DNA from: Sulfitobacter litoralis
GTDB taxonomy: Bacteria > Pseudomonadota > Alphaproteobacteria > Rhodobacterales > Rhodobacteraceae
Assembly: GCF_900103185.1 (NCBI RefSeq)
Contig: NZ_FNJD01000012.1
Span: forward strand, 1 to 64,000
Direction of reading: 5' to 3'
Length of the DNA stretch: 64,000 bases
A program made the position numbers and the translations under genes. The notes below the pieces were generated by a model. It saw nothing but the letters and a program-made list of their open reading frames with translations, made no database searches and was not told the DNA's origin. Position 1 is the first letter of the stretch. Each line of letters starts with the position of its first letter. This document shows positions 1 through 64,000 of this stretch, piece by piece.

Positions 1-347
1 CCACCCACAAACCCAAGGCAAAATCGAACGCTGGCACCAGACCATGAAGAACCGGGTTCTGCTGGAAAACTACTACCTGCCAGGCGATCTTGAGCGTCAG
101 ATCGGGGCCTTCGTCGAATACTACAACAACCAGCGCTACCACGAGAGCCTGAACAACGTCACGCCAGCCGACGTCTACTTTGGCCGCGACAAAGCCATTC
201 TGAGGGAAAGGGAAAAGATCAAGAAGCAGACAATCCGCCAACGTCGCTTGCAACACCAAAAACAAGCCGCATAATCAACTACACATACGAGCCAGAGCCT
301 CCAATGCTCAAACCGCTCTGATGCCCCATTTTATATGACGACGGACA
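1..347 (+). mobile_element. Right-hand end of an IS3-family insertion sequence
   Basis: The window opens inside an IS3-type element whose left part lies outside. It contains the transposase C-terminus, about 60 bases of non-coding tail and an inferred terminal repeat ending near 347 (GACGACGGACA). The boundary is inferred because the other end is not visible; the support is that the neighbouring SLOG-like coding sequence loses its character at this point. The element lies in the debris field next to tRNA-Phe. Confidence 0.6.
2..274 (+). CDS. IS3-family transposase (OrfB), C-terminal fragment
   Basis: This is the end of an integrase-core (DDE, rve) transposase that catalyses cut-out and insertion of the IS. 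The frame is open to the window edge. It begins with the motif HPQTQGKIERWHQTMK, which carries the catalytic glutamate of the DDE triad, followed by the usual YYNNQRYHESL block and a basic tail. An in-frame ATG at 44 is internal, not a start. The two catalytic aspartates would lie upstream of the window, so whether the full gene is intact cannot be judged. Confidence 0.85.
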   Translation, partial: HPQTQGKIERWHQTMKNRVLLENYYLPGDLERQIGAFVEYYNNQRYHESLNNVTPADVYFGRDKAILREREKIKKQTIRQRRLQHQKQAA

Positions 348-571
348 CTCTTGGCGATGTTGAAGGCCTCGCCGCGTAATCTTGGTGCCATGGCATTGAG
401 CACAAAAATGCAGCTGTCTCTGCCAGTGAATTCCTGAAATCCTTCCCAAGGTATAAATACTTGGAGCAGGTTGTAGTCTGAGATGCCACGGTAGAAAACT
501 GTGTCAGCTCCTTGTGCGCCACCAGTCCGTAGGCATTGGTCATTTCCTCTTCTTCCTCTTGGTTCGCAGTT
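308..571 (-). pseudogene. Remnant of a SLOG/DprA-like Rossmann-fold protein, cut by the IS
   Basis: The minus-strand frame running from 571 down to the stop at 308-310 reads a segment with GGAQGADTVFYRG, then VFIPWEGF and NAMAPRLRGEAFNIAKS. Glycine-rich GGAxGAD followed by an (F/Y)LPWxGF strand is typical of SLOG-family nucleotide-binding proteins found in phages and genomic islands. The frame is closed upstream by TAA at 572-574 and has no credible start. Past about 348 it reads into the IS end. I infer a gene truncated at both ends. The family call rests on motif recognition only. Confidence 0.5.
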
Positions 572-588
572 TTACGCGCACCGCTGCG

Positions 589-834
589 CTAGGCGCGCTT
601 AGCCACCGTCGACTTCAAGGTACGGCTCCTGACCGAGCAGTCAGAGATGATCTTGTCGAGGAAGGCGTTCTTTGCTTGCATCAACATCGAGGCACCTGCG
701 CCGCGCTTCTCCTGCGTATCCAGCGGGATACCCATAGGGTAGGTTTTAGCCAGCTCGCAGCGCATTGCCGATCTTCTGGATCGTCGCCAAAATACATCGG
801 CGCAATCCACCAATGCTGACATCGGCCATTTCAC
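589..834 (-). pseudogene. Unidentified small ORF, probably frameshifted remnant
   Basis: An 81-codon frame without a recognised family. Its second half (ELAKTYPMGIPLDTQEK, then a segment rich in Ala, Lys and Leu) looks like genuine protein. The best start, ATG at 829 (MADVSIGG), is in another frame that ends after IQKIGNALRAG, exactly where the first frame continues with ELAKTYP. This suggests an original protein of about 80 residues broken by a single-base frameshift. Three 9-base repeats lie directly upstream. Function unknown; the surroundings suggest a mobile-element or phage origin. Confidence 0.3.
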
Positions 835-849
835 TTTTGAGACATTTAG

Positions 850-872
850 TTTTGTCAGTTTTGTCAGTTTTG
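850..872. repeat. Short tandem repeat, TTTTGTCAG x 2.6
   Basis: Two perfect copies of TTTTGTCAG (850-858, 859-867) and a partial third lie just upstream of the small minus-strand ORF. Spacing near one helical turn would suit an operator for a small regulator, but no regulator is recognised here. The rest of 275-985 holds only the gene remnants listed and no intact gene. Confidence 0.5.
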
Positions 873-984
873 CCTGCCGCTAAGAAGAGAGTTTAGAATT
901 TTCAGTCCAACCGCACGGCGTGAAGTGTAACTACACAACTGGCCGCAGTCTTTTTGTAAGCATCCGGCGTAGGCCACAGCGCGG

Positions 985-1206
985 TCAACGCGCGGGGTCA
1001 GGGTCCATTTCGATCAGGTCTCGCAGGTTTTCGATGCCGAACGGAGTGAAGGCGATGACGCTGTCGTCGGCGGGGCCATAGACCCAGATCACGCCATCTT
1101 CGGTATCCATACAGATGGCGAGATCGAAGATCCGATCGACGGTTTCGCCCAGTTCGGCAGCAACGCGGTCGATGGTCTTGACGGAATGCACCTTGTTTAG
1201 CTCCAT
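985..1206 (-). CDS. Small IS66-associated hypothetical protein
   Basis: A 73-residue acidic protein of unknown function. It starts two bases after the IS66 transposase stop and on the same strand. From memory, similar small ORFs accompany IS66 transposases in Rhodobacteraceae, so it is probably a passenger of the element and not a chromosomal gene. The C-terminus is short and ends in PDPAR. No catalytic motif or membrane segment is visible. Confidence 0.55.
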   Translation of the reverse strand: MELNKVHSVKTIDRVAAELGETVDRIFDLAICMDTEDGVIWVYGPADDSVIAFTPFGIENLRDLIEMDPDPAR

Positions 1207-1208
1207 GA

Positions 1209-1643
1209 TTATGCCGCCTCAGCAAGGGGCCGGGTCTTCCAGTGCCAGGGCAGAAGCTCACGTATGCGCGAGACGGGCATGTCGGGGAGCCGGGCGAGGA
1301 CATCTGCGAGCCAGGCCTGTGGGTCGATGTCGTTCATTTTGGCCGTGACAATCAGGGTATGCATGGCGGCGGCTCGCACACCGCCGCGCTCGGAACCCGC
1401 GAAGAGCCATGACTTTCTACCCAGGGCCTCCCCGCGAAGGGCGCGTTCGGCCGCATTATTCGTCAGGCAGATGCGCCCGTCATGGAGGAATGCCGTGAAG
1501 GCCTGCCAACGGCCCGCTTTCTCGAACATGTAGTTGATCGCCTTAGCCACCTTGTTGTGTCTGGACAGTTTTGCGCGCTCTTCCTGCAGCCAGTCATGGA
1601 GGCTATTCACCAAGGGACGGGAGAGGTCCTGGCGGGCGGCAAG
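1209..1643 (-). pseudogene. IS66-family transposase, C-terminal fragment
   Basis: About 145 residues match the end of IS66 TnpC: a block with NNAAERALRGEALGRKSWLFAGS (written here as NNAAERALR and GRKSWLFAG), then TLIVTAKMNDIDPQAWLADVLARLP and the HxxxLLPWHW-type tail (here LLPWHWK). The upstream residues in the same open frame (to 1745) do not resemble IS66 and are probably flanking sequence read by chance. More than two thirds of the usual 500-residue protein is missing. Confidence 0.75.
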
Positions 1644-1794
1644 GCGAGTAACTTTAAACATTACGATGCTCTCAATACCGAATAGTCGCGCGAATGCCAT
1701 GCAAGACCAAATGGCACTGCCCCTAGAAAATCGACTTGGAACCAAAAGGTGGATATTTGGGTGTATAAATCAAATTCTAAAATACATTATACAT

Positions 1795-1822
1795 TTAAAT
1801 TCAGCTACTTAGCTGAATTTAA
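1795..1822. repeat. Perfect 12-bp inverted repeat abutting tRNA-Phe
   Basis: TTAAATTCAGCT (1795-1806) is separated by ACTT from its exact complement (1811-1822), which ends one base before the encoded CCA of tRNA-Phe. On the tRNA strand it forms a 12-bp, AT-rich hairpin directly after the gene. No T-run follows, so it is not a classical intrinsic terminator. It could be a 3'-processing or termination signal, or a scar of integration at the tRNA end. Confidence 0.6.
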
Positions 1823-1897
1823 TGGTGCCCAGGGGCGGAATCGAACCACCGACACGAGGATTTTCAATCCACTGCTCTACCCCTGAGCTACCCGGGC
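1823..1897 (-). tRNA. tRNA-Phe (anticodon GAA)
   Basis: The 75-base sequence folds as a cloverleaf: acceptor GCCCGGG with CCTGGGC, D-arm GCTC/GAGC, an anticodon arm with loop TTGAAAA (anticodon GAA), T-arm GGTGG-TTCGATT-CCGCC, discriminator A and an encoded CCA. It decodes UUC and UUU. It lies downstream of yacG on the same strand. Its 3' end faces the mobile-element remnants, as expected if a tRNA gene has served as an integration site. Confidence 0.95.
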
Positions 1898-1999
1898 ACC
1901 GGAGACCACCGTAGTGGTCGGGTGTGCGCGTTCTAGGATTTTGCGGCGGGGGTGTCCAGAGGCTTTCGCCATGTTTGGCAAAGGTTTTTTCGGAAAGTT

Positions 2000-2191
2000 C
2001 TAATGTGGCTTGTCCGGAGCGTTCAAAGCGGCCTTGCTGGCCTCGATTGCGGCCTCGACATCCTCGGGATCGCGGCTTGGCGTGGCGTAGCTGCCGTTTA
2101 GCCACTTTGCCAAATCCACGTCCGCGCAGCGCCCCGAACAGAAGGGACGATACTTGAGGGAGGTTTCGCCGTTACAGATCGGGCAGGTCAC
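2000..2191 (-). CDS. yacG: YacG-type zinc-ribbon protein
   Basis: This 63-residue protein belongs to the DNA gyrase inhibitor YacG family, whose E. coli member binds GyrB and blocks DNA binding. The zinc ligands are C3, C6, C18 and C22 in the pattern CPIC...FCSGRC, followed by the conserved DLAKWLNGSY. The C-terminal tail is Ala/Glu-rich. It starts with GTG at 2191, overlapping the stop of the upstream RNase gene as GTGA, so translation is probably coupled. See the finding on its CPxC lying where the RNase zinc-link would be. Confidence 0.9.
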   Translation of the reverse strand: MTCPICNGETSLKYRPFCSGRCADVDLAKWLNGSYATPSRDPEDVEAAIEASKAALNAPDKPH

Positions 2192-3210
2192 TTTAGCACC
2201 TCTGCCAGGGGCATACGGGCGCGTTTGCGCTGCAGCTCATAGTGCCCAAGCGGTGTCCAACCCACCAAAGTGGTTTCCACATCATCAGCGCGAAACGCCT
2301 GACGCAAGGCGGTCTCGAACGGGCGGCGGTCTTTCTTGGGCATGGGTGCAAGATCCAGCGTGATCTGCCCCCCCAGACCGCGCAGACGCAAGGCACGGGG
2401 CAAGGCGCGGGCGCAGGCCATGTTGGCCTTGATACCAGCGGCGAGCGACACATCCGCACCGGTGTTCACGTCAACGGCGACCAAGGCGCGTGTGGGTTCA
2501 ACGAACATGGAGGCACCGCCGTCAAGAGCGACGCGCGGCTGCGAAAGACTATCGACGGTATCCAAAACGCCATGGGTCTCGAACCCGCCGGGATCGGTCA
2601 CAATGTCTGCCGGCTCTACCCAGTCGCGCCACGCTAAAATGTGTGGGCCGTCGCCTTCGGACAACAACTCCATCTCGGTGGACGGGTCATCAAGCACCTT
2701 GTCAGCCAGCGTCAGCATCGCGTCGATATCATCAGCGATGTCGTCCGCATCGGCACCAGCGCAAGAGGACCGCAGAATCAGCCCGTGCGTGGCCCCGTCT
2801 GCGGCCTCATGGGCGATCTCGAGCAGCCGGTCACGTTCTTCCTCGTCCCGAATGCTGCGCGAGATATTGGTGCCGGGCGCGCCGGGGGTCACGATAGCAT
2901 AGCGGCTTTTGAACAATAGCTTTTGTGTCACCGGAATGGCTTTTCCCGGTTCGGCATAGCCCGAAACCTGCACGAGAATTGGCTGTCCGGGTGCCAACCC
3001 CTTGATCTGGCGCAAGAACGCAGAGCCATCAGGCGTCTTGAGGAACATCCCCCCCTGCCCTTTGACCGGGCGGTCCGCAATGGCGCGGTAGATCGTGCCG
3101 GGGCGCGGCCCGTCACTGTCGATCAAAAGATCATCCAGCTTGCCGTCCACGATCAGCGCGGCGGCTTCGGTGTCGCCAAAATGGTCCAGAACGATCGTAC
3201 GGCCCTTCAT
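2188..3210 (-). CDS. rng: Ribonuclease E/G family protein (short form)
   Basis: A 340-residue protein of the RNase E/G endoribonuclease family, which cuts single-stranded RNA in rRNA maturation and mRNA decay. The DNase I-like catalytic half is clear: VAVDVNTG with D247 and ITLDLAPM with D286 match the two metal-binding aspartates. The N-terminal half is a reduced S1-like region. It ends at RMPLAEVLK, just before the position of the CPxC zinc-link of full-length RNase G/E, so it is shorter than the roughly 490 residues of RNase G. Start ATG overlaps the maf stop (ATGA). A full RNase E probably lies elsewhere. Confidence 0.88.
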
Positions 3211-3785
3211 GAGGTCTCTCCTGCGAAAACATATCCTGCAGCACGCAGCAGGTTTGCGGTTTCGGCCAATGGCAGGCCGACGATGCCGGTGAACGATCCG
3301 CTGATCCAGGGGATCAATGCGCCAGCCGGTCCTTGGATGCCATAGCCGCCGGCCTTACCCTGCCAGTCTCCTGTTGCCAGATAAGCCGAGATTTCAACAT
3401 CTGACAGGCGTTTCATGCGGACGGTGCTGACTACATCACGCTGCCATAGCTTGTCACCGCGCTTGACCGCGACTGCCGTGATAACTTTGTGACGACGCCC
3501 CGACATGAGACGTAAAAAGCGGATCGCCTCGGCCTCGTCTTCGGGTTTGCCTAAGATACGGCGGCCGACAGCGACGGTTGTATCGGCACAGAGCACGATA
3601 TCATCCCCCCCGGCCTGCACAGCGGCGGCCTTTTCACTGGCCATGCGCGCGCAATAGGGGCGCGGCAGTTCGGCAGCCAGCGGGGTTTCGTCTATATCGG
3701 GAGCGCGAATATCGTCTGGGACAACGCCAATTTGCGCCAGCAATTCCTTGCGGCGCGGGCTTCCTGATCCGAGGATAAAACTCAT
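3207..3785 (-). CDS. maf: Maf-family nucleoside triphosphate pyrophosphatase
   Basis: A 192-residue Maf protein. The family hydrolyses non-canonical or methylated NTPs to NMPs and can affect septation. Visible motifs are the N-terminal SGSPRR (7-12), DIDETP (30-35), ADTTV near residue 67 and [10 protein letters not shown] in the C-terminal half. Length matches the family. It is the second gene of infA-maf-rng-yacG and overlaps the RNase gene by four bases. The subfamily (dTTP/UTP- or m7GTP-type) cannot be fixed by eye. Confidence 0.92.
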
Positions 3786-3839
3786 ATGGGATCCTAGATC
3801 GCTGCCCGAAAACCACGAGGTGATTTTCGGATAAGCGTT

Positions 3840-4058
3840 TTATTTAAAGCGGTAATTGATCCGGCCTTTGCTCAGATCATAGGGGGTCATTTCCACCTGT
3901 ACCTTATCGCCAGCCAGAACACGGATGCGGTTCTTACGCATCTTGCCTGCCGTATGCGCGATGATCTCATGGCCGTTTTCAAGCTCGACCCGGAACGTCG
4001 CGTTCGGCAGAAGTTCTTTCACGATACCGGGGAATTCGAGCGTGTCTTCCTTGGCCAT
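3840..4058 (-). CDS. infA: Translation initiation factor IF-1
   Basis: A 72-residue single S1/OB-fold protein, essential for 30S initiation-complex assembly. The sequence has the conserved start [11 protein letters not shown], the block [13 protein letters not shown] and the end [15 protein letters not shown]. The length is exactly the family standard. A Shine-Dalgarno-like GGAGA precedes the ATG. It heads the infA-maf-rng-yacG-tRNA-Phe run, so the translation factor probably sets transcription of the downstream genes. Confidence 0.98.
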
Positions 4059-4139
4059 GGTCTCTCCTTGAACACTTTGTCCTGCAATTTCAGGACGCAG
4101 GCTTAAATGGGCGCAATTTTCCCTTTTTTCAAGGGGTAT

Positions 4140-5021
4140 TCACATCAAAGGCACGTTTATGGCCGTTGCGTCACGCCCGAACTGGTCCTCCCAGTGGTTT
4201 CGGTTCAAAACCACCCCATCTGCACGCACACGGCTGATCTGTGCGATGTCGACCTCGGCAAAGGTCCAGCCGGGCACGTTGATCTCTGCGGCGGCAAGGA
4301 CGCCGGTGGACGGAAAGCCCACATCCGGCGGACAGAATATGCCGCCTGCCCCATAAGAATCACCAAGCGCGTCGGACCAATCCGCAGGCCCGACGCAGGA
4401 TGACATGGCCGTAACGCATTGATTCTCCAGCGCGCGCGCCATGGATCCAATGCGGACGCGCCAGTAGCCTGCCAAGGCTTCGGTCACACTAGGGACGGCG
4501 ATGATGTCGCAATCTGCCAAGGCGCGACCCAGCAAAGGGAATTCGCTATCATAGCAGATCAGGATGCTGATCTTGCCCAATGCCGTCTCGAAGATGCGCA
4601 AAGGCTCTCCACCGACCACGCCCCAGACCTCGCGTTCGAATCGGGTCATGATCTGTTTGTCCTGCACCCCGATTTGCCCCGAAGGCGTGATCAGGCGGGC
4701 GCGATTTACCGGACGGGGGGCTGCATCGGTGACCGCAGGTCCGGACGCTGCGACGATATGCACGCCATATTCAGCTGCAAGTTTCTGATGTGTCGCATCT
4801 GCATCCGCCAGCCGGTCAGATACAGCGAACAGCGACGCCTCCAGGTTGCCAGCTACATCCAGCCCCGCGAGCGTGGCCAGTTCCATCGCGCCATATTCGG
4901 GGAATACCAGCAGCTCTGCCCCACTGGCCGCCGCAGTTGCGACCCAGCCTGCCAATTTATCTTCGTAATGTGCCCAGCTGGACAAAACGTCCAGCGGGTA
5001 TGCGGCTGTTGCGATTTTCAT
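4140..5021 (-). CDS. Carbon-nitrogen hydrolase (nitrilase superfamily)
   Basis: A 293-residue amidase/nitrilase-fold enzyme with the Glu-Lys-Cys triad visible: E42 in FPEYGAM, K122 in QDKQIMTRFE and C156 in ILICYDSEFP. Such enzymes hydrolyse amides or carbamoyl groups in the cytoplasm; the substrate cannot be read from the sequence. I chose the ATG at 5021 because GGAGG lies six bases upstream; an upstream ATG at 5048 has no such site. It is divergent from a LysR regulator, a likely controller. No other catabolic gene adjoins it. Confidence 0.9.
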   Translation of the reverse strand: MKIATAAYPLDVLSSWAHYEDKLAGWVATAAASGAELLVFPEYGAMELATLAGLDVAGNLEASLFAVSDRLADADATHQKLAAEYGVHIVAASGPAVTDAAPRPVNRARLITPSGQIGVQDKQIMTRFEREVWGVVGGEPLRIFETALGKISILICYDSEFPLLGRALADCDIIAVPSVTEALAGYWRVRIGSMARALENQCVTAMSSCVGPADWSDALGDSYGAGGIFCPPDVGFPSTGVLAAAEINVPGWTFAEVDIAQISRVRADGVVLNRNHWEDQFGRDATAINVPLM

Positions 5022-5148
5022 GAAAGCCTCCGGTGCGTGATGAGCCATATGGTGCGCTGCGCACGGGGCAGCTTCAAGGGGAACGCGTGTTTTCCGCAGT
5101 TCATTTCAGTTTTGTGAAACCAATGCTTAGAAATACGCACGAACCTTG

Positions 5149-5160
5149 CCAAAATATTGG
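5149..5160. promoter_or_regulatory. Candidate LysR operator in divergent promoter region
   Basis: CCAA-AATA-TTGG is a perfect palindrome in the 180-base gap between the amidohydrolase and the LysR gene, about 40 bases before the regulator start. LysR regulators usually bind such interrupted dyads in divergent promoters. No binding data; inference from position and symmetry only. Confidence 0.35.
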
Positions 5161-5201
5161 TCATGCTTCACTAAATCCGAAAGGACCAAGGGCGGGACAT
5201 C

Positions 5202-6167
5202 ATGATCAAAAAGGGCATCACCCTACGCGGCATAGAAGTGTTCGAGGCATTGGCCAGCCGTGGGTCTGTGGCGCAGGCCGCTGCGTTGACAGGGCTAAGC
5301 CAACCCGCCGTCAGTCAACAGATCAGCAACCTCGAAGCCGCTATGGGCGCAGCGCTTGTCGATCACAGTACGCGCCCGATGAAACTGACCGCTGCGGGCG
5401 AAAGCTTTCTGCGTCACAGCGGTGCAGCGCTTGCCCATATCCGCTTGGCGCAATCCGAACTGACGGTGATGGACCTTGCAAACCTCAGCGACCTGAGCCT
5501 CGGGGTGATCGACGATTTTGACAATGACCTGACCCCCCGCCTCGCAACGCTTCTGGCCGACAGCATGGCAGGCTGCCGCTTCCGGATGGTCACCGACGGC
5601 AGCAAGGGGTTGATCCAGGCGGTTCAGGACAAATCCCTTCACATTGCTATCGCCGCCACCAGCGGGGATGCCAAAAGCGGGCTCATCGAAATTCCGCTGG
5701 CACGCGACCCATTCGTAATCGTGACCCCTGCCGGTTTTGAGGGCAACAGCGCGGACCTGATGGCGGGGCGATCGACTTTGCCGTTCGTGAAATACGCCAC
5801 CGACCAACTGATTGCCGACCAGATCACCAACCACCTCACGCGCAGTAATATCACGCTGCATTCGCAGTTCGAAATCGGCAGCCACCTTGCCTTGATGGCG
5901 ATGGTGGCACGGGGCATCGGTTGGGCCATCACGACGCCCTTCGGCTATTGCCGCGCAGAGCGGTTCCACCAACAGCTCGCGGTGCATCCCCTGCCCGTAC
6001 CGGGGCTGTCGCGTCAGATTTCCCTGTTCGCAGGGTCGGATTGGACGGGACCGGTGCCGCAGAATATCGCTGATACGATGCGCCAACTGCTCCGGTCGCA
6101 TATGATCGCGCCGACGGTCGCGCAATTGCCGTGGCTCGCCCCCAGTTTCGAGACGCTCGCGGGCTGA
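5202..6167 (+). CDS. LysR-family transcriptional regulator
   Basis: A 321-residue LysR protein. Residues 5-65 form the winged helix-turn-helix (LRGIEVFEALASRGSVAQAA...LSQPAVSQQISNLE in the family pattern), and the rest is a periplasmic-binding-like effector domain. It faces away from the nitrilase-type hydrolase and probably represses or activates it and itself in response to a small molecule. A purine-rich GGGCGGGA precedes the ATG. The effector is not predictable. Confidence 0.92.
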   Translation: MIKKGITLRGIEVFEALASRGSVAQAAALTGLSQPAVSQQISNLEAAMGAALVDHSTRPMKLTAAGESFLRHSGAALAHIRLAQSELTVMDLANLSDLSLGVIDDFDNDLTPRLATLLADSMAGCRFRMVTDGSKGLIQAVQDKSLHIAIAATSGDAKSGLIEIPLARDPFVIVTPAGFEGNSADLMAGRSTLPFVKYATDQLIADQITNHLTRSNITLHSQFEIGSHLALMAMVARGIGWAITTPFGYCRAERFHQQLAVHPLPVPGLSRQISLFAGSDWTGPVPQNIADTMRQLLRSHMIAPTVAQLPWLAPSFETLAG

Positions 6168-6224
6168 CCGCTTGCGCAAGACGTGCGGGACTGTTTCACT
6201 CGGGCGCAAGAAAGAGGGGCTGAC

Positions 6225-6938
6225 ATGAGCAAGATCGTTATTCTGACAGGCGCAGGCATTTCTGCGGAAAGCGGCATTGAAACCTTCCGTGCCGAAGACG
6301 GGCTATGGGCGCAACACCGCGTCGAGGACGTCGCCACACCCGAAGGCTTTGCCCGTGATCCTCAACTGGTCGTCGATTTCTATAACGGTCGTCGCAAGCA
6401 GGCGGCAGAGGTATCGCCAAATGCCGCGCACCAGGCGCTGGCCAAGCTGCAGCAGCACTATGCGGGTCAGGTCGTCATCGTGACCCAAAACGTCGATGAC
6501 TTGCATGAACAGGGCGGTGCGCGGGTGATCCATATGCACGGCGCGCTGAACTCGGCGCTTTGCGCCAGCTGCGATCACCGTTGGCCCGCGGATATGGCGA
6601 TGGCTGTCGGCGATCCCTGCCCCGCCTGCCAAGCCCCCGCCGCGCGACCTGACATCGTGTGGTTCGGCGAAATGCCCTATGACATGGATGCGATTTTTGA
6701 TCATTTGGCCGAGGCCGATATTTTCGCGGCCATCGGTACATCGGGCAACGTCTACCCCGCCGCCGGTTTCGTCGCAGAGGCCCGCCGCAACGGGGCCCAC
6801 ACGGTAGAGATGAACCTCGAACGCTCTGCCGTCGGAAACCAGTTTGCCGAACACCGCACCGGTCCGGCGACACGTGTGGTCACCGATTGGGTGGAGGAAT
6901 TGCTGGGCACCCCCGGAGAACAGCGGCCCACGTTCTAA
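6225..6938 (+). CDS. cobB: NAD-dependent protein deacylase (sirtuin, CobB type)
   Basis: A 237-residue class III sirtuin that removes acyl groups from lysines using NAD. Visible are GAGIS (9-13), FRAEDGLW (21-28), TQN (87-89), catalytic H105 in HMHG, and four zinc cysteines C113, C116, C132 and C135. Y53 and R56 in FYNGRR match the Tyr-x-x-Arg pair that favours succinyl or malonyl lysine in CobB and SIRT5. The start at 6225 follows AAAGAGGGG; an ATG at 6183 has no ribosome site. Confidence 0.93.
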   Translation: MSKIVILTGAGISAESGIETFRAEDGLWAQHRVEDVATPEGFARDPQLVVDFYNGRRKQAAEVSPNAAHQALAKLQQHYAGQVVIVTQNVDDLHEQGGARVIHMHGALNSALCASCDHRWPADMAMAVGDPCPACQAPAARPDIVWFGEMPYDMDAIFDHLAEADIFAAIGTSGNVYPAAGFVAEARRNGAHTVEMNLERSAVGNQFAEHRTGPATRVVTDWVEELLGTPGEQRPTF

Positions 6939-6977
6939 CAAACGCCGGGCCGCCGCCATTCGTGTGCAGAAAAGACG

Positions 6978-7487
6978 TTAGTCTTTCGGCATCTCGTGAC
7001 CGGTGTGATCCATATCGCCGTGGTCGTGCTTCATCTTGCCGTGGTTCGGCTTGCGGTCCTGATCGACCATCACCTCGATCTCGACCGCACCGGCTTTTTC
7101 GAACTCCAGCGTGACGGGCACCATCGCCCCTTCTACAAGCGACTCTTTCAGCCCCATGAACATTAGGTGATCGCCGCCGCGTTTAAAGGCGTGCATTTCA
7201 TCCGCGGCAATGGCCACGCCGCCTTCGATCTCGCCCATGCGCATGATGCCATTATCGTCAGAACGGTGCGAATGCAGCTCGACCTTATCGGCCACGTCGG
7301 AAGACGCACCGATCAAACGGTCATCCGCACTGGAGTGGTTCATCACCACCATAAATGCCGCACCGGAGGTAGATTTCGCGGTCGAGCTGCGGATGTAGGC
7401 GTCATCCACCATGATACCTTCGGCAGCGAGGGGGGCAGAAAAGAGAAACAGTGCGCAAACGGCGCGGGTCAGCAAAGCAGGTGTCAT
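6978..7487 (-). CDS. Periplasmic copper chaperone PCu(A)C family
   Basis: A 169-residue secreted protein with a signal peptide (cleavage near AAEG, residues 22-23). The PCu(A)C copper-site residues are present: His and Met in VELHSH...GIMRM and later GGDHLMFMGL. The family delivers Cu(I) to the CuA site of cytochrome c oxidase together with Sco. An extra His/Met-rich tail (NHGKMKHDHGDMDHTGHEM) could bind more copper. The DUF2946-like gene just upstream is probably co-transcribed. The oxidase genes of this window lie 22 kb away. Confidence 0.92.
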   Translation of the reverse strand: MTPALLTRAVCALFLFSAPLAAEGIMVDDAYIRSSTAKSTSGAAFMVVMNHSSADDRLIGASSDVADKVELHSHRSDDNGIMRMGEIEGGVAIAADEMHAFKRGGDHLMFMGLKESLVEGAMVPVTLEFEKAGAVEIEVMVDQDRKPNHGKMKHDHGDMDHTGHEMPKD

Positions 7488-7533
7488 TGATATATCCTGT
7501 CGTCATATTCAAAATGTCTGTGAAAGTCGTACG

Positions 7534-7878
7534 TCAGGCAGCGACAGGCGGTGCTCTAGGGTCGTGGCGCATTTTGCGGCGCGGCACATCAGCTGTCGGG
7601 AAATACAACAATGGTGCAACTAAAACCACGATCCGCATCGGTGTAGCAACCAGAGCCACGGCATCTGACATGGCAACGTTGAGCGCCGAATCGGGACATA
7701 TATGCGGGGCCGACGTGGGCTTGCCCTGTGCATCTACATAGATCGCCACAGGGCCTGCACCGGTACACAGCACCATCTGACCCATCGCAGCAGACGCGCC
7801 ACGTGCAACGGCCATGCTTTGCCCTGTCAGGGCAAGCATCAACGCAAGTACCAAAGCTGATAGAGAACGCAGGGTCAT
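7534..7878 (-). CDS. DUF2946-like secreted or membrane protein
   Basis: A 114-residue protein with an N-terminal hydrophobic signal or anchor (LSALVLALMLALTG) and a second hydrophobic stretch near residues 80-95. Two cysteines in VLCTGAG and HICPD flank a short domain that resembles DUF2946, a family often found with copper and TonB-linked genes. Function is unknown. Position 46 bases upstream of the PCu(A)C gene suggests a role in copper handling. I prefer the ATG at 7878 to a longer frame starting at 7959. Confidence 0.65.
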   Translation of the reverse strand: MTLRSLSALVLALMLALTGQSMAVARGASAAMGQMVLCTGAGPVAIYVDAQGKPTSAPHICPDSALNVAMSDAVALVATPMRIVVLVAPLLYFPTADVPRRKMRHDPRAPPVAA

Positions 7879-7927
7879 AGGCCGCACCCTAGCCAAAGCT
7901 GGTGACAATGCACCTGCCCAAAACGAC

Positions 7928-7954
7928 GCAGCCCCGGCCAAGGGCCAGGGCTGC
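7928..7954 (-). terminator. Rho-independent terminator of rpmB
   Basis: On the minus strand a stem GCAGCCC-GGCC pairs with GGCC-GGGCTGC with one internal mismatch and a short loop, followed by GTCGTTTT. It starts 24 bases after the rpmB stop and separates rpmB from the copper genes. Confidence 0.7.
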
Positions 7955-7977
7955 AACATCGTAACGATTGGAAAGCC

Positions 7978-8277
7978 TTACGACAGCGCTTCGGCTGTAG
8001 CGCTGGACTTTGCAATTGCTTTCTTAACTTTCAACGCGCTGACGGACAGCTCGGTGTCCTTTGCCTTCGCCATGAACTTGTCCAAACCACCGCGGTGGTC
8101 AACAGTGCGCAGAGCAGCTGCCGAGATGCGGAACTTGAAACCACGGCCCAGTGCTTCGGACTGCAGGGTAACATCGTTCAGGTTTGGCAAGAACCGGCGA
8201 CGTGTGCGGTTCTTGGCGTGGCTTACGTTGTTGCCCGTCATCGGGCCTTTTCCGGTCAATTCGCAAACGCGCGACAT
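7978..8277 (-). CDS. rpmB: 50S ribosomal protein L28
   Basis: A 99-residue L28 protein of the large ribosomal subunit. The typical [20 protein letters not shown] start (conserved CxLTGK and GNNVSHA) and the RRRFLPNL block are present. Its C-terminal Ala/Lys-rich extension is usual in alphaproteobacteria. AAGGA precedes the ATG. It appears monocistronic, with its own terminator. Confidence 0.97.
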
Positions 8278-8466
8278 GGGTCTATCCTTTTGCTGCGGGG
8301 CATTTTCCGGCGATCCGGAGCAATACCCATATGGGCCGCGCTACGGCAAACCCTGAAATTGGTTTGCTGGCTTTAGGCGGAATCGAGAGCGGGGTCAACC
8401 CAAGCCTGCACGCCATCGCACGCTTTTCCTTTTGCATCCGTCGAAAAGATTTGCCATCTGTCGCGC

Positions 8467-9162
8467 ATGAACATTCATTCCCGCGCCCTTCTTGTCCATC
8501 TGTTTACTGCAACGGGTGCGATTTTCGCCATGCTCGCCATGCTCGCCGCCGCCGAAGAACGTTGGGACATGATGTTCCTCTGGCTGGTGGTGGCTTTTTT
8601 CGTAGACGGGATCGACGGGCCACTGGCGCGTAAATATAATGTAAAGACCAACGCGCCCGAGTTTGATGGCGTCCTGCTTGATCTGATCATTGACTACCTG
8701 ACCTATGTTTTTATTCCCGCCTTTGCGTTGTTCCAATCCGGCCTCATGGACGGGTGGAGCGGTTGGGTCATGATCATCATCGTCACCTTTGCCAGCGCCA
8801 TGTACTTCTGCGATACACGTATGAAAACAAAGGATAATTCCTTTTGGGGCTTTCCGGGGTGCTGGAACATGCTGGTGTTGGTGCTATTTGCCCTGTCGCC
8901 GCCGTGGTGGGTATCGCTGGTGCTGGTGACGGTTCTGGCAGTGACCATGTTCGCCCCGCTCAAGTTCGTGCACCCTGTTCGGACAGAGCGTTGGCGCGCG
9001 GTTACATTGCCGATGGCGCTGGCCTGGACCTTCTTTGCAGGATGGGCCGCTTGGGTCGATTTCCACCCGCAAAGCTGGGCACATTGGGGTCTGGTCATCA
9101 CCAGTCTATACCTAATGTTTGCCGGCGTGGCGCAGCAATACCTGTACGATCGCAAGGCCTGA
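8467..9162 (+). CDS. pcs: Phosphatidylcholine synthase
   Basis: A 231-residue integral membrane CDP-alcohol phosphotransferase that makes phosphatidylcholine directly from CDP-diacylglycerol and choline. The signature is DG (50-51), AR (54-55), G68, D72 and D76, with the 12-residue AR-to-G spacing used by Pcs and not the 8 of other family members. About seven hydrophobic segments follow. Pcs is found in alphaproteobacteria that take up choline. No choline gene is next to it; rpmB is divergent. Confidence 0.92.
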   Translation: MNIHSRALLVHLFTATGAIFAMLAMLAAAEERWDMMFLWLVVAFFVDGIDGPLARKYNVKTNAPEFDGVLLDLIIDYLTYVFIPAFALFQSGLMDGWSGWVMIIIVTFASAMYFCDTRMKTKDNSFWGFPGCWNMLVLVLFALSPPWWVSLVLVTVLAVTMFAPLKFVHPVRTERWRAVTLPMALAWTFFAGWAAWVDFHPQSWAHWGLVITSLYLMFAGVAQQYLYDRKA

Positions 9163-9205
9163 ACCGACGCCCCGCGATCAACATTACCGCACATAACTTT
9201 AAAAT

Positions 9206-9664
9206 CTAGATCAGCAGCCCTGCGGCCCCTTCATGGCGCAGCAGGGCGACTTTCGTTTCTACGCCGCCGTCCCCCGAATATCCGGTCAGCCCCTTTGCCC
9301 CCATCACGCGATGGCACGGCACAATGACGGGAATCGGATTGTGCCCGCACGCCTGTCCCACGACCTGCGCGGGGATCGCCAACTTGGTCGCGATGTCGCC
9401 ATAGGTCACCGTATCGCCAAAAGGGATCGCCGACATCTCGGCGCAGACCGCCTGCAGCGTGGCACTTCCGCCAATTCGCAACGGCAGGGTGAACTGCGTC
9501 AGCCGCCCCGCATCATAGGCACGCAGCTGCGCCTCTGCGTCATCCAGCACGCGGCCAGCGTCATCATGTAAGGAACCCTGCCCCCACTGCAGGTGGGTGA
9601 TCGCGCCTGCATCCTCGGCTACGACCAAGGTACCAAACCGCGTGGGGATACTGCGCCGCTTCAC
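9206..9664 (-). CDS. ogt: Methylated-DNA-protein cysteine methyltransferase
   Basis: A 152-residue suicide DNA repair protein that takes the alkyl group from O6-alkylguanine. The acceptor is C117 in VIVPCHRVMG, preceded by the helix-turn-helix with the arginine-finger region (FGDTVTYGDIATKL). Length suits an Ogt without the Ada regulatory part. It lies 33 bases downstream of ileS on the same strand and could be co-transcribed with it. Confidence 0.93.
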   Translation of the reverse strand: MKRRSIPTRFGTLVVAEDAGAITHLQWGQGSLHDDAGRVLDDAEAQLRAYDAGRLTQFTLPLRIGGSATLQAVCAEMSAIPFGDTVTYGDIATKLAIPAQVVGQACGHNPIPVIVPCHRVMGAKGLTGYSGDGGVETKVALLRHEGAAGLLI

Positions 9665-9697
9665 CCGAAACTCCGGATAAAGCGGCGCTGCGTCATT

Positions 9698-12600
9698 TTA
9701 GGACACGGCTTCGTCACAACGGGCGCAAACGCCCGCGTGATCATGGGTGCCAACGTCAGGCAGCACCTTCCAGCAGCGTGCGCATTTCTCGCCCGAAGCT
9801 TTCTCGAACACCACGGCAACGCCGTCGGTCTCTGGCATGCGGAATGCCTCTGCCGGAGCGTCATCGCCGGTGATCGCAATGGCTGACGTGATGCAGACAT
9901 CCTCGAACGCGACACTCTCAAGCGCCGCACGCTGCGCATCATCTGCGACAAACACCATTGGCGCTGCCTCGAGCGAGGCACCGATGACCTTCTCGACCCG
10001 CTGCACTTCCAACGCAGACGTCACGACCCGCCGTGCGGCACGCACTTTGGCCCACTTCGCCGCCAGATCAGCATCCAGCCACGCTTTGGGCGTTTCAGGG
10101 ATGTCCGTCAGGTGGACCGAGCTTTCATCGCCGGGGAACCGTTCAAGCCAGACTTCTTCCATGGTGAACACCAGCACAGGGGCCAGCCATGTCGTCAGAC
10201 GGTGGAACAGGATATCGAGCACAGTGCGCGCAGCACGGCGGCGTAGCGTGTCGCCGTCGCAATACAGCGCATCCTTACGCACGTCGAAATAGAACGCGGA
10301 CAGATCAACCGTGGCAAAGGTGAACACCGCCTGGAACACGCCTTGGAAGTCGTAGCGCGCATAGCCTTCGCGCACGACCTGATCCAGCTCTGCCACACGG
10401 TGCAGCACCCAGCGTTCAAGCTCTGGCATCTCCGCGGGTTCGGTCCGGTCGGCATCGGTAAAGTCAGACAACGCCCCCAGCATATAGCGCATGGTGTTGC
10501 GCAAACGGCGGTAGCTGTCGGCGGTCCCTTTCAGGATTTCCGGCCCGATCCGCTGGTCCGCGGTATAGTCCGTCTGTGCAACCCAAAGCCGCAGAATATC
10601 CGCGCCATATTGTTGGACAATCTTTTCGGGCACGATGGTGTTGCCGATGGATTTGGACATCTTCATGCCCTTCTCATCCAATGTGAACCCATGCGTCACC
10701 ACGTTGCGGTAAGGCGCGCGGCCAGTGGTGCCTACGGATTGCAGCAGCGACGAATGGAACCAACCGCGGTGTTGGTCGGTGCCTTCCATATAAACGTCTG
10801 CGATACCGTCCTCAGAGCCGTCTTCACGGTCGCGCAGCACGAACGCATGGGTTGAACCGGAATCGAACCAAACGTCCAGAATGTCGAAGACTTGGGTATA
10901 GTCGTCGGGGTTCACAATCCCACCCAGGAAACGCTCTTTTGCGCCATCTTCGTACCAGACATCCGCACCGTCAGCTTCGAACGCGTCGACCACACGCTGG
11001 TTGACTTCGGGGTTGCGCAGCAAGAAGTCTTCATCCGTTGGCAGCGCGCCGTTTTTGGTAAAGCAGGTCAGCGGCACGCCCCATGCACGTTGACGCGACA
11101 GCACCCAGTCGGGGCGTGCCTCCATCATCGAATGCAGACGGTTGCGGCCCTTTTTGGGCACCCAGTTGACGTTGTCGATCTCGGTCAGGGCGCGTTCACG
11201 GATGGTCTTGCCGAATGTGTCCTGACCGTCGCCAACGGGCCGGTCGATCGCGGCAAACCACTGTGGCGTGTTGCGATAGATGACCGGTGCCTTGGAGCGC
11301 CAGGAATGCGGATAGCTGTGCTTGATCTTGCCCCGCGCCAGCAGCCCGCCAACCTCGACCAGCTTGTTGATCACGGCGGTGTTGGCGTCGCCTTCCTTGC
11401 CGTTGGGTTTGAGGATCTTCTTCCCACCAAAGAACGGCATATCCGCGCGGAAGGACCCGTCTTCGACCACGTTATAGGTGATCACCTGATCCAGCATCCC
11501 CAGCCCGCGGTAGAGCTCATATTCCTCAAGACCATGGGACGGCGCGCAATGCACAAAGCCCGTGCCTTCGGTGTCGGTCACAAAATCGGCGGCGCGGAAG
11601 TCGCGCAGATCATCCCATTCGCCATTGCTGCCTTCGGCCCCCGCCAGCGGGTGCTGCAACGAGATATTTGCCAGCTCGTCCTGCGTCACATCCCGCAGAC
11701 GGCGCACCATGGTTTCGTCCAGACGCGCACGCCCGAACACATCCATCGCCATGCTGTCCGACAGCAGATAACGGTCGCCGATGGTGACCCAGGATTCCTC
11801 GGGGCGGCCGATGACTTCATACAGACCGTAAGAGATATCCTCGCCATAGACGACAGCCTTGTTGGACGGCATGGTCCAGGGCGTCGTGGTCCAGATCACG
11901 ACGTTTGCGCCGTCAAGAGATTTCACATTTTCGATGTATTCTTCAGTTCGCTCCGGAGAAGCTAGATCAATAATTTGTTGATCATTTAGCGCCCCCAAAT
12001 AATCAGAGTTTGGACCTTTGTTTCCGCCGCTCTCCACAACCTTAAACTTTACCCAGATCGTAAAGCTTTCCTTGTCGTGGTATTCCACCTCGGCCTCGGC
12101 CAGCGCGGTCTTTTCAACCGGCGACCACATCACGGGTTTGGACCCTTGATACAATGTGCCGTTCATCAGGAACTTCATGAATTCTTCGGCGATCACACGT
12201 TCCGCGTGGAAATCCATCGTCAGATAGGGGTCTGCCCAGTTGCCGGTGATGCCCAGACGTTTGAATTCCTCGCGCTGCACATCAACCCAGCCGGCGGCGA
12301 ACTTGCGGCATTCGGCGCGGAAATCATTGATCGGCACATCGTCCTTGTCGCGGCCCTTCTGGCGGTACTGCTCTTCGATCTTCCATTCGATGGGCAGGCC
12401 GTGGCAATCCCAACCGGGGATATAGCGCGCGTCAAAACCCATCATCTGGTGCGACCGCACGATCATGTCCTTGATCGTCTTGTTCAATGCGTGGCCGATG
12501 TGCAGATTGCCGTTCGCATAGGGGGGGCCATCGTGCAGCGTAAAGGGGGTGCGCCCCTGCTTTTCACGCAGGCGATCATAGACGCCGATCTTTGCCCACC

Positions 12601-12712
12601 GCTCCAGCCATTCGGGTTCGCGTTTGGGCAGGCCCGCACGCATCGGGAAATCGGTTTTCGGCAGGTTCAGCGTGGATTTATAGTCAAGCGTTTCGGGGGT
12701 GTCGGCGCACAT
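9698..12712 (-). CDS. ileS: Isoleucyl-tRNA synthetase
   Basis: A 1004-residue class I synthetase that charges tRNA-Ile and edits valine. HIGH is at 71-74 in GNLHIGHALN, KMSKS near residue 685, an editing (CP1) domain holds VIWTTTPWTMPSNKA, and the C-terminus has a zinc finger CARCW...CARCDEA. The start at 12712 (MCADTPETLDYKSTL) follows AAAGGA; the longer frame to 12778 is not conserved-looking. Residues about 222-258 are encoded by DNA of markedly lower GC than the rest and look like an insertion in the editing domain. Confidence 0.97.
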   Translation of the reverse strand: MCADTPETLDYKSTLNLPKTDFPMRAGLPKREPEWLERWAKIGVYDRLREKQGRTPFTLHDGPPYANGNLHIGHALNKTIKDMIVRSHQMMGFDARYIPGWDCHGLPIEWKIEEQYRQKGRDKDDVPINDFRAECRKFAAGWVDVQREEFKRLGITGNWADPYLTMDFHAERVIAEEFMKFLMNGTLYQGSKPVMWSPVEKTALAEAEVEYHDKESFTIWVKFKVVESGGNKGPNSDYLGALNDQQIIDLASPERTEEYIENVKSLDGANVVIWTTTPWTMPSNKAVVYGEDISYGLYEVIGRPEESWVTIGDRYLLSDSMAMDVFGRARLDETMVRRLRDVTQDELANISLQHPLAGAEGSNGEWDDLRDFRAADFVTDTEGTGFVHCAPSHGLEEYELYRGLGMLDQVITYNVVEDGSFRADMPFFGGKKILKPNGKEGDANTAVINKLVEVGGLLARGKIKHSYPHSWRSKAPVIYRNTPQWFAAIDRPVGDGQDTFGKTIRERALTEIDNVNWVPKKGRNRLHSMMEARPDWVLSRQRAWGVPLTCFTKNGALPTDEDFLLRNPEVNQRVVDAFEADGADVWYEDGAKERFLGGIVNPDDYTQVFDILDVWFDSGSTHAFVLRDREDGSEDGIADVYMEGTDQHRGWFHSSLLQSVGTTGRAPYRNVVTHGFTLDEKGMKMSKSIGNTIVPEKIVQQYGADILRLWVAQTDYTADQRIGPEILKGTADSYRRLRNTMRYMLGALSDFTDADRTEPAEMPELERWVLHRVAELDQVVREGYARYDFQGVFQAVFTFATVDLSAFYFDVRKDALYCDGDTLRRRAARTVLDILFHRLTTWLAPVLVFTMEEVWLERFPGDESSVHLTDIPETPKAWLDADLAAKWAKVRAARRVVTSALEVQRVEKVIGASLEAAPMVFVADDAQRAALESVAFEDVCITSAIAITGDDAPAEAFRMPETDGVAVVFEKASGEKCARCWKVLPDVGTHDHAGVCARCDEAVS

Positions 12713-12779
12713 GGCGGGCGTCCTTTGGCAACGGAATTTCGGAATGGTGAATGTTCGGATACGGTGCGAAGAACTCAAG

Positions 12780-12908
12780 CACCTCTGCCCGGCGTCTCGT
12801 CAATCAGAGCGCCGGGAAAATAATTCGTATAATGATCGCGGAGTTCCGGGTCATATTCAGCCTTATAGGCCGCAGCAGATCGACCGACAAGCCCCCTCGC
12901 CCGGGCAC
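12780..12908 (-). other. Intergenic open segment of coding character (possible gene remnant)
   Basis: Between the ycjF stop and ileS start one minus-strand frame reads LVGRSAAAYKAEYDPELRD, then HYTNYFPGALIDETPGRGA and a stop, with normal amino-acid composition. It has no start codon of its own and no recognised family. It could be the tail of a decayed gene or chance. Nothing else is seen in this gap. Confidence 0.25.
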
Positions 12909-13910
12909 TTAGCTGGTCTTGGAAAACAGCCCCGACAGGGCCCGTTTGATGATGCTGCGCACCTTAGGCCGGCGCGCCGCAGAGAACGGCATGGGGCGGC
13001 AGACCTCCATGGCGGCGACACCGACGCGGGCGGTCAGCGCGCCGTTCACCAGCCCCTCGCCAAAGCGGCGCGACAGTTTCGCCAGCATCGTCCCGCCCAA
13101 GATAGGTTCCAGCATGTCGTCGCCCACGGCCACAGCCCCCGTCGCCACCAGATGCGACAGCACCACCCGCGTCAGACGCCACGACCCGAAAAAGCCCGAC
13201 CGCCCACCATAGACTTCGGCCACACGGCGGATCATGCGCAGGTTGCTGGTCATCGCCGCGACCACATCGGCCAACGCCAAAGGCACCAGCGCCGTCACCG
13301 TTGCAACCTGACGGGCGGCGGCTTCGACCTCGCGGCTGGCGGCAATATCCAACGGCCCCAGCAGCTCTGCCTCGGTCAAGGCCAGCAACGCCTGTGCATC
13401 CAGTTGATCGCCGCGCAGCTCTGCCAGACGGTCGCGTCCCCATCGGGTATCCTCGCGGCCCTGATACAGCCCAACCAGCCGATCAGTGACTGCCCGAGCG
13501 GACTTGAGGTCATTCTGCGCCAGCGCCTCGCCCACATCGTGATGCAAGCCGTCAAGCCGCGCCAGACGGCTAAAGGCCGCCAATTCACGCAGACACAGCA
13601 ACACCAGAACCAGCAGCACCGCACCAATCAGGACGGTCATCACCATCCCCAACAACGGGTAGCTCGCCAGCAGCCCCATGACGAAATTCCACGCCGCAAT
13701 CGACACCAGCGCGCCGATCAGCGTGGTCAGCAACCACCAGAACAGCCGCAGCAGCTTTGACGGCTTGCGCGCTGCCAGCCGTGCCGCGATCTGCATTGCC
13801 TGCCCCTGCGGTGCGGGTGCCCCGACATCCGGCACCGGCGGCGCATCCGAGACAGAGGGCCGCGTGGCCGCGTCTTCTTCGAGATCAAATAAAACCGGAC
13901 CCTTGGCCAT
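12909..13910 (-). CDS. ycjF: YcjF/TIGR01620-family membrane protein (DUF697)
   Basis: A 333-residue inner-membrane protein with a variable Pro/Ala-rich N-terminus, two transmembrane helices at about 55-75 and 88-108, and a soluble C-terminal domain ending in the DUF697-like segment (GFFGSWRLTRVVLSHLVATG region). It partners YcjX; the pair is linked to envelope stress in other proteobacteria but its biochemical role is unknown. The ATG at 13910 overlaps the preceding stop as TGATG and has AAGGGG upstream, so I prefer it to 13931. Confidence 0.88.
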   Translation of the reverse strand: MAKGPVLFDLEEDAATRPSVSDAPPVPDVGAPAPQGQAMQIAARLAARKPSKLLRLFWWLLTTLIGALVSIAAWNFVMGLLASYPLLGMVMTVLIGAVLLVLVLLCLRELAAFSRLARLDGLHHDVGEALAQNDLKSARAVTDRLVGLYQGREDTRWGRDRLAELRGDQLDAQALLALTEAELLGPLDIAASREVEAAARQVATVTALVPLALADVVAAMTSNLRMIRRVAEVYGGRSGFFGSWRLTRVVLSHLVATGAVAVGDDMLEPILGGTMLAKLSRRFGEGLVNGALTARVGVAAMEVCRPMPFSAARRPKVRSIIKRALSGLFSKTS

Positions 13911-14365
13911 CACGCTGCCCCTTTCACCCATTCGAACCGCACATCCGGCAGCCCGAAATCATTGCCTGCGCCGTCGCTACGCGTCACCTCGACAAAGCCT
14001 GCAGCGCGGTAAAACCGTGTGGCACGCAAGTTCGCCTCAAAACTCCAGAGCGCAAGACGGTCGCTTTGCGCCTTGGCCCCGTCCAACAGCCGCTGTGCAA
14101 TGCCTTGGCCTTGGGCTTTCGGGTGCAAATACAGCCCGTGAATCTCCGCCGCGCGACGTGCCAAAAAGCCCACGACATGCCCCTCAGTCCGCGCGACCTG
14201 CACCCAGCCGACGTCGATCATATCACCCAAGGTGCCGATCTCTTCTGCGCGACTGTGGGCTTGGGGTAGCCAATCGTGGTCTGCATTGGCGCAGGCCATC
14301 ACCTCTGACAGACGGCCGGCATCCAGCACCCGTGCGGGCGCAATGGTCACGGCATCAACGGTCAC
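13910..14365 (-). CDS. GNAT-family N-acetyltransferase
   Basis: A 151-residue GNAT enzyme transferring acetyl from acetyl-CoA to an unknown amine. The acetyl-CoA binding motif A is seen as [18 protein letters not shown]-like ([15 protein letters not shown]), followed by FYRAAGF. It is wedged between ycjX and ycjF with four- and one-base overlaps (ATGA and TGATG), so it is translated with them. Whether it modifies the YcjX/YcjF pair or is only a passenger is not known. Confidence 0.88.
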
Positions 14366-15813
14366 AGACGGTCCCCGATCAGGAATTCCGCAGCACGGTC
14401 CAGTCGGATATGGGGCGGGCCGTCACCGGGGCGCAGGTTCAGCCGCGCCGGCGCAAAGCGCATGATCTGATAGTCCTGATCCAGCCATTTAGCGGCCCCC
14501 GCCCGCGCGGGGCTTAAAAGATGCGCGGGGTCTTTTGGCAATTCGCCGGGATAGAACGCCGCCTCTTTGCCCGTGTCCAGCAAGCTGCCGCGCACGACAT
14601 CCAGCGTCTCTCCGTCGTGGGTCATCGTGGCCTCGGTCGTGGCCCGCAACGATGCCAGCGACATTGCCGATGTCCCCGCACCGGCAAAGCGGGCGCGGTC
14701 GCGGGCATCACGGGTCAATGCCTCCATGATGGCGGTCAGACTGGCATGCTGGCTGTGGTGCAGATGGTCGGCCTTAGTCGCCGCGAACAGGATTTTCTCG
14801 ACACGTTTGCCACGCAGTAGCTGGGTCATAAATCCGTTGCGCCCGGGTTTGAAGCTGCCAAGAATATCGCTCATCGCAGCGCGCAAATCCTCGACGGCGC
14901 GGGGGCCTTGATTGATCGCGCCAAGCGCGTCTACCAGCACGACCTGACGATCGATCCGTGCAAAGTGATCGCGGAAAAAGGGTTTCACCACCCGCCGTTT
15001 ATAGGCCTCGAACCGCCGCGCCATTTCCCGCAAAAGCGACCCGCGCGGCCCCTCGCCGCCGGGCAAGGGCGCAAAAGTCAGCACCGGCGATCCGGCCAGA
15101 TCTCCCGGCAGCAGGAACCGCCCTGGCGTGCAGTCGGAATAGCCATTTGCACGGGCGGTCTGCAGGTAATCGGCAAAGCTGGCCGCCAACGCTTGGGCGA
15201 CGGGTTCGTCCAGCGGTCCGTCGGCGTCAGTCCCCGCCACCAGCGCGCGGTAGCCCGCTGCTTCTTCACGGTCGGCGATCCGCGCCAGCACCTGCGCCGA
15301 CCATGTGGCATAACCCACATCCATCAAAGCCAGATCCAGCAGCCATTCGCCGGGGTAATCCACGATATCCAGATGCACCGTGCGCGGCCCCTGAAATCCG
15401 GCCAACAGGCCATTGGGCCGCACCCGCAAAGACAGACGCAGCTCTGATATGGCGCGGGTGCTTTCGGGCCAGTGCGGCGTGGGACCGGTCAGCGCGGCAA
15501 GGTGGTTTTCATATTCGAACCGCGGCACGGTATCGTCGGGCTGGGGTTGCAGGAACGCCGCCTCGATCCGGCCTTCGGATGCGGCCAGAAGCCCCGGCAT
15601 CCGGCCCCGGTCCAGCAGGTTCGCCACAAGCGAGGTGATGAATACGGTTTTGCCGGACCGCGCCAGTCCCGTAACACCCAAACGGATCACGGGTTCGAAA
15701 AACGTCTCGGAGACACCGTCCTGAACATTTTCAACCTGCCGCCAAATTCCATCGGCAATTCTTGAGAGTACCAAAGCCCGTGCCCGCCTTAACTTTTCGT
15801 TAAGGCTTAACAT
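14362..15813 (-). CDS. ycjX: YcjX-family P-loop NTPase (DUF463)
   Basis: A 483-residue predicted GTPase/ATPase. The P-loop is GLARSGKT (49-56), with [12 protein letters not shown] near 150 as the switch/Walker B region and an ATKADH motif (NKxD-like) near residue 345. YcjX proteins form a conserved pair with YcjF. First gene of the ycjX-GNAT-ycjF overlap operon, divergent from truA. Some homologues may start at a later codon in the first 16 residues. Confidence 0.9.
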
Positions 15814-15866
15814 AGGTGCGCGGGTCAGGGATTGCCAGATCAGCCGCCCCCATGTAAATGCCCGCC

Positions 15867-16655
15867 ATGCAACGCTATGCCCTTAAAATCGAATACCACG
15901 GCGCGCCCTTTGTCGGTTGGCAACGCCAGATCGGCCTTGCCTCTGTGCAAGGGGCGATCGAAGACGCCTTGGCCAAGATCGAACCCCGCGTTCATAATAT
16001 CGCCGCCGCAGGGCGCACCGATGCAGGTGTTCACGGGCTCGCGCAGGTCGCCCACTGCGATATGGAGCGGGACTGGACCCCGTTCCGCCTGTCCGAAGCG
16101 ATCAACTATCACCTGAAGCCCCTGCCGGTTGCGATCGTCGATTGTGTGGCTGTGGATGACGACTTTCACGCCCGTTTTTCCGCCCAAGAGCGCCGGTATC
16201 TCTTTCGCGTGCTGGTGCGCCGTGCGCCGGCCACCCATCAGGCGGGTCTGGTCTGGCAGGTCAAAAAGCCGCTTAATATAGACCTCATGCGGGAAGGCGC
16301 ATCCCATTTGATCGGCGAGCACGATTTTACCACCTTCCGTTCTACCATCTGTCAGGCACAGACGCCGGTCAAAACGCTTGACCGTCTTGAGATGAAAGAG
16401 GTGCCGGTGAGCGGCGGCGTAGAGGTGCATTTCGACGTGCGTGCGCGGTCTTTCCTGCACAATCAGGTGCGCAGCATCGTCGGCACGTTAGAACGTGTCG
16501 GCGCGGGGTCTTTTGCGCCCGATGATGTCAGAAAGATTCGCGATGCCCGTGAACGCACCGCCTGCGGGCCGGTGTCACCGCCGCACGGGCTTTACCTGTC
16601 GCATGTGACCTACAAGACCGACCCTTTTGCGCAGTCAACACTGGGGCAGCAATAA
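15867..16655 (+). CDS. truA: tRNA pseudouridine synthase A
   Basis: A 262-residue TruA, which isomerises U38-U40 in the anticodon arm of many tRNAs. The catalytic aspartate is D52 in [11 protein letters not shown], and the C-terminal block [18 protein letters not shown] is typical. I start at [12 protein letters not shown] (15867); an ATG three codons upstream is possible. It converges on gnd with a 10-base gap and no visible terminator. Confidence 0.96.
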
Positions 16656-16665
16656 CCCCGCGCCA

Positions 16666-18093
16666 TCAGTCTCGAAAAATCGCGTTCCACGTCCCGTGAT
16701 GTGCCCCCGCAATATCGCCCCGTTCAAATCCGTGCGCCCCGAAAAAGTCGCGCTGCGCCTGTATCAGATTGGCCGATCCGCGTGCCGTGCGGATCGTATC
16801 GTACCATGCAAGTGACGCGCTGAGCGCAGGCATCGGAATACCCAAAGACACCCCTGCCGCCACCGTCTTGCGCAGCCCCGCCAGATGATCGCCGAGCATC
16901 TCGCGCAGTGCTGGCGCGAGGATCAAGGCCCCCTCTGGCAACCCCACGTGAAAGGCGTCGGCCAGATCATCCAGCAAGGCAGAGCGGATGATACATCCCG
17001 CGCGCCAGATCTCTGCGATGCGGGCCATATCAAGGTGCCAGTTGAATTCATCGGACGCGGCAGCAAGCACGCGAAACCCTTGGGCGTGGCCCAGAATACG
17101 CGCGGCCAGCAGGGCGGAATGCAAGTCCGCGTCTGAAGGTAGATCGCCGCCAATCACCGCATCCGGCAACAAGGGGGCCGCCGCAACCCGCAGCGCCTTT
17201 TCGCTGGACCAGCCCCGTGCGCCGACTGCCGCCTCGATCGCGCTGGCGGATTGACCGAGCTTCAGCGCCTCTATCAAGGTCCAGCGGCCGGTGCCCTTCT
17301 GCCCCGCCTTATCAAGGATCAGGTCCACCATCGGGGTACCGCTGTCTGCATCGACGGTTTGCAATGCCGCGGCAGAAACCTCGATCAGATACGAGCCGAG
17401 AGGCCCGTTCTGCCAGCGCTCGAACAGGGCTCCGATCTGCGGCGCGCTTTGCCCGCCCGCATCCCGCAGCAGCCCGTAAACTTCGGCGATCATCTGCATG
17501 TCGGCATATTCGATCCCGTTGTGCACAGTCTTGACGAAATGCCCTGCCCCGTCCGGCCCCAGATGATCGACGCAGGGCGCGCCCTGAAACTTTGCCGCAA
17601 TCGCGCTAAGCATGGGGCGCAGCTGGGTCCAGCTGTGATCCGTCCCGCCCACCATCATCGATGGGCCGTGCCGCGCACCTTCTTCGCCGCCCGAAACCCC
17701 CATACCGACGAAATGCCGGCCCGTGCCGTTGAACGCGGCCGACCGACGGCGTGTATCGTGGAAATCGGCGTTGCCACCGTCGATGATCGTGTCGCCCTCG
17801 TCCAGCAATGGCATCACGGCGTCGATCATCGCATCCATCGGTGCCCCCGACGGGATCATGAACAAGATACTGCGCGGCAGCGCGATGCTATCGACGAACT
17901 CCTCTAGCGTCTCGTGGCCCGTCAGGTTTGCAGCCAAGGTGCCGGCTTCGTCGATAAACGGCGCAATCCAGTCTGCCTCGCGGTTGCTGACCGCCACACG
18001 AAACCCCTGCTCTGCCAGATTAAGCGCCAGCGCACTGCCCATTGTGCCCAGACCATACACGCCAATATCAGCGGCCTTTATATCTGCGTCCAT
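16666..18093 (-). CDS. gnd: 6-phosphogluconate dehydrogenase (decarboxylating)
   Basis: A 475-residue dehydrogenase of the oxidative pentose phosphate route, converting 6-phosphogluconate to ribulose 5-phosphate, CO2 and NADPH. The N-terminal Rossmann motif is GLGTMG (14-19); the active-site Lys and Asn are in GHFVKTVHNGIEY, and GTGRWT marks the C-terminal helical domain. The start at 18093 follows AGGAGA; the open frame reaching 18153 is ignored. No zwf or edd gene is nearby. Confidence 0.95.
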   Translation of the reverse strand: MDADIKAADIGVYGLGTMGSALALNLAEQGFRVAVSNREADWIAPFIDEAGTLAANLTGHETLEEFVDSIALPRSILFMIPSGAPMDAMIDAVMPLLDEGDTIIDGGNADFHDTRRRSAAFNGTGRHFVGMGVSGGEEGARHGPSMMVGGTDHSWTQLRPMLSAIAAKFQGAPCVDHLGPDGAGHFVKTVHNGIEYADMQMIAEVYGLLRDAGGQSAPQIGALFERWQNGPLGSYLIEVSAAALQTVDADSGTPMVDLILDKAGQKGTGRWTLIEALKLGQSASAIEAAVGARGWSSEKALRVAAAPLLPDAVIGGDLPSDADLHSALLAARILGHAQGFRVLAAASDEFNWHLDMARIAEIWRAGCIIRSALLDDLADAFHVGLPEGALILAPALREMLGDHLAGLRKTVAAGVSLGIPMPALSASLAWYDTIRTARGSANLIQAQRDFFGAHGFERGDIAGAHHGTWNAIFRD

Positions 18094-18250
18094 CGGCTTA
18101 TCTCCTGTGGGTGAAGGGTTCATCAAACTTAGGGATGCGCACCGGTGCTGCACAAGGGTGCGGGGCGGCGAAATTGATTATCGTATCCTTTTCAGTTAAG
18201 ATCTCCGGATAAAAGCAAGAACAACATATTTACAGGTTAACGGTATAGAA

Positions 18251-18709
18251 ATGCTACAAGAACTAAAACGCGCTTGGGAGGGCATGATCCTCCCCATCTG
18301 GCGCCGCCCGAAACGTATTCAGGTCGCCGCATTGTGCTACCGCGAAACACCCGATGGCAAAGAGGTGCTGATGATCACAAGTCGGGATACCGGCCGCTGG
18401 ATCGTGCCGAAAGGCTGGCCGATCGATGGGCTGGACGGCGCTGGCGCTGCCCTGCGCGAAGCGTGGGAAGAAGCCGGCGTATCCAAGGCCGATATCGAGT
18501 CCGAGCCGATGGGGTATTACGATTACGACAAAGGCCTGTCCGAGGGTCTCACCACGCCCGTGATCGCTCAGGTCTATCTGACGCGTGTGCGCCACATCGA
18601 GGATGAATACCCCGAGGTCGACGTCCGCACGCGCCGCTGGATGCCCCCGAAAGAAGCAGCAGAACTGGTTGCAGAACCCGATCTTCGGGAAATCCTTCTG
18701 AAACTATAG
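18251..18709 (+). CDS. Nudix hydrolase
   Basis: A 152-residue Nudix enzyme resembling diphosphoinositol-polyphosphate-type members. The box runs from G55 to V77 with REAWEEAGV intact (metal-binding E73, E74), but the first conserved Glu of the Gx5Ex7REUxEExGU pattern is Leu at 61. An N-terminal Trp-rich stretch (PIWRRPKRIQVAAL) and WIVPKGWPIDG are characteristic. Substrate unknown. It precedes the phosphate transporter on the same strand by about 70 bases, a suggestive pairing for phosphate-containing substrates. Confidence 0.85.
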   Translation: MLQELKRAWEGMILPIWRRPKRIQVAALCYRETPDGKEVLMITSRDTGRWIVPKGWPIDGLDGAGAALREAWEEAGVSKADIESEPMGYYDYDKGLSEGLTTPVIAQVYLTRVRHIEDEYPEVDVRTRRWMPPKEAAELVAEPDLREILLKL

Positions 18710-18778
18710 CCGCTCTGCGGCCTTGCGTAACCTTTTTCGCTGTGCCACGAGCGCATGGTTCAAGAGAATGAGGCAGCA

Positions 18779-20260
18779 ATGACCGACGGACCCAAAGGCC
18801 AACAGTGGAAAACACTGGATTCTGACCTGAACCGCATCTCGCGGGTGGAACAAGCAACGACGTATGTCGCGCGGCCTATGGTCGGACTTGGCATTGCGCT
18901 TGCCTTTATCGTCTTGGCGGCACTGGTCGCCGGCCTCTTCCTCGGTGCGCAGCCGTCGAACTTTGTGGTGATCGCCGCGGCGGCCTTCGGGGCCTATATG
19001 GCTGTGAACATCGGTGCCAATGATGTGGCCAACAACATGGGCCCCGCCGTCGGTGCCAAAGCGCTAAGCATGGGCGGTGCGATTGTCATCGCTGCGATCT
19101 GCGAAAGCGCGGGTGCATTGCTGGCGGGCGGCGACGTTGTATCGACCATCTCGAAGGGGATCATCGATCCCGCGTCGGTCGCAGATTCTCAAGTGTTCAT
19201 CTGGGCGATGATGGCCGCGCTGATTTCATCCGCGCTTTGGGTCAACCTGGCGACATGGGTGGGCGCGCCTGTATCGACCACACACTCTGTCGTGGGGGGG
19301 GTTATGGGCGCGGGCATCGCGGCTGCGGGGATGGCAGCCGTCAACTGGCCTTCCATGAGCATGATCGCCGCCAGCTGGATCATCTCGCCCGTGCTAGGTG
19401 GCGCTGTCGCGGCGATGTTCCTCGCGCTGATCAAGTCGCAAATCCTATACCAAGAAGACAAGATCGCCGCGTCGCGCCGGTGGGTGCCGATCCTGATCGG
19501 GGTCATGTCCGGCGTTTTCGCCACTTATCTGGCCCTCAAAGGCCTTAAGAAGATCATCGAGATCAATATGGGCTCTGCCCTGCTGATCGGTCTGGCCTGC
19601 GGTGTTCTGGCCTATGCCATTTCCTACCCCGCGATCCGCCGCGCCTCCGAGGGGATGGAGAACCGCAACAAATCCGTCAAAGTGTTGTTCGGCCTGCCGC
19701 TGGTGTTCTCTGCCGCGCTGCTGAGCTTTGCGCATGGGGCCAATGATGTGGCCAACGCGGTCGGGCCACTTGCCGCGATCGTTCACGCCTCTGAATTTGG
19801 CGGCTTCGAGGCGAAGGTCTCTATCCCGATGTGGGTGATGGTGATCGGGGCCTTCGGGATTTCCTTTGGTCTGTTCCTGTTCGGACCCAAGCTGATCCGC
19901 ATGGTAGGCAGCCAGATCACCAAGCTGAACCCGATGCGCGCCTATTGCGTAGCACTATCCGCAGCAATCACCGTGATCATCGCCTCGTGGTTGGGTCTGC
20001 CCGTCAGCTCTACCCATATCGCAGTGGGTGGCGTTTTTGGTGTGGGCTTCTACCGCGAATGGCATATGGAACGCCGCCTGCGTCGCCCCGGCGCCAAAGC
20101 GGGTGAGGTGAAACGCATCGCCGTAGAGGAACGCCGCCGCCGCAAATTGGTGCGCCGGTCCCACTTTATGACCATCGTAGCCGCATGGGTTATTACCGTG
20201 CCTGCCGCGGCGACCATGTCAGCGATGATCTTTCTGGGGCTGAACGCGCTGGTGAACTAA
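18779..20260 (+). CDS. pit: Inorganic phosphate transporter, PiT family
   Basis: A 493-residue membrane protein that imports phosphate, usually as a metal-phosphate complex with H+ or Na+. The duplicated PiT signature is visible as GANDVANNMGPAVGAKAL and GANDVANAVGPLAAI, with GxPVSTTH (GAPVSTTHSVVG) and GLPVSSTHIAVGG. About eleven membrane segments and a charged loop near residues 425-450 (RRxRRP). The ATG at 18779 follows GAGG. No PhoU-like partner adjoins it. Confidence 0.93.
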   Translation: MTDGPKGQQWKTLDSDLNRISRVEQATTYVARPMVGLGIALAFIVLAALVAGLFLGAQPSNFVVIAAAAFGAYMAVNIGANDVANNMGPAVGAKALSMGGAIVIAAICESAGALLAGGDVVSTISKGIIDPASVADSQVFIWAMMAALISSALWVNLATWVGAPVSTTHSVVGGVMGAGIAAAGMAAVNWPSMSMIAASWIISPVLGGAVAAMFLALIKSQILYQEDKIAASRRWVPILIGVMSGVFATYLALKGLKKIIEINMGSALLIGLACGVLAYAISYPAIRRASEGMENRNKSVKVLFGLPLVFSAALLSFAHGANDVANAVGPLAAIVHASEFGGFEAKVSIPMWVMVIGAFGISFGLFLFGPKLIRMVGSQITKLNPMRAYCVALSAAITVIIASWLGLPVSSTHIAVGGVFGVGFYREWHMERRLRRPGAKAGEVKRIAVEERRRRKLVRRSHFMTIVAAWVITVPAAATMSAMIFLGLNALVN

Positions 20261-20286
20261 GTCCCCGTGCGACGTCGCCTTGGCGG

Positions 20287-21285
20287 CTAGCGCAGATCGG
20301 ACGGGGTAAGGTTTGGCAGCCCCGACCCGTGCGCCTGCGCCTCTTTCACCAGATCGCGCACGCGCTGGCATAGCGGCGTGGCGACGCCTTCCTGCGCCCC
20401 CATCGCGATGATCCGCCCCTGCAGCGCGTCGATTTCGGTCGGTTTGCCCGCCTCAAGGTCATACGACATCGACGTCCGCGCCATCGGGTCAATCGTCAGC
20501 ATCCTGGCCGCGACGCGCGAAAACAGGGGTGTGGGCAAGCGGAGCACCCGAGGGATCAACCGTGCAGGCAGCGGCGTCGAGGACGCGGGGTAGATACCGT
20601 GGGCTTTCAAGACAGCAAGCGCCTCGGCCATCTGCGCGGCCATGACGCGGCGCCAGCGCCGGTCAAGCAGTTGTTCTTGCAACGTCAACCCAGACAGGGC
20701 GTTCAGACCATTGTTCAGGTTCAGCAGCAGCTTGCCCCATTGTACACCATTAATCGCCCCCGTTCCGATCATGCGCAGTCCCGGCACCGACAGGTACCCC
20801 GACAGCGGCATCCGGCCTGTCTGGACAACAATATCGCCGCTTGTCGCACGGTGATACCGCCCGTCCCCATGGGGCACGACGTTGAACGGGACCATGCCAG
20901 CGCGCACATCATGCAGCGGCAGGGCCTCGCGCAGGATCTCTGCCGCGTCGAGACCGTTTTGCAGGCTCAGCACGGTGGACAGCGCAGGGGTGTGCTGAGC
21001 GATCAAACGGGCCATGCCCGCCGTATCGTCAGTCTTGACCGTGACCAGCACAATGCCCGCCCCCGCCAGACAGGCAGGGTCTTGGGACAGGGTCAGCTTT
21101 GACGCCGGCACATGTTCATCCAGCCCGTCGAAGCCCGTCAGACGCAGGCCATGCTTGCGGATCTGACCGGAAACGAGCGGGCGTACCAGCAGCGTTACGT
21201 CGTGCCCGTGGGCGGCCAGCATGCCACCTACAAAGCAACCAATCGCCCCCGCACCTGCGACAACGATCGGCCGCCGGTCGGTCAT
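20287..21285 (-). CDS. panE: 2-dehydropantoate 2-reductase
   Basis: A 332-residue NADPH-dependent ketopantoate reductase of the PanE/ApbA family, a step to pantothenate and CoA. The dinucleotide motif is GAGAIG near the N-terminus (11-16), and the catalytic lysine lies in [16 protein letters not shown] overlaps the argF stop (ATGA), so it is translated with the arginine genes. Other pantothenate genes are not in the window. The family also contains related reductases, so the exact substrate is likely but not certain. Confidence 0.85.
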
Positions 21286-22187
21286 TTCCCCAAGCACCAG
21301 CGCATGACGGATTTCTGCGCGTGCAGACGGTTTTCAGCCTCGTCAAAGATAACCGAGCTCGGGCCGTCCATGACAGAGCTTGTGACCTCGTCATCGCGGT
21401 GCGCTGGCAGACAGTGCATGAACAGCGCGTCGGGCTTTGCTTTGGCCATCAGCGCGTCATTCACCTGATAGCCGCGCAGCTGGTTGTGTCGACGTTCGCG
21501 CGCCGATTGCGGGTCATGCATCGACACCCATGTGTCTGTCACGACCAGATCCGCGCCCTCTACCGCTTTGTTCGGGTCACGCTCGGTGGTGTAAAGGCCA
21601 TTCAGCGCGCCCTCGGGGTCCAGCGTCTGCGGGCCGGTAAACACAAGTTCGAAATCAAAGGCTTTGGCCGCATGGGCGAAGCTGGCAAAAACGTTATTGC
21701 CGTCACCGGACCAGACCACCTTTTTGCCCTTGATCGGGCCGTTATGCTCTTCGAAGGTCATAATATCGGCCATGATCTGGCACGGATGCGTGCGGTTGGT
21801 CAGACCGTTGATCACCGGCACAGAGGCGTATTCCGCCATTTCCAGCAGGGTCGCCTCTTCAAAGGTGCGAATCATGATCAGATCAACATAGCGGCTGAGC
21901 ACGCGTGCCGTATCGGCGATGGTCTCGCCGTGGCCCAGCTGCATATCCGCGCCGGATAGCACCATCGTCTGCCCGCCCATCTGACGCACGCCCACGTCAA
22001 AGCTGACCCGTGTCCGTGTCGAGGGTTTTTCGAAGATCAACGCGACCATGTGATCCTTGAGCGGCTGGTCATCATCCGGTGCACCGCGCGGACGACCCAG
22101 GCGGGACGCTTTCATCGTGGCGGCGTTGTCGATGATGCTGCGCAGATCAGCCGGGTCGGTTTGGTGAATGTCGAGAAAATGTTTCAT
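21282..22187 (-). CDS. argF: Ornithine carbamoyltransferase
   Basis: A 301-residue enzyme that makes citrulline from ornithine and carbamoyl phosphate in arginine synthesis. The carbamoyl-phosphate loop is STRTR (56-60), [11 protein letters not shown] follows near 125, and the catalytic cysteine is C259 in HCLPAHR. It sits 77 bases after argD and overlaps panE. The gap to argD holds a GC-rich palindrome. Confidence 0.96.
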
Positions 22188-22215
22188 AGGTATTCTTTAA
22201 TTTTTTGGGAAGTTA

Positions 22216-22257
22216 GGGGGGCCAGCCCCCCCGGCCCCCCGGAGTTTAAAAGGCAAA
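22216..22257. repeat. GC-rich palindromic intergenic repeat, copy A
   Basis: GGGGGGCCAGCCCCCC followed by CCCCCCGGAGTTTAAAAGGC and AAAATGAAG. It shares both the palindrome and the CCCCCGGAGTTTA...GGCAAAATGAAG tail with the copy near 53.9 kb. It lies between argF and argD and might act as an RNA hairpin stabilising or attenuating the transcript. Confidence 0.6.
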
Positions 22258-22264
22258 ATGAAGG

Positions 22265-23440
22265 TTAGCCGGCAGCAAGGCTGCTGGCGGCCTGATCAAG
22301 GCGGGAGACGGCCTCTGCGATGTCTTCATCGGTGATATTGAGAGGGGGCAGTAAGCGGATCACGTTGTCCGCCGCCGGTACAGTGATGACTTCGTGGCGG
22401 TAGCCCGCCGCGACAACGTCGCTGTTGGTGGCGATGCATTTCAGGCCCAGCATCAGCCCGCTCCCGCGCACGCTTTCGAAAACATCGGGATGGCTGGCGA
22501 CCAACCCTTCAAGCTTTTGCCGCATCAGGCCGGCCTTGCGGTTCACATCGTCAAGAAAGGCGTCTGTGCCGATGATGTTGACCACCGCATTGCCCACGGC
22601 ACAGCCCAGCGGGTTGCCACCATAGGTCGACCCGTGGGTGCCCGCCGTCATGCCAGAGGCTGCGGTTTCTGTGGCCAGCACCGCGCCCAGAGGGAAGCCG
22701 CCGCCGATGCCTTTGGCGACCATCATGATGTCGGGTGTGACCCCTGCCCATTCGTGAGCGAACATCTTGCCAGTCCGGCCCACGCCGCATTGTACCTCAT
22801 CAAAGATCAGCAACAGACCGTTTGCTTCGCACAGCGCGCGCATCTGCTTGAGATCAGCATCGGGAACCGGACGGATACCGCCCTCGCCCTGAACCGGTTC
22901 GATCATTATGGCGGCTGTGGTATCGGTGATCGCCGCGCCAAGCGCCTCCATATCCCCAAATTCGATATGTTTGAAACCGGGGAGCAGCGGGCCGAAGCCT
23001 TTGGTCATTTTCTCGGATCCTGCCGCCGCGATCCCGGCAGATGACCGCCCGTGGAACGCGCCCGAGAAGGTGATGATCTCGGTGCGTTCAGGCTGGTCCT
23101 TGTCGTAGAAATACTTGCGCGCCATCTTGACCGCCAGCTCGCAGGCCTCGGTGCCGGAGTTGGTGAAAAACACCGTATCGGCAAAGCTGAGCGCGACCAG
23201 CCGGTCGGCCAGTTCCTGTTGCTGGGGGATCTCGTAGAGGTTCGAGGTATGCCAAAGCTGCCCCGCCTGTTCGGTCAGCGCCGCCACCAGCGCGGGGTGC
23301 GCATGGCCAAGCGCGTTCACCGCGATGCCTGCGCCCAGATCCAGAAATCGGCGACCGTCCTGTTCAATCAACCACGAGCCTTCGCCTTTGACAAAGCTCA
23401 GGGGGGCACGGGAATAGGTCGGCAGAACAGATGGGAACAT
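22265..23440 (-). CDS. argD: Acetylornithine/succinyldiaminopimelate aminotransferase
   Basis: A 391-residue class III PLP aminotransferase of arginine (and often lysine) synthesis. The PLP lysine is in MMVAKGIGGG, preceded by IFDEVQCGVGRTG. The start at 23440 (MFPSVLPTYSR) has AAGGATG eight bases upstream; an ATG at 23449 would sit on that site. First gene of argD-argF-panE. Confidence 0.95.
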   Translation of the reverse strand: MFPSVLPTYSRAPLSFVKGEGSWLIEQDGRRFLDLGAGIAVNALGHAHPALVAALTEQAGQLWHTSNLYEIPQQQELADRLVALSFADTVFFTNSGTEACELAVKMARKYFYDKDQPERTEIITFSGAFHGRSSAGIAAAGSEKMTKGFGPLLPGFKHIEFGDMEALGAAITDTTAAIMIEPVQGEGGIRPVPDADLKQMRALCEANGLLLIFDEVQCGVGRTGKMFAHEWAGVTPDIMMVAKGIGGGFPLGAVLATETAASGMTAGTHGSTYGGNPLGCAVGNAVVNIIGTDAFLDDVNRKAGLMRQKLEGLVASHPDVFESVRGSGLMLGLKCIATNSDVVAAGYRHEVITVPAADNVIRLLPPLNITDEDIAEAVSRLDQAASSLAAG

Positions 23441-23870
23441 CAGGATCATCCTTATAGGTTGGCCGCATCAAAGGCACAAAAGGCCATGAGTGACGGAGAG
23501 GGTCAATATGATTTGAAGGGGAGCGACGCACTTTATGTCGCAAATGATCAAAGCCGCGCCCCGTGTCGGGGGCCGGTGCCGCCAATTAGCCTTGGCGTCG
23601 TCGTAAAGAAGATGTTGAACGGTTGATCATGTCATTTGCATAGGCAGATTTTTACATCTTGCAAAGCAAAAACATGCCCGTGATGGCCGCAAACCGTGGC
23701 GCGGGCTGTGCTGCAGGTCTTTTGCTGTGGTTTTAAAGGAGCGTTTGCCGCCGCTGCCGCCCCAATTGCCCGTTCCCGCCTTGCACCCAAGCTGTCAGTG
23801 ATTAGTATAGGGACTTGAGATTTTTCCAAGGCGGTCCTGAGAAGGGCCGCTTGTTAGCTAAGGACGCCAA
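23441..23870. promoter_or_regulatory. Divergent intergenic region argD/gcrA
   Basis: About 430 bases with no convincing gene; a minus-strand frame at 23632-23829 has poor composition. Just before gcrA, TTGCAC (near 23780) and a TAGTATA-like box 17 bases on form a plausible sigma-70 promoter. The region should contain the promoters of argD and gcrA. Confidence 0.35.
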
Positions 23871-24467
23871 ATGTCTTGGACCGATGACCGCGTAGAGATC
23901 CTGAAGAAAATGTGGGGCGAGGGCCAATCCGCAAGCCAGATTGCAAAGGAGTTGGGCGGCGTGACCCGCAATGCCGTAATCGGCAAGGTGCATCGTTTGG
24001 GCCTGTCTAACCGGACCGCAACCGCTGCGCCCGCGGCCGCCCCTGCTACCGCCGCAAAGCCCGAAGCCAAGGCCAAGCCAGCAGCCAAACCTGCTGCCGC
24101 TAAGCCAAAGGCAGAACCTGCCCCTGAAGCGGCAGAGCCCGAAGCAGTAGAGGCCGTTCCAGCAGTCCGCCCCAACCTGCCCGCGCGTGCCAAGATCATT
24201 CCCGCAGGCCAGCCCTTGCCGCCGCAGCCTTCCGCGAACGAGATCAGCCCCGAAGCGCTTGCCAAAGTAAGCGAGGTCGAGAAAAAGTCGAAGAAGATCG
24301 GCCTGATGGACCTGACGGAGCGGACCTGCAAATGGCCCGTCGGCGACCCTGCAACGGATGATTTCTGGTTCTGCGGCCTGCCTGTGCAGCAAGGCAAGCC
24401 CTATTGCGAGGCCCACGTCGGCGTGGCCTTCCAACCGATGAGCGCACGGCGCGACCGCCGCCGCTAA
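23871..24467 (+). CDS. gcrA: Cell-cycle regulator GcrA
   Basis: A 198-residue GcrA, the alphaproteobacterial sigma-70-associated activator that works at methylated GANTC sites. Residues 1-46 are the conserved DNA-binding head (MSWTDDRVEILKKMW, then NAVIGKVHRLGLSNR). Residues 48-105 are an Ala/Pro/Lys-rich linker, and the C-terminus has the conserved CKWPxGDP...FxFCG block (CKWPVGDPATDDFWFCGL) that contacts RNA polymerase sigma. A strong terminator follows. Confidence 0.96.
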   Translation: MSWTDDRVEILKKMWGEGQSASQIAKELGGVTRNAVIGKVHRLGLSNRTATAAPAAAPATAAKPEAKAKPAAKPAAAKPKAEPAPEAAEPEAVEAVPAVRPNLPARAKIIPAGQPLPPQPSANEISPEALAKVSEVEKKSKKIGLMDLTERTCKWPVGDPATDDFWFCGLPVQQGKPYCEAHVGVAFQPMSARRDRRR

Positions 24468-24504
24468 GCCGCCAGTAAGCCGCCGCGGACAAGCAGAGCA
24501 ACGG

Positions 24505-24533
24505 AAGGCCAGACAGCGATGTCTGGCCTTTTT
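24505..24533 (+). terminator. Rho-independent terminator of gcrA
   Basis: AAGGCCAGACA, loop GCGA, TGTCTGGCCTT and a run of T. Perfect 11-bp stem, 38 bases after the gcrA stop. Confidence 0.9.
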
Positions 24534-24537
24534 CGCA

Positions 24538-24975
24538 TCAACGCGTCGGCGCAGTGGGCGGATCATCCCTGCCCGGCTCTGCCGGATTATCAGAGAACAA
24601 CGCGATTTTGTTGCCTTGGGGGTCACGCAGGTAGCTGACGTAGAAGCGCGGACCATAGGTGGCGCGAAACCCCGGCTGGCCCTCATCGCTGCCGCCAGCG
24701 GCCAGCGCTGCGGCGTGTAACACGCGCACCTGCGCCTGGCTGGTTGCTTCGAACGCGATCATGGACCCGTTGCCAGCAGAAGCCGGCGCGCCATTATAGG
24801 TCGGTTTGACGTAGAAATCTGGCATGGCCGCGGGCTGCCCCGCAGCCTGCGACAGCACAAAGCTCAAGCCCTCGGGACCTTCGGTCAGCGCATAGCCCAA
24901 GGCTGGCAGGAAAGCGGTATAGAAGCGTTTGGCATGTGCTAGGTCGTCGGCCCCGACGGTGACATAAGCGATCAT
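24538..24975 (-). CDS. VOC-family (glyoxalase-fold) protein
   Basis: A 145-residue vicinal-oxygen-chelate protein. It begins MIAYVTVGADDLAHAKRFY and ends with YVSYLRDPQGNKIALF, the usual start and end of a single glyoxalase/bleomycin-resistance-type module; two such modules pair in a dimer. Substrate unknown. It is the last gene of the long minus-strand run from ctaC and follows the RimJ-like gene by 6 bases. Confidence 0.85.
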   Translation of the reverse strand: MIAYVTVGADDLAHAKRFYTAFLPALGYALTEGPEGLSFVLSQAAGQPAAMPDFYVKPTYNGAPASAGNGSMIAFEATSQAQVRVLHAAALAAGGSDEGQPGFRATYGPRFYVSYLRDPQGNKIALFSDNPAEPGRDDPPTAPTR

Positions 24976-24981
24976 AGCCCC

Positions 24982-25566
24982 CTACCCCGCTGCGGTCTTG
25001 CCCCGACGGTCCCCGCGCAGCTGCGCATAAAGCACATGGGTCCGCCAGCGCCCGTCGATTTGCAGATAGCTTTGCGCGACACCTTCGTATTTAAAACCGG
25101 TCTTTTCCAGCAACCCGCGCGAGGCGATGTTCTCGGGCAGGCAGGCGGCCTCGACCCGGCTGATGTCCAGACGGGTGAACGCGTGATGCACGGACGCCTC
25201 TATAGCTTCGCGCATATAGCCACGGCGGGCGAATTGTTCGCCGGTCCAATACCCCAATGTCCCCGCCTGCGCCGGACCCCGGCGAATGTTATCAAGCGTG
25301 ATCGCACCGATCAGCATGTTGTCTTTGCGCCGGATCAGGAACAACGGCAGCGCCGTGCCCGCAGAGACAGACCGGTTGGCCCAGTACACACGATTGGTAA
25401 ACGCCTTGCGCGACAGGTGGTCTGGTGCCCAAGACGGCTCCCACGGTGAAAGATAGGTGCTGCTGTCCGACCGCAAGGTTGCCCAAGGGCGGAAGTCAGC
25501 ATGCACCGGCGGGCGCAACGTCAGCCTTTCGGTTTCAATGGCCAGCTTTCGTTTCAGCAGTTGCAT
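24982..25566 (-). CDS. RimJ/RimL-type GNAT N-acetyltransferase
   Basis: A 194-residue GNAT protein of the family that acetylates the N-terminal alanine of ribosomal proteins S5 or L12. ETERLTLRPPVHADF and the acetyl-CoA loop (GEQFARRGYMREAI), then NIASRGLLEKTGF, are the diagnostic blocks. ATG overlaps the stop of the M16 protease gene (TGATG). The exact target is unproven. Confidence 0.87.
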   Translation of the reverse strand: MQLLKRKLAIETERLTLRPPVHADFRPWATLRSDSSTYLSPWEPSWAPDHLSRKAFTNRVYWANRSVSAGTALPLFLIRRKDNMLIGAITLDNIRRGPAQAGTLGYWTGEQFARRGYMREAIEASVHHAFTRLDISRVEAACLPENIASRGLLEKTGFKYEGVAQSYLQIDGRWRTHVLYAQLRGDRRGKTAAG

Positions 25567-26828
25567 CAGGCAGCGCGACGCTCCTGCAGCTCTTCCAAAG
25601 TGGGGGCCCCATCCACCGGACCATAAAGCGCCAGAGCGGCAGGTGCGCTTGCAGCCATGTTCTGGGCAAAATCACGCACGTCACCGGTGGTCACGGCATC
25701 AATCTGTGCGATGGTTTCTTCCAGCGGAGGCACGCGGTCCCAAATCTGGATCAGGCGCGCCAGTCGTTCGGCACGGTTTGACGGGCTTTCCAGCCCCATC
25801 AGCAGCCCTGCTTTCATCTGTGCCCGTGCCCGCGCGACCTCGGCTGGGGACATGTCAGAGGCAGCACGCTTCATCTCGTCAATGGTGATGCCGGCCAGTT
25901 CGGGTAGCTGTTCGCCACTTGTGCCGGCATAGACCGTCATCATGCCTGTATCGGCATAGGCCCCTGCCTGCGCAAAAATCGTATAGCATAGCCCGCGATT
26001 CTCGCGGACCTCTTGGAACAGGCGGCTCGACATGCCGCCCCCGAGCGCGGAGGCATAGATTTGCGCGACATAGATATCATCAGCGCGGTAGCCGGGGGCC
26101 TCGAAACCGAGGGCGAAATGCGCTTGCTCTAGCGGTTTCAACTGGCGCACTTCGCCGCCGCTGAACTTGGCCGCGTCGACGTCGAACAAGGGTTTGGGTG
26201 GCATATCACCAAACAGCTGTTCGGCCAGACGCACGATCTCATCATGATCGACGGCACCGGCTGCGGCGAGGATCATCTGGTCGGGACCGTAGTGCTGGCT
26301 GATAAAGCCTGACAGGTCCTCGCGGGTGAAGTTCGACACGCGCTCGGACGGGCCAAGAATGGTGCGTCCGATGGGCTGGTTGGGATAGGCCTTTTCCTGC
26401 AACCAATCGAAAATCACGTCGTCCGGCGTGTCTAGCGCTTGGCCGATCTCTTGCAGGATCACGCCGCGCTCTACCTCTATCTCACCGTTATCAAGCACCG
26501 GATTGCGCAGGATATCCGCGATCACATCCAGCCCCAGCGACACGTCGTTTTCCAGCACGCGCACGTAGTACGCCGTCACTTCACGCGAGGTATAGGCGTT
26601 GATATAGCCGCCCACATCCTCGATCGCTTCGGCGATCTGCAACGACGTTCGCTTGGCCGTGCCTTTGAATGCCATATGCTCAAGAAAATGCGCGATCCCG
26701 TTTTGCGTGGCCGTTTCATGCCGCGCACCCGCCGAGACCCAAACCCCGATAGACGCCGACGCGAGCCCCGGCATATGTTCGGTTACAATGCGAAAGCCGT
26801 TGGACAGGCGGTGTTGTTGCAAGCTCAC
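25566..26828 (-). CDS. M16-family zinc peptidase (processing peptidase-like)
   Basis: A 420-residue M16B metalloprotease related to the mitochondrial processing peptidase beta subunit. The inverted zinc motif is HFLEH (47-51), with the distal glutamate in EIEVERGVILQEI. The glycine-rich EVRENRGLCYTIFAQ block follows. It probably degrades peptides or cleaves presequence-like substrates in the periplasm or cytoplasm; no signal peptide is evident. ATG overlaps the thrC stop by four bases. This thrC-protease pair is embedded in the oxidase run. Confidence 0.92.
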   Translation of the reverse strand: MSLQQHRLSNGFRIVTEHMPGLASASIGVWVSAGARHETATQNGIAHFLEHMAFKGTAKRTSLQIAEAIEDVGGYINAYTSREVTAYYVRVLENDVSLGLDVIADILRNPVLDNGEIEVERGVILQEIGQALDTPDDVIFDWLQEKAYPNQPIGRTILGPSERVSNFTREDLSGFISQHYGPDQMILAAAGAVDHDEIVRLAEQLFGDMPPKPLFDVDAAKFSGGEVRQLKPLEQAHFALGFEAPGYRADDIYVAQIYASALGGGMSSRLFQEVRENRGLCYTIFAQAGAYADTGMMTVYAGTSGEQLPELAGITIDEMKRAASDMSPAEVARARAQMKAGLLMGLESPSNRAERLARLIQIWDRVPPLEETIAQIDAVTTGDVRDFAQNMAASAPAALALYGPVDGAPTLEELQERRAA

Positions 26829-28213
26829 TGAGCAATGCCCCCTTTGATAATGTCTTTGAGCGCCTCAAGATCGTTCGGCACGCGGGTTACGCGTTCTTCG
26901 CGGTCAAACAGATCAGCCATGTGTTCCGGCAGCGGCGGGCGCACCCCAGTGGCGGCTTCGACGGCATCGGGGAACTTGGCCGGATGCGCAGTGGCCAGCG
27001 TGATCATCGGCGTCGCGGGATCGCGCAATGCGGCCCCCACGCGCACACCGATGGCGGAATGCGGACACAGCAGCTCGTTTGTGTCGGCGTACAAAGCCTT
27101 GATCGTTTCGCTGGTTTCGTCTTCGGAAACGCGGCCCGATTTATAGGTGTTCTGTAGATCGCGCAGGGCGTTGTCGCCGACGTCAAACCCGCCCTTGGCC
27201 AGATCGTCCATCAGGGTGTTGATTGCGTCACTGTCCTGCCCATAGGCAAAATACAACGCGCGCTCAAAGTTTGAGCTCACCTGAATATCCATCGACGGGC
27301 TGATCGAGGCATGAACCTCGCCCTTCTGGTATCCACCCGTGGTCAGGCAGCGGTGCAGAATATCGTTCTGGTTTGTGGCGACAACCAGATCAGCAATCGG
27401 CAGGCCCATTTCACGCGCGATATAGCCCGCGAAGATATCGCCAAAGTTGCCCGTAGGCACGGTAAAGCTGACTTTGCGGTCCAGCGCGCCCATGGCGAGA
27501 CCTGCAGTAAAGTAATAGACAACCTGCGCCAGCACGCGGCCCCAGTTGATGCTGTTGACCCCTGCCAGTTGCACCCCGTCGCGGAAGGTGTGGTCGTTGA
27601 ACATATCCTTCAGGCGCGCCTGACAATCGTCGAAGTCCCCATCCAGCGCCAGCGCGTGAACGTTGCTTTCTGAAGGCGTGGTCATCTGGCGCCGCTGCAC
27701 TTCGGACACCCGGCCATGGGGGAAGAGGATAAATACATCGACGTTGTCCAGCCCGCGAAACGCCTCGATTGCGGCCGATCCGGTATCGCCGGACGTCGCA
27801 CCGACGATGGTCACCCGTTCGCCCTTGCGAGATAGCACGGCCTGGAACATGTGGCCGATCAGCTGCATGGCGAAATCCTTGAACGCCAGCGTGGGGCCGT
27901 GGAACAGCTCTAGCAAGAAGTGGCCCTGTTCAAGCTGTACCAATGGGGCGCGAACGGTGTGGTTGAACCCGGCATAGGCCTTGGTGATCAGCGCCTTGAA
28001 TTCCTCGTCACTGAACGTGTCACCAACAAAGGGTTTCATCACGCGAAAGGCGACATCCTCGTAGGACATCGTGGCCATCTCGCGCAGGTCATCGGTGCTG
28101 AGTGTCGGGATCGTTTCGGGCACATACAGACCGCCGTCGCGGGCAAGGCCGGTCAGCAGCGCCTCTTCGAACGACAAAACGGGGGCGGAACCACGGGTAG
28201 AGACATAACGCAT
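26825..28213 (-). CDS. thrC: Threonine synthase
   Basis: A 462-residue PLP enzyme turning O-phosphohomoserine into threonine. The PLP lysine is K112 in PTLAFKDFAMQL, and GATSGDTGSAAIEAFRG is the phosphate-binding loop (GATSGDTGSAA). It belongs to the longer class II type. The start at 28213 (MRYVSTRG) lies 8 bases after the surf1 stop, without a clear ribosome site, which suggests coupling. The open frame to 28303 is not used. Confidence 0.95.
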   Translation of the reverse strand: MRYVSTRGSAPVLSFEEALLTGLARDGGLYVPETIPTLSTDDLREMATMSYEDVAFRVMKPFVGDTFSDEEFKALITKAYAGFNHTVRAPLVQLEQGHFLLELFHGPTLAFKDFAMQLIGHMFQAVLSRKGERVTIVGATSGDTGSAAIEAFRGLDNVDVFILFPHGRVSEVQRRQMTTPSESNVHALALDGDFDDCQARLKDMFNDHTFRDGVQLAGVNSINWGRVLAQVVYYFTAGLAMGALDRKVSFTVPTGNFGDIFAGYIAREMGLPIADLVVATNQNDILHRCLTTGGYQKGEVHASISPSMDIQVSSNFERALYFAYGQDSDAINTLMDDLAKGGFDVGDNALRDLQNTYKSGRVSEDETSETIKALYADTNELLCPHSAIGVRVGAALRDPATPMITLATAHPAKFPDAVEAATGVRPPLPEHMADLFDREERVTRVPNDLEALKDIIKGGIAQ

Positions 28214-28221
28214 AGGGTTGG

Positions 28222-28902
28222 TCAGCTTTCGGTTTTGGGTGCGCGGCGGCGGCGCAGGAAGAAAAGGCTCATCCCAAGCCAGATCGCGGCAAGAGAGAAC
28301 CAAGTGATCGCATATTGCAAGTGATCGTTGGGAATTCGGGCGGTATCGACGGGCAACGGGCTGATCCCCGCTGCCGGCGGGGTGCTGCTGCGTGTGACCA
28401 GCAGCACAGGCTGCGTCCCAAGTGTTCGGGCCATGGCTGGCACATCGCGGGCAAACCAGATATTGCCTTTCAGGTCGGCCTCGGGCGTGAAGCTATCGGT
28501 TTCCTGCGGCCATTGCAGATTGCCCGTGACGGTTGCGGGGCCATCGGAGCGGGCGACGTTCTTGGCGCTGGCCACCGCGAAACCGCGATCCACCATGATC
28601 CGGCGACCATCCTCAAGCACGAAGGGTGTGATGATCCGGTAGCCTGCACCGACGTCCTTTTGGGACACGAGCACATGCACCTCGCCCTGTTCGAACGTGC
28701 CCGACACGGTAACGGGCAGATAGGCGTCAAGGTCGCGGTTCACCGACGCAGGCAAGTCGACCGGTGCGGCAGCAATGCGGGTGTTGATGTCGGCGATTAT
28801 CGCTTCTTTCCAGGCTAGCCGCTGAATCTGCCAAACGCCCAGCCATATCAGGATAGCAGCCCCGCCAAGGCCGACAATCAGCAGGAATAGCGTGCGACGC
28901 AT
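28222..28902 (-). CDS. surf1: SURF1-family cytochrome oxidase assembly protein
   Basis: A 226-residue inner-membrane protein with one transmembrane helix at each end (about 4-24 and 198-218) and a periplasmic loop, as in Surf1/Shy1. It helps heme a insertion into subunit I of aa3 oxidase. GVWQIQRLAWKEAII and VDRGFAV are family blocks. It follows ctaE in the operon. The start at 28902 (MRRTLFLLIVG) is chosen over 28959 because the signal anchor begins there. Confidence 0.92.
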   Translation of the reverse strand: MRRTLFLLIVGLGGAAILIWLGVWQIQRLAWKEAIIADINTRIAAAPVDLPASVNRDLDAYLPVTVSGTFEQGEVHVLVSQKDVGAGYRIITPFVLEDGRRIMVDRGFAVASAKNVARSDGPATVTGNLQWPQETDSFTPEADLKGNIWFARDVPAMARTLGTQPVLLVTRSSTPPAAGISPLPVDTARIPNDHLQYAITWFSLAAIWLGMSLFFLRRRRAPKTES

Positions 28903-29022
28903 AAAGCTCTCTTGAGGTTGGCACCCGTGGACAGGTGGCGGCAATGCAAAGGCGCGCAAGGTCCCCCTCGCGCGCCTGTTGCTTTTAGTGATTGCGGCCC
29001 GATTTGCAAGCCGACTGCGGGC

Positions 29023-29826
29023 TTAGATGCCCCACATGTAGACGGCGAAGAAAAGGAACAGCCAGACCACATCCACAAAGTGCCAGTACCAGGCTGCGGC
29101 CTCAAAGCCGACGTGCTGCTCTTGGGTAAAGTGCCCTTTGATCGCGCGGACCAGACAAACCGCCAAGAAGATCGTACCGATTGCAACGTGGAAACCGTGG
29201 AAACCCGTCGCCATAAAGAAGCTGGAGAAGAACAGGTCGCCCCCGAAAGTCCAATCGTCGTGGACCAGCAGTTCGTAATACTCATAGGCTTGGAACGCGG
29301 TGAACAGCATGCCCAAAACGATCGCGATGGACAGGCCGGCGATCAGGTCTTTGCGGTTGTTCTCGTGGACCAGCGCGTGGTGCGCCCAAGTCACGGCACA
29401 GCCCGACAGCAGCAGGATCAGCGTGTTGATCAGCGGCAAGTGGAAGGCGTCAACGGGAATGATATCCGGCTGCACATAGGTGGAGCCTGGGAATTCATCC
29501 ATCGGGTAGAGGGCTTCTTTGAAGAAGGTCCAGAACCACGCGACAAAGAACATTACTTCGGACATGATAAACAGGATGAAACCATAGCGCAGACCGATGC
29601 GCACAACGTTGGTGTGATCACCGACGTGGCTTTCAGCAACAACCTCGGACCACCATCCGAACATGCAATACAGCACGGCAACCAGACCACCCAAGAAGAC
29701 GAAGGGGGTTACATCGTGCATCCAGAAAACACCACCAACCAGCATGACGCAGCCGGCAATGGAGCTGAGCAGTGGCCATGTGGACGGCGGCAGAATGTGG
29801 TAATCATGGTTCTTTTCATGGGCCAT
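29023..29826 (-). CDS. ctaE: Cytochrome c oxidase subunit III
   Basis: A 267-residue seven-helix membrane subunit of aa3 oxidase. The N-terminus [18 protein letters not shown], the conserved [10 protein letters not shown] with the membrane glutamate, and the C-terminal [17 protein letters not shown] are clear. It stabilises proton uptake into subunit I. ctaG ends 23 bases upstream. Subunit I (ctaD) is not in the window. Confidence 0.97.
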
Positions 29827-29849
29827 TGGTTCAGTCCCTCACCTTTTTC

Positions 29850-30425
29850 TTAATTCAGGTTTATCGCGCTGTCCTGATCGGGGGCTTCATAGTCCTCGGG
29901 CAGGTCAATTTCATAGAACGTATAAGACAGTGTGATCGTATGTACATACTTGCCATCACGGTCTTCGACGATTTCGGGGTCAACAAAGAAGCTGACGGGC
30001 ATTTGAACACGCTCACCGGGGGCGAGCACCTGTTCAGTAAAGCAGAAGCATTCGATCTTTTCAAAAAACGCCCCGGCGGCATAGGGCGTAACATTATAAG
30101 ACGCCTGCCCCGCAACCGGGTGATCGGTGGGGTTATAAGCCTCGTAGAACGCTAGCCCTGTTTCGCCGATGCGCAGCGTCATCTCGGTTGCAACAGGTTT
30201 GAATTCCCACGGCATATTGTCGTTCAGGCTACCGTCAAAGCGTACGGTGATCGTCTGGTCAAGAACGCCACCTTCTGCGCTTGCAACCTGCCCCGGCGTC
30301 CCGCCAAAGCCGGTGACGCGGCAGAACCAGTCGTAAAACGGAACAGACGCCCACGCGAGGCCGCCCATCAGAACCACAACAGTGACGGTCTGCATGACAG
30401 TCTTGGCGGGTCCGGACAAAGCCAT
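29850..30425 (-). CDS. ctaG: Cytochrome c oxidase assembly protein CtaG/Cox11
   Basis: A 191-residue Cox11-type copper chaperone that delivers copper to the CuB site. One N-terminal membrane helix (about 8-28) anchors a periplasmic domain. The copper-binding CFCF is at 126-129, and the conserved C35 is in YDWFCRVTGFGG. ATG overlaps the coxF stop (TGATG). Confidence 0.96.
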   Translation of the reverse strand: MALSGPAKTVMQTVTVVVLMGGLAWASVPFYDWFCRVTGFGGTPGQVASAEGGVLDQTITVRFDGSLNDNMPWEFKPVATEMTLRIGETGLAFYEAYNPTDHPVAGQASYNVTPYAAGAFFEKIECFCFTEQVLAPGERVQMPVSFFVDPEIVEDRDGKYVHTITLSYTFYEIDLPEDYEAPDQDSAINLN

Positions 30426-30601
30426 CAGTTGCTCTCCTGCGTTTGGATGTCCCCACCCGGCAGATCGTTGAAATCGATGTTGGTGATTTTAACGAAAGTC
30501 AGCGCCATGACCAGTACAACAAAGCCAGCCAAAAGCAGACCAACGCCCAGATTGCGCCCGCGACGACGGGTGTGAATTTCGTGTTCTGCGCGAATGCCCA
30601 T
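30425..30601 (-). CDS. coxF: CoxF-like small membrane protein of the oxidase operon
   Basis: A 58-residue protein with one transmembrane helix (about residues 17-37) and a short acidic tail. A small protein at this place between ctaB and ctaG is usual in Rhodobacteraceae and Paracoccus and is called CoxF; its function is not established. ATG at 30601 overlaps the ctaB stop (TAATG), and its own stop overlaps ctaG. The longer frame to 30676 runs through ctaB. Confidence 0.8.
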   Translation of the reverse strand: MGIRAEHEIHTRRRGRNLGVGLLLAGFVVLVMALTFVKITNIDFNDLPGGDIQTQESN

Positions 30602-31536
30602 TACCAGCCTCCCATGCCATAGCCGCGCAGGGTCGCCTCTGCGAGAATGGCCCCGAAGTGCAGGAAAAGATACCACAGGGACAGACGGAAGAACTTGCGC
30701 TCTACGCGGAAATCATCAGCTTCGCTGTCATCTTCGTCACGCTTCCAGATACGGAACGCGCCAATCAGGAACAGCAGGTTCAAAACGCCGGCGGTGACCA
30801 GATAGATCGGCCCACCGATCGAGGTGAAGCCGGTGCCGACAGCCAGAATGACCAACAAAACAGTGTACGCCAGAATGTGACGACGGGTAGAGCGACGCCC
30901 GTGCGTCACGGTCAGCATCGGCACTTTTGCATCGTCATAGTCATTGCGCATGAACAGCGCCAAAGCCCAGAAGTGCGGCGGCGTCCACATGAAGATCAGC
31001 GCGAACATCAGCCATGCTTCGACAGAGAAGCTGCCGGTAGCGATGATCCAGCCGATCACAGGCGGGAACGCACCCGCAGCGCCGCCGATAACGATGTTCT
31101 GCGGTGTCGCGCGCTTGAGCCACATGGAATAGAAAACAGCGTAGAAGAGGATCGTGAACAGCAGCATGCCTGCGGCCAGCAGGTTTGCGGCCAACCCGAG
31201 CATCACAACCGACATCCCCGACAGCGCGACACCAATCGCCAGCGCTTCGCCCGGCTGGACGCGGCCCGACGGGATCGGGCGCCCTTGGGTCCGACGCATG
31301 ATCGCGTCGATGTCAGCGTCCCACCACATGTTCAGCGCACCAGAGGCCCCTGCCCCGATAGCGACGAACAAGATCGATGCAAAGCCAACCACCGGATGAA
31401 CAGAATTCGGCGCGGCCAACATGCCGACAAGCGCGGTGAAAACCACCAACTGCATGACGCGCGGCTTCATCAGGGCAAAGTAATCCCCGAACTGCGCTTC
31501 GTACTCGCCCGCAGGTGTCGTGCTGGTATCAGTCAT
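30601..31536 (-). CDS. ctaB: Protoheme IX farnesyltransferase (heme O synthase)
   Basis: A 311-residue UbiA-type prenyltransferase that adds farnesyl to heme b to make heme o. The metal/diphosphate motif is N69 MWWD73 ADID77, then RRTQGRP; a second Asp-rich loop is near RNDYDDAKVPML. About eight membrane helices. It supplies heme o for heme a synthesis. MTDTSTT at 31536 is preferred over 31581. Confidence 0.95.
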   Translation of the reverse strand: MTDTSTTPAGEYEAQFGDYFALMKPRVMQLVVFTALVGMLAAPNSVHPVVGFASILFVAIGAGASGALNMWWDADIDAIMRRTQGRPIPSGRVQPGEALAIGVALSGMSVVMLGLAANLLAAGMLLFTILFYAVFYSMWLKRATPQNIVIGGAAGAFPPVIGWIIATGSFSVEAWLMFALIFMWTPPHFWALALFMRNDYDDAKVPMLTVTHGRRSTRRHILAYTVLLVILAVGTGFTSIGGPIYLVTAGVLNLLFLIGAFRIWKRDEDDSEADDFRVERKFFRLSLWYLFLHFGAILAEATLRGYGMGGW

Positions 31537-31601
31537 GCGATCTCTCATACAAAAGGAACCCGGGGCGCGCACGTCGCGCACCCCGCATCAGCAATTGTGC
31601 C

Positions 31602-32498
31602 TTACTTGGACGCAACGGTCAGAGCTTGCGGAATGCCCGCATACTCTTCTTTCGCGTTACCCAGCCACTGTGCGTAAACCTCTTCCGAGACGACTTTCAC
31701 AGTGATCGGCATATAGGCGTGGGCGTTGCCGCACAATTCGGAGCACTGGCCAAAGTACACGCCTTCTTTCTCGGCGGTGAACCATGTTTCCGCCAGACGG
31801 CCAGGTACAGCGTCTTGCTTTACGCCGAAGGCAGGCATTGCCCACGAATGGATCACGTCGGAGCCGGTGACCTGAACCACGATCGTTTTGCCCACGGGGA
31901 TCACGACAGCGGTATCGGTCGCCAGCAGGAACTGCCGCTCGGTATAGCCGGCGGCTTCGAGCTGGGCGATGACCTCGGGTGTTTTGCGGTTTTCACCACC
32001 AACAGCAGGCGCACCGATCATGTAGCTGTCAAAGCCAAAGCCTTCGTCGACATAATCATAGGACCAGTACCACTGGTTGCCCGTCGCCTTGATCGTCAGA
32101 TCAGCTTGGGGAATTTCCTGTTGGCGGAACAGGATTGGCAGCGAATAGGCCCCGATCAGTACCAGAATCAGGATAGGTGCAACGGTCCAAAGGATCTCGA
32201 CCGGCGTGTGGTGCGTAAAGGAAGCGGCAACAGGGTTGCGCTTCTTATTGTAGCGGAACGCCACCCAAAGGATCAAACCGGTGACGAAGATGGTGATCAA
32301 GGTGATGATGATCAGGATAAGATAGTCCAGATCGTGGATGTCTTGCGCCACGCGGGTGACGGCTGGCTGAAAGCCCATCTTGCCGTCAATCGGCTCACCA
32401 ATGATTTCCAGCCCGTCGATGCGAAGGTTTTCCTGCGCCATTGCTGGCACGGCGGAAAAAGCGGCCATGAGACCCGAAAAAGAGAGAAGATGTTTCAT
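31602..32498 (-). CDS. ctaC: Cytochrome c oxidase subunit II
   Basis: A 298-residue CuA-bearing subunit that takes electrons from cytochrome c. It has a signal peptide ending AMAQE (about 21), two transmembrane hairpin helices and a cupredoxin domain. CuA ligands are visible: H217 in DVIHSW, C252, C256, H260 and M263 in CSELCGNAHAYM. First gene of the long minus-strand operon; tldD is divergent. The MKHLLSFSG start at 32498 begins the signal peptide. Confidence 0.96.
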   Translation of the reverse strand: MKHLLSFSGLMAAFSAVPAMAQENLRIDGLEIIGEPIDGKMGFQPAVTRVAQDIHDLDYLILIIITLITIFVTGLILWVAFRYNKKRNPVAASFTHHTPVEILWTVAPILILVLIGAYSLPILFRQQEIPQADLTIKATGNQWYWSYDYVDEGFGFDSYMIGAPAVGGENRKTPEVIAQLEAAGYTERQFLLATDTAVVIPVGKTIVVQVTGSDVIHSWAMPAFGVKQDAVPGRLAETWFTAEKEGVYFGQCSELCGNAHAYMPITVKVVSEEVYAQWLGNAKEEYAGIPQALTVASK

Positions 32499-32570
32499 AT
32501 GTCGTCCTGATCTTGTGACCATTGATAAGCGAATCCCAGCACCACCCCGCAAATGGAGTCAGCTGTCCCG

Positions 32571-32591
32571 TTGTAATCTTTACGCTTACAA
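32571..32591. promoter_or_regulatory. Dyad TTGTAA-N9-TTACAA in ctaC/tldD divergent region
   Basis: A 6-bp perfect dyad with a 9-base spacer, about 75 bases before the ctaC start, in AT-rich DNA. Such symmetry suits a dimeric regulator. No known regulator consensus is claimed. Confidence 0.35.
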
Positions 32592-32677
32592 TCATATTCT
32601 AACTTCAAGATAAAGACTTCTGCTTGCGTCAAACGGACGCGAAGCGATTTTTATGACACGATTCAAGGAACATTTTT

Positions 32678-34102
32678 ATGAGCCAGCCGCCTTTCAACCC
32701 CTTTGAGGCGCAGCTTGACCGTGACGCCGCACTGTCCATCCTGCGTGACGCTGTTGCAGGTGCCGATGACGGGGAACTGTTTTTCGAGCGCCGCCGCTCC
32801 GAAGGGTTGGTGTTTGACGACGGACGCCTGAAAACAGCGAGCTACGACGCTTCCGAAGGGTTCGGGCTGCGCGCCGTGCGCGGTGATGTGTCTGGGTACG
32901 CCCACTCGACCGAGATCACAGAGGCCGCTTTGCGCCGCGCAAGCGAGACGGCGCGGCTGGCCGTGGGTGCGGGCGGTGGCACTTGGGCGGATGCGCCTGC
33001 TGCGACCAATCAAAAGCTTTATACCGACGAAGATCCGATCGCTGGCGCGGCCTTCCCCGTCAAGGTCGACACCCTGCGCGAGATCGATGATTTCGCCCGC
33101 AGTCTGGATTCCCGTGTCGTGCAGGTCTCTGCCTCGATCTCTGCCTCCATTCAAGAAGTCGAGATACTGCGCCCCGAAGGAACATCCGTCCGCGATGTGC
33201 GCCCCATGACGCGGGTCAACGTGTCGGTGATCGTAGAACAAGACGGACGCCGCGAAAGCGGAACCGCGGGCGGCGGTGGCCGTGTTGGGCTGGACGGGCT
33301 GCTGGACCCCGTCGACTGGCAAGCCAAAATCCGCGAGGCTTTGCGCATCGCCTGCGTGAACCTGCGCGCCGTGCCTGCTCCTGCGGGGATGATGGATGTG
33401 GTGCTTGGCCCCGGCTGGCCCGGTATCTTGCTGCACGAGGCCATTGGTCACGGGCTGGAAGGCGACTTTAACCGCAAGGGATCAAGCGCGTTTGCAGGCC
33501 TCATGGGGCAGCGCATCGCGGCCAAAGGTGTGACGGTGCTGGATGACGGCACGCTGCCTGATCGGCGCGGGTCTATCTCTATTGATGACGAAGGCACGCC
33601 CTCGGCCAAGAATGTGCTGATCGAGGACGGCGTGCTGGTCGGCTATATGCAGGACCGGCAGAACGCGCGCCTGATGGGCGTTGCCCCGACCGGCAATGGC
33701 CGTCGCGAATCCTATGCACACGCTCCGATGCCGCGCATGACCAATACCTATATGCTGGGTGGCGACGTAGCCCCCGGTGATATCGTCGCCGATCTGAAGG
33801 ACGGCATCTATGCGGTCGGCTTCGGCGGCGGGCAGGTGGATATCACCAATGGCAAGTTCGTGTTCTCCTGCACCGAAGCCTACCGTGTGCGCAACGGGGT
33901 GGTGGGCGATCCGGTCAAAGGGGCCACTCTGATCGGCGACGGGGCCACCGCGCTGCAACAGATCCGCGCCATCGGCAATGATCCCGCGCTGGATCCCGGC
34001 ATGGGCAATTGCGGCAAAGCGGGCCAATGGGTGCCCGTTGGTGTTGGACAGCCGACATTAATGATCGGCGGGTTGACCGTCGGCGGTGCCGCCGCCGCAT
34101 AA
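32678..34102 (+). CDS. tldD: Metalloprotease TldD
   Basis: A 474-residue TldD-type zinc protease, the partner of TldE/PmbA in unfolded-peptide cleavage and modified-peptide maturation. The HExxxH motif HEAIGHGLEGD is near residue 252, and the C-terminal metal cysteine is probably in CGKAGQWVPVGVGQPT, the usual TldD ending. AAGGA precedes the ATG. The partner tldE/pmbA is not in the window. Confidence 0.96.
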   Translation: MSQPPFNPFEAQLDRDAALSILRDAVAGADDGELFFERRRSEGLVFDDGRLKTASYDASEGFGLRAVRGDVSGYAHSTEITEAALRRASETARLAVGAGGGTWADAPAATNQKLYTDEDPIAGAAFPVKVDTLREIDDFARSLDSRVVQVSASISASIQEVEILRPEGTSVRDVRPMTRVNVSVIVEQDGRRESGTAGGGGRVGLDGLLDPVDWQAKIREALRIACVNLRAVPAPAGMMDVVLGPGWPGILLHEAIGHGLEGDFNRKGSSAFAGLMGQRIAAKGVTVLDDGTLPDRRGSISIDDEGTPSAKNVLIEDGVLVGYMQDRQNARLMGVAPTGNGRRESYAHAPMPRMTNTYMLGGDVAPGDIVADLKDGIYAVGFGGGQVDITNGKFVFSCTEAYRVRNGVVGDPVKGATLIGDGATALQQIRAIGNDPALDPGMGNCGKAGQWVPVGVGQPTLMIGGLTVGGAAAA

Positions 34103-34114
34103 TGGGCTAAGGGG

Positions 34115-34200
34115 CAACCGGATGGGCGGGGGTGACGCGCTCCATCCGGTTGATCCAACATGGCCGTGAAATCAGCGGCGTGAGATCAGGGGCGTGAAGG
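34115..34200. repeat. Stem-loop and 14-bp tandem repeat between tldD and dprA
   Basis: CAACCGGATGG (34115-34125) pairs perfectly with CCATCCGGTTG (34142-34152) around a 16-base loop; no T-run follows. Directly after, GTGARATCAGSGGC is repeated in tandem at 34166-34179 and 34180-34193, with a partial third copy to 34200. The rest of the gap to dprA shows nothing recognisable. Confidence 0.55.
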
Positions 34201-34297
34201 TCCACAAACTCTATTCAAGTCAAATTAGTTCGACGCCGTTCATACTCTGTTAAGCTGCTTTCCCTAAAGCTGGTGGAGCAACGGACGGAGATACGGG

Positions 34298-35437
34298 ATG
34301 ACTGACAGGAACAACGCTCCTTCCTCTTCCACGCCCCCCATGGTCCCAGCCACCTTGGAAGACGACAGCTTTGCCCAGCTTCGTCTGTTGCGCTCGCGCC
34401 GCGTCGGCGTCGTGACATATTACCGGATGCTGCGTGAATACGGCACAGCCCGCGCCGCGCTGGAGGCTCTGCCCGAGGTTGCACGCGCCGCAGGCGTGAA
34501 AGACTATCGCATCTGCCCCGAGAACATCGTGCAGGCAGAGTTGCGCGCGGCCAAAGGCGCTGGCGCGCGGCTGGTCACCCACGACAGCGTAGCCTACCCC
34601 CCTCATTTAGCAGAACTCGACGACGCCCCCCCCTTTCTATGGGCCATCGGAGATATCGACCTGCTGCACCGCCCCTTGGTGTCGATTGTGGGCGCGCGGA
34701 ATGCCTCCTCCCTCGGGACGCGCATGACACGCGCCTTGGCGCGCGGCTTGGGAGAGGCGGGGTTTGCTGTCGTTTCAGGGCTAGCGCGGGGCATCGACGC
34801 CGCGGCGCATCAGGCCGCGCTGGAGACAGGCACCATCGCCGTTCAGGCGGGTGGCGTCGACGTGCTCTATCCGGTCGAGAATACCGATCTTGCCCACGAT
34901 ATTGCCACCCAAGGCCTGCGCCTTTCGGAACAGCCCATGGGCTTGCAACCGATGGCGCGGCATTTTCCCAGCCGCAACAGGATCATCGCAGGGCTGGCCC
35001 GCGCAACCGTCGTGGTCGAGGCGGCGGCGAAGTCAGGCAGCCTGATCACCGCCCGCGATGCGCTGGACCAGGGGCGCGATGTGCTGGCGGTGCCCGGCCA
35101 CCCGTTTGATGCACGTGCCGCGGGCTGCAACATGTTGATCCGTGACGGGGCCACGCTGGTGCGCAATGCCGCAGATGTGATCGCGCTTTTGGGCCCGACT
35201 CGGCAAGAGCAGCCCGTTGCGCCACCCCTCCACAGCCCACCACTGTCATCCGACCGTGACACTGAATCCCTGCACATCGAGATCTTGTCCCGCCTCGGCC
35301 CCAGCCCCGTCGCCGAAGATCAACTGTTGCGCGATTTGGCCGTGGCACCGGCTATTGCCACCCCTGTTATGGTAGAACTTGAGCTGAACGGCCGCATTTT
35401 GCGCCATGCGGGCGGGCTCGTGTCCCGAGCGGGCTGA
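34298..35437 (+). CDS. dprA: DNA-processing protein DprA
   Basis: A 379-residue DprA, which loads RecA on incoming single-stranded DNA in transformation. An N-terminal helix-hairpin-like region (about 20-80) precedes the Rossmann core: SIVGARNASSLG, SGLARGIDAAAH, FPSRNRIIAGLA and KSGSLITARDALDQGRDV. A C-terminal winged-helix (DML1-like) follows from about 315. GGAG precedes the ATG. Presence suggests competence potential; other com genes are not here. Confidence 0.95.
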   Translation: MTDRNNAPSSSTPPMVPATLEDDSFAQLRLLRSRRVGVVTYYRMLREYGTARAALEALPEVARAAGVKDYRICPENIVQAELRAAKGAGARLVTHDSVAYPPHLAELDDAPPFLWAIGDIDLLHRPLVSIVGARNASSLGTRMTRALARGLGEAGFAVVSGLARGIDAAAHQAALETGTIAVQAGGVDVLYPVENTDLAHDIATQGLRLSEQPMGLQPMARHFPSRNRIIAGLARATVVVEAAAKSGSLITARDALDQGRDVLAVPGHPFDARAAGCNMLIRDGATLVRNAADVIALLGPTRQEQPVAPPLHSPPLSSDRDTESLHIEILSRLGPSPVAEDQLLRDLAVAPAIATPVMVELELNGRILRHAGGLVSRAG

Positions 35438-35457
35438 ACACCGCGCAGCCGCCGCTT

Positions 35458-35505
35458 GGGGGCCAGCCCCCGCTTTGGACTTCATCCAAAGCCCCCCCCC
35501 GGGAT
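35458..35505. repeat. GC-rich palindromic intergenic repeat, copy B
   Basis: GGGGGCCAGCCCCC (35458-35471) leads into a second hairpin, GCTTTGGA-cttca-TCCAAAGC (35472-35492), then a C-run and GGGATTTAGG. It starts 20 bases after the dprA stop and could end its transcript. It belongs to the same family as the copies near 22.2 and 53.97 kb, with an extra hairpin. Confidence 0.65.
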
Positions 35506-35686
35506 TTAGGCCCATTTGGAATGGCCGCACAGCGGCGTGTTCGGGTCGTCAAATCGGTGCCATGAGCTGCTTCAAACCCCGTATTTCAAAGGGGTCGCGC
35601 TGTTCTGCGGATTGACAAACTTCGCTTCACGCCACATGTCACAGCATAAGCCACGCGAATTAATTTGATCCAAGGTGCCGAATTTT

Positions 35687-38368
35687 ATGCCAGTTGTCGT
35701 CGTCGAATCACCTGCCAAAGCCAAAACGATCAACTCGTATCTCGGCAGTGATTACACCGTGCTTGCGTCCTACGGCCACGTCCGCGACCTGCCCCCAAAG
35801 GACGGATCGGTCGATCCCGACAACGGGTTTGACATGACTTGGGAAGTCGCCGCAGCGAGCAAAAAACACGTCAAAGCCATCGCTGATGCGCTGAAAGACG
35901 ACAATGCATTGATCCTCGCGACTGACCCCGACCGCGAAGGCGAAGCGATCAGCTGGCACCTGCAAGAGGCGCTGACCAAACGCAAATCGATCAAGAAAGA
36001 CACGCCGGTCAGCCGCGTGGTGTTTAACCAGATCACTAAAAAGGCCGTGACAGAAGCGATGGCGAACCCGCGTCAGGTGGATATGCCGCTGGTCGAGGCC
36101 TATCTGGCACGACGTGCGCTGGATTATCTGGTGGGGTTCAACCTGTCGCCTGTTCTTTGGCGCAAACTGCCCGGCGCAAAGTCGGCGGGGCGCGTGCAAT
36201 CGGTCACGCTGCGGCTGATTGTCGAGCGCGAGATGGAAATCGAAGCCTTTCGCAACCGCGAATACTGGAGCGTGAAAGCGCTGGTCGCCACGCCACGCGG
36301 ACAGGAATTCGAGGCGCGGCTTGTGACAATGGCCGGCAAGAAGCTGGACCGATTTGATCTGGCCAACGAAACGCAGGCCGAAATGGCTGTGCAAGCCATA
36401 ACCAGCCGCGATCTGACCGTCACCAGCGTCGAAGCGAAACCCGCCAGCCGCAACCCCTCGGCCCCGTTCATGACCTCGACCTTGCAACAAGAAGCCAGCC
36501 GCAAGTTCGGCATGGGTGCCCGCCAAACCATGAGCACGGCGCAGCGCCTGTATGAAGCCGGTCACATTACTTATATGCGGACCGACGGCATCGACATGGC
36601 CCCCGAGGCGATCACGATGGCGCGGGATGCAATCGCGGACCGGTTTGGCGCGGAGTACGTTCCATCGGAGCCACGTATCTACAAGAACAAAGCAAAGAAC
36701 GCCCAAGAGGCGCACGAATGTGTGCGCCCGACCGACATGACCAAAGATGCCGCCGCGTTGAAACTGACCGAACCGGATCAACGCAAGCTCTACGACTTGA
36801 TCTGGAAACGCACGCTGGCCTGCCAGATGGAAAGTGCCCGTCTGGAACGCACCACGGTCGAAATCGGTAGCAAGGACGAACAGGTTGGCCTACGCGCCAC
36901 CGGTCAGGTTGTGAAATTCGACGGTTTCTTGCGCGTCTATGAAGAAGGTCGCGATGACGTTGTGGACGAAGACGACAAGCGTCTGCCGCAGATCACGCAA
37001 GGCGACAAAATGGACAAGCGCGCTGTCACGCCAGAGCAGCACTTCACCCAGCCGCCCCCCCGCTATACCGAAGCGACATTGGTCAAACGGATGGAAGAGC
37101 TTGGTATCGGGCGCCCGTCGACCTACGCCAGCGTTGTCACCACTATTCAGGACCGCGAATACGTCCGCAAGGAAGGCAACCGTCTGTTCCCCGAGGACAA
37201 GGGCCGTTTGGTCACCGCATTCCTCGAAAATTACTTCCGCAAATACGTGGGCTATGATTTTACCGCCGATCTGGAAGACCAACTGGATAAGGTGAGCGCT
37301 GCAGACGCCGACTATAAAGATGTGCTGAGCCGCTTTTGGCAGGATTTCTCGGCTGCGATTGCCGAAACGGCGGATCTGCGTATCACCGAGGTGCTGGAAA
37401 AGATCAACGAGGTACTCGAGCCGCATCTGTTCCCGCAAAACGAAGACGGCAGCGACCCGCGTTTGTGCCCCAATTGTGAAATCGGGCGCCTGTCGATGCG
37501 CACAGCTCGGTCCGGCGGCGCGTTTATCGGGTGCTCTAACTACCCTGAATGCCGCTATACCCGACCCTTCGGCCCGCCCGACCCCGAGGCAGAAGCCTCG
37601 GCTATTCCGCCCGATGGCAAGCTGTTAGGCGAGGATATGGGCGAGGAGATTCGTGTGTTCAAAGGGCGCTTTGGCCCTTATGTGCAGCGCGGCCCCGTCA
37701 CGGAAGAAAACAAGAAGCCGCCGCGTCAATCGGTGCCCAAGGACTGGCCCGCCGAAGAGCTGGAACTGGAACGCGCTGTTATGCTGCTATCGCTGCCGCG
37801 TGAAATCGGGCCGCACCCCGAGGATGGCGTCATGGTCTGGGCGAATATCGGGCGCTACGGCCCCTACATCAAGCACGCCGACAGCACGTCGAACCGTGGC
37901 GGGACCAACGCCAACCTTGAAGGTCTAGACGAGGTGTTCACTGTCGGCATGAACCGTGCCGTACAGTTGCTGGCTGAAAAAGTCGCCAGCCGTGGTGGCC
38001 GTGGCAAAGCAGCCCTTCCGATCCGCGAGATGGGGGAACACCCTGATTTGGGCGGCGAGGTGAACATCATGGAAGGCAAGTACGGGCCGTACGTGAAATG
38101 GGAGAAGGTCAACGCCACCATCCCCAAAGAGGTAGAGCCTGCTGATCTGACCATGGAACGCGCCGTTGAGCTGATCGAGGAAAAGCTGGCGAAATCCCCC
38201 GCCAAGCGTAAAGCCGCGACAAAAAAACCGGCGGCCAAGAAAACTGCCGCAAAGAAACCGGCTGCGAAGAAGGCGGCACCTAAGAAAGCAGCGGCAAAGA
38301 AGGCTCCGGCCAAAAAGGCGACCGCCTCTAAAACTGCGCCCAAAGCGGCCTCGACTCCAGACGCGTAA
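35687..38368 (+). CDS. topA: DNA topoisomerase I
   Basis: An 893-residue type IA topoisomerase that relaxes negative supercoils. The Toprim domain begins VVVVESPAKAKTI; DPDREGEAISWHL holds acidic residues; the nucleophile is Y296 in HITYMRTDG. One zinc ribbon LCPNC...CSNYPEC follows near 600, then repeated GKYGPYVK-type modules. The last 60 residues are a Lys/Ala tail (AAKK repeats), common in alphaproteobacterial TopA. Start at 35687 is supported by AAGGTG upstream. Confidence 0.97.
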   Translation: MPVVVVESPAKAKTINSYLGSDYTVLASYGHVRDLPPKDGSVDPDNGFDMTWEVAAASKKHVKAIADALKDDNALILATDPDREGEAISWHLQEALTKRKSIKKDTPVSRVVFNQITKKAVTEAMANPRQVDMPLVEAYLARRALDYLVGFNLSPVLWRKLPGAKSAGRVQSVTLRLIVEREMEIEAFRNREYWSVKALVATPRGQEFEARLVTMAGKKLDRFDLANETQAEMAVQAITSRDLTVTSVEAKPASRNPSAPFMTSTLQQEASRKFGMGARQTMSTAQRLYEAGHITYMRTDGIDMAPEAITMARDAIADRFGAEYVPSEPRIYKNKAKNAQEAHECVRPTDMTKDAAALKLTEPDQRKLYDLIWKRTLACQMESARLERTTVEIGSKDEQVGLRATGQVVKFDGFLRVYEEGRDDVVDEDDKRLPQITQGDKMDKRAVTPEQHFTQPPPRYTEATLVKRMEELGIGRPSTYASVVTTIQDREYVRKEGNRLFPEDKGRLVTAFLENYFRKYVGYDFTADLEDQLDKVSAADADYKDVLSRFWQDFSAAIAETADLRITEVLEKINEVLEPHLFPQNEDGSDPRLCPNCEIGRLSMRTARSGGAFIGCSNYPECRYTRPFGPPDPEAEASAIPPDGKLLGEDMGEEIRVFKGRFGPYVQRGPVTEENKKPPRQSVPKDWPAEELELERAVMLLSLPREIGPHPEDGVMVWANIGRYGPYIKHADSTSNRGGTNANLEGLDEVFTVGMNRAVQLLAEKVASRGGRGKAALPIREMGEHPDLGGEVNIMEGKYGPYVKWEKVNATIPKEVEPADLTMERAVELIEEKLAKSPAKRKAATKKPAAKKTAAKKPAAKKAAPKKAAAKKAPAKKATASKTAPKAASTPDA

Positions 38369-38372
38369 GAGT

Positions 38373-38412
38373 GCAACTCACATATATGTCATTTGATGAA
38401 TATGTGAGTTGC
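38373..38412. repeat. Perfect 13-bp inverted repeat after topA
   Basis: GCAACTCACATAT (38373-38385) and its exact complement (38400-38412) flank a 14-base spacer, starting 5 bases after the topA stop and 58 bases before the transpeptidase start. No T-run follows. It may be an operator for the downstream gene or a transcript-end hairpin. Confidence 0.6.
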
Positions 38413-38470
38413 CACACCCTGCCCGCGATGCTTTTACCATTGGCAATCGCCACGGTAGAAGGAGATCAAG

Positions 38471-39043
38471 ATGGCAGAGCAGACATTTTCACGACGCGGG
38501 TTGATCCTGACGGCAGGTGCGGCGCTCTTTACGCCCGCCGTGTTGCGCGCGCAGACGCCGACACCTGAAGTCATCGACGTGGTACGCCACAACACAAACG
38601 GGTTCTCCAGCCAGAACTGGCAGGACCACTTTGACACCCTGGGCAAGGCCGCCATTGTCGCCGATACCTCTTCCCGCGCGCTGCATTATTGGGGCGGCGA
38701 TGGTGACACCTACAAAATCTACCCGACGTCAGTCCCGCGCAGCGATGAGCTGACCAAACGTGGCTACACTAGTATCGTGCGCAAACGTGTTGGCCCGGAC
38801 TGGACGCCGACCCCCAGCATGATCGAACGCGATCCGGACCTGAAATACATGCCTCCGGGGCCGGACAATCCGCTTGGGACCCACGCGATGTACCTCAGCT
38901 GGCCTGCCTATTTGATCCACGGTACACATGATACGCGCAAGATCGGGCGGCAAAGCTCTGACGGGTGCATCGGTCTTTACAACCACATGATCGAGGCCCT
39001 GTACCAGATTGCCCCCATCGGGACGCAGGTCCGTATCGTCTGA
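38471..39043 (+). CDS. L,D-transpeptidase (YkuD) family protein with Tat signal
   Basis: A 190-residue exported protein with a twin-arginine signal (FSRRGLILTAG, residues 7-17) and cleavage near LRAQ. The C-terminal YkuD domain has HGTHDTRKIG near 150 and the catalytic cysteine C166 in SSDGCIGLYN. L,D-transpeptidases cross-link peptidoglycan or attach proteins to it. The usual Arg two residues after Cys (GCIR) is Gly here, which may alter activity. AAGGAG-like sequence precedes the ATG. Confidence 0.88.
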   Translation: MAEQTFSRRGLILTAGAALFTPAVLRAQTPTPEVIDVVRHNTNGFSSQNWQDHFDTLGKAAIVADTSSRALHYWGGDGDTYKIYPTSVPRSDELTKRGYTSIVRKRVGPDWTPTPSMIERDPDLKYMPPGPDNPLGTHAMYLSWPAYLIHGTHDTRKIGRQSSDGCIGLYNHMIEALYQIAPIGTQVRIV

Positions 39044-39071
39044 CACGGTCACTCCCCCCCCCTTTGAATAG

Positions 39072-39161
39072 AGGTGCCTGCCCTACGCTGGGGCGGGCCA
39101 CCGAGATTTAGCAAAATACCAGCAGGCTCCGCTGGTAGCGCTGACAACCGGTGCGCCGGTT
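39072..39161. repeat. Cluster of three hairpins between transpeptidase and scoA
   Basis: GCCTGCCC/GGGCGGGC (about 39076-39100), ACCAGC/GCTGGT (39118-39136) and AACCGG/CCGGTT (39146-39161) follow each other. The first may end the transpeptidase transcript. None has a clear T-run. Confidence 0.4.
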
Positions 39162-39242
39162 TGACACGTTCGTTACGCCACGTCATAGAAGTCGTATAAA
39201 TATAAACGACAGGGCCGTGAGCCTCTCGTGAAAGGAGCCGGA

Positions 39243-39938
39243 ATGAAAAAAATCTATGGAAGCGCTGCCGAGGCGCTGGAGGGCGTGTTGCACGACGGCA
39301 TGCTGATCGCAGCGGGGGGCTTTGGCCTTTGTGGTATCCCTGAATTGCTGCTGAATGCGATCCGCGACGCGGGCACCAAGGATTTGACCTTTGCCTCGAA
39401 CAACGCCGGCGTCGACGACTTCGGCATCGGTATCCTTTTGCAGACTAAGCAGGTCAAGAAAATGATCAGCTCTTATGTCGGCGAGAACAAAGAATTCATG
39501 CGCCAGTATCTGGGCGGCGAGCTTGAGCTGGAATTCAATCCCCAAGGCACATTGGCTGAACGCATGCGCGCCGGTGGTGCGGGCATCCCCGGCTTTTATA
39601 CCAAGACAGGCGTCGGCACAGTGATTGCCGAAGGCAAGGAGCACAAGGATTTCGACGGCGAGACCTATATCCTTGAACGCGGTATCGTTGCGGATCTGGC
39701 GATCGTCAAAGCGTGGAAAGCGGATGACACCGGCAACCTCGTGTTTCGCAAGACGGCGCGCAACTTCAACCCGCCTGCGGCCATGTGCGGCAAGATCTGC
39801 ATCGCGGAAGTCGAAGAGATCGTGCCACGCGGCAGCCTTGGCGGCGACGCGATCCACTTGCCCGGCATCTATGTGCACCGCATCATTCAGGGTGATCACG
39901 AAAAACGCATCGAACAGCGCACAGTGAGGACTGCATAA
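39243..39938 (+). CDS. scoA: 3-oxoacid CoA-transferase, subunit A
   Basis: A 231-residue alpha subunit of a succinyl-CoA:3-ketoacid CoA-transferase, which activates acetoacetate for acetyl-CoA formation. GGFGLCGIPELL is the CoA-transferase family I signature, and SNNAGVDDFGIG follows. The start at 39243 has AAAGGAG upstream. Its stop overlaps the scoB start (TAATG). No thiolase or hydroxybutyrate dehydrogenase is adjacent. Confidence 0.93.
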   Translation: MKKIYGSAAEALEGVLHDGMLIAAGGFGLCGIPELLLNAIRDAGTKDLTFASNNAGVDDFGIGILLQTKQVKKMISSYVGENKEFMRQYLGGELELEFNPQGTLAERMRAGGAGIPGFYTKTGVGTVIAEGKEHKDFDGETYILERGIVADLAIVKAWKADDTGNLVFRKTARNFNPPAAMCGKICIAEVEEIVPRGSLGGDAIHLPGIYVHRIIQGDHEKRIEQRTVRTA

Positions 39939-40564
39939 TGGCTTGGGATCGCAATCAAATGGCGGCACGTGCCGCGCAAGAACTGCAAGACGGTTGGTAT
40001 GTGAACCTTGGCATCGGGATTCCGACGCTTGTGTCCAACTACATCCCCGATGGCATGGACGTGACGCTGCAATCGGAAAACGGCATGCTTGGCATGGGTG
40101 CTTTTCCGATCGACGGCGAAGAGGACGCCGATCTGATCAACGCCGGCAAGCAAACCATCACCGAGCTGGATCGCACCTCGTACTTTGACAGCTCGACCTC
40201 TTTCGGGATGATCCGCGGCGGCAAGATCGCCATGGCCATTCTGGGCGCGATGGAAGTGGCCGAGAACGGCGACCTTGCCAACTGGATGATCCCCGGGAAG
40301 CTGGTTAAAGGCATGGGCGGTGCGATGGATCTGGTGGCGGGTGTTGGCCGAGTTGTGGTGGTCATGGACCACGCCAGCAAGCATGGCGACAGCAAAGTGT
40401 TGAACGAATGCACGCTGCCGTTGACCGGCAAAGCTGTCGTCGACCGCATTATCACCAACCTTGGTGTGCTGGATGTCGTTGAAGGCGGGCTGAAGATCGT
40501 TGAATGCGCCGATGGCGTCACGGAAGACGAACTGCGCGCCGCGACCGAGGCGACAATCGTCTAA
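39938..40564 (+). CDS. scoB: 3-oxoacid CoA-transferase, subunit B
   Basis: A 208-residue beta subunit. The catalytic glutamate that forms the CoA thioester is in QSENGMLGMG (near residue 49). NLGIGIPTLVSNYIP and GGAMDLVAG are further family blocks. It pairs with subunit A as a heterotetramer and is followed by a strong terminator. Confidence 0.94.
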   Translation: MAWDRNQMAARAAQELQDGWYVNLGIGIPTLVSNYIPDGMDVTLQSENGMLGMGAFPIDGEEDADLINAGKQTITELDRTSYFDSSTSFGMIRGGKIAMAILGAMEVAENGDLANWMIPGKLVKGMGGAMDLVAGVGRVVVVMDHASKHGDSKVLNECTLPLTGKAVVDRIITNLGVLDVVEGGLKIVECADGVTEDELRAATEATIV

Positions 40565-40585
40565 TCCACTGACACGATGAACGAC

Positions 40586-40622
40586 AAGGGGCGCCGTCAG
40601 CGATGGCCGCGCCCCTTTTTTT
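40586..40622 (+). terminator. Rho-independent terminator of scoAB
   Basis: AAGGGGCG pairs with CGCCCCTT around a 14-base loop and a run of seven T follows; 21 bases after the scoB stop. Confidence 0.85.
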
Positions 40623-40643
40623 ACATTCGGCCCCGAACTGGGG

Positions 40644-41447
40644 TCAGTTCATCGCCGCAAAGACGCATCCGTCCGAGATCAGCTCGGGCGGGGTCTGGCA
40701 CAGGCCCTTGGCGACCTGAAAAGCGGCCAGCACCTTGGGCACATAGTCACGGGTTTCGGCGAAAGGCGGCACGCCCGCGTGTTTGCGCACCGATCCTTCG
40801 CCCGCGTTATACCCGGCCAGCACCAGTATCGGGTCGCGGTCAAATTCGCCCATTAGCCAATCAAGGTATTTCACCCCACCCGCGATGTTCTGCATCGGGG
40901 CCATGCTGTCAATCACGCCAAAGCGCGTCGCCGTATCCGGCATCAACTGCATCAACCCCTGCGCCCCTGCCCCACTGATGGCATCAGCACGCCCGGCGGA
41001 TTCCACAGTGATCACCGCCAGCACCAAAGCGGGCGAGACCTGCGTGCCGATGGTAGAGCGAAGAATGTCGATACCGTTTGCTTTCGCGATCTCTTGCATC
41101 TGTTGCATGCGCGGCGCGGGGATTTTGCTGCTGGCCGTGGCAAGCGTCACCATTGCGGTCTCTAGCCGACCCGGGCCGGATTTCTCGACCGCCGGAGACA
41201 CCCGATCCCAGAACCAGTCATATTGCCCCGGTGAGGCCGGCACGATCGCCCCGGATGCGGTTGCCACGACCTCGGGCACATCAGCGGCCTTGGGTTCGAT
41301 AAAGACGTTGATGCGATTGGTGCTGCCCGCCTTGGGCGGCTTCACCCGCTTGGCCTCGAATTTGGGAAACGGTTTGGGCACGTCTGCCCAAGTAGCCGAG
41401 GCCGCCAGCATCCCCACCATCAAAGATACGGTCAATCGTCGAAACAT
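40644..41447 (-). CDS. Lytic transglycosylase (SLT domain)
   Basis: A 267-residue secreted muramidase-like enzyme that cleaves peptidoglycan glycan strands. It has a signal peptide (about 1-20, ending ATWAD) and a C-terminal SLT domain: catalytic glutamate near 149 in ITVESAGRADA, then GAQGLMQLMPDTA and AGYNAGEGSV. It lies divergent to the Tad pilus locus, where a wall-opening enzyme would be useful, though such a link is inference. Confidence 0.9.
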   Translation of the reverse strand: MFRRLTVSLMVGMLAASATWADVPKPFPKFEAKRVKPPKAGSTNRINVFIEPKAADVPEVVATASGAIVPASPGQYDWFWDRVSPAVEKSGPGRLETAMVTLATASSKIPAPRMQQMQEIAKANGIDILRSTIGTQVSPALVLAVITVESAGRADAISGAGAQGLMQLMPDTATRFGVIDSMAPMQNIAGGVKYLDWLMGEFDRDPILVLAGYNAGEGSVRKHAGVPPFAETRDYVPKVLAAFQVAKGLCQTPPELISDGCVFAAMN

Positions 41448-41811
41448 CACTGCCTGCACTGGTTTTTTGATTGCTCTTTTTCAGCAACCTCGCATGGAAT
41501 CTGCTGTCAGACCAACCAAACATGGCAAGGAACATGGCGATTTCGCCTTAATTGATGCAATCCTGCCCCGCTTTGAGACTAGGCAAACAAAAAATGAAGG
41601 AGGAGAATCCTTTCAGATCAGTCGCCTAAGTGAATTTTTTTGGAAAGTGACGGCAATAGGCGAAAAGTCACATTTGCCGCCAAATTCGTGCCCCAATCGC
41701 AGGGCTATATAGGCTCATACCAAGTCAGCCAGATGCGGAATTGAGAGAGAAGCATCGAAACGGACGACACGGTTGAGATTGAAAACTTTATGATCCTTGG
41801 AGGGACATACC
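41448..41811. promoter_or_regulatory. Intergenic region upstream of the Tad locus
   Basis: About 360 bases without a credible gene. A CTATATAG box near 41704 lies about 108 bases before the pilin start and could be a -10 element; no clear -35 was assigned. GGAGG sits eight bases before the pilin ATG, as suits a highly translated gene. Confidence 0.3.
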
Positions 41812-42009
41812 ATGATGAACTTTATCAAGAACTTCAAAAATGACGAATCCGGCGCCGTGACTGTTGACTGGGTTGTTTTGACCGCCGCCGTTGTTGGCCT
41901 GGCCGTCGCAGCCTACACGTCGATCGAAAGCGGTGCGGCCGACCTGACAGCGGACACCAAGACCTACATGAGCACACAAGCCCCCGGTTATACGGCACCG
42001 TCTGAATAA
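41812..42009 (+). CDS. flp: Flp-type type IVb pilin, major candidate
   Basis: A 65-residue prepilin. A short basic leader ends at G14, then AVTVDWVVLTAAVVGLAVAAY forms the hydrophobic assembly helix; CpaA-type peptidase would cut after G14. Position +5 is Asp and +6 Trp where most Flp pilins have Glu-Tyr. A hydrophilic tail of about 30 residues follows. It begins the Tad locus. A strong ribosome site and a hairpin after the gene point to high expression. Confidence 0.92.
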   Translation: MMNFIKNFKNDESGAVTVDWVVLTAAVVGLAVAAYTSIESGAADLTADTKTYMSTQAPGYTAPSE

Positions 42010-42028
42010 CTTACCGCGTCGAAGACTT

Positions 42029-42059
42029 TGGCCGCATTCTGCCTCACAGGATGCGGCCA
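42029..42059 (+). terminator. Hairpin between the two pilin genes (partial terminator)
   Basis: TGGCCGCAT and ATGCGGCCA form a perfect 9-bp stem around 13 bases, followed by GCTTTATT. It lies 20 bases after flp and before the second pilin, so it may stop most transcripts or protect the flp mRNA 3' end while letting some read through to the assembly genes. Confidence 0.65.
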
Positions 42060-42095
42060 GCTTTATTCCAGCCCTTCATCTCGCAAGGCAACACA

Positions 42096-42269
42096 ATGCT
42101 TTCGAAGCTCATCACATTCTGTAAAAGCCCAAGCGGCGCAGTCACGGTTGACTGGGTTGTTCTATGTGCCGCCGTCGTGTCGCTGGCCGTATTGATGGTC
42201 GTTACTATGACCACGGGAACCGTCGAACTGGCTGATAAGCTGATGACCCAGACGCCGGGCGACATCTAA
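42096..42269 (+). CDS. Second Flp-like pilin or pseudopilin
   Basis: A 57-residue paralogue of flp. The leader also ends at G14 and the core AVTVDWVV is identical, but the protein is shorter and carries two cysteines (C9, C24). A minor pilin or initiation subunit is plausible; a simple duplicate is the alternative. AAGG precedes the ATG. Confidence 0.82.
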   Translation: MLSKLITFCKSPSGAVTVDWVVLCAAVVSLAVLMVVTMTTGTVELADKLMTQTPGDI

Positions 42270-42397
42270 CCCAAGTCTCTATAATGACGCAGCTTGGTCG
42301 CGCATTGTTCATAGTCTGAACACAATCACCGCCTATCCATCGGCATACGTTTTACGCCGTGTCCCGGACCGGCACCCACTCAAGAGAGGTAAGTAAC

Positions 42398-43261
42398 ATG
42401 CGGATGGTTTTTGGACTGGTCTTGCTCGCCGGTATCGCCTTGGCAGGTGGTGCTGTGTATCTGGCAAAGGGCCGTATCGGTGAATATCAAATGGCGCACC
42501 AGCAGGCACAAGAAGCTCTGGCGCAAATCGTGCCAACCGTGGGCGTCTATGTCGCCACCGGACCGCTGAAATACGGGCAGCGTCTGACCCGCGAGGATGT
42601 GCGTCAGGTAAGCTGGCCTGAAAACGCGATTCCCGAAGGCTCCTTTATCGAAGAAGCCGCGCTATTCCCTGAAAATAACGATGACCTGCGGGTCGTGCTG
42701 CGCGCCATGGAAAAAGACGAAGCCATCATGGCCGTGAAAGTAACCGAGCCCGGTGCGGACGCCGGTCTCACCTCTAAGCTGGCACGCGGCAGCCGCGCGT
42801 TTGCCATCCGCGTCGATGTATCCAGTGGCGTGTCGGGCTTCCTGCGCCCTGGTGACCGCGTCGATGTTTATTGGACGGGCCGGATCAACCGGGGCGGCAA
42901 CGACCGTGGCGACACGGGTGACGTCACCAAGCTGATCGAGGCAGGCGTCAAGATTATCGCCATCGACCAAAGCTCCAATGGCCAACGTAGTGAAGCCGCG
43001 ATCGCCAATACCGTGACTGTGGCAGTTCAGCCCTACCAGGTTGCAGCATTGGCACAGGCGCAATCCACCGGCAATCTGTCCCTGTCGCTTGTCGGGGCAG
43101 AGGATGACACGGTTGCCGCAGAGATCGAAGTCGACCAACGTAGGCTTCTCGGTATCGCCAAAGAAACTGTAAAGGTCGAGACAACGACACAGAAAGTCTG
43201 CACGATCCGGACACGCCGTGGTGCCGAAGTGCTCGAAATTCCGATCCCCTGCACCAACTGA
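42398..43261 (+). CDS. cpaB: Flp pilus assembly protein CpaB/RcpC
   Basis: A 287-residue periplasmic protein with one N-terminal membrane helix (1-22), a SAF domain (VYVATGPLKYGQRLTREDV near 48-110) and the RcpC/CpaB domain (GFLRPGDRVDVYW near 143). It supports the secretin. GAGAGG lies before the ATG. About 130 bases after the second pilin. Confidence 0.92.
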   Translation: MRMVFGLVLLAGIALAGGAVYLAKGRIGEYQMAHQQAQEALAQIVPTVGVYVATGPLKYGQRLTREDVRQVSWPENAIPEGSFIEEAALFPENNDDLRVVLRAMEKDEAIMAVKVTEPGADAGLTSKLARGSRAFAIRVDVSSGVSGFLRPGDRVDVYWTGRINRGGNDRGDTGDVTKLIEAGVKIIAIDQSSNGQRSEAAIANTVTVAVQPYQVAALAQAQSTGNLSLSLVGAEDDTVAAEIEVDQRRLLGIAKETVKVETTTQKVCTIRTRRGAEVLEIPIPCTN

Positions 43262-43297
43262 TGCGCTCTTGAACAGGGCCTTCCAAAATTATGTCCG

Positions 43298-43321
43298 CGC
43301 CGCGCAGCCCTCTGTGCGGCG
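43298..43321 (+). terminator. Hairpin between cpaB and cpaC
   Basis: CGCCGCGCAG-ccct-CTGTGCGGCG, ten pairs with one G-T, then TTTGG. Weak T-run; may attenuate. The remaining 150 bases to cpaC hold no gene. Confidence 0.45.
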
Positions 43322-43472
43322 TTTGGCATTGCGCGGGCATGTTGCCACGAATCCACAGGTAACTGCGGCCTGACGTCATTGATTCTTGCAAAAAAGCGAA
43401 AAGAACCGCAGAGTGTCGCAAACGGCGGGCGCAAAGACCCTATTTTGAGGCGTGATCACAAAGGCAGGTCAC

Positions 43473-44912
43473 ATGAAAATTGATAAATTTATCAAAGCAG
43501 TCCTATTGGGACTGACGATTGGCGCGATGCCGATTGCATTGACCGCCCCGCTTGACGCTCAGGCAAACACGCTGCGCGTGGTCAAAAAAGGCACCAACCG
43601 CGTGTTGGAAGTCCCGATGAACCGCGCCGTGGTGGTTGAAAGCGACATTCCCTTTGCCGAGCTGAGCATTGCCAACCCCAGTATCGCAGATATTTCGTCG
43701 CTCTCGGATCGCACGATTTATGTTCTGGGCAAATCCCCCGGACTTACAACGCTGACGCTGCTTGATGCCGCGGGGCAACTGATCACGAACGTTGATGTGC
43801 GCGTCGCAGCGGATGTCTCCGAGTTCAAGGAACGCCTGCGCCAGATCCTGCCCGGTGAAAAGATCGAAGTCCGCACGGCGAACGACGGTATCGTGCTGTC
43901 GGGCATCGTGTCCTCGACCCAACGCTTGCAGCGGGCCCTTGATCTGGCCGAACGCTACGCCCCTGAACGCGTGTCCAACCTGATGAGCGTCGGTGGCATC
44001 CAGCAGGTGATGTTGAAAGTCCGTTTTGCCGAGATGAGCCGATCCGTCTCTAAGTCCCTAAGCGCATCACTGGCGCTAAACGGCCTTGTGGGCAGCGATC
44101 TGGCATTGAATGGCGGCACCAATTCGACGAACACATCCGGCGCAATCGCCAATTCGCTTGGCGGGTCGACCCCGGCATCGAATGGCAACGCAGGGGCCGT
44201 TTTGTTTGGCTTCAACGCCGGATCGACGCAGGTCGGTCTGCTGCTTGAGGCGCTGGAGCAGAAAGGCGCGGTGCGGTTTCTGGCTGAGCCGAACCTCGTG
44301 GCGCTGTCGGGGCAAGAAGCGACCTTCCTCGCGGGGGGCGAATATCCTGTTCCCGTGGCGCAAACCGGCGACCAGATTTCGGTTCAGTATAAACCTTTCG
44401 GCGTAGAGATGAGCTTTATTCCCCGCGTCGTGGACAAAGACCTGATCAACCTCGAACTCAAAGCGGCCGTATCGGCGATTGATGCCAGCAACAGCGTGTC
44501 CTTGGGCAACGGATTTGATATTTCCGCATTTACCCGCCGCGAGACATCGACCACGGTTGAAATGCGCGACGGCGAAAGCTTTGCGATCGCTGGTCTGCTG
44601 ACCGATGATTTCACCGACACTTCCACACAATTGCCCTGGATCGGCGACGTGCCTGTATTGGGCGCGTTGTTCCGCAGCGCAAACTACCAGCGCAGCCAAA
44701 CCGAGCTGGTGATTATTATTACCGCACACCTTGTGACCCCGACCCGTGGCGAGGCCTTGGCCCTGCCGACCGACCGGATCAAGCCGCCCACTGAAAGCGA
44801 ATTGTTCCTGTCTGGGCGTACGTCCAAAGGCAGCACAGCCCCCACCAAAGGGGCCGCTGGCGAAGTTGCCAAGCAGGACTTTAGCGGGTCGTATGGCTAT
44901 GTATTGGATTGA
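43473..44912 (+). CDS. cpaC: Tad secretin CpaC/RcpA
   Basis: A 479-residue outer-membrane secretin through which the Flp pilus passes. It has a signal peptide (cleavage near DAQAN, residue 31), an N-terminal pilus-assembly domain (LEVPMNRAVVVESDIPFAEL region), a BON-like segment, then the secretin core with FLAEPNLVALSGQEATFLAGGE split motif (LAEPNLVALSG) and VPVLGALF. It is close to cpaB and overlaps no neighbour. GGCAGG precedes the start; the first ATG at 43452 is less likely. Confidence 0.94.
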   Translation: MKIDKFIKAVLLGLTIGAMPIALTAPLDAQANTLRVVKKGTNRVLEVPMNRAVVVESDIPFAELSIANPSIADISSLSDRTIYVLGKSPGLTTLTLLDAAGQLITNVDVRVAADVSEFKERLRQILPGEKIEVRTANDGIVLSGIVSSTQRLQRALDLAERYAPERVSNLMSVGGIQQVMLKVRFAEMSRSVSKSLSASLALNGLVGSDLALNGGTNSTNTSGAIANSLGGSTPASNGNAGAVLFGFNAGSTQVGLLLEALEQKGAVRFLAEPNLVALSGQEATFLAGGEYPVPVAQTGDQISVQYKPFGVEMSFIPRVVDKDLINLELKAAVSAIDASNSVSLGNGFDISAFTRRETSTTVEMRDGESFAIAGLLTDDFTDTSTQLPWIGDVPVLGALFRSANYQRSQTELVIIITAHLVTPTRGEALALPTDRIKPPTESELFLSGRTSKGSTAPTKGAAGEVAKQDFSGSYGYVLD

Positions 44913-44916
44913 TCAG

Positions 44917-45603
44917 ATGACTTCAGCGATCGCTTCGACAGGCAAAATCACCGGGTTGTGCGTCGCCTTGGCCATGACTGTTACAGGCTGTGTCAGCAGC
45001 CCTGATCCGGTCTTTACCCAGTTCCACCGCGAAGCAGGGTCGCTGACCGATTTGGGCACCTTTGGAAACGCTACCCTGAACAACCGCTTGGTGATGACCG
45101 GTGAGCGCCAGTATACATTCGATCTGGCCAACCGCTTTGCCGGCGAAGTCGAATCGACCGTCACCTTTGCTTTCAACTCTTCACAGTTGGACGGGGTCGC
45201 GCAGTCGGTTCTGCGACGTCAGGCCGGATGGATCCGCCAGTTCCCCGAAGTCCGCTTTCGCGTCTATGGCCATACAGATGCCGTCGGATCGAACAGCTAT
45301 AACAAAACACTGGGCCTGCGCCGCGCGCAATCCGTTGTGGCCTTCTTGTCCACACAAGGTATCAGCCGCAGCCGCCTAGAAGCCGTTGTTTCCTTTGGCG
45401 AAACACAGCCCCTGATCGTGACCCAAGGTCGCGCACGTGCAAACCGCCGGACTGTGACCGAAGTTAGCGGTTTTGTCGGGCGTCATCCGACTGTGCTGGA
45501 CGGGAAATATGCCCAGATTATCTATCGCGACTATGTCGCCAGCGCCGTGCCGCCGACCCTACTGACAGGCGGTGCCGCACCCACCGGTGCTGTGGGAGAA
45601 TAA
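44917..45603 (+). CDS. OmpA-domain lipoprotein of the Tad locus
   Basis: A 228-residue lipoprotein (lipobox VTGC, C25) with a C-terminal OmpA/MotB peptidoglycan-binding domain: VYGHTDAVGSNSYN and LGLRRAQSVVAFL. It probably tethers the secretin to the wall and stands where other Tad loci have CpaD/TadD-like lipoproteins. The start is uncertain (44893, 44899 or 44917); I take the one after the cpaC stop. A strong terminator follows. Confidence 0.88.
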   Translation: MTSAIASTGKITGLCVALAMTVTGCVSSPDPVFTQFHREAGSLTDLGTFGNATLNNRLVMTGERQYTFDLANRFAGEVESTVTFAFNSSQLDGVAQSVLRRQAGWIRQFPEVRFRVYGHTDAVGSNSYNKTLGLRRAQSVVAFLSTQGISRSRLEAVVSFGETQPLIVTQGRARANRRTVTEVSGFVGRHPTVLDGKYAQIIYRDYVASAVPPTLLTGGAAPTGAVGE

Positions 45604-45625
45604 CCGCTTTTTAAACTTTTCGAGT

Positions 45626-45658
45626 GGGCCTGATCGTCGCTGACGGTCGGGCCCTTTT
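45626..45658 (+). terminator. Rho-independent terminator after the OmpA gene
   Basis: GGGCCTGATCGTC-gct-GACGGTCGGGCCC pairs over 13 positions with two G-T pairs and is followed by TTTTC. It splits the Tad locus into pilin/secretin and motor halves; cpaE should have a promoter in the next 215 bases, where no gene is seen. Confidence 0.85.
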
Positions 45659-45873
45659 CGTTTCAATCCGCCTAAACGGTGCGGATCGTTTCAAAAGACC
45701 AAACAATAGAAACTATTTGGCCCCAATCTTGCCCCAGTTAGCAGGGATATTCACTGCAATACGACAGTTGCGTCCGGCCATTGTGGTCTGGATGCAGGGG
45801 ACCGCAGGGCAACAAAGGGTAACACCCGATCAGCCCTAGCCAGCGCCCGCATAGAAGAAGGGGAAGTTTAGGT

Positions 45874-47112
45874 ATGAGCAGCCATATACCACAGATTGAC
45901 GCGCCACAGATCGTTGCGTGCACCGTCAGCCGGGATGTGCAGAACTTTGACCTGCTGATCGAAGATATGGAATCGGCTTTGGGCGAAGCCTGGGGCGACC
46001 TGGGCTTTTCTGAAAGTCTTGCATTTTTCAGCCAACCCGAGGCGGCGACGCTTGAACTTATCGCGCTGGCGCTCGATTCCGAAGATGAAGACAACCTGCC
46101 AATGATGACCGAGATCATCGCGCAGGCAAAAGCACGTCATATCAAAGTGATCTTGATCGCCGAAGACATGTCCCCCGCCTCGCTCCATTCGTTGTTGCGT
46201 CAGGGCGCGAATGAATTTGTCCCCTACCCTCTGCCCGAAGGTGAACTGGCCTCGACCATAATCCGTCTGCGCGCCTCACCCGAACCAATAGTGGCACCCG
46301 CAGAGACAGGCCCCAAGCTGAAACCCGGCACCCAGAAGGATGGTGCTGTGATCGTGGTGCACGGACTGGCCGGCGGCACCGGTGCCACCAGCCTTGCGGT
46401 GAATTTGGCATGGGAACTGGCGACCTCTGACAAAAAGAACCCGCCCAAAGTGTGCTTGCTTGATCTTGACCTGCAGTTCGGGGCCGTGGCGACCTATCTG
46501 GACCTGCCCCGTCGCGAAGTGGTCTATGATATGCTGATCGAGACCGATGCGATGGACGAGGAAAGCTTTGGCCAGGCTCTGCTGACCTACGAAGAGAAGC
46601 TCCAGGTTCTGACCGCCCCTGCCGACATGCTGCCACTTGATTTGATCACCTCGGAAGATGTGACACGGATCCTGGATATGGCGCGCAATCAGTTCGATTA
46701 TGTGGTCGTCGACATGCCTTCGACACTGGTGCAATGGACCGAAACCGTGCTGACCAACGCACATGTCTATTTTGCCATGCTCGAACTGGATATGCGCTGC
46801 GCCCAAAATGCCCTGCGTTTCAAACGCGCCCTGCAATCCGAAGATCTTCCTATCGAAAAGCTGCGCTATGTCATGAACCGCGCGCCGAAGTTCACCGATC
46901 TGAACGGCAAAGCGCGGGTCAAACGGATGGCAGAGAGCCTCGGGATTTCGATCGATGTGCAACTGCCCGATGGCGGCAAACAGGTAACCCAAGCCAACGA
47001 CCACGGTCTGCCGCTGGCCAACACCGCCGCGAAAAACCCGCTGCGTCGCGAGATCGCCAAGCTCGCTAGTTCGATCCACAACCTCAAGGCTGACGAAGCC
47101 AAAGCCGCCTGA
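45874..47112 (+). CDS. cpaE: Tad localisation ATPase-like protein CpaE/TadZ
   Basis: A 412-residue protein with an atypical receiver-like N-terminus (about 10-130) and a MinD/ParA-like domain from about 150. The P-loop reads HGLAGGTGATSLA, lacking the usual Lys of KGGxGKT, as in TadZ-type proteins. It marks the pole for pilus assembly. DLDLQFGAVATYLDL and VDMPSTLVQW are the Walker A' and B-like blocks. An acidic start region precedes. Confidence 0.93.
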   Translation: MSSHIPQIDAPQIVACTVSRDVQNFDLLIEDMESALGEAWGDLGFSESLAFFSQPEAATLELIALALDSEDEDNLPMMTEIIAQAKARHIKVILIAEDMSPASLHSLLRQGANEFVPYPLPEGELASTIIRLRASPEPIVAPAETGPKLKPGTQKDGAVIVVHGLAGGTGATSLAVNLAWELATSDKKNPPKVCLLDLDLQFGAVATYLDLPRREVVYDMLIETDAMDEESFGQALLTYEEKLQVLTAPADMLPLDLITSEDVTRILDMARNQFDYVVVDMPSTLVQWTETVLTNAHVYFAMLELDMRCAQNALRFKRALQSEDLPIEKLRYVMNRAPKFTDLNGKARVKRMAESLGISIDVQLPDGGKQVTQANDHGLPLANTAAKNPLRREIAKLASSIHNLKADEAKAA

Positions 47113-47151
47113 TCCGGCCCAAGCGCCAGATAATTTAGAAAGAGTAATCAG

Positions 47152-48597
<1,446 letters not shown>

Positions 48598-48609
48598 GGA
48601 TTATCAATC

Positions 48610-49572
48610 ATGAGCGCAGAACCCATTATTTATGGCCTGATCTTTATCGGTGTCCTCGTGCTGGTCGAAGGGCTGTACCTGGTCGCCTTCGGTAAATCCA
48701 TCAGCCTCAACAGCAAGGTCAACCGCCGGCTGGAAATGTTGGAAAAAGGAGCCGGCCGCGAAGAGGTTCTGGACAAGCTGCGCAAGGAAATGCAGCAGCA
48801 TATGGATAACAAATCCATTCCCATCTATTCGATGCTCGCCGCGAAAGCGCAGAAAGCCGCGATTGCCTTTGCGCCGAAACAGCTGATCATGATTATGGCC
48901 GGGCTGTCCGTTGTCGCCTTTCTGGGCCTGACCATCGGGACCAGCACCGAAGTTCCCGTGCGTATCCTGATCTCTGTGGGGATCGGGGTCGGGGCGGTCT
49001 ATTTCTGGATCTCGTCCAAAGCTAAAAAACGCATGGACCTGATCGAAGAACAATTGCCTGATGCGGTCGAACTGATGGTGCGGTCGCTGCGTGTCGGCCA
49101 CCCGTTCACAAGTGCCATCTCTATTGTCTCCAAGGAAATCCAGGACCCGCTTGCGTCGGAGTTCGGGGTGATCGCGGATGAAACCGCCTATGGCCGCGAC
49201 ATTGGAGAGGCGCTCAAGGATATGGCCGAACGACTTGATATGCAGGATTTGCGCTTCCTTGCGGTTGCGGTGACCATCCAACAGCAATCCGGTGGTAACC
49301 TCGCCGAAATTCTTGCGGGGCTGGCCAAGGTGATCCGCGCCCGTTTCCGCCTGTTCCGCCGCGTGCGTGCCATCACAGCCGAAGCGAAATGGTCGGGCAA
49401 GTTCCTGTCGGCCTTCCCCGTTGTTGCGCTGATCGTGATCAAACTTGGTGACCCGCATTACTATGACGAAGTCATGACCCACCCGCTGTTCATCCCCGGC
49501 TGCATTGCCGTGGTCGTGTTCCTGTCGCTTAACCTCATCGTCATGCGCAAGCTGACCGATATCAAAGTCTAA
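48610..49572 (+). CDS. tadB: Tad inner-membrane platform protein TadB
   Basis: A 320-residue type II secretion F-domain membrane protein with helices near 5-25, 95-135 and at the C-terminus (265-310), and a cytoplasmic domain with LPDAVELMVRSLRVGHPF. It pairs with TadC as the platform that the ATPase turns. Twelve bases after cpaF. Confidence 0.94.
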   Translation: MSAEPIIYGLIFIGVLVLVEGLYLVAFGKSISLNSKVNRRLEMLEKGAGREEVLDKLRKEMQQHMDNKSIPIYSMLAAKAQKAAIAFAPKQLIMIMAGLSVVAFLGLTIGTSTEVPVRILISVGIGVGAVYFWISSKAKKRMDLIEEQLPDAVELMVRSLRVGHPFTSAISIVSKEIQDPLASEFGVIADETAYGRDIGEALKDMAERLDMQDLRFLAVAVTIQQQSGGNLAEILAGLAKVIRARFRLFRRVRAITAEAKWSGKFLSAFPVVALIVIKLGDPHYYDEVMTHPLFIPGCIAVVVFLSLNLIVMRKLTDIKV

Positions 49573-49584
49573 GGGGGCTTCATT

Positions 49585-50541
49585 GTGAATTTCCTGACCA
49601 CTCTCGACACCACACTTGGTCCCATCGGCTGGATCGCCATTCTAGGTGCACTTGGCCTGACCATGGTCGGTGCCACGCTTATCATGATCCTGCGCCAGCC
49701 CGAGGATCCGCTGGCCAAGCTGAAACGCAGCCAATCCGAATCCTTCGACGGAGGCAAACAGCAGCGCTTGCGCCAGTCAGACCGCAACGAACAGCTGCAA
49801 AAATTCGCCAAGTTCCTTGAACCCGAAAACATGGAAGAGCTCAGTGCCAAGGCACTTCTTCTCCGGCAGGCCGGCTATGGCTCGCGCGATGCGGTGCGGT
49901 TTTTCCACTTTGCGCAAATGGCTCTTGGTATTGCAGGTTTGGTAATCGGCACCGTTTACGTCAACTTTCTTGGCGGTGGCGAAGGCCTGAGCACCAATAA
50001 GATGATGCTCTATACCGTCGGCCCCGGTGCGATCGGGTATTTCCTGCCCCGCTATTGGGTGACCCGACGCGTCGAGGAACGCAAAGAAGAAATCACCCGT
50101 GGTTTCCCCGATGCGCTGGATATGATGCTGGTTTGCGTCGAGGCAGGACAATCGCTGGACCAATGCATCGTCCGTGTCGCTGCCGAATTGCGCGCCTCTT
50201 ATCCTGCTTTGGCTGAAGAATTCGAAATCGTCGCCCAAGAGATGAAGGCCGGCAAGGACAAGGTCAGCGTATTGAACGCCATGGGCGAACGCTGCGGCGT
50301 GCAAGACGTATCGTCGTTTGTCACGGTGCTGGTGCAATCGGCGGCCTTCGGGACATCCATCGCCGACGCCCTGCGGGTCTATGCCGACGAGATGCGCGAC
50401 AAACGTGTTATGCGCGCCGAAGAGGCCGCAAACAAGTTGCCAACCAAGATGACACTTGCCACAATGATGCTGACCGTTCCACCGCTGCTGATCATTCTGG
50501 TCGCACCCTCGGTGATGAACATTACCAAACTAGGTCAGTAA
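49585..50541 (+). CDS. tadC: Tad inner-membrane platform protein TadC
   Basis: A 318-residue F-domain paralogue of TadB. The conserved block FPDALDMMLVCVEAGQSLDQ and the C-terminal helices (VPPLLIILVAPS) are clear. It starts with GTG at 49585, behind AAGGGGG. Twelve bases after tadB. Confidence 0.94.
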   Translation: MNFLTTLDTTLGPIGWIAILGALGLTMVGATLIMILRQPEDPLAKLKRSQSESFDGGKQQRLRQSDRNEQLQKFAKFLEPENMEELSAKALLLRQAGYGSRDAVRFFHFAQMALGIAGLVIGTVYVNFLGGGEGLSTNKMMLYTVGPGAIGYFLPRYWVTRRVEERKEEITRGFPDALDMMLVCVEAGQSLDQCIVRVAAELRASYPALAEEFEIVAQEMKAGKDKVSVLNAMGERCGVQDVSSFVTVLVQSAAFGTSIADALRVYADEMRDKRVMRAEEAANKLPTKMTLATMMLTVPPLLIILVAPSVMNITKLGQ

Positions 50542-50549
50542 GGCCCCGC

Positions 50550-51152
50550 ATGTTCCACAGCTTCAAGCGCGCGTACCCCGCTAAGCTCGCGCTTTGTATG
50601 ACCCTGATCGCCGGATTGGCCGCTTGCTCTGCAGGCGGTCTTTCCGCGTTGGGGGGCAAACGCACCACATCTGACAGCCCCTTTGCCCCCGGCGTAAACA
50701 CCCGCAAAGACGCCGAAGACGGGGTAGAGGTCGCCCACCGTTTGATGCACGCCGGGGAATACGAACTCGCCATCCGCGCCTTTAACCGTGCCGCGTTGGC
50801 TTCTGAACTCAACGCCGAAATCCTGTCGGGTCTGGGCAGCGCCAATCTGGGACTGGGGCGTTTGGGCCAGGCCGAAAGCCTGCTGCGCGATGCCGTCAAA
50901 AAGGATGAAACCCACCCCGAGGTCTGGAATAATCTTGGCGTTGTGCTGATGGAAAGCGGCAAACTCGCCGAAGCCCAACTGACCTTCCGCAAGGCCTATG
51001 CGCTCGACAATGGCGAAAGTGACGCAATCCGTGACAATTTACGCTTAGCACTCGCAAAATCGGAAAATTCTGTTACGATCCCAGATCAAGAAGACAGTTA
51101 TAAATTGGTGCGGCGCGGCTCGGGGGACTATCTGGTTCGGCCAGCATCATGA
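50550..51152 (+). CDS. tadD: TPR lipoprotein TadD
   Basis: A 200-residue lipoprotein (lipobox LAAC, C26) with three TPR units from about 65 to 165 (HAGEYELAIRAFNRAAL, GRLGQAESLLRDAV, GKLAEAQLTFRKAY). TadD acts as pilotin or assembly factor for the secretin. Eight bases after tadC. Confidence 0.9.
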   Translation: MFHSFKRAYPAKLALCMTLIAGLAACSAGGLSALGGKRTTSDSPFAPGVNTRKDAEDGVEVAHRLMHAGEYELAIRAFNRAALASELNAEILSGLGSANLGLGRLGQAESLLRDAVKKDETHPEVWNNLGVVLMESGKLAEAQLTFRKAYALDNGESDAIRDNLRLALAKSENSVTIPDQEDSYKLVRRGSGDYLVRPAS

Positions 51153-51180
51153 CGAGGCAGAGCAGTAAAAGGACGCAAAA

Positions 51181-52035
51181 ATGCGCCACCCTATCCTATC
51201 GGCCGTCTGCATCGCAGGCGTCGTCGCACTAGCAGGCTGCGGCAAAAAATCCGGCGAGGACACCGTGACTCGCGCGTTCCAAGACGTAAATGTCGTGGAT
51301 GAAAGCAACCTGAATGATGTGATGTTGACTGTCGCGGACCCGAACGAGGCCGTGAGCTACTTCACCCGCACCGCACAGGAAAAGCCCGATCGCATCGACA
51401 TACAGCGCAGCCTTGGCAAGTCGCTGATCCGCGCCAAGCGCAACCAGGAAGCAGCCGTTGTTTGGGGCAAGGTCGCGGGCGCAAAAGATGCCACCGCCGA
51501 TGACAAGATCGATTACGCCGATGCGCTGATCCGTGCAGGCGATTGGGCCAAGGCCGAAAAGACACTGGATTCTGTCCCGCCAACCCATGAAACCTATAAT
51601 CGCTACCGGCTCGAGGCGATCGTCGCCGACAGCAAGCAGGAATGGGACAAGGCCGACAGCTTTTATGAAATCGCCATCGGACTGACCACCAAACCCGGTT
51701 CGGTCATGAACAACTGGGGCTATTCCAAGCTCACTCGCGGCGATTATCAGGCGGCAGAACGTCTGTTTGGCGAAGCCGTCAAACAGGATCCGACCCTTTT
51801 TACCGCCAAGAACAACCTGATCCTCGCCCGTGGCGCGCAGCGCGAGTACAGCCTGCCGCCGATTGAGATGGACCAGACCGAACGTGCGCAGTTGCTGCAT
51901 ACGCTTGCTTTGTCCGCAATCAAAAAGGGTGATGTTGAAACGGGCAAAGGCTTGCTGCGCGACGCCATCAGCACCCACCCGCAACACTTCGAAGCCGCTG
52001 TCCGGTCCCTGCGCGCACTCGAAAACGCAGCCTAG
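51181..52035 (+). CDS. Second TPR lipoprotein of the Tad locus
   Basis: A 284-residue lipoprotein (lipobox LAGC, C20) with at least four TPR-like units (GDWAKAEKTLDSV, EWDKADSFYEIAI, GDYQAAERLFGEAV). Related to TadD and co-transcribed with it. Two TPR lipoproteins in tandem are known from alphaproteobacterial Tad loci; the division of labour is not established. Confidence 0.88.
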   Translation: MRHPILSAVCIAGVVALAGCGKKSGEDTVTRAFQDVNVVDESNLNDVMLTVADPNEAVSYFTRTAQEKPDRIDIQRSLGKSLIRAKRNQEAAVVWGKVAGAKDATADDKIDYADALIRAGDWAKAEKTLDSVPPTHETYNRYRLEAIVADSKQEWDKADSFYEIAIGLTTKPGSVMNNWGYSKLTRGDYQAAERLFGEAVKQDPTLFTAKNNLILARGAQREYSLPPIEMDQTERAQLLHTLALSAIKKGDVETGKGLLRDAISTHPQHFEAAVRSLRALENAA

Positions 52036-52040
52036 CCCCG

Positions 52041-52535
52041 GTGGAGATCACCAGCTATGCCGCGCTTTGGTTTTTGCCCTTCGCGCTGCCGCTTTGCGCC
52101 TATACGATCTATACCGATCTCGCCTTTATGCGGATTACCAACGTCACGGTGATCGCGCTGGCGGCCGTGTTTGTCATCATCGGCCCCATCGTCCTACCGT
52201 TTGACAGCTATCTTTGGCACCTGCTGGCGATGGTTGCGGCCCTCGTTGTGGGCATCTTTATGAACGCAGGTGGGCTGATGGGTGCAGGCGATGCGAAATT
52301 CATTGCTGCGGCCACCCCGTTCTTCGCGCTCGGGGATCTGCAGTTTCTGATGGCGCTTTTCATGACCACGCTGATCGCGGCCTATATCATTCATCGCGCT
52401 GCCAAATATTCACCCCTACGCAAGCTCGCGCCGCAGTGGGTCAGCTGGCACGAAGCCAAGAAATTCCCCATGGGTCTCGCGCTTGGCACCGTGCTAGGCG
52501 CATATTTAATGCTCGGTGCCTACTTCGGGGCCTGA
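52041..52535 (+). CDS. cpaA: Type IV prepilin peptidase CpaA/TadV
   Basis: A 164-residue membrane aspartyl protease (A24) that cuts the Flp leader. The two catalytic aspartates are D26 (YTIYTDL) and D84 in GAGDAK. About five membrane helices. It starts with GTG at 52041, five bases after the TPR gene. No N-methyltransferase domain, as usual for TadV. Confidence 0.93.
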   Translation: MEITSYAALWFLPFALPLCAYTIYTDLAFMRITNVTVIALAAVFVIIGPIVLPFDSYLWHLLAMVAALVVGIFMNAGGLMGAGDAKFIAAATPFFALGDLQFLMALFMTTLIAAYIIHRAAKYSPLRKLAPQWVSWHEAKKFPMGLALGTVLGAYLMLGAYFGA

Positions 52536-52597
52536 ATTTGCCATATTCGGCCGCTAAGACGTGGGGCAGCCCTGTACCTCCATGAAAGTAGCCCTTC

Positions 52598-53905
52598 GTG
52601 AATATGCAAAAGAGCGCCGTCATGGCCCCTCCTCCGCCACGCACCATCCAAGAGATGAAGCTGCCCGTGGTGATGATGCGCGACATCATGATCAAGACGA
52701 TGTTTCGCAAGAACGTCACTATGGTCAGCGAGATGGCCAAGGCCATATGCCTGCCTTTGCAGGTCACGCAGGAATTGGTGGACCTGTCGCGCGAACAACG
52801 TCTTCTCGAAGCGACGGGCACGCTCAACGCGAATAGCGGCAATGAAATGGGCTATCAGCTGACCGATCTGGGGAAGAACCGCGCGCTGGATGCATTGGCG
52901 CAATCAGAATATTTCGGTCCGATGCCAGTGCCGCTTGAGGTGTACCGCGAACAGGTCAAACGCCAGTCGATACGCAACATGCAGATCACCCGCGCCCGCC
53001 TCGAAGCCGCGATGGGCCATCTGGTGCTTCCTCCGGAATTGATTGGCAATCTGGGCCCGGCTGTTACGGCAGGCCGATCCATCCTGATGTACGGCCCTCC
53101 CGGCAACGGCAAGTCCAGTATTTCAAACGGTATCCGCGATGCGCTTGGCGACAAGATCTACGTCCCGCGGGCGATCGAATATGCCGGACAGGTGATCACC
53201 GTCTACGACCCAATCGTCCACTCCGCTGCGATCGAGGAAGAACAAGACCCGACATCGTTGCGCCGCGTGACCCGCTTTGACACCCGCTATGTCAAATGCG
53301 AACGCCCCACCGTGATCACTGGCGGCGAGCTGACGCTTGATATGCTCGATCTGGTCTATAATCCCACCGCACGCACCTATCAGGCACCGCTGCAGCTGAA
53401 ATCCACGGGCGGCATCTTTATCGTCGACGACCTTGGCCGCCAGTCCGAACCACCGCAGGCACTGGTCAACCGCTGGATCGTGCCGCTGGAAGAAAACAAA
53501 GACATCCTGGCCCTGCAATCCGGCGAGAAATTCGAAGTGCCCTTTGATACGCTGGTTGTGTTTTCGACCAACTTTCACCCCAATGAAATCTTTGACCAAG
53601 CCGCCCTGCGCCGGATCTTTTTCAAGATCAAGATCGATGGCCCCAATCAGGAAATCTTTCTCAAGATTTTTGCCATGGTCGCCAAAAAGCGGAACATCAA
53701 GCTCGACGAGGCGTCACTGATCCACCTGCTAAAAACCAAATACCCCACCATCGACAACACCTTCGCCAACTATCAACCGATTTTCCTGATTGACCAGATG
53801 ATCGCGATTTGCGACTTCGAAGGCATCCCCCACCAGATGCGCCCCGATCTAGTTGACCGCGCATGGGCCAATATGTTCGTCGTGGATGAAACCATCGTAA
53901 GGTAA
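52598..53905 (+). CDS. Uncharacterised AAA+ ATPase at the end of the Tad locus
   Basis: A 435-residue protein with an N-terminal winged-helix-like region (about 25-150, with MGYQLTDLGKNRALDAL) and an AAA core: Walker A YGPPGNGKSS near 166, Walker B GIFIVDDLG near 274, sensor 1 VVFSTNFHP near 320. No membrane segment. Start uncertain between GTG 52598 and ATG 52604 or 52622. It is 62 bases after cpaA on the same strand and probably in the unit. Its role is unknown; it is not one of the named Tad proteins. Confidence 0.85.
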   Translation: MNMQKSAVMAPPPPRTIQEMKLPVVMMRDIMIKTMFRKNVTMVSEMAKAICLPLQVTQELVDLSREQRLLEATGTLNANSGNEMGYQLTDLGKNRALDALAQSEYFGPMPVPLEVYREQVKRQSIRNMQITRARLEAAMGHLVLPPELIGNLGPAVTAGRSILMYGPPGNGKSSISNGIRDALGDKIYVPRAIEYAGQVITVYDPIVHSAAIEEEQDPTSLRRVTRFDTRYVKCERPTVITGGELTLDMLDLVYNPTARTYQAPLQLKSTGGIFIVDDLGRQSEPPQALVNRWIVPLEENKDILALQSGEKFEVPFDTLVVFSTNFHPNEIFDQAALRRIFFKIKIDGPNQEIFLKIFAMVAKKRNIKLDEASLIHLLKTKYPTIDNTFANYQPIFLIDQMIAICDFEGIPHQMRPDLVDRAWANMFVVDETIVR

Positions 53906-53935
53906 CACGGCGCGAAAAACCGGCGCGGGAATGGG

Positions 53936-53982
53936 CTTCATTTTGCCCGATAAACTCCGGGGGTGCGGGGGCTGGCCCCCGC
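53936..53982. repeat. GC-rich palindromic intergenic repeat, copy C
   Basis: GCGGGGGC-TG-GCCCCCGC at 53965-53982; on the minus strand it continues into CCCCCGGAGTTTA and GGGCAAAATGAAG, matching copy A near 22.2 kb in the same order. It lies between the AAA ATPase and the helicase gene. Confidence 0.65.
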
Positions 53983-54007
53983 GGGCAAACACCCTATCTT
54001 GCACCCC

Positions 54008-56452
54008 ATGCAAACCCTGCCCCCCAAATTCACTGACTGGTTCGCCACCAAAGGCTGGACCATTCACCCGCACCAGCAGGATATGCTGGACCGCGCCGAC
54101 GCGCCCGCGTTGCTGCTGATCGCCCCCACGGGCGGCGGCAAGACGCTGTCAGGCTTTTTGCCCACGTTGGTTGATTTAGCAGAGGGCGAGCATGACGGGA
54201 TGCACACGCTTTATATCTCACCGCTCAAGGCGCTGGCGGCGGATATCAAACGCAATCTCACCACCCCTGTGACCGAGATGGGGCTTCCCATCCGGATCGA
54301 GGACCGCACCGGCGACACCTCGCAGACCCGCAAACGGCGGCAACGCGCGGATCCGCCTCACATCTTGCTGACCACCCCCGAAAGCCTCGCGCTTCTGACC
54401 TCCTACGAGGACGCGCCCCGCATGTTCAAAGGGCTCAAACGCGTGGTGATCGACGAGATCCACGCGCTCGCCGACAGCAAACGCGGCGACCAGCTGATGC
54501 TGGCGCTGGCACGGCTGCAACGCTTATGTCCGGGCCTGAAACGGGTGGGTCTATCGGCCACGGTCGAAGACCCTGCGGCCATCGCCCACTTTATGGCACG
54601 CCACCCCGATCCCTGCCCGATCCTGATGGCCGACCCCGGACCGCCGCCTGATATCCAAATGCTGCACACAGACGCAGCCCCGCCGTGGTCCGGCAACGGT
54701 GCCGCCTATGCGATCCCAGCGGTGCTCGAACAGGTACGCCAGCATAAAACCACCCTGATCTTCCACAACACCCGCGCCCAAGCCGAGATTTTCTTTCACA
54801 ACCTCTGGCTCGCCAACGAAGACAGCCTGCCCATTGGTATCCACCACGGCTCTCTTGACCGTCAGCAACGCGAACGGGTCGAAGCCACGATGGTGCGCGG
54901 CGACCTGCGGGCCATTGTCTGCACCGGCAGCCTCGATCTTGGGATCGACTGGGGCGACGTCGATCTTGTGATCCAGATCGGTGCCCCGAAGAATGTGAAA
55001 CGTCTGGTGCAACGCATCGGGCGCGCCAACCACCGCTACAATGCTCCATCCAAGGCGCTGCTGGTGCCCGCGAACCGGTTCGAAGTCGTTGAATGCGTGG
55101 CCGCGCTCGACGCCGTATTGGCCGGAGATCTTGACGGCGACCCGCGCGGACCCGGCCCACGAGACGTCTTGTGCCAGCATATCCTGATCACCGCCTGCGC
55201 CGGTCCCTTCGACGCCGATGCGCTATATGCCGAGGTGACCTCGGCCGGTGCCTACGCGGGCCTTACCCGCGCCGCGTTCGACGCCTGCCTCGATTTCTGC
55301 GCCACGGGTGGCTACGCGCTGCGGGCCTATGACAGGTGGCAACGGCTGCTATATACGGACGGTAAATGGCACCTGCGCGACCCCCGCAGCAGCCAGCGCA
55401 TCCGCATGAACATCGGCACCATCCAAGATACCGATACGCTCAAGGTACGGATGAAACGCAATCGCGGCGGCAAACCACTGGGCGAGATCGAAGAGGGCTT
55501 TGCAGCCACGCTGAGCGCGGGCGACACATTTCTAATTGGCGGGCAGATTGTCAAATACGAAGGCCTGCGAGAAATGACCGTCGAGGTCAGCCGCTCTGCC
55601 GCCAAGAAACCACGCGTTGCCACCTTCATGGGCACGAAATTCGCCACCTCCACCCAGCTTTCGGCCCGGGTGCAACGCATGTTCACCCAAGACAGCTGGC
55701 CCGACCTGCCGCGTCACACTGCCGAATGGCTTGCGCTACAGCGCGACGTCAGCCAGCTCCCGCAACCGGGGCGCTTGCTGATCGAAAGCTTCCCCCACGA
55801 TGGCCGCGCCCAAACGGTGATCTACGGCTTTGCCGGTCGCAACGCACAACAGACCCTCGGCTTGCTGCTGACCAAACGGATGGAAGAGCTTGGCCTCAAC
55901 CCCTTGGGTTTTGTAGCCACTGACTATGCCACGCTGATCTGGGGCCTTGATCCCGTCGATGATCCGACCCCGCTGGTTGATGCCGCGGCGCTTCACGACG
56001 GGCTTGACCTTTGGCTGGCAGGCAACGCCGTGATGAAACGCACCTTTCGCGCTGCCGCCACGATCGCTGGGTTGATTGAACGCAACACTCCACAGGCGCA
56101 CAAGTCGGGCCGTCAGGCGACCTTCAGCTCGGATATTCTCTACGATACACTGCTGAAATACGAACCAGATCACCTGCTTCTCGACATCACCCGCGAAGAG
56201 GCGCTACGCGGCTTGGTGGACTTTGGCCGCATCGAAGAGATGCTGCACCGGATCAAAGGCCGTATCGATCACCGCACCCTCGACCGTGTCAGCCCGCTGT
56301 CAGCGCCACTGTTTCTGGAAATGGGACGTGTGCCGGTCAAGGGGCAAGCTGAAGAGCGACTGCTGGCCGAGGAATCCGCCCAGCTGATGGAGGCCTCCGG
56401 TCTGGCACAGATCACCCCTGCACCTGACAATATCCCTCTCAAGCGACGCTAA
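54008..56452 (+). CDS. Ligase-associated DEXH-box DNA helicase (Lhr-type)
   Basis: An 814-residue superfamily 2 helicase of the Lhr kind that accompanies an ATP-dependent ligase, an exonuclease and PdeM in a DNA-damage response module. Walker A APTGGGKTLSG (39-49), DEIH in VVIDEIHALADSKRG (near 147), motif VI QRIGRANHRYN, then a winged helix and the Lhr core domain. No ligase or exonuclease gene is next to it here. The start is ATG at 54008. Confidence 0.93.
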   Translation: MQTLPPKFTDWFATKGWTIHPHQQDMLDRADAPALLLIAPTGGGKTLSGFLPTLVDLAEGEHDGMHTLYISPLKALAADIKRNLTTPVTEMGLPIRIEDRTGDTSQTRKRRQRADPPHILLTTPESLALLTSYEDAPRMFKGLKRVVIDEIHALADSKRGDQLMLALARLQRLCPGLKRVGLSATVEDPAAIAHFMARHPDPCPILMADPGPPPDIQMLHTDAAPPWSGNGAAYAIPAVLEQVRQHKTTLIFHNTRAQAEIFFHNLWLANEDSLPIGIHHGSLDRQQRERVEATMVRGDLRAIVCTGSLDLGIDWGDVDLVIQIGAPKNVKRLVQRIGRANHRYNAPSKALLVPANRFEVVECVAALDAVLAGDLDGDPRGPGPRDVLCQHILITACAGPFDADALYAEVTSAGAYAGLTRAAFDACLDFCATGGYALRAYDRWQRLLYTDGKWHLRDPRSSQRIRMNIGTIQDTDTLKVRMKRNRGGKPLGEIEEGFAATLSAGDTFLIGGQIVKYEGLREMTVEVSRSAAKKPRVATFMGTKFATSTQLSARVQRMFTQDSWPDLPRHTAEWLALQRDVSQLPQPGRLLIESFPHDGRAQTVIYGFAGRNAQQTLGLLLTKRMEELGLNPLGFVATDYATLIWGLDPVDDPTPLVDAAALHDGLDLWLAGNAVMKRTFRAAATIAGLIERNTPQAHKSGRQATFSSDILYDTLLKYEPDHLLLDITREEALRGLVDFGRIEEMLHRIKGRIDHRTLDRVSPLSAPLFLEMGRVPVKGQAEERLLAEESAQLMEASGLAQITPAPDNIPLKRR

Positions 56453-56474
56453 ACCCGGCAACCGTCCGGCATAT

Positions 56475-56640
56475 GAGTATTTTTAAAAGGGTGAATTAAC
56501 CTTGGATAAAGGTATCTCTGGCAAACATACCTCGCGGTACAGGCTGGAGAGCCGATGACCGTAAAGGGTGAAGATGCCCCCGACCCGCTGCCTCTAGGCG
56601 TGTCGAGGGTGTCTTCCGCTTCACCCTTTTACAAATACTC
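56475..56640. repeat. 21-bp inverted repeat flanking a 124-base spacer, before pdeM
   Basis: Left arm 56475-56495 (GAGTATTT...AAAAGGGTGAA) and right arm 56620-56640 are complementary with one mismatch in 21. A third partial copy, AAAGGGTGAAG at 56563-56573, can also pair with the right arm (56619-56629), giving two competing folds. The spacer holds no gene. Confidence 0.7.
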
Positions 56641-56715
56641 CTGCGCCCCTGCGTCGCACCAAAACTTCGGCCCGCGCCCCTTGCGCCTGCAGGTAAACTT
56701 GGTGATGAACGCATC

Positions 56716-57381
56716 ATGAACACCGGGTATTCTTTTGACATTTGCGGCGCGCGGCTCACCGCGCTTGGGTCTGGCGCACTCTGGTGGGCCGATCATGGAT
56801 TGCTCTGTGTCTCTGATTTGCATCTGGGCAAGGCAGAACGGGTCGCGCGGCGCGGCGGGTCTGCGCTGCCGCCATACGAGACAACCGATACGCTGATCCG
56901 CCTTGCAGCAGAGCTTGATCGTTTACCGGTGCGCGTCGTGATGTGTTTGGGCGACAGTTTCGACGATCTGCAGGCGGCCCATGCGTTGCCCGAAGCAGCG
57001 CGGCTGACGTTGACCCAGCTTCAAGCAGGGCGGCAGTGGTTGTGGATCGAGGGCAACCATGATCCCGGACCTGTCGCATTGGGCGGAGAACATCTGGCCG
57101 AGGTCACCATCGGCCCCCTGCGGTTTCGCCATATTGCGCAGCCGGATACGCAGGCCGAAGTTTCGGGGCATTACCACCCCAAGGCACGGCTGCGCCTGCG
57201 TGGGCGGGCGGTGACGCGACCGGCGTTCCTGTATGACGACCAGCGGCTGATCATGCCTGCCTTTGGTACCTATACCGGCGGGCTGTTCAGCGACGCGCCG
57301 GTGCTACAAGCATTGATGGGTCCACAGGCCTGCGCCATACTGACCGGACCGCAGCCCACCGCGATCCCAATGCCGCGCTAG
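56716..57381 (+). CDS. pdeM: Ligase-associated endonuclease PdeM
   Basis: A 221-residue calcineurin-fold metallophosphoesterase. Metal ligands: D34 and H36 in VSDLHLGKAER, the GDSFDD and GNHDPG blocks (near 78 and 115) and GHYHPK near 152. PdeM is the endonuclease partner of the Lhr-type helicase; here the two genes are 263 bases apart with the inverted repeat between them. Confidence 0.92.
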   Translation: MNTGYSFDICGARLTALGSGALWWADHGLLCVSDLHLGKAERVARRGGSALPPYETTDTLIRLAAELDRLPVRVVMCLGDSFDDLQAAHALPEAARLTLTQLQAGRQWLWIEGNHDPGPVALGGEHLAEVTIGPLRFRHIAQPDTQAEVSGHYHPKARLRLRGRAVTRPAFLYDDQRLIMPAFGTYTGGLFSDAPVLQALMGPQACAILTGPQPTAIPMPR

Positions 57382-57422
57382 TCGCAGTCACGGGGCCGGA
57401 TATCGACGTTGAAAGAGGCCCC

Positions 57423-57851
57423 ATGACACCGCAAGAAATCGCCCGCATCCGCGACAGCTTTGCCGCACAGACCATGATGCAGACCCTCGGCGCTGAGCTC
57501 AGCGATGTGTCGAAGGGGCTGATCCGGATCGAAGCCCCGATCCTCCCCGGCACGCGGCAGCAGCAAGGGTTCGGGCATGCGGGGCTGACGTTCTCTATCG
57601 GGGACAGCGCTGCGGGCTATGCCGCGTTGACAACGCTGCCCTTGGATACCGAGGTCGTCACCGCCGAAATCAAGATCAACCTGCTGGCCCCCGCACGCGG
57701 AGATCGGCTGATCGCGATTGGCAAGGTGGTCAAACCGGGCAAGCGGCTTTGTGTGGTCACGGCGGAAGTCTTTGCGCAAAGCGGCGACCAGCAGGTGCTG
57801 ATCGCCTTGTTGCAGGGCACGATGGTGCCGGTGCCAGCGACGGTGGACTAG
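57423..57851 (+). CDS. PaaI-family hotdog thioesterase
   Basis: A 142-residue single hotdog-fold protein that cleaves acyl- or phenylacetyl-CoA type thioesters. [20 protein letters not shown] is the central helix with the catalytic region, and [19 protein letters not shown] follows. GAGG before the ATG. It follows pdeM by 41 bases and converges with folD (overlap of four bases). Substrate not determined. Confidence 0.88.
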
Positions 57852-58750
57852 GCCGTCAGCCCTTCGGGTTCAGGCAGATCATGGGCGCGGCAGCAGGCGG
57901 TGACCGTATTGGCCAGCAGGCAAGCGATGGTCATCGGACCTACGCCGCCCGGCACCGGGGTGATCGCACCGGCCACCGCGACGCAGCTGTCAAAGTCGAC
58001 ATCCCCCACCAGACGGGTCTTGCCTTCGCCCCGCTCTGGCGCGTCCAAGCGGTTGATGCCTACGTCGATGACGGTCGCGCCCGGTTTGATCCAGTCGCCG
58101 GGCACCATCTCGGGTCGGCCCACGGCCGCAATCACGATGTCAGCGCGGCGCACGACGGCGGCGAGGTCCTTGGTCCGTGAATGGGCAATGGTGACGGTGC
58201 AGCTGTCGTTCAGCAGAAGCTGTGCCATCGGCTTACCGACGATATTGCTGCGCCCGATCACGACCGCATCCATCCCTGACAGGCTGCCGTGGTGGTCGCG
58301 CAGCATCATCAGACAGCCAAGCGGCGTGCAGGGCACCATGGACTTCTGTCCTGTACCCAAAAACCCTACATTCGAGATATGAAACCCGTCGACATCTTTG
58401 GCCGGATCAATCGCGCTGATCACAAGGTCTTCGTTCAGGTGATCGGGCAAGGGCAGCTGAACGAGAATGCCGTGGATCGTATCATCGTTGTTCAGGGCGT
58501 CGATCAGGGACAGCAGTTCCGCCTCTGATGTTGTGTCCTCAAGCCGGTGTTCGACCGACTTCATGCCCACTTCCTTGGTCATCTTGCCCTTGGATTTGAC
58601 ATAGACCTCTGAGGCGGGATCGGCACCGACCAACACCACAGCCAGCCCCGGCGTGATCCCATGATCGTCCTTCAGCCGCGTGACATGCTGGGCGACCTGC
58701 CCCCGCACCTGTGCTGCAAATGCCTTGCCGTCGATGATCGTCGCTGTCAT
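57848..58750 (-). CDS. folD: Methylenetetrahydrofolate dehydrogenase/cyclohydrolase
   Basis: A 300-residue bifunctional enzyme joining 5,10-methylene-, methenyl- and 10-formyl-THF. Y50 and K54 in [11 protein letters not shown] are the catalytic pair; [10 protein letters not shown] and [17 protein letters not shown] are the substrate and NADP blocks. It lies 94 bases after fhs on the same strand and completes the route from formate. Confidence 0.96.
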
Positions 58751-58844
58751 AGGGACCGTCCTTTGTCTGTAGGGGCGCTGGTATCACCTGCCACAGCAGA
58801 TGACGGCGCGAAGGGGCGACCCTCCGCGCCCTGTTCATACGCGC

Positions 58845-60521
58845 TTAGAACAGACCTTCAACATCGCCGATGTCATTAAGGCGAATATTTTCAGCAGAAG
58901 GCACCCGTGGCAGGCCCGGCATGGTCATGATCTCGCCGCAGATCGCCACGACAAAGCCGGCACCCGCGGACAGACGGACTTCGCGCACGGGGATGGTAAA
59001 GCCGGTTGGCGCACCGCGGGCTTCGGGGTCGGTGGTGAAACTGTATTGCGTCTTGGCCATACAGACCGGCAGATCGCCATAGCCCTGCTCTTCCCAGTCC
59101 TTCAGCTGATTGAGGATTTTCTGGTCCATGACCGCCGCGTCGGCACGGTAGATCTTTGTGGCGATCGTGTTGATCTTTTCGGCCAGCGGCATCGCGTCGG
59201 GATACAGCGTGGTGAAATTCGATTGCCCCTTCTCGATCGTCTCGACGACCTTTTGCGCCAGATCAGCGGACCCTGCGCTGCCCAATTCCCAATGGCGTGA
59301 CAGCACGGCCTCGGAGCCTTGCGAAGCGACGTAGTCCTTGACCGCTTGCACCTCCGCCTCAGTATCCGTGACGAAATGGTTGATCGCGACAACGACGGGC
59401 ACGCCAAAGGATTTCAGGTTCTCGATATGGCGGCCAAGGTTAGGGCAGCCGGCCTGCACCGCGTCGACGTTTTCAGCGCCCAGATCGGCCTTGGCCACGC
59501 CGCCGTTCATCTTCATCGCGCGCACGGTGGCCACGACCACGACACAGGACGGTGCAAGCCCCGCCTTGCGGCATTTGATGTTCAGGAATTTTTCAGCCCC
59601 CAGATCGGCCCCAAATCCGGCTTCGGTCACCACGTAATCTGCCAGTTTCAGCGCGGTGGTCGTCGCAATGACAGAGTTGCAGCCGTGGGCGATATTCGCA
59701 AAGGGACCGCCGTGCACAAAGGCTGGGTTGTTTTCCAGCGTCTGCACAAGGTTCGGCTGCATCGCGTCTTTCAGCAGCACGGTCATCGCGCCGTCCGCCT
59801 TGAGATCGCTCGCATAGATGGGTTTACGCTCGCGGGTGTAGGCTACGATCATATCGCCAAGACGCTTTTGCAGATCGCTCAGGTCTTTGGCCAGACAAAG
59901 GATCGCCATGACCTCGGATGCGACAGTAATGTCGAAGCCCGTTTCGCGTGGGAACCCGTTAGAGACACCGCCCAGCGATGCCGTGATCTGACGCAGGGCG
60001 CGGTCATTCATGTCGACGACGCGCCGCCAGACGACACGACGCAGATCGATCTCAAGCGCGTTGCCCCAGTAGATGTGGTTGTCGATCATCGCGCTCAGCA
60101 GATTGTGCGCCGAAGTGATCGCGTGGAAGTCGCCCGTAAAGTGCAGGTTCATTTCTTCCATCGGAACGATTTGCGCATACCCGCCCCCCGCAGCACCGCC
60201 CTTCATGCCAAAGTTCGGCCCAAGCGATGCCTCGCGGATGCAGACAGCAGCATTCTTGCCGATGCGGTTCAGCCCGTCACCCAGACCAACAGTCGTGGTC
60301 GTCTTGCCCTCGCCCGCGGGGGTGGGGTTAATCGCTGTCACCAAGATCAGCTTGCCATCTGGCCGTTCCTGCACCGAGTTGATGAACTTCTGCGATACCT
60401 TTGCCTTGTCGTGGCCGTAGGGCAGCAGATCATCGCTGCTGATCCCCAGCTTTTGTCCGATCTCTTGGATGGGGCGTTTGCTGGCTTCGCGTGCGATTTG
60501 GATGTCGGATTTAAATGTCAT
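58845..60521 (-). CDS. fhs: Formate-tetrahydrofolate ligase
   Basis: A 558-residue ATP-dependent ligase making 10-formyl-THF from formate. The P-loop is [18 protein letters not shown] (67-84), and [21 protein letters not shown] follows (conserved SLGPxFGxKGG). Start ATG at 60521. In Roseobacters Fhs with FolD is used for C1 units from methylated compounds. The pair is probably co-transcribed. Confidence 0.96.
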
Positions 60522-60692
60522 ATATGCTCCCTGATGCGCCGTCGGCATTCTGTGTTTGTTATTGCCTCAATATGCCTGTGGGGCCATGGTCAGAGGGCGC
60601 AATTCCGACATATCCGGCTCTTGATGCGGCGAGACGGTCGGACGGGCTGCCGCTTTGCCCGCTGAGGGCGCGATGATACGCCGCAAACGGGC

Positions 60693-61274
60693 TTAGCCGT
60701 GCTGCCAGGCGGGTTGATCGGGGATGAACAGGCGCAACGTATCCCCGACCCTCAGCAGCCCCTCGCGTTCGATCCAGGCGGTCACGCCCCGCCGGTTAGC
60801 AGCGGCAGTCTTGAACTTGGGGCCATGGCCTGGGCTGTCTTTTTCGATCTCGCGACCGGGCAACACGCAGGGGCGGTTTTCCGTATCGACGGTAATCGTC
60901 GCACCAGAGGTCGCTTGCAGCCGCGCATTGGGCGGCACATGGGTGAAATCGGGTATGCCCTTGATGACCATCGACGTGCCTAGGTGCACGGGGTCCAGTG
61001 CCTCCATCCCCATATCTGCGGCGATCAGGGCCATTTCTTCAGCAGACAGGATAGACAACTGGCGCACGTTCCGGATCTCGGTGCCCTTGGGATAGAGGTT
61101 CGTGACCCGCACGCAGGACGCGCGGGTCAGCCCTGCGTGCACGTCATCCTCGAAACCAGCGTAGCTGGCAAAGGCCGCGTCGACGGGTTCTGCGCGGCGA
61201 CCCTTGGCGAGTTTCGGCACCACGCCAAGCCACGTAATCGTAGCGGTAAATTTCGTTTCTTTCATCGTGGGCAT
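60693..61274 (-). CDS. MOSC-domain protein
   Basis: A 193-residue protein of the MOSC (molybdenum cofactor sulfurase C-terminal) superfamily. VDAAFASYAGFEDDVHAGLTR, NVRQLSILSAEE and GTSMVIKG (the ALGENITTxG-like part) are the family blocks, but the usual conserved Cys is not obvious except one in the LTRASCVRVT strand. Activity unknown; sulfur transfer or detoxification is possible. The start may be 61265. Confidence 0.8.
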   Translation of the reverse strand: MPTMKETKFTATITWLGVVPKLAKGRRAEPVDAAFASYAGFEDDVHAGLTRASCVRVTNLYPKGTEIRNVRQLSILSAEEMALIAADMGMEALDPVHLGTSMVIKGIPDFTHVPPNARLQATSGATITVDTENRPCVLPGREIEKDSPGHGPKFKTAAANRRGVTAWIEREGLLRVGDTLRLFIPDQPAWQHG

Positions 61275-61330
61275 TGCGCACGTCCTTTGTGATGCGTTGT
61301 CGGCAATCTGCGCAAAGCTGCACAAAAAGA

Positions 61331-61356
61331 AAAGGCCCCGCGGGTGCGGGGCCTTT
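61331..61356 (-). terminator. Rho-independent terminator of ftsH
   Basis: An 11-bp perfect stem AAAGGCCCCGC / GCGGGGCCTTT with a 4-base loop, followed on the minus strand by TCTTTTTG. It lies 33 bases after the ftsH stop. Confidence 0.85.
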
Positions 61357-61388
61357 CGTTTCGTTCAAACTAACTCAGCGCGAAAGTG

Positions 61389-63305
61389 TCAAACGCTTGG
61401 CTCAGGCTCCATCCCGCTTGGCGGAGGCGTCTTCTTGCCTTTGGCCTTGGGGATCGCGGTCAGGCTTGGCTTGTCCATGCCGCTGGTGTCGTCGCCGTCG
61501 GGGTCTTGCGGCGGTTTGCCTTCCATGACGCGTTTGATCTCTTCGCCGGTAAGGGTTTCGTATTCCAGCAAGCCTTGTGCCAGACGTTCGAATTCTTCCT
61601 CATGGTCAGTGATCATTTTAAAGGCACGGTCGTAACCTTCGTCGATGATGCGCTTCACTTCGGATTCGATCAGTTCCTTGGTGGCCGCAGAAACGCTGAA
61701 CCCACCTGCGCCGCCATTGGCCTGATAACCGGCTGCTGCTTCGGAATAGTCGATGTTCCCGACCTTGTCCGACATGCCCATACGCATCACCATGCCGCGT
61801 GCCAGTTGGCTGGCCTGCATGATATCGCCCATCGGGCCGGAGGAGACAGTCTCAGCGCCGTACTTGAAGATTTCTGCCGCTTTGCCCGCCATGGTCATGG
61901 CGATCTTTTGTTCGGCTTCGTCCTTGAACATCTGTAGCTTGTCCATTTCGGGAAGGCTCATCACCATGCCCAAAGCACCGCCACGCGGAATGATCGTGGC
62001 CTTATAGACAGGGTCACATTTCGGCAGCTTGATCCCGACGATGGCGTGACCGGCTTCGTGGTAGGCGGTCTTTTCCTTCTGGTCCTGCGTCAGGACCATA
62101 GAGCGGCGTTCCGCCCCCATCATGATCTTGTCTTTGGCGGATTCGAAATCCATCATCGCGACAAAGCGACGACCCACGCGTGCCGCGGTCAGGGCGGCCT
62201 CGTTCACAAGGTTCGCCAGATCGGCACCAGAGAAGCCGGGCGTGCCGCGTGCGATAATGCGCAGGTCCACATCAGGCCCCAGCGGGGTTTTGCGAGCGTG
62301 CACCCCAAGAATCTTTTCGCGACCCTTGATGTCAGGGTTGCCCACGGTGACCTGACGGTCAAAGCGTCCCGGACGCAGCAAGGCAGGGTCCAGCACGTCT
62401 TTGCGGTTGGTCGCGGCGATGATGATCACGCCTTCGTTCGCCTCAAAGCCGTCCATTTCAACCAGCAGCTGGTTCAATGTCTGTTCGCGCTCGTCGTTGC
62501 CACCACCGTAGCCCGCGCCACGGGACCGGCCCACGGCATCGATTTCGTCGATGAAAACGATACACGGTGCGTTTTTCTTGGCCTGTTCGAACATGTCGCG
62601 CACGCGGGAGGCACCGACACCGACGAACATCTCGACAAAGTCAGAACCAGAGATGGTGAAGAACGGCACACCCGCCTCACCCGCAATCGCGCGTGCCAGC
62701 AGTGTTTTACCGGTACCGGGAGGGCCCTCGAGCAAGGCACCTTTGGGGATCTTGCCGCCCAAACGGCTGAACTTTTGCGGGTTGCGCAGGAATTCAACGA
62801 TCTCTTCCAGCTCTTCTTTGGCTTCGTCGATGCCCGCAACGTCGTCAAAGGTCACGCGACCATGCTTTTCGGTCAGCATCTTGGCCTTGGACTTGCCAAA
62901 GCCCATCGCCCCACCTTTGCCGCCGCCTTGCATGCGGTTCATGAAATAGATCCATACACCGATCAGCAGAAGGATCGGCAACAGCGACATCAGGAATGTC
63001 TGGAAACCGGACTGTTGCTGGGGTTCGGCGCGCACGGGAATGTCCTTGGACATCAGCAGGCTGGTGACTTCGGCGTCTTCGGGCCGGATCGTGACATAGT
63101 CACTGCCATCGGCACGGCGGAAACGAACTTGTTCGCCATCTAGCGTGACGTTGCGCACATCGCCTGCCTCTACAGCGGTCACAAATTCAGAATAGCTGAT
63201 TTCGCGGCTTTGCATCCCGCCAGTCGAACCGCTGAACAGGTTGAACAGCGCCAAAACCAAAAGCATCAATACAACCCAAAAGGCGAGATTGCGCATATTA
63301 CCCAA
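61389..63305 (-). CDS. ftsH: ATP-dependent zinc metalloprotease FtsH
   Basis: A 638-residue membrane AAA protease that degrades misfolded membrane and short-lived proteins. Two N-terminal helices (about 5-25 and 105-125), Walker [15 protein letters not shown] (near 194), Walker [13 protein letters not shown], the second region of homology and the zinc motif HEAGHA (416-421). TTG at 63305 is the likely start, since AGGAGA is eight bases upstream, better than the ATG at 63296. It lies downstream of tilS. Confidence 0.96.
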
Positions 63306-63383
63306 AGGAAAGTCTCCTACATCCGGGGGACGGCACCAAACACAGCGCCCTATGTCTGTAAGATAGACACGATCGGCACATGT

Positions 63384-64000
63384 TCAATGCGTCATATGTG
63401 CGGCGAAAAAAGCATCTTCACCGCGTTCGAGCACTGCTTGCCAGTTTTGCGACCCACCGACAAGGGGGGCAGCGACCAGTTCCACGCCCTGCCACACCGC
63501 CGGAGAGGACAATAGCACCCCTCGCGGCACCGCCAGATCGCGCCAATTCGCAAAGTGGTGCAACCCTTCTGCACCTAAGGGCCTAATGATGGTCTGGTCC
63601 GTAGGGGATGACATGCCCGTGCAAGGCTTCATGCGCCAGCGCCCATCCCAAAGCGTATTAGCAGGGCAACTGAGCGCACGCACAACCTGCAACTCTCTGA
63701 AAATCCAAAGTTTATCGCCCTTTAAGCGCAATTCGCAGCCCTGTACCGTCGCCGCCCCTGCTGCCAAAAGCGCTGCCATCACGTCGGCCAAGGCGCTGCT
63801 GCGGGGGGCGTAGGGTGCCCCGTTGACCCAAGCGATAGCATGCGTGACCAGACGGCGGCGGGTCTCTGTTGGAAGGTCGCGCAAACCCTGCCATTCGATT
63901 GCCACCGCGCCACACTCTATTGTGGCAAGGGCACGTGCAGCGGCGCACATCTGCACATCAAGCGCCCTGCGGGCATCCGAAAGGTTACCCGAGACATCAG
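63384..64000 (-). CDS. tilS: tRNA(Ile)-lysidine synthase, C-terminal part (partial)
   Basis: The frame is open to the window edge, so the N-terminal ATPase half (SGGxDS) is outside. The visible 205 residues match the variable C-terminal domains of TilS, including LVTHAIAWVNGAPYAPRSSALADVM (here LVTHAIAWVNG) and LRLKGDKLWIFRE, and IIRPLGAEGLHHF near the end. TilS makes lysidine at C34 of tRNA-Ile(CAU). Position upstream of ftsH is the usual gene order. The family call is by motif and order. Confidence 0.85.
   Translation of the reverse strand, partial: DVSGNLSDARRALDVQMCAAARALATIECGAVAIEWQGLRDLPTETRRRLVTHAIAWVNGAPYAPRSSALADVMAALLAAGAATVQGCELRLKGDKLWIFRELQVVRALSCPANTLWDGRWRMKPCTGMSSPTDQTIIRPLGAEGLHHFANWRDLAVPRGVLLSSPAVWQGVELVAAPLVGGSQNWQAVLERGEDAFFAAHMTH

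Follow-up and report, generated by a model that had tools for sequence, protein, structure and literature searches.

Tad pili mediate surface attachment in many bacteria. Two ATPases are known from these systems: CpaF/TadA, a VirB11/PilT-type motor (Pfam T2SSE), and CpaE/TadZ, a MinD/ParA-like protein. Recent papers on the Tad mechanism, in the portions available, treat CpaF as a single motor for both extension and retraction.

A further ATPase is on record in Vibrio parahaemolyticus, where VP2426, encoded between TadV and RcpC, bears the printed description 'Predicted ATPase with chaperone activity' and, like the tad genes, has a negative value in a qseC-mutant table (PMC7859628, available portion). 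VP2426 occupies a CpaA/TadV–ATPase–CpaB/RcpC position, an arrangement that we also observed on a Photobacterium plasmid and in genomes outside the class to which the DNA studied here belongs. Its homology to the ATPase described below is judged from this position rather than from sequence, and in the material available we found no experiment behind its name. SEED extends this annotation with 'associated with Flp pilus assembly'.

We analyzed a 64,000-nucleotide stretch of Sulfitobacter litoralis DNA (the window) in which a Tad locus is directly followed by a gene for a Tad-associated AAA+ type ATPase. A preliminary description of the window had put this gene forward as its best candidate for an undescribed component. 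That holds for experimental work, as no experimental study of the ATPase was found among the matches listed in a literature search that left subscription papers mostly outside its coverage; it does not hold for naming, as VP2426 had already been printed as a predicted ATPase (PMC7859628). No such ATPase is named in the available portions of PMC8383342 and PMC6668835.

We consider it highly probable that the role of this ATPase is tied to Tad, and as the best explanation of the data we lean slightly towards an AAA+ remodeller that serves a subset of Tad (type IVc) pili as their dedicated third ATPase. If this is true, pili with the extra ATPase may differ in assembly or control, and the systems concerned would be those of most sampled Rhodobacteraceae genera and of parts of several other families. 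That the window protein scores above no Pfam or NCBIfam cut-off is part of why the finding matters.

The Tad locus and its ATPase gene

The ATPase gene occupies positions 52598–53905 of the window, on the forward strand, as one open frame of 435 residues running from a GTG start to a TAA stop. A gap of 62 bases separates it from the stop (52535) of the preceding frame, which encodes the prepilin peptidase CpaA (52041–52535; Type IV leader peptidase, Pfam Peptidase_A24). The preliminary description had reported a 435-residue frame at this distance from a prepilin peptidase gene; the frame is intact, and both its coordinates and its neighbour were borne out. The best 80 tblastn relatives all span 434–435 of the 435 residues at 79–89% identity, and relatives at 30–39% identity retain the invariant motifs described below, so the frame represents a real gene. 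Between positions 51900 and 54200 we found one promoter-like and three terminator-like sites, which is about the number in shuffled sequence and hence uninformative.

The rest of the Tad locus lies upstream on the same strand. Two small proteins (41812–42009 and 42096–42269) carry the motif SGAVTVDWVV and, from this motif and their position, are probably Flp-pilin-like; in both we take the Asp to occupy the place of the Glu that usually follows the expected cleavage site. They are followed by CpaB/RcpC (42359–43261; Pfam RcpC, with TIGR03177 above its cut-off), the secretin CpaC (43452–44912), and an OmpA-family protein (44746–45603; Pfam OmpA) whose listed start overlaps cpaC and whose true start is probably downstream. 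CpaE/TadZ (45874–47112) is supported by CpaE/MinD-type matches under their cut-offs, and the motor ATPase CpaF/TadA (47152–48597) by Pfam T2SSE and a TadA-type NCBIfam match just under its cut-off. TadB (48610–49572) and TadC (49585–50541) have no NCBIfam match. Models of our own match CpaC to the annotated type II/III secretion protein of Rhizobium etli plasmid p42e, and TadB and TadC to the first and second type II secretion F proteins of that plasmid. Between TadC and CpaA are two TPR proteins (TPR1, 50550–51152; TPR2, 51181–52035), with TPR-type matches under cut-off, that are probably TadD-like.

Downstream of the ATPase (53963–57381) are a ligase-associated DEXH helicase (TIGR04121) and then a small protein, which we take to be a phosphoesterase. 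The window also encodes an L,D-transpeptidase (38471–39043) about 3 kb before the pilin-like frames; in the Tad type of Rhizobium plasmids and on a Salipiger plasmid (L130, L131, L132), an L,D-transpeptidase gene lies between CpaE and CpaF.

We examined the ATPase core in an alignment of 17 diverse rows, with identity to the window protein as low as 31%. The Walker A motif GPPGNGKSS (residues 166–174, positions 53093–53119) has invariant G166, G169, G171, and K172, and the Walker B motif FIVDDLGRQ (residues 274–282, 53417–53443) has invariant D277, D278, G280, R281, and Q282. In pattern form, GxxGxGK[ST] and DDxGRQ are present in 17 of 17 rows and GPxGxGK in 10. Two further motifs are invariant, GGEL (residues 242–245, 53321–53332; 17 of 17 rows) and NRWI (residues 291–294, 53468–53479). 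A candidate sensor 1, STN (residues 323–325, 53564–53572), has an invariant N325, and both residues of a putative arginine finger, R338 and R339 (53609–53614), are invariant. The three motifs listed in the preliminary description, GPPGNGKSS, VDDLG, and STNF, were accordingly located at residues 166–174, within 274–282, and at 323–326. Its Walker A and Walker B motifs make the protein a P-loop ATPase, probably of the AAA+ type; a candidate sensor-1 polar residue and a putative arginine finger are also present, with roles assigned by analogy.

Two AlphaFold2 models, computed from the window protein with 57 or 41 of its 80 close relatives, have mean pLDDT values of 56.7 and 45.0, with much of the ATPase core below 50. 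The N-terminal domain alone was usable, and the core is therefore presented as a set of motifs, with no claim about its fold. The three best rows by E-value in a Foldseek search with the whole model were an uncharacterised Pyrococcus protein at a TM-score <0.3, and these rows were set aside. Sequence searches of solved structures gave matches headed by Cdc48-, spastin-, and Sec18-type proteins and confined to the Walker A region (among the best 60 of 164 and the best 60 of 250).

The winged-helix domain and the proposed function

The winged-helix-like N-terminus noted in the preliminary description is backed by the predicted model. Residues 23–104 (52664–52909) are predicted to form a winged-helix domain, with pLDDT blocks of 81–93 except for a value of 66 at residues 71–80. 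Residues 25–104 of the model superpose on MarR with a Z of 11.8 and an rmsd of 1.8 over 78 residues, and the nearest proteins overall are the MarR and DtxR DNA-binding regulators. This domain sets the ATPase apart from CpaF and CpaE, which are encoded at the same locus and neither of whose family models (VirB11/PilT-type T2SSE and MinD/ParA-like) it matches.

Winged helices frequently bind proteins. In the stretch that we take as the recognition helix (residues 53–67), the 17 rows have just 1–3 Lys and Arg and 1–4 Asp and Glu among 15 residues, and the domain of the window protein has a pI of 5.1. A protein partner is therefore likelier than DNA, and we infer that the winged helix binds such a partner.

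We propose that the ATPase would form a cytoplasmic AAA+ ring, probably of six subunits, and, by hydrolysing ATP, would remodel a part of the Tad system that faces the cytoplasm or assist in its assembly, with the winged helix serving to bind a protein partner. On whether the ATPase remodels a Tad component, our judgement is evenly balanced. The first candidate substrates would be CpaA, which adjoins the ATPase in loci of the main Rhodobacteraceae type and of the cpaA–ATPase–cpaB type, and TadC, which adjoins it in those of the Rhizobium-plasmid type. A more specific version, which we hold tentatively, is that a whole Tad subset may possess a third, dedicated AAA+ motor acting through a winged-helix adaptor domain to remodel either the inner-membrane platform or the prepilin peptidase, which would add a control step absent from Tad systems that do not have the gene. 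Catalysis and ring assembly, like the partner and an effect on pili, belong to this inference.

The winged helix could instead bind DNA, with the core acting as a switch for tad transcription or coupling the pilus to the cell cycle or to a surface contact signal. Such a regulator would fit the structural proximity to MarR and DtxR, and one genome of the distant genus f24 g51 has a copy beside a GAF-HD signalling protein. It is at odds with the scarcity of basic residues in the putative recognition helix, the acidic domain, and the frequency of protein binding among winged helices. The window protein moreover has neither a Sigma54_activat match nor a GAFTGA motif, which rejects it as a sigma-54 activator; Sigma54_activat matched four of the 17 members weakly (best E 0.0016), and profile similarity to these activators was likewise weak (E 6e-4). 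We regard a regulatory role as unlikely.

The preliminary description had suggested that this third ATPase of the locus could be a MoxR-like remodeller or a sensor tying pilus assembly to the cell cycle. Its link to Tad is upheld by the distribution described next, its membership in MoxR is not (see below), and we found nothing in support of a cell-cycle connection.

Occurrence and inheritance with Tad loci

We compared the ATPase locus of the window with its closest relatives, the best 80 (79–89% identity) of at least 554 among at least 595 candidate stretches, with the window itself (L001) left out. All 80 bear Rhodobacterales-type names, and carriers of the gene include Phaeobacter and Ruegeria. 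CpaE, CpaF, TadB, TadC, TPR2, and CpaA are all found in the fetched stretch of 75 of the 80 loci. The ATPase starts less than 400 bases past CpaA in 72 loci and after a gap of 1.6–2.4 kb in six. One locus (L023) is cut by a contig end. In another (L075), the 10 kb around the ATPase contain no Tad gene, and the genome encodes a Tad CpaF elsewhere at 83% identity.

Across these 80 loci, the ATPase has a median identity of 81.5% to its counterpart in the window, close to that of CpaF (82.6%) and above those of the other Tad proteins (48.7–76.1%). High conservation of the ATPase says little by itself, because the adjoining DNA-repair helicase, a non-Tad protein, has a similar median identity (79.5%). 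In 55 of the 77 close loci able to show it, this helicase lies no more than 1.8 kb past the ATPase, which implies that a DNA-repair cassette lies beside the Tad locus in many Rhodobacterales.

We identified the ATPase in 162 and the Tad marker CpaB in 170 of 199 Rhodobacteraceae genomes, sampled at about one per genus. Both are present in 160 genomes, the ATPase alone in 2, CpaB alone in 10, and neither in 27 (Fisher p 7e-23, kinship uncorrected), so that the two agree in 187 of 199; these are counts of joint presence, with linkage viewed for the exceptions and a handful of further genomes rather than for all 160. Co-occurrence across Rhodobacterales had been suggested in the preliminary description as a check on a pilus role, and within this family the outcome favors a role in Tad.

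The exceptions are of several kinds. One ATPase-only genome (G352) retains an apparent Tad remnant, with TPR2 and CpaA beside the ATPase (L133, 6525–11308) and no CpaB or CpaF match genome-wide; in the other (G375), which also has no CpaB or CpaF match, the ATPase precedes the usual downstream helicase. In seven of the ten CpaB-only genomes (G264, G290, G296, G307, G320, G360, and G415), model scores mark the Tad locus as divergent, and two (G283 and G336) have a window-type Tad locus with no ATPase in place. The last (G431), cut by a contig, was not scored among window-type loci either as a loss or as a presence. G232 has its ATPase and its Tad locus on separate contigs, and the stretch read around the ATPase contains no Tad gene. 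G252 has two copies (L147 and L148) on different contigs, each with no Tad gene in the surrounding 20 kb, and CpaB elsewhere in the genome.

In a phylum-wide sample of 249 genomes, we identified the ATPase in 27, CpaB in 86 (counted at the curated cut-off; 124 at a looser one), and both in 25, leaving 61 of 86 Tad-marked genomes without the ATPase. Outside Rhodobacteraceae, both are present in 12 genomes, the ATPase alone in 2, CpaB alone in 61, and neither in 160 (p 2e-5), a statistic that rests on 14 ATPase genomes from six genera with kinship uncorrected. The ATPase lies directly before cpaB in a Tad locus in 10 of these 14 genomes, representing five of the six genera (five of the ten genomes belong to one genus), and CpaA was detected immediately upstream in 7 of the 10. 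One match (L101) is truncated, and its full frame was taken from L116.

The remaining four genomes outside the family all represent a single distant genus (f24 g51). Of these, two that consist of one contig (L110 and L113) have tandem ATPase copies far from CpaB, and two drafts have an ATPase copy and no match to CpaB or CpaF. In one of the former (G009, locus L110), the tandem copies are flanked by the GAF-HD signalling protein on one side and by a TatD DNase on the other. The tandem copies of this genus may have acquired another role. G017 and G212 have the ATPase with no detected Tad.

We identified 75 plasmid records that match the ATPase, mainly from Rhizobium (57) and Sinorhizobium (7), and all seven plasmids that we opened have a Tad locus. 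The ATPase follows tadC on R. etli p42e and on plasmids of Rhizobium sp. NXC14 and S. fredii NGR234, and it is tail-to-tail with tadC on the Salipiger plasmid. On plasmids of Burkholderia (B. pyrrocinia), Paraburkholderia (P. terrae), and Photobacterium, the order is prepilin peptidase–ATPase–cpaB. The preliminary description had named homologues lying mostly away from Tad loci as the pattern that would speak against a pilus role; this is not what the examined genomes and plasmids showed.

Apart from the exceptions described above, the ATPase gene lies within or next to Tad loci in several lineages and several gene orders, and it is absent from a part of Tad systems, including those of G283 and G336. 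Since most Tad-marked genomes of the phylum sample lack the gene, we class it as accessory and not as part of the Tad core. In many bacteria from sea and soil it travels with Tad genes, so its product probably serves the pilus machine as an additional working part or as a controller.

Several observations bear on its inheritance. First, a second ATPase copy accompanies a second Tad locus, inside it or within about 5 kb, in three genomes (G310, G334, and G385). Second, the second-type ATPases of the Salipiger plasmid and G385 are 46–48% identical to two Rhizobiaceae plasmid copies and 37–41% identical to two main-type copies, and CpaF at second-type loci is 63–66% identical to that of Rhizobiaceae plasmid loci versus 48–51% for the main type. 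Third, a maximum-likelihood tree of the ATPase (midpoint-rooted, with a long-branch warning elsewhere in the tree) groups the second-type copies, including those of G310 and G334, with support of 97/92 and apart from the main type. Finally, ATPase and CpaF distances have a correlation of 0.93 over 27 loci, a value reached by 0 of 5000 permutations (28 loci were supplied and L145, which lacks one of the four proteins, was dropped). Tad proteins correlate with one another at 0.95–0.98, slightly above the 0.93–0.94 between Tad proteins and the ATPase, in a set without a non-Tad control. These comparisons indicate that the ATPase is inherited with the Tad locus rather than with the host; the two G252 copies with no Tad gene nearby count against this.

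The ATPase could also have a general cellular role and simply ride along with Tad loci. Copies that lack a neighbouring Tad gene (f24, G252, G232, and L075) or any detected Tad (G017, G212, and G375) would be expected of such a passenger, as would the frequent helicase neighbor of similar conservation in the Rhodobacteraceae loci. A passenger is harder to reconcile with the co-occurrence of ATPase and CpaB and with a position in or beside Tad loci that recurs across families in several distinct gene orders. The strongest evidence is the second Tad type, which has its own ATPase copy with an ancestry matching that of its CpaF, and we find the passenger reading quite improbable. A dedicated accessory ATPase of Tad systems is the reading that we prefer.

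Placement among ATPase families

A Pfam search with the window protein gave nine families at E 1 or better, none above its own cut-off, and no NCBIfam family cut-off was reached. The general AAA_16 model matches 16 of the 17 diverse members at E <=0.01 (best 1.2e-7).

The preliminary description's label 'MoxR-like' gained no support from these searches as a statement of membership. The MoxR family model AAA_3 is absent both from the nine Pfam families of the window protein and from the 19 families that the 17 members match at E 0.01. We compared profiles with sets of 20 IetA-like proteins, 19 MoxR proteins, and 20 sigma-54 activators; the single-pair E-values, fit for ranking only, place IetA-like proteins first (9.8e-11), then MoxR (1.3e-5), and then sigma-54 activators (6.2e-4). 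By eye, the motifs after Walker A appear to follow an order like that of MoxR-type ATPases and of similar clades that have a hairpin before sensor 1.

The anti-phage ATPase IetA, which has a protease partner gene, is the nearest curated profile. It is the top NCBIfam match of the window protein (E 3e-7; E 2e-8 with PADLOC) and is matched by 13 of the 17 aligned members at E 0.001, with the Walker A and sensor-1/arginine regions aligning. Membership is rejected by a score of 30 bits against the NF042959 cut-off of 510, with the best stretch limited to residues 315–369. The IetA-like comparison set lies wholly under that cut-off, which was reached in 0 of 299 genomes. Across residues 245–312 the profile alignment is broken by large gaps, and the conserved GGEL/DDxGRQ/NRWI stretch lands in gapped or badly aligned columns. 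The genomic context of the window protein also differs.

A phage-defence ATPase of the IetA type sited in a pilus locus would be plausible, since pili can serve as phage receptors, and it draws on the best cross-family match (E 1e-10 against the below-cut-off proteins), but given the low and local score, the gapped alignment, identified neighbours that are Tad genes, and searches of phage records and viral contigs in which no relative was found, we consider it very improbable. The genome from which the window comes does encode an IetA-like ATPase at a separate site (G000:C26:70131-71024), which scores 188 bits against the cut-off of 510.
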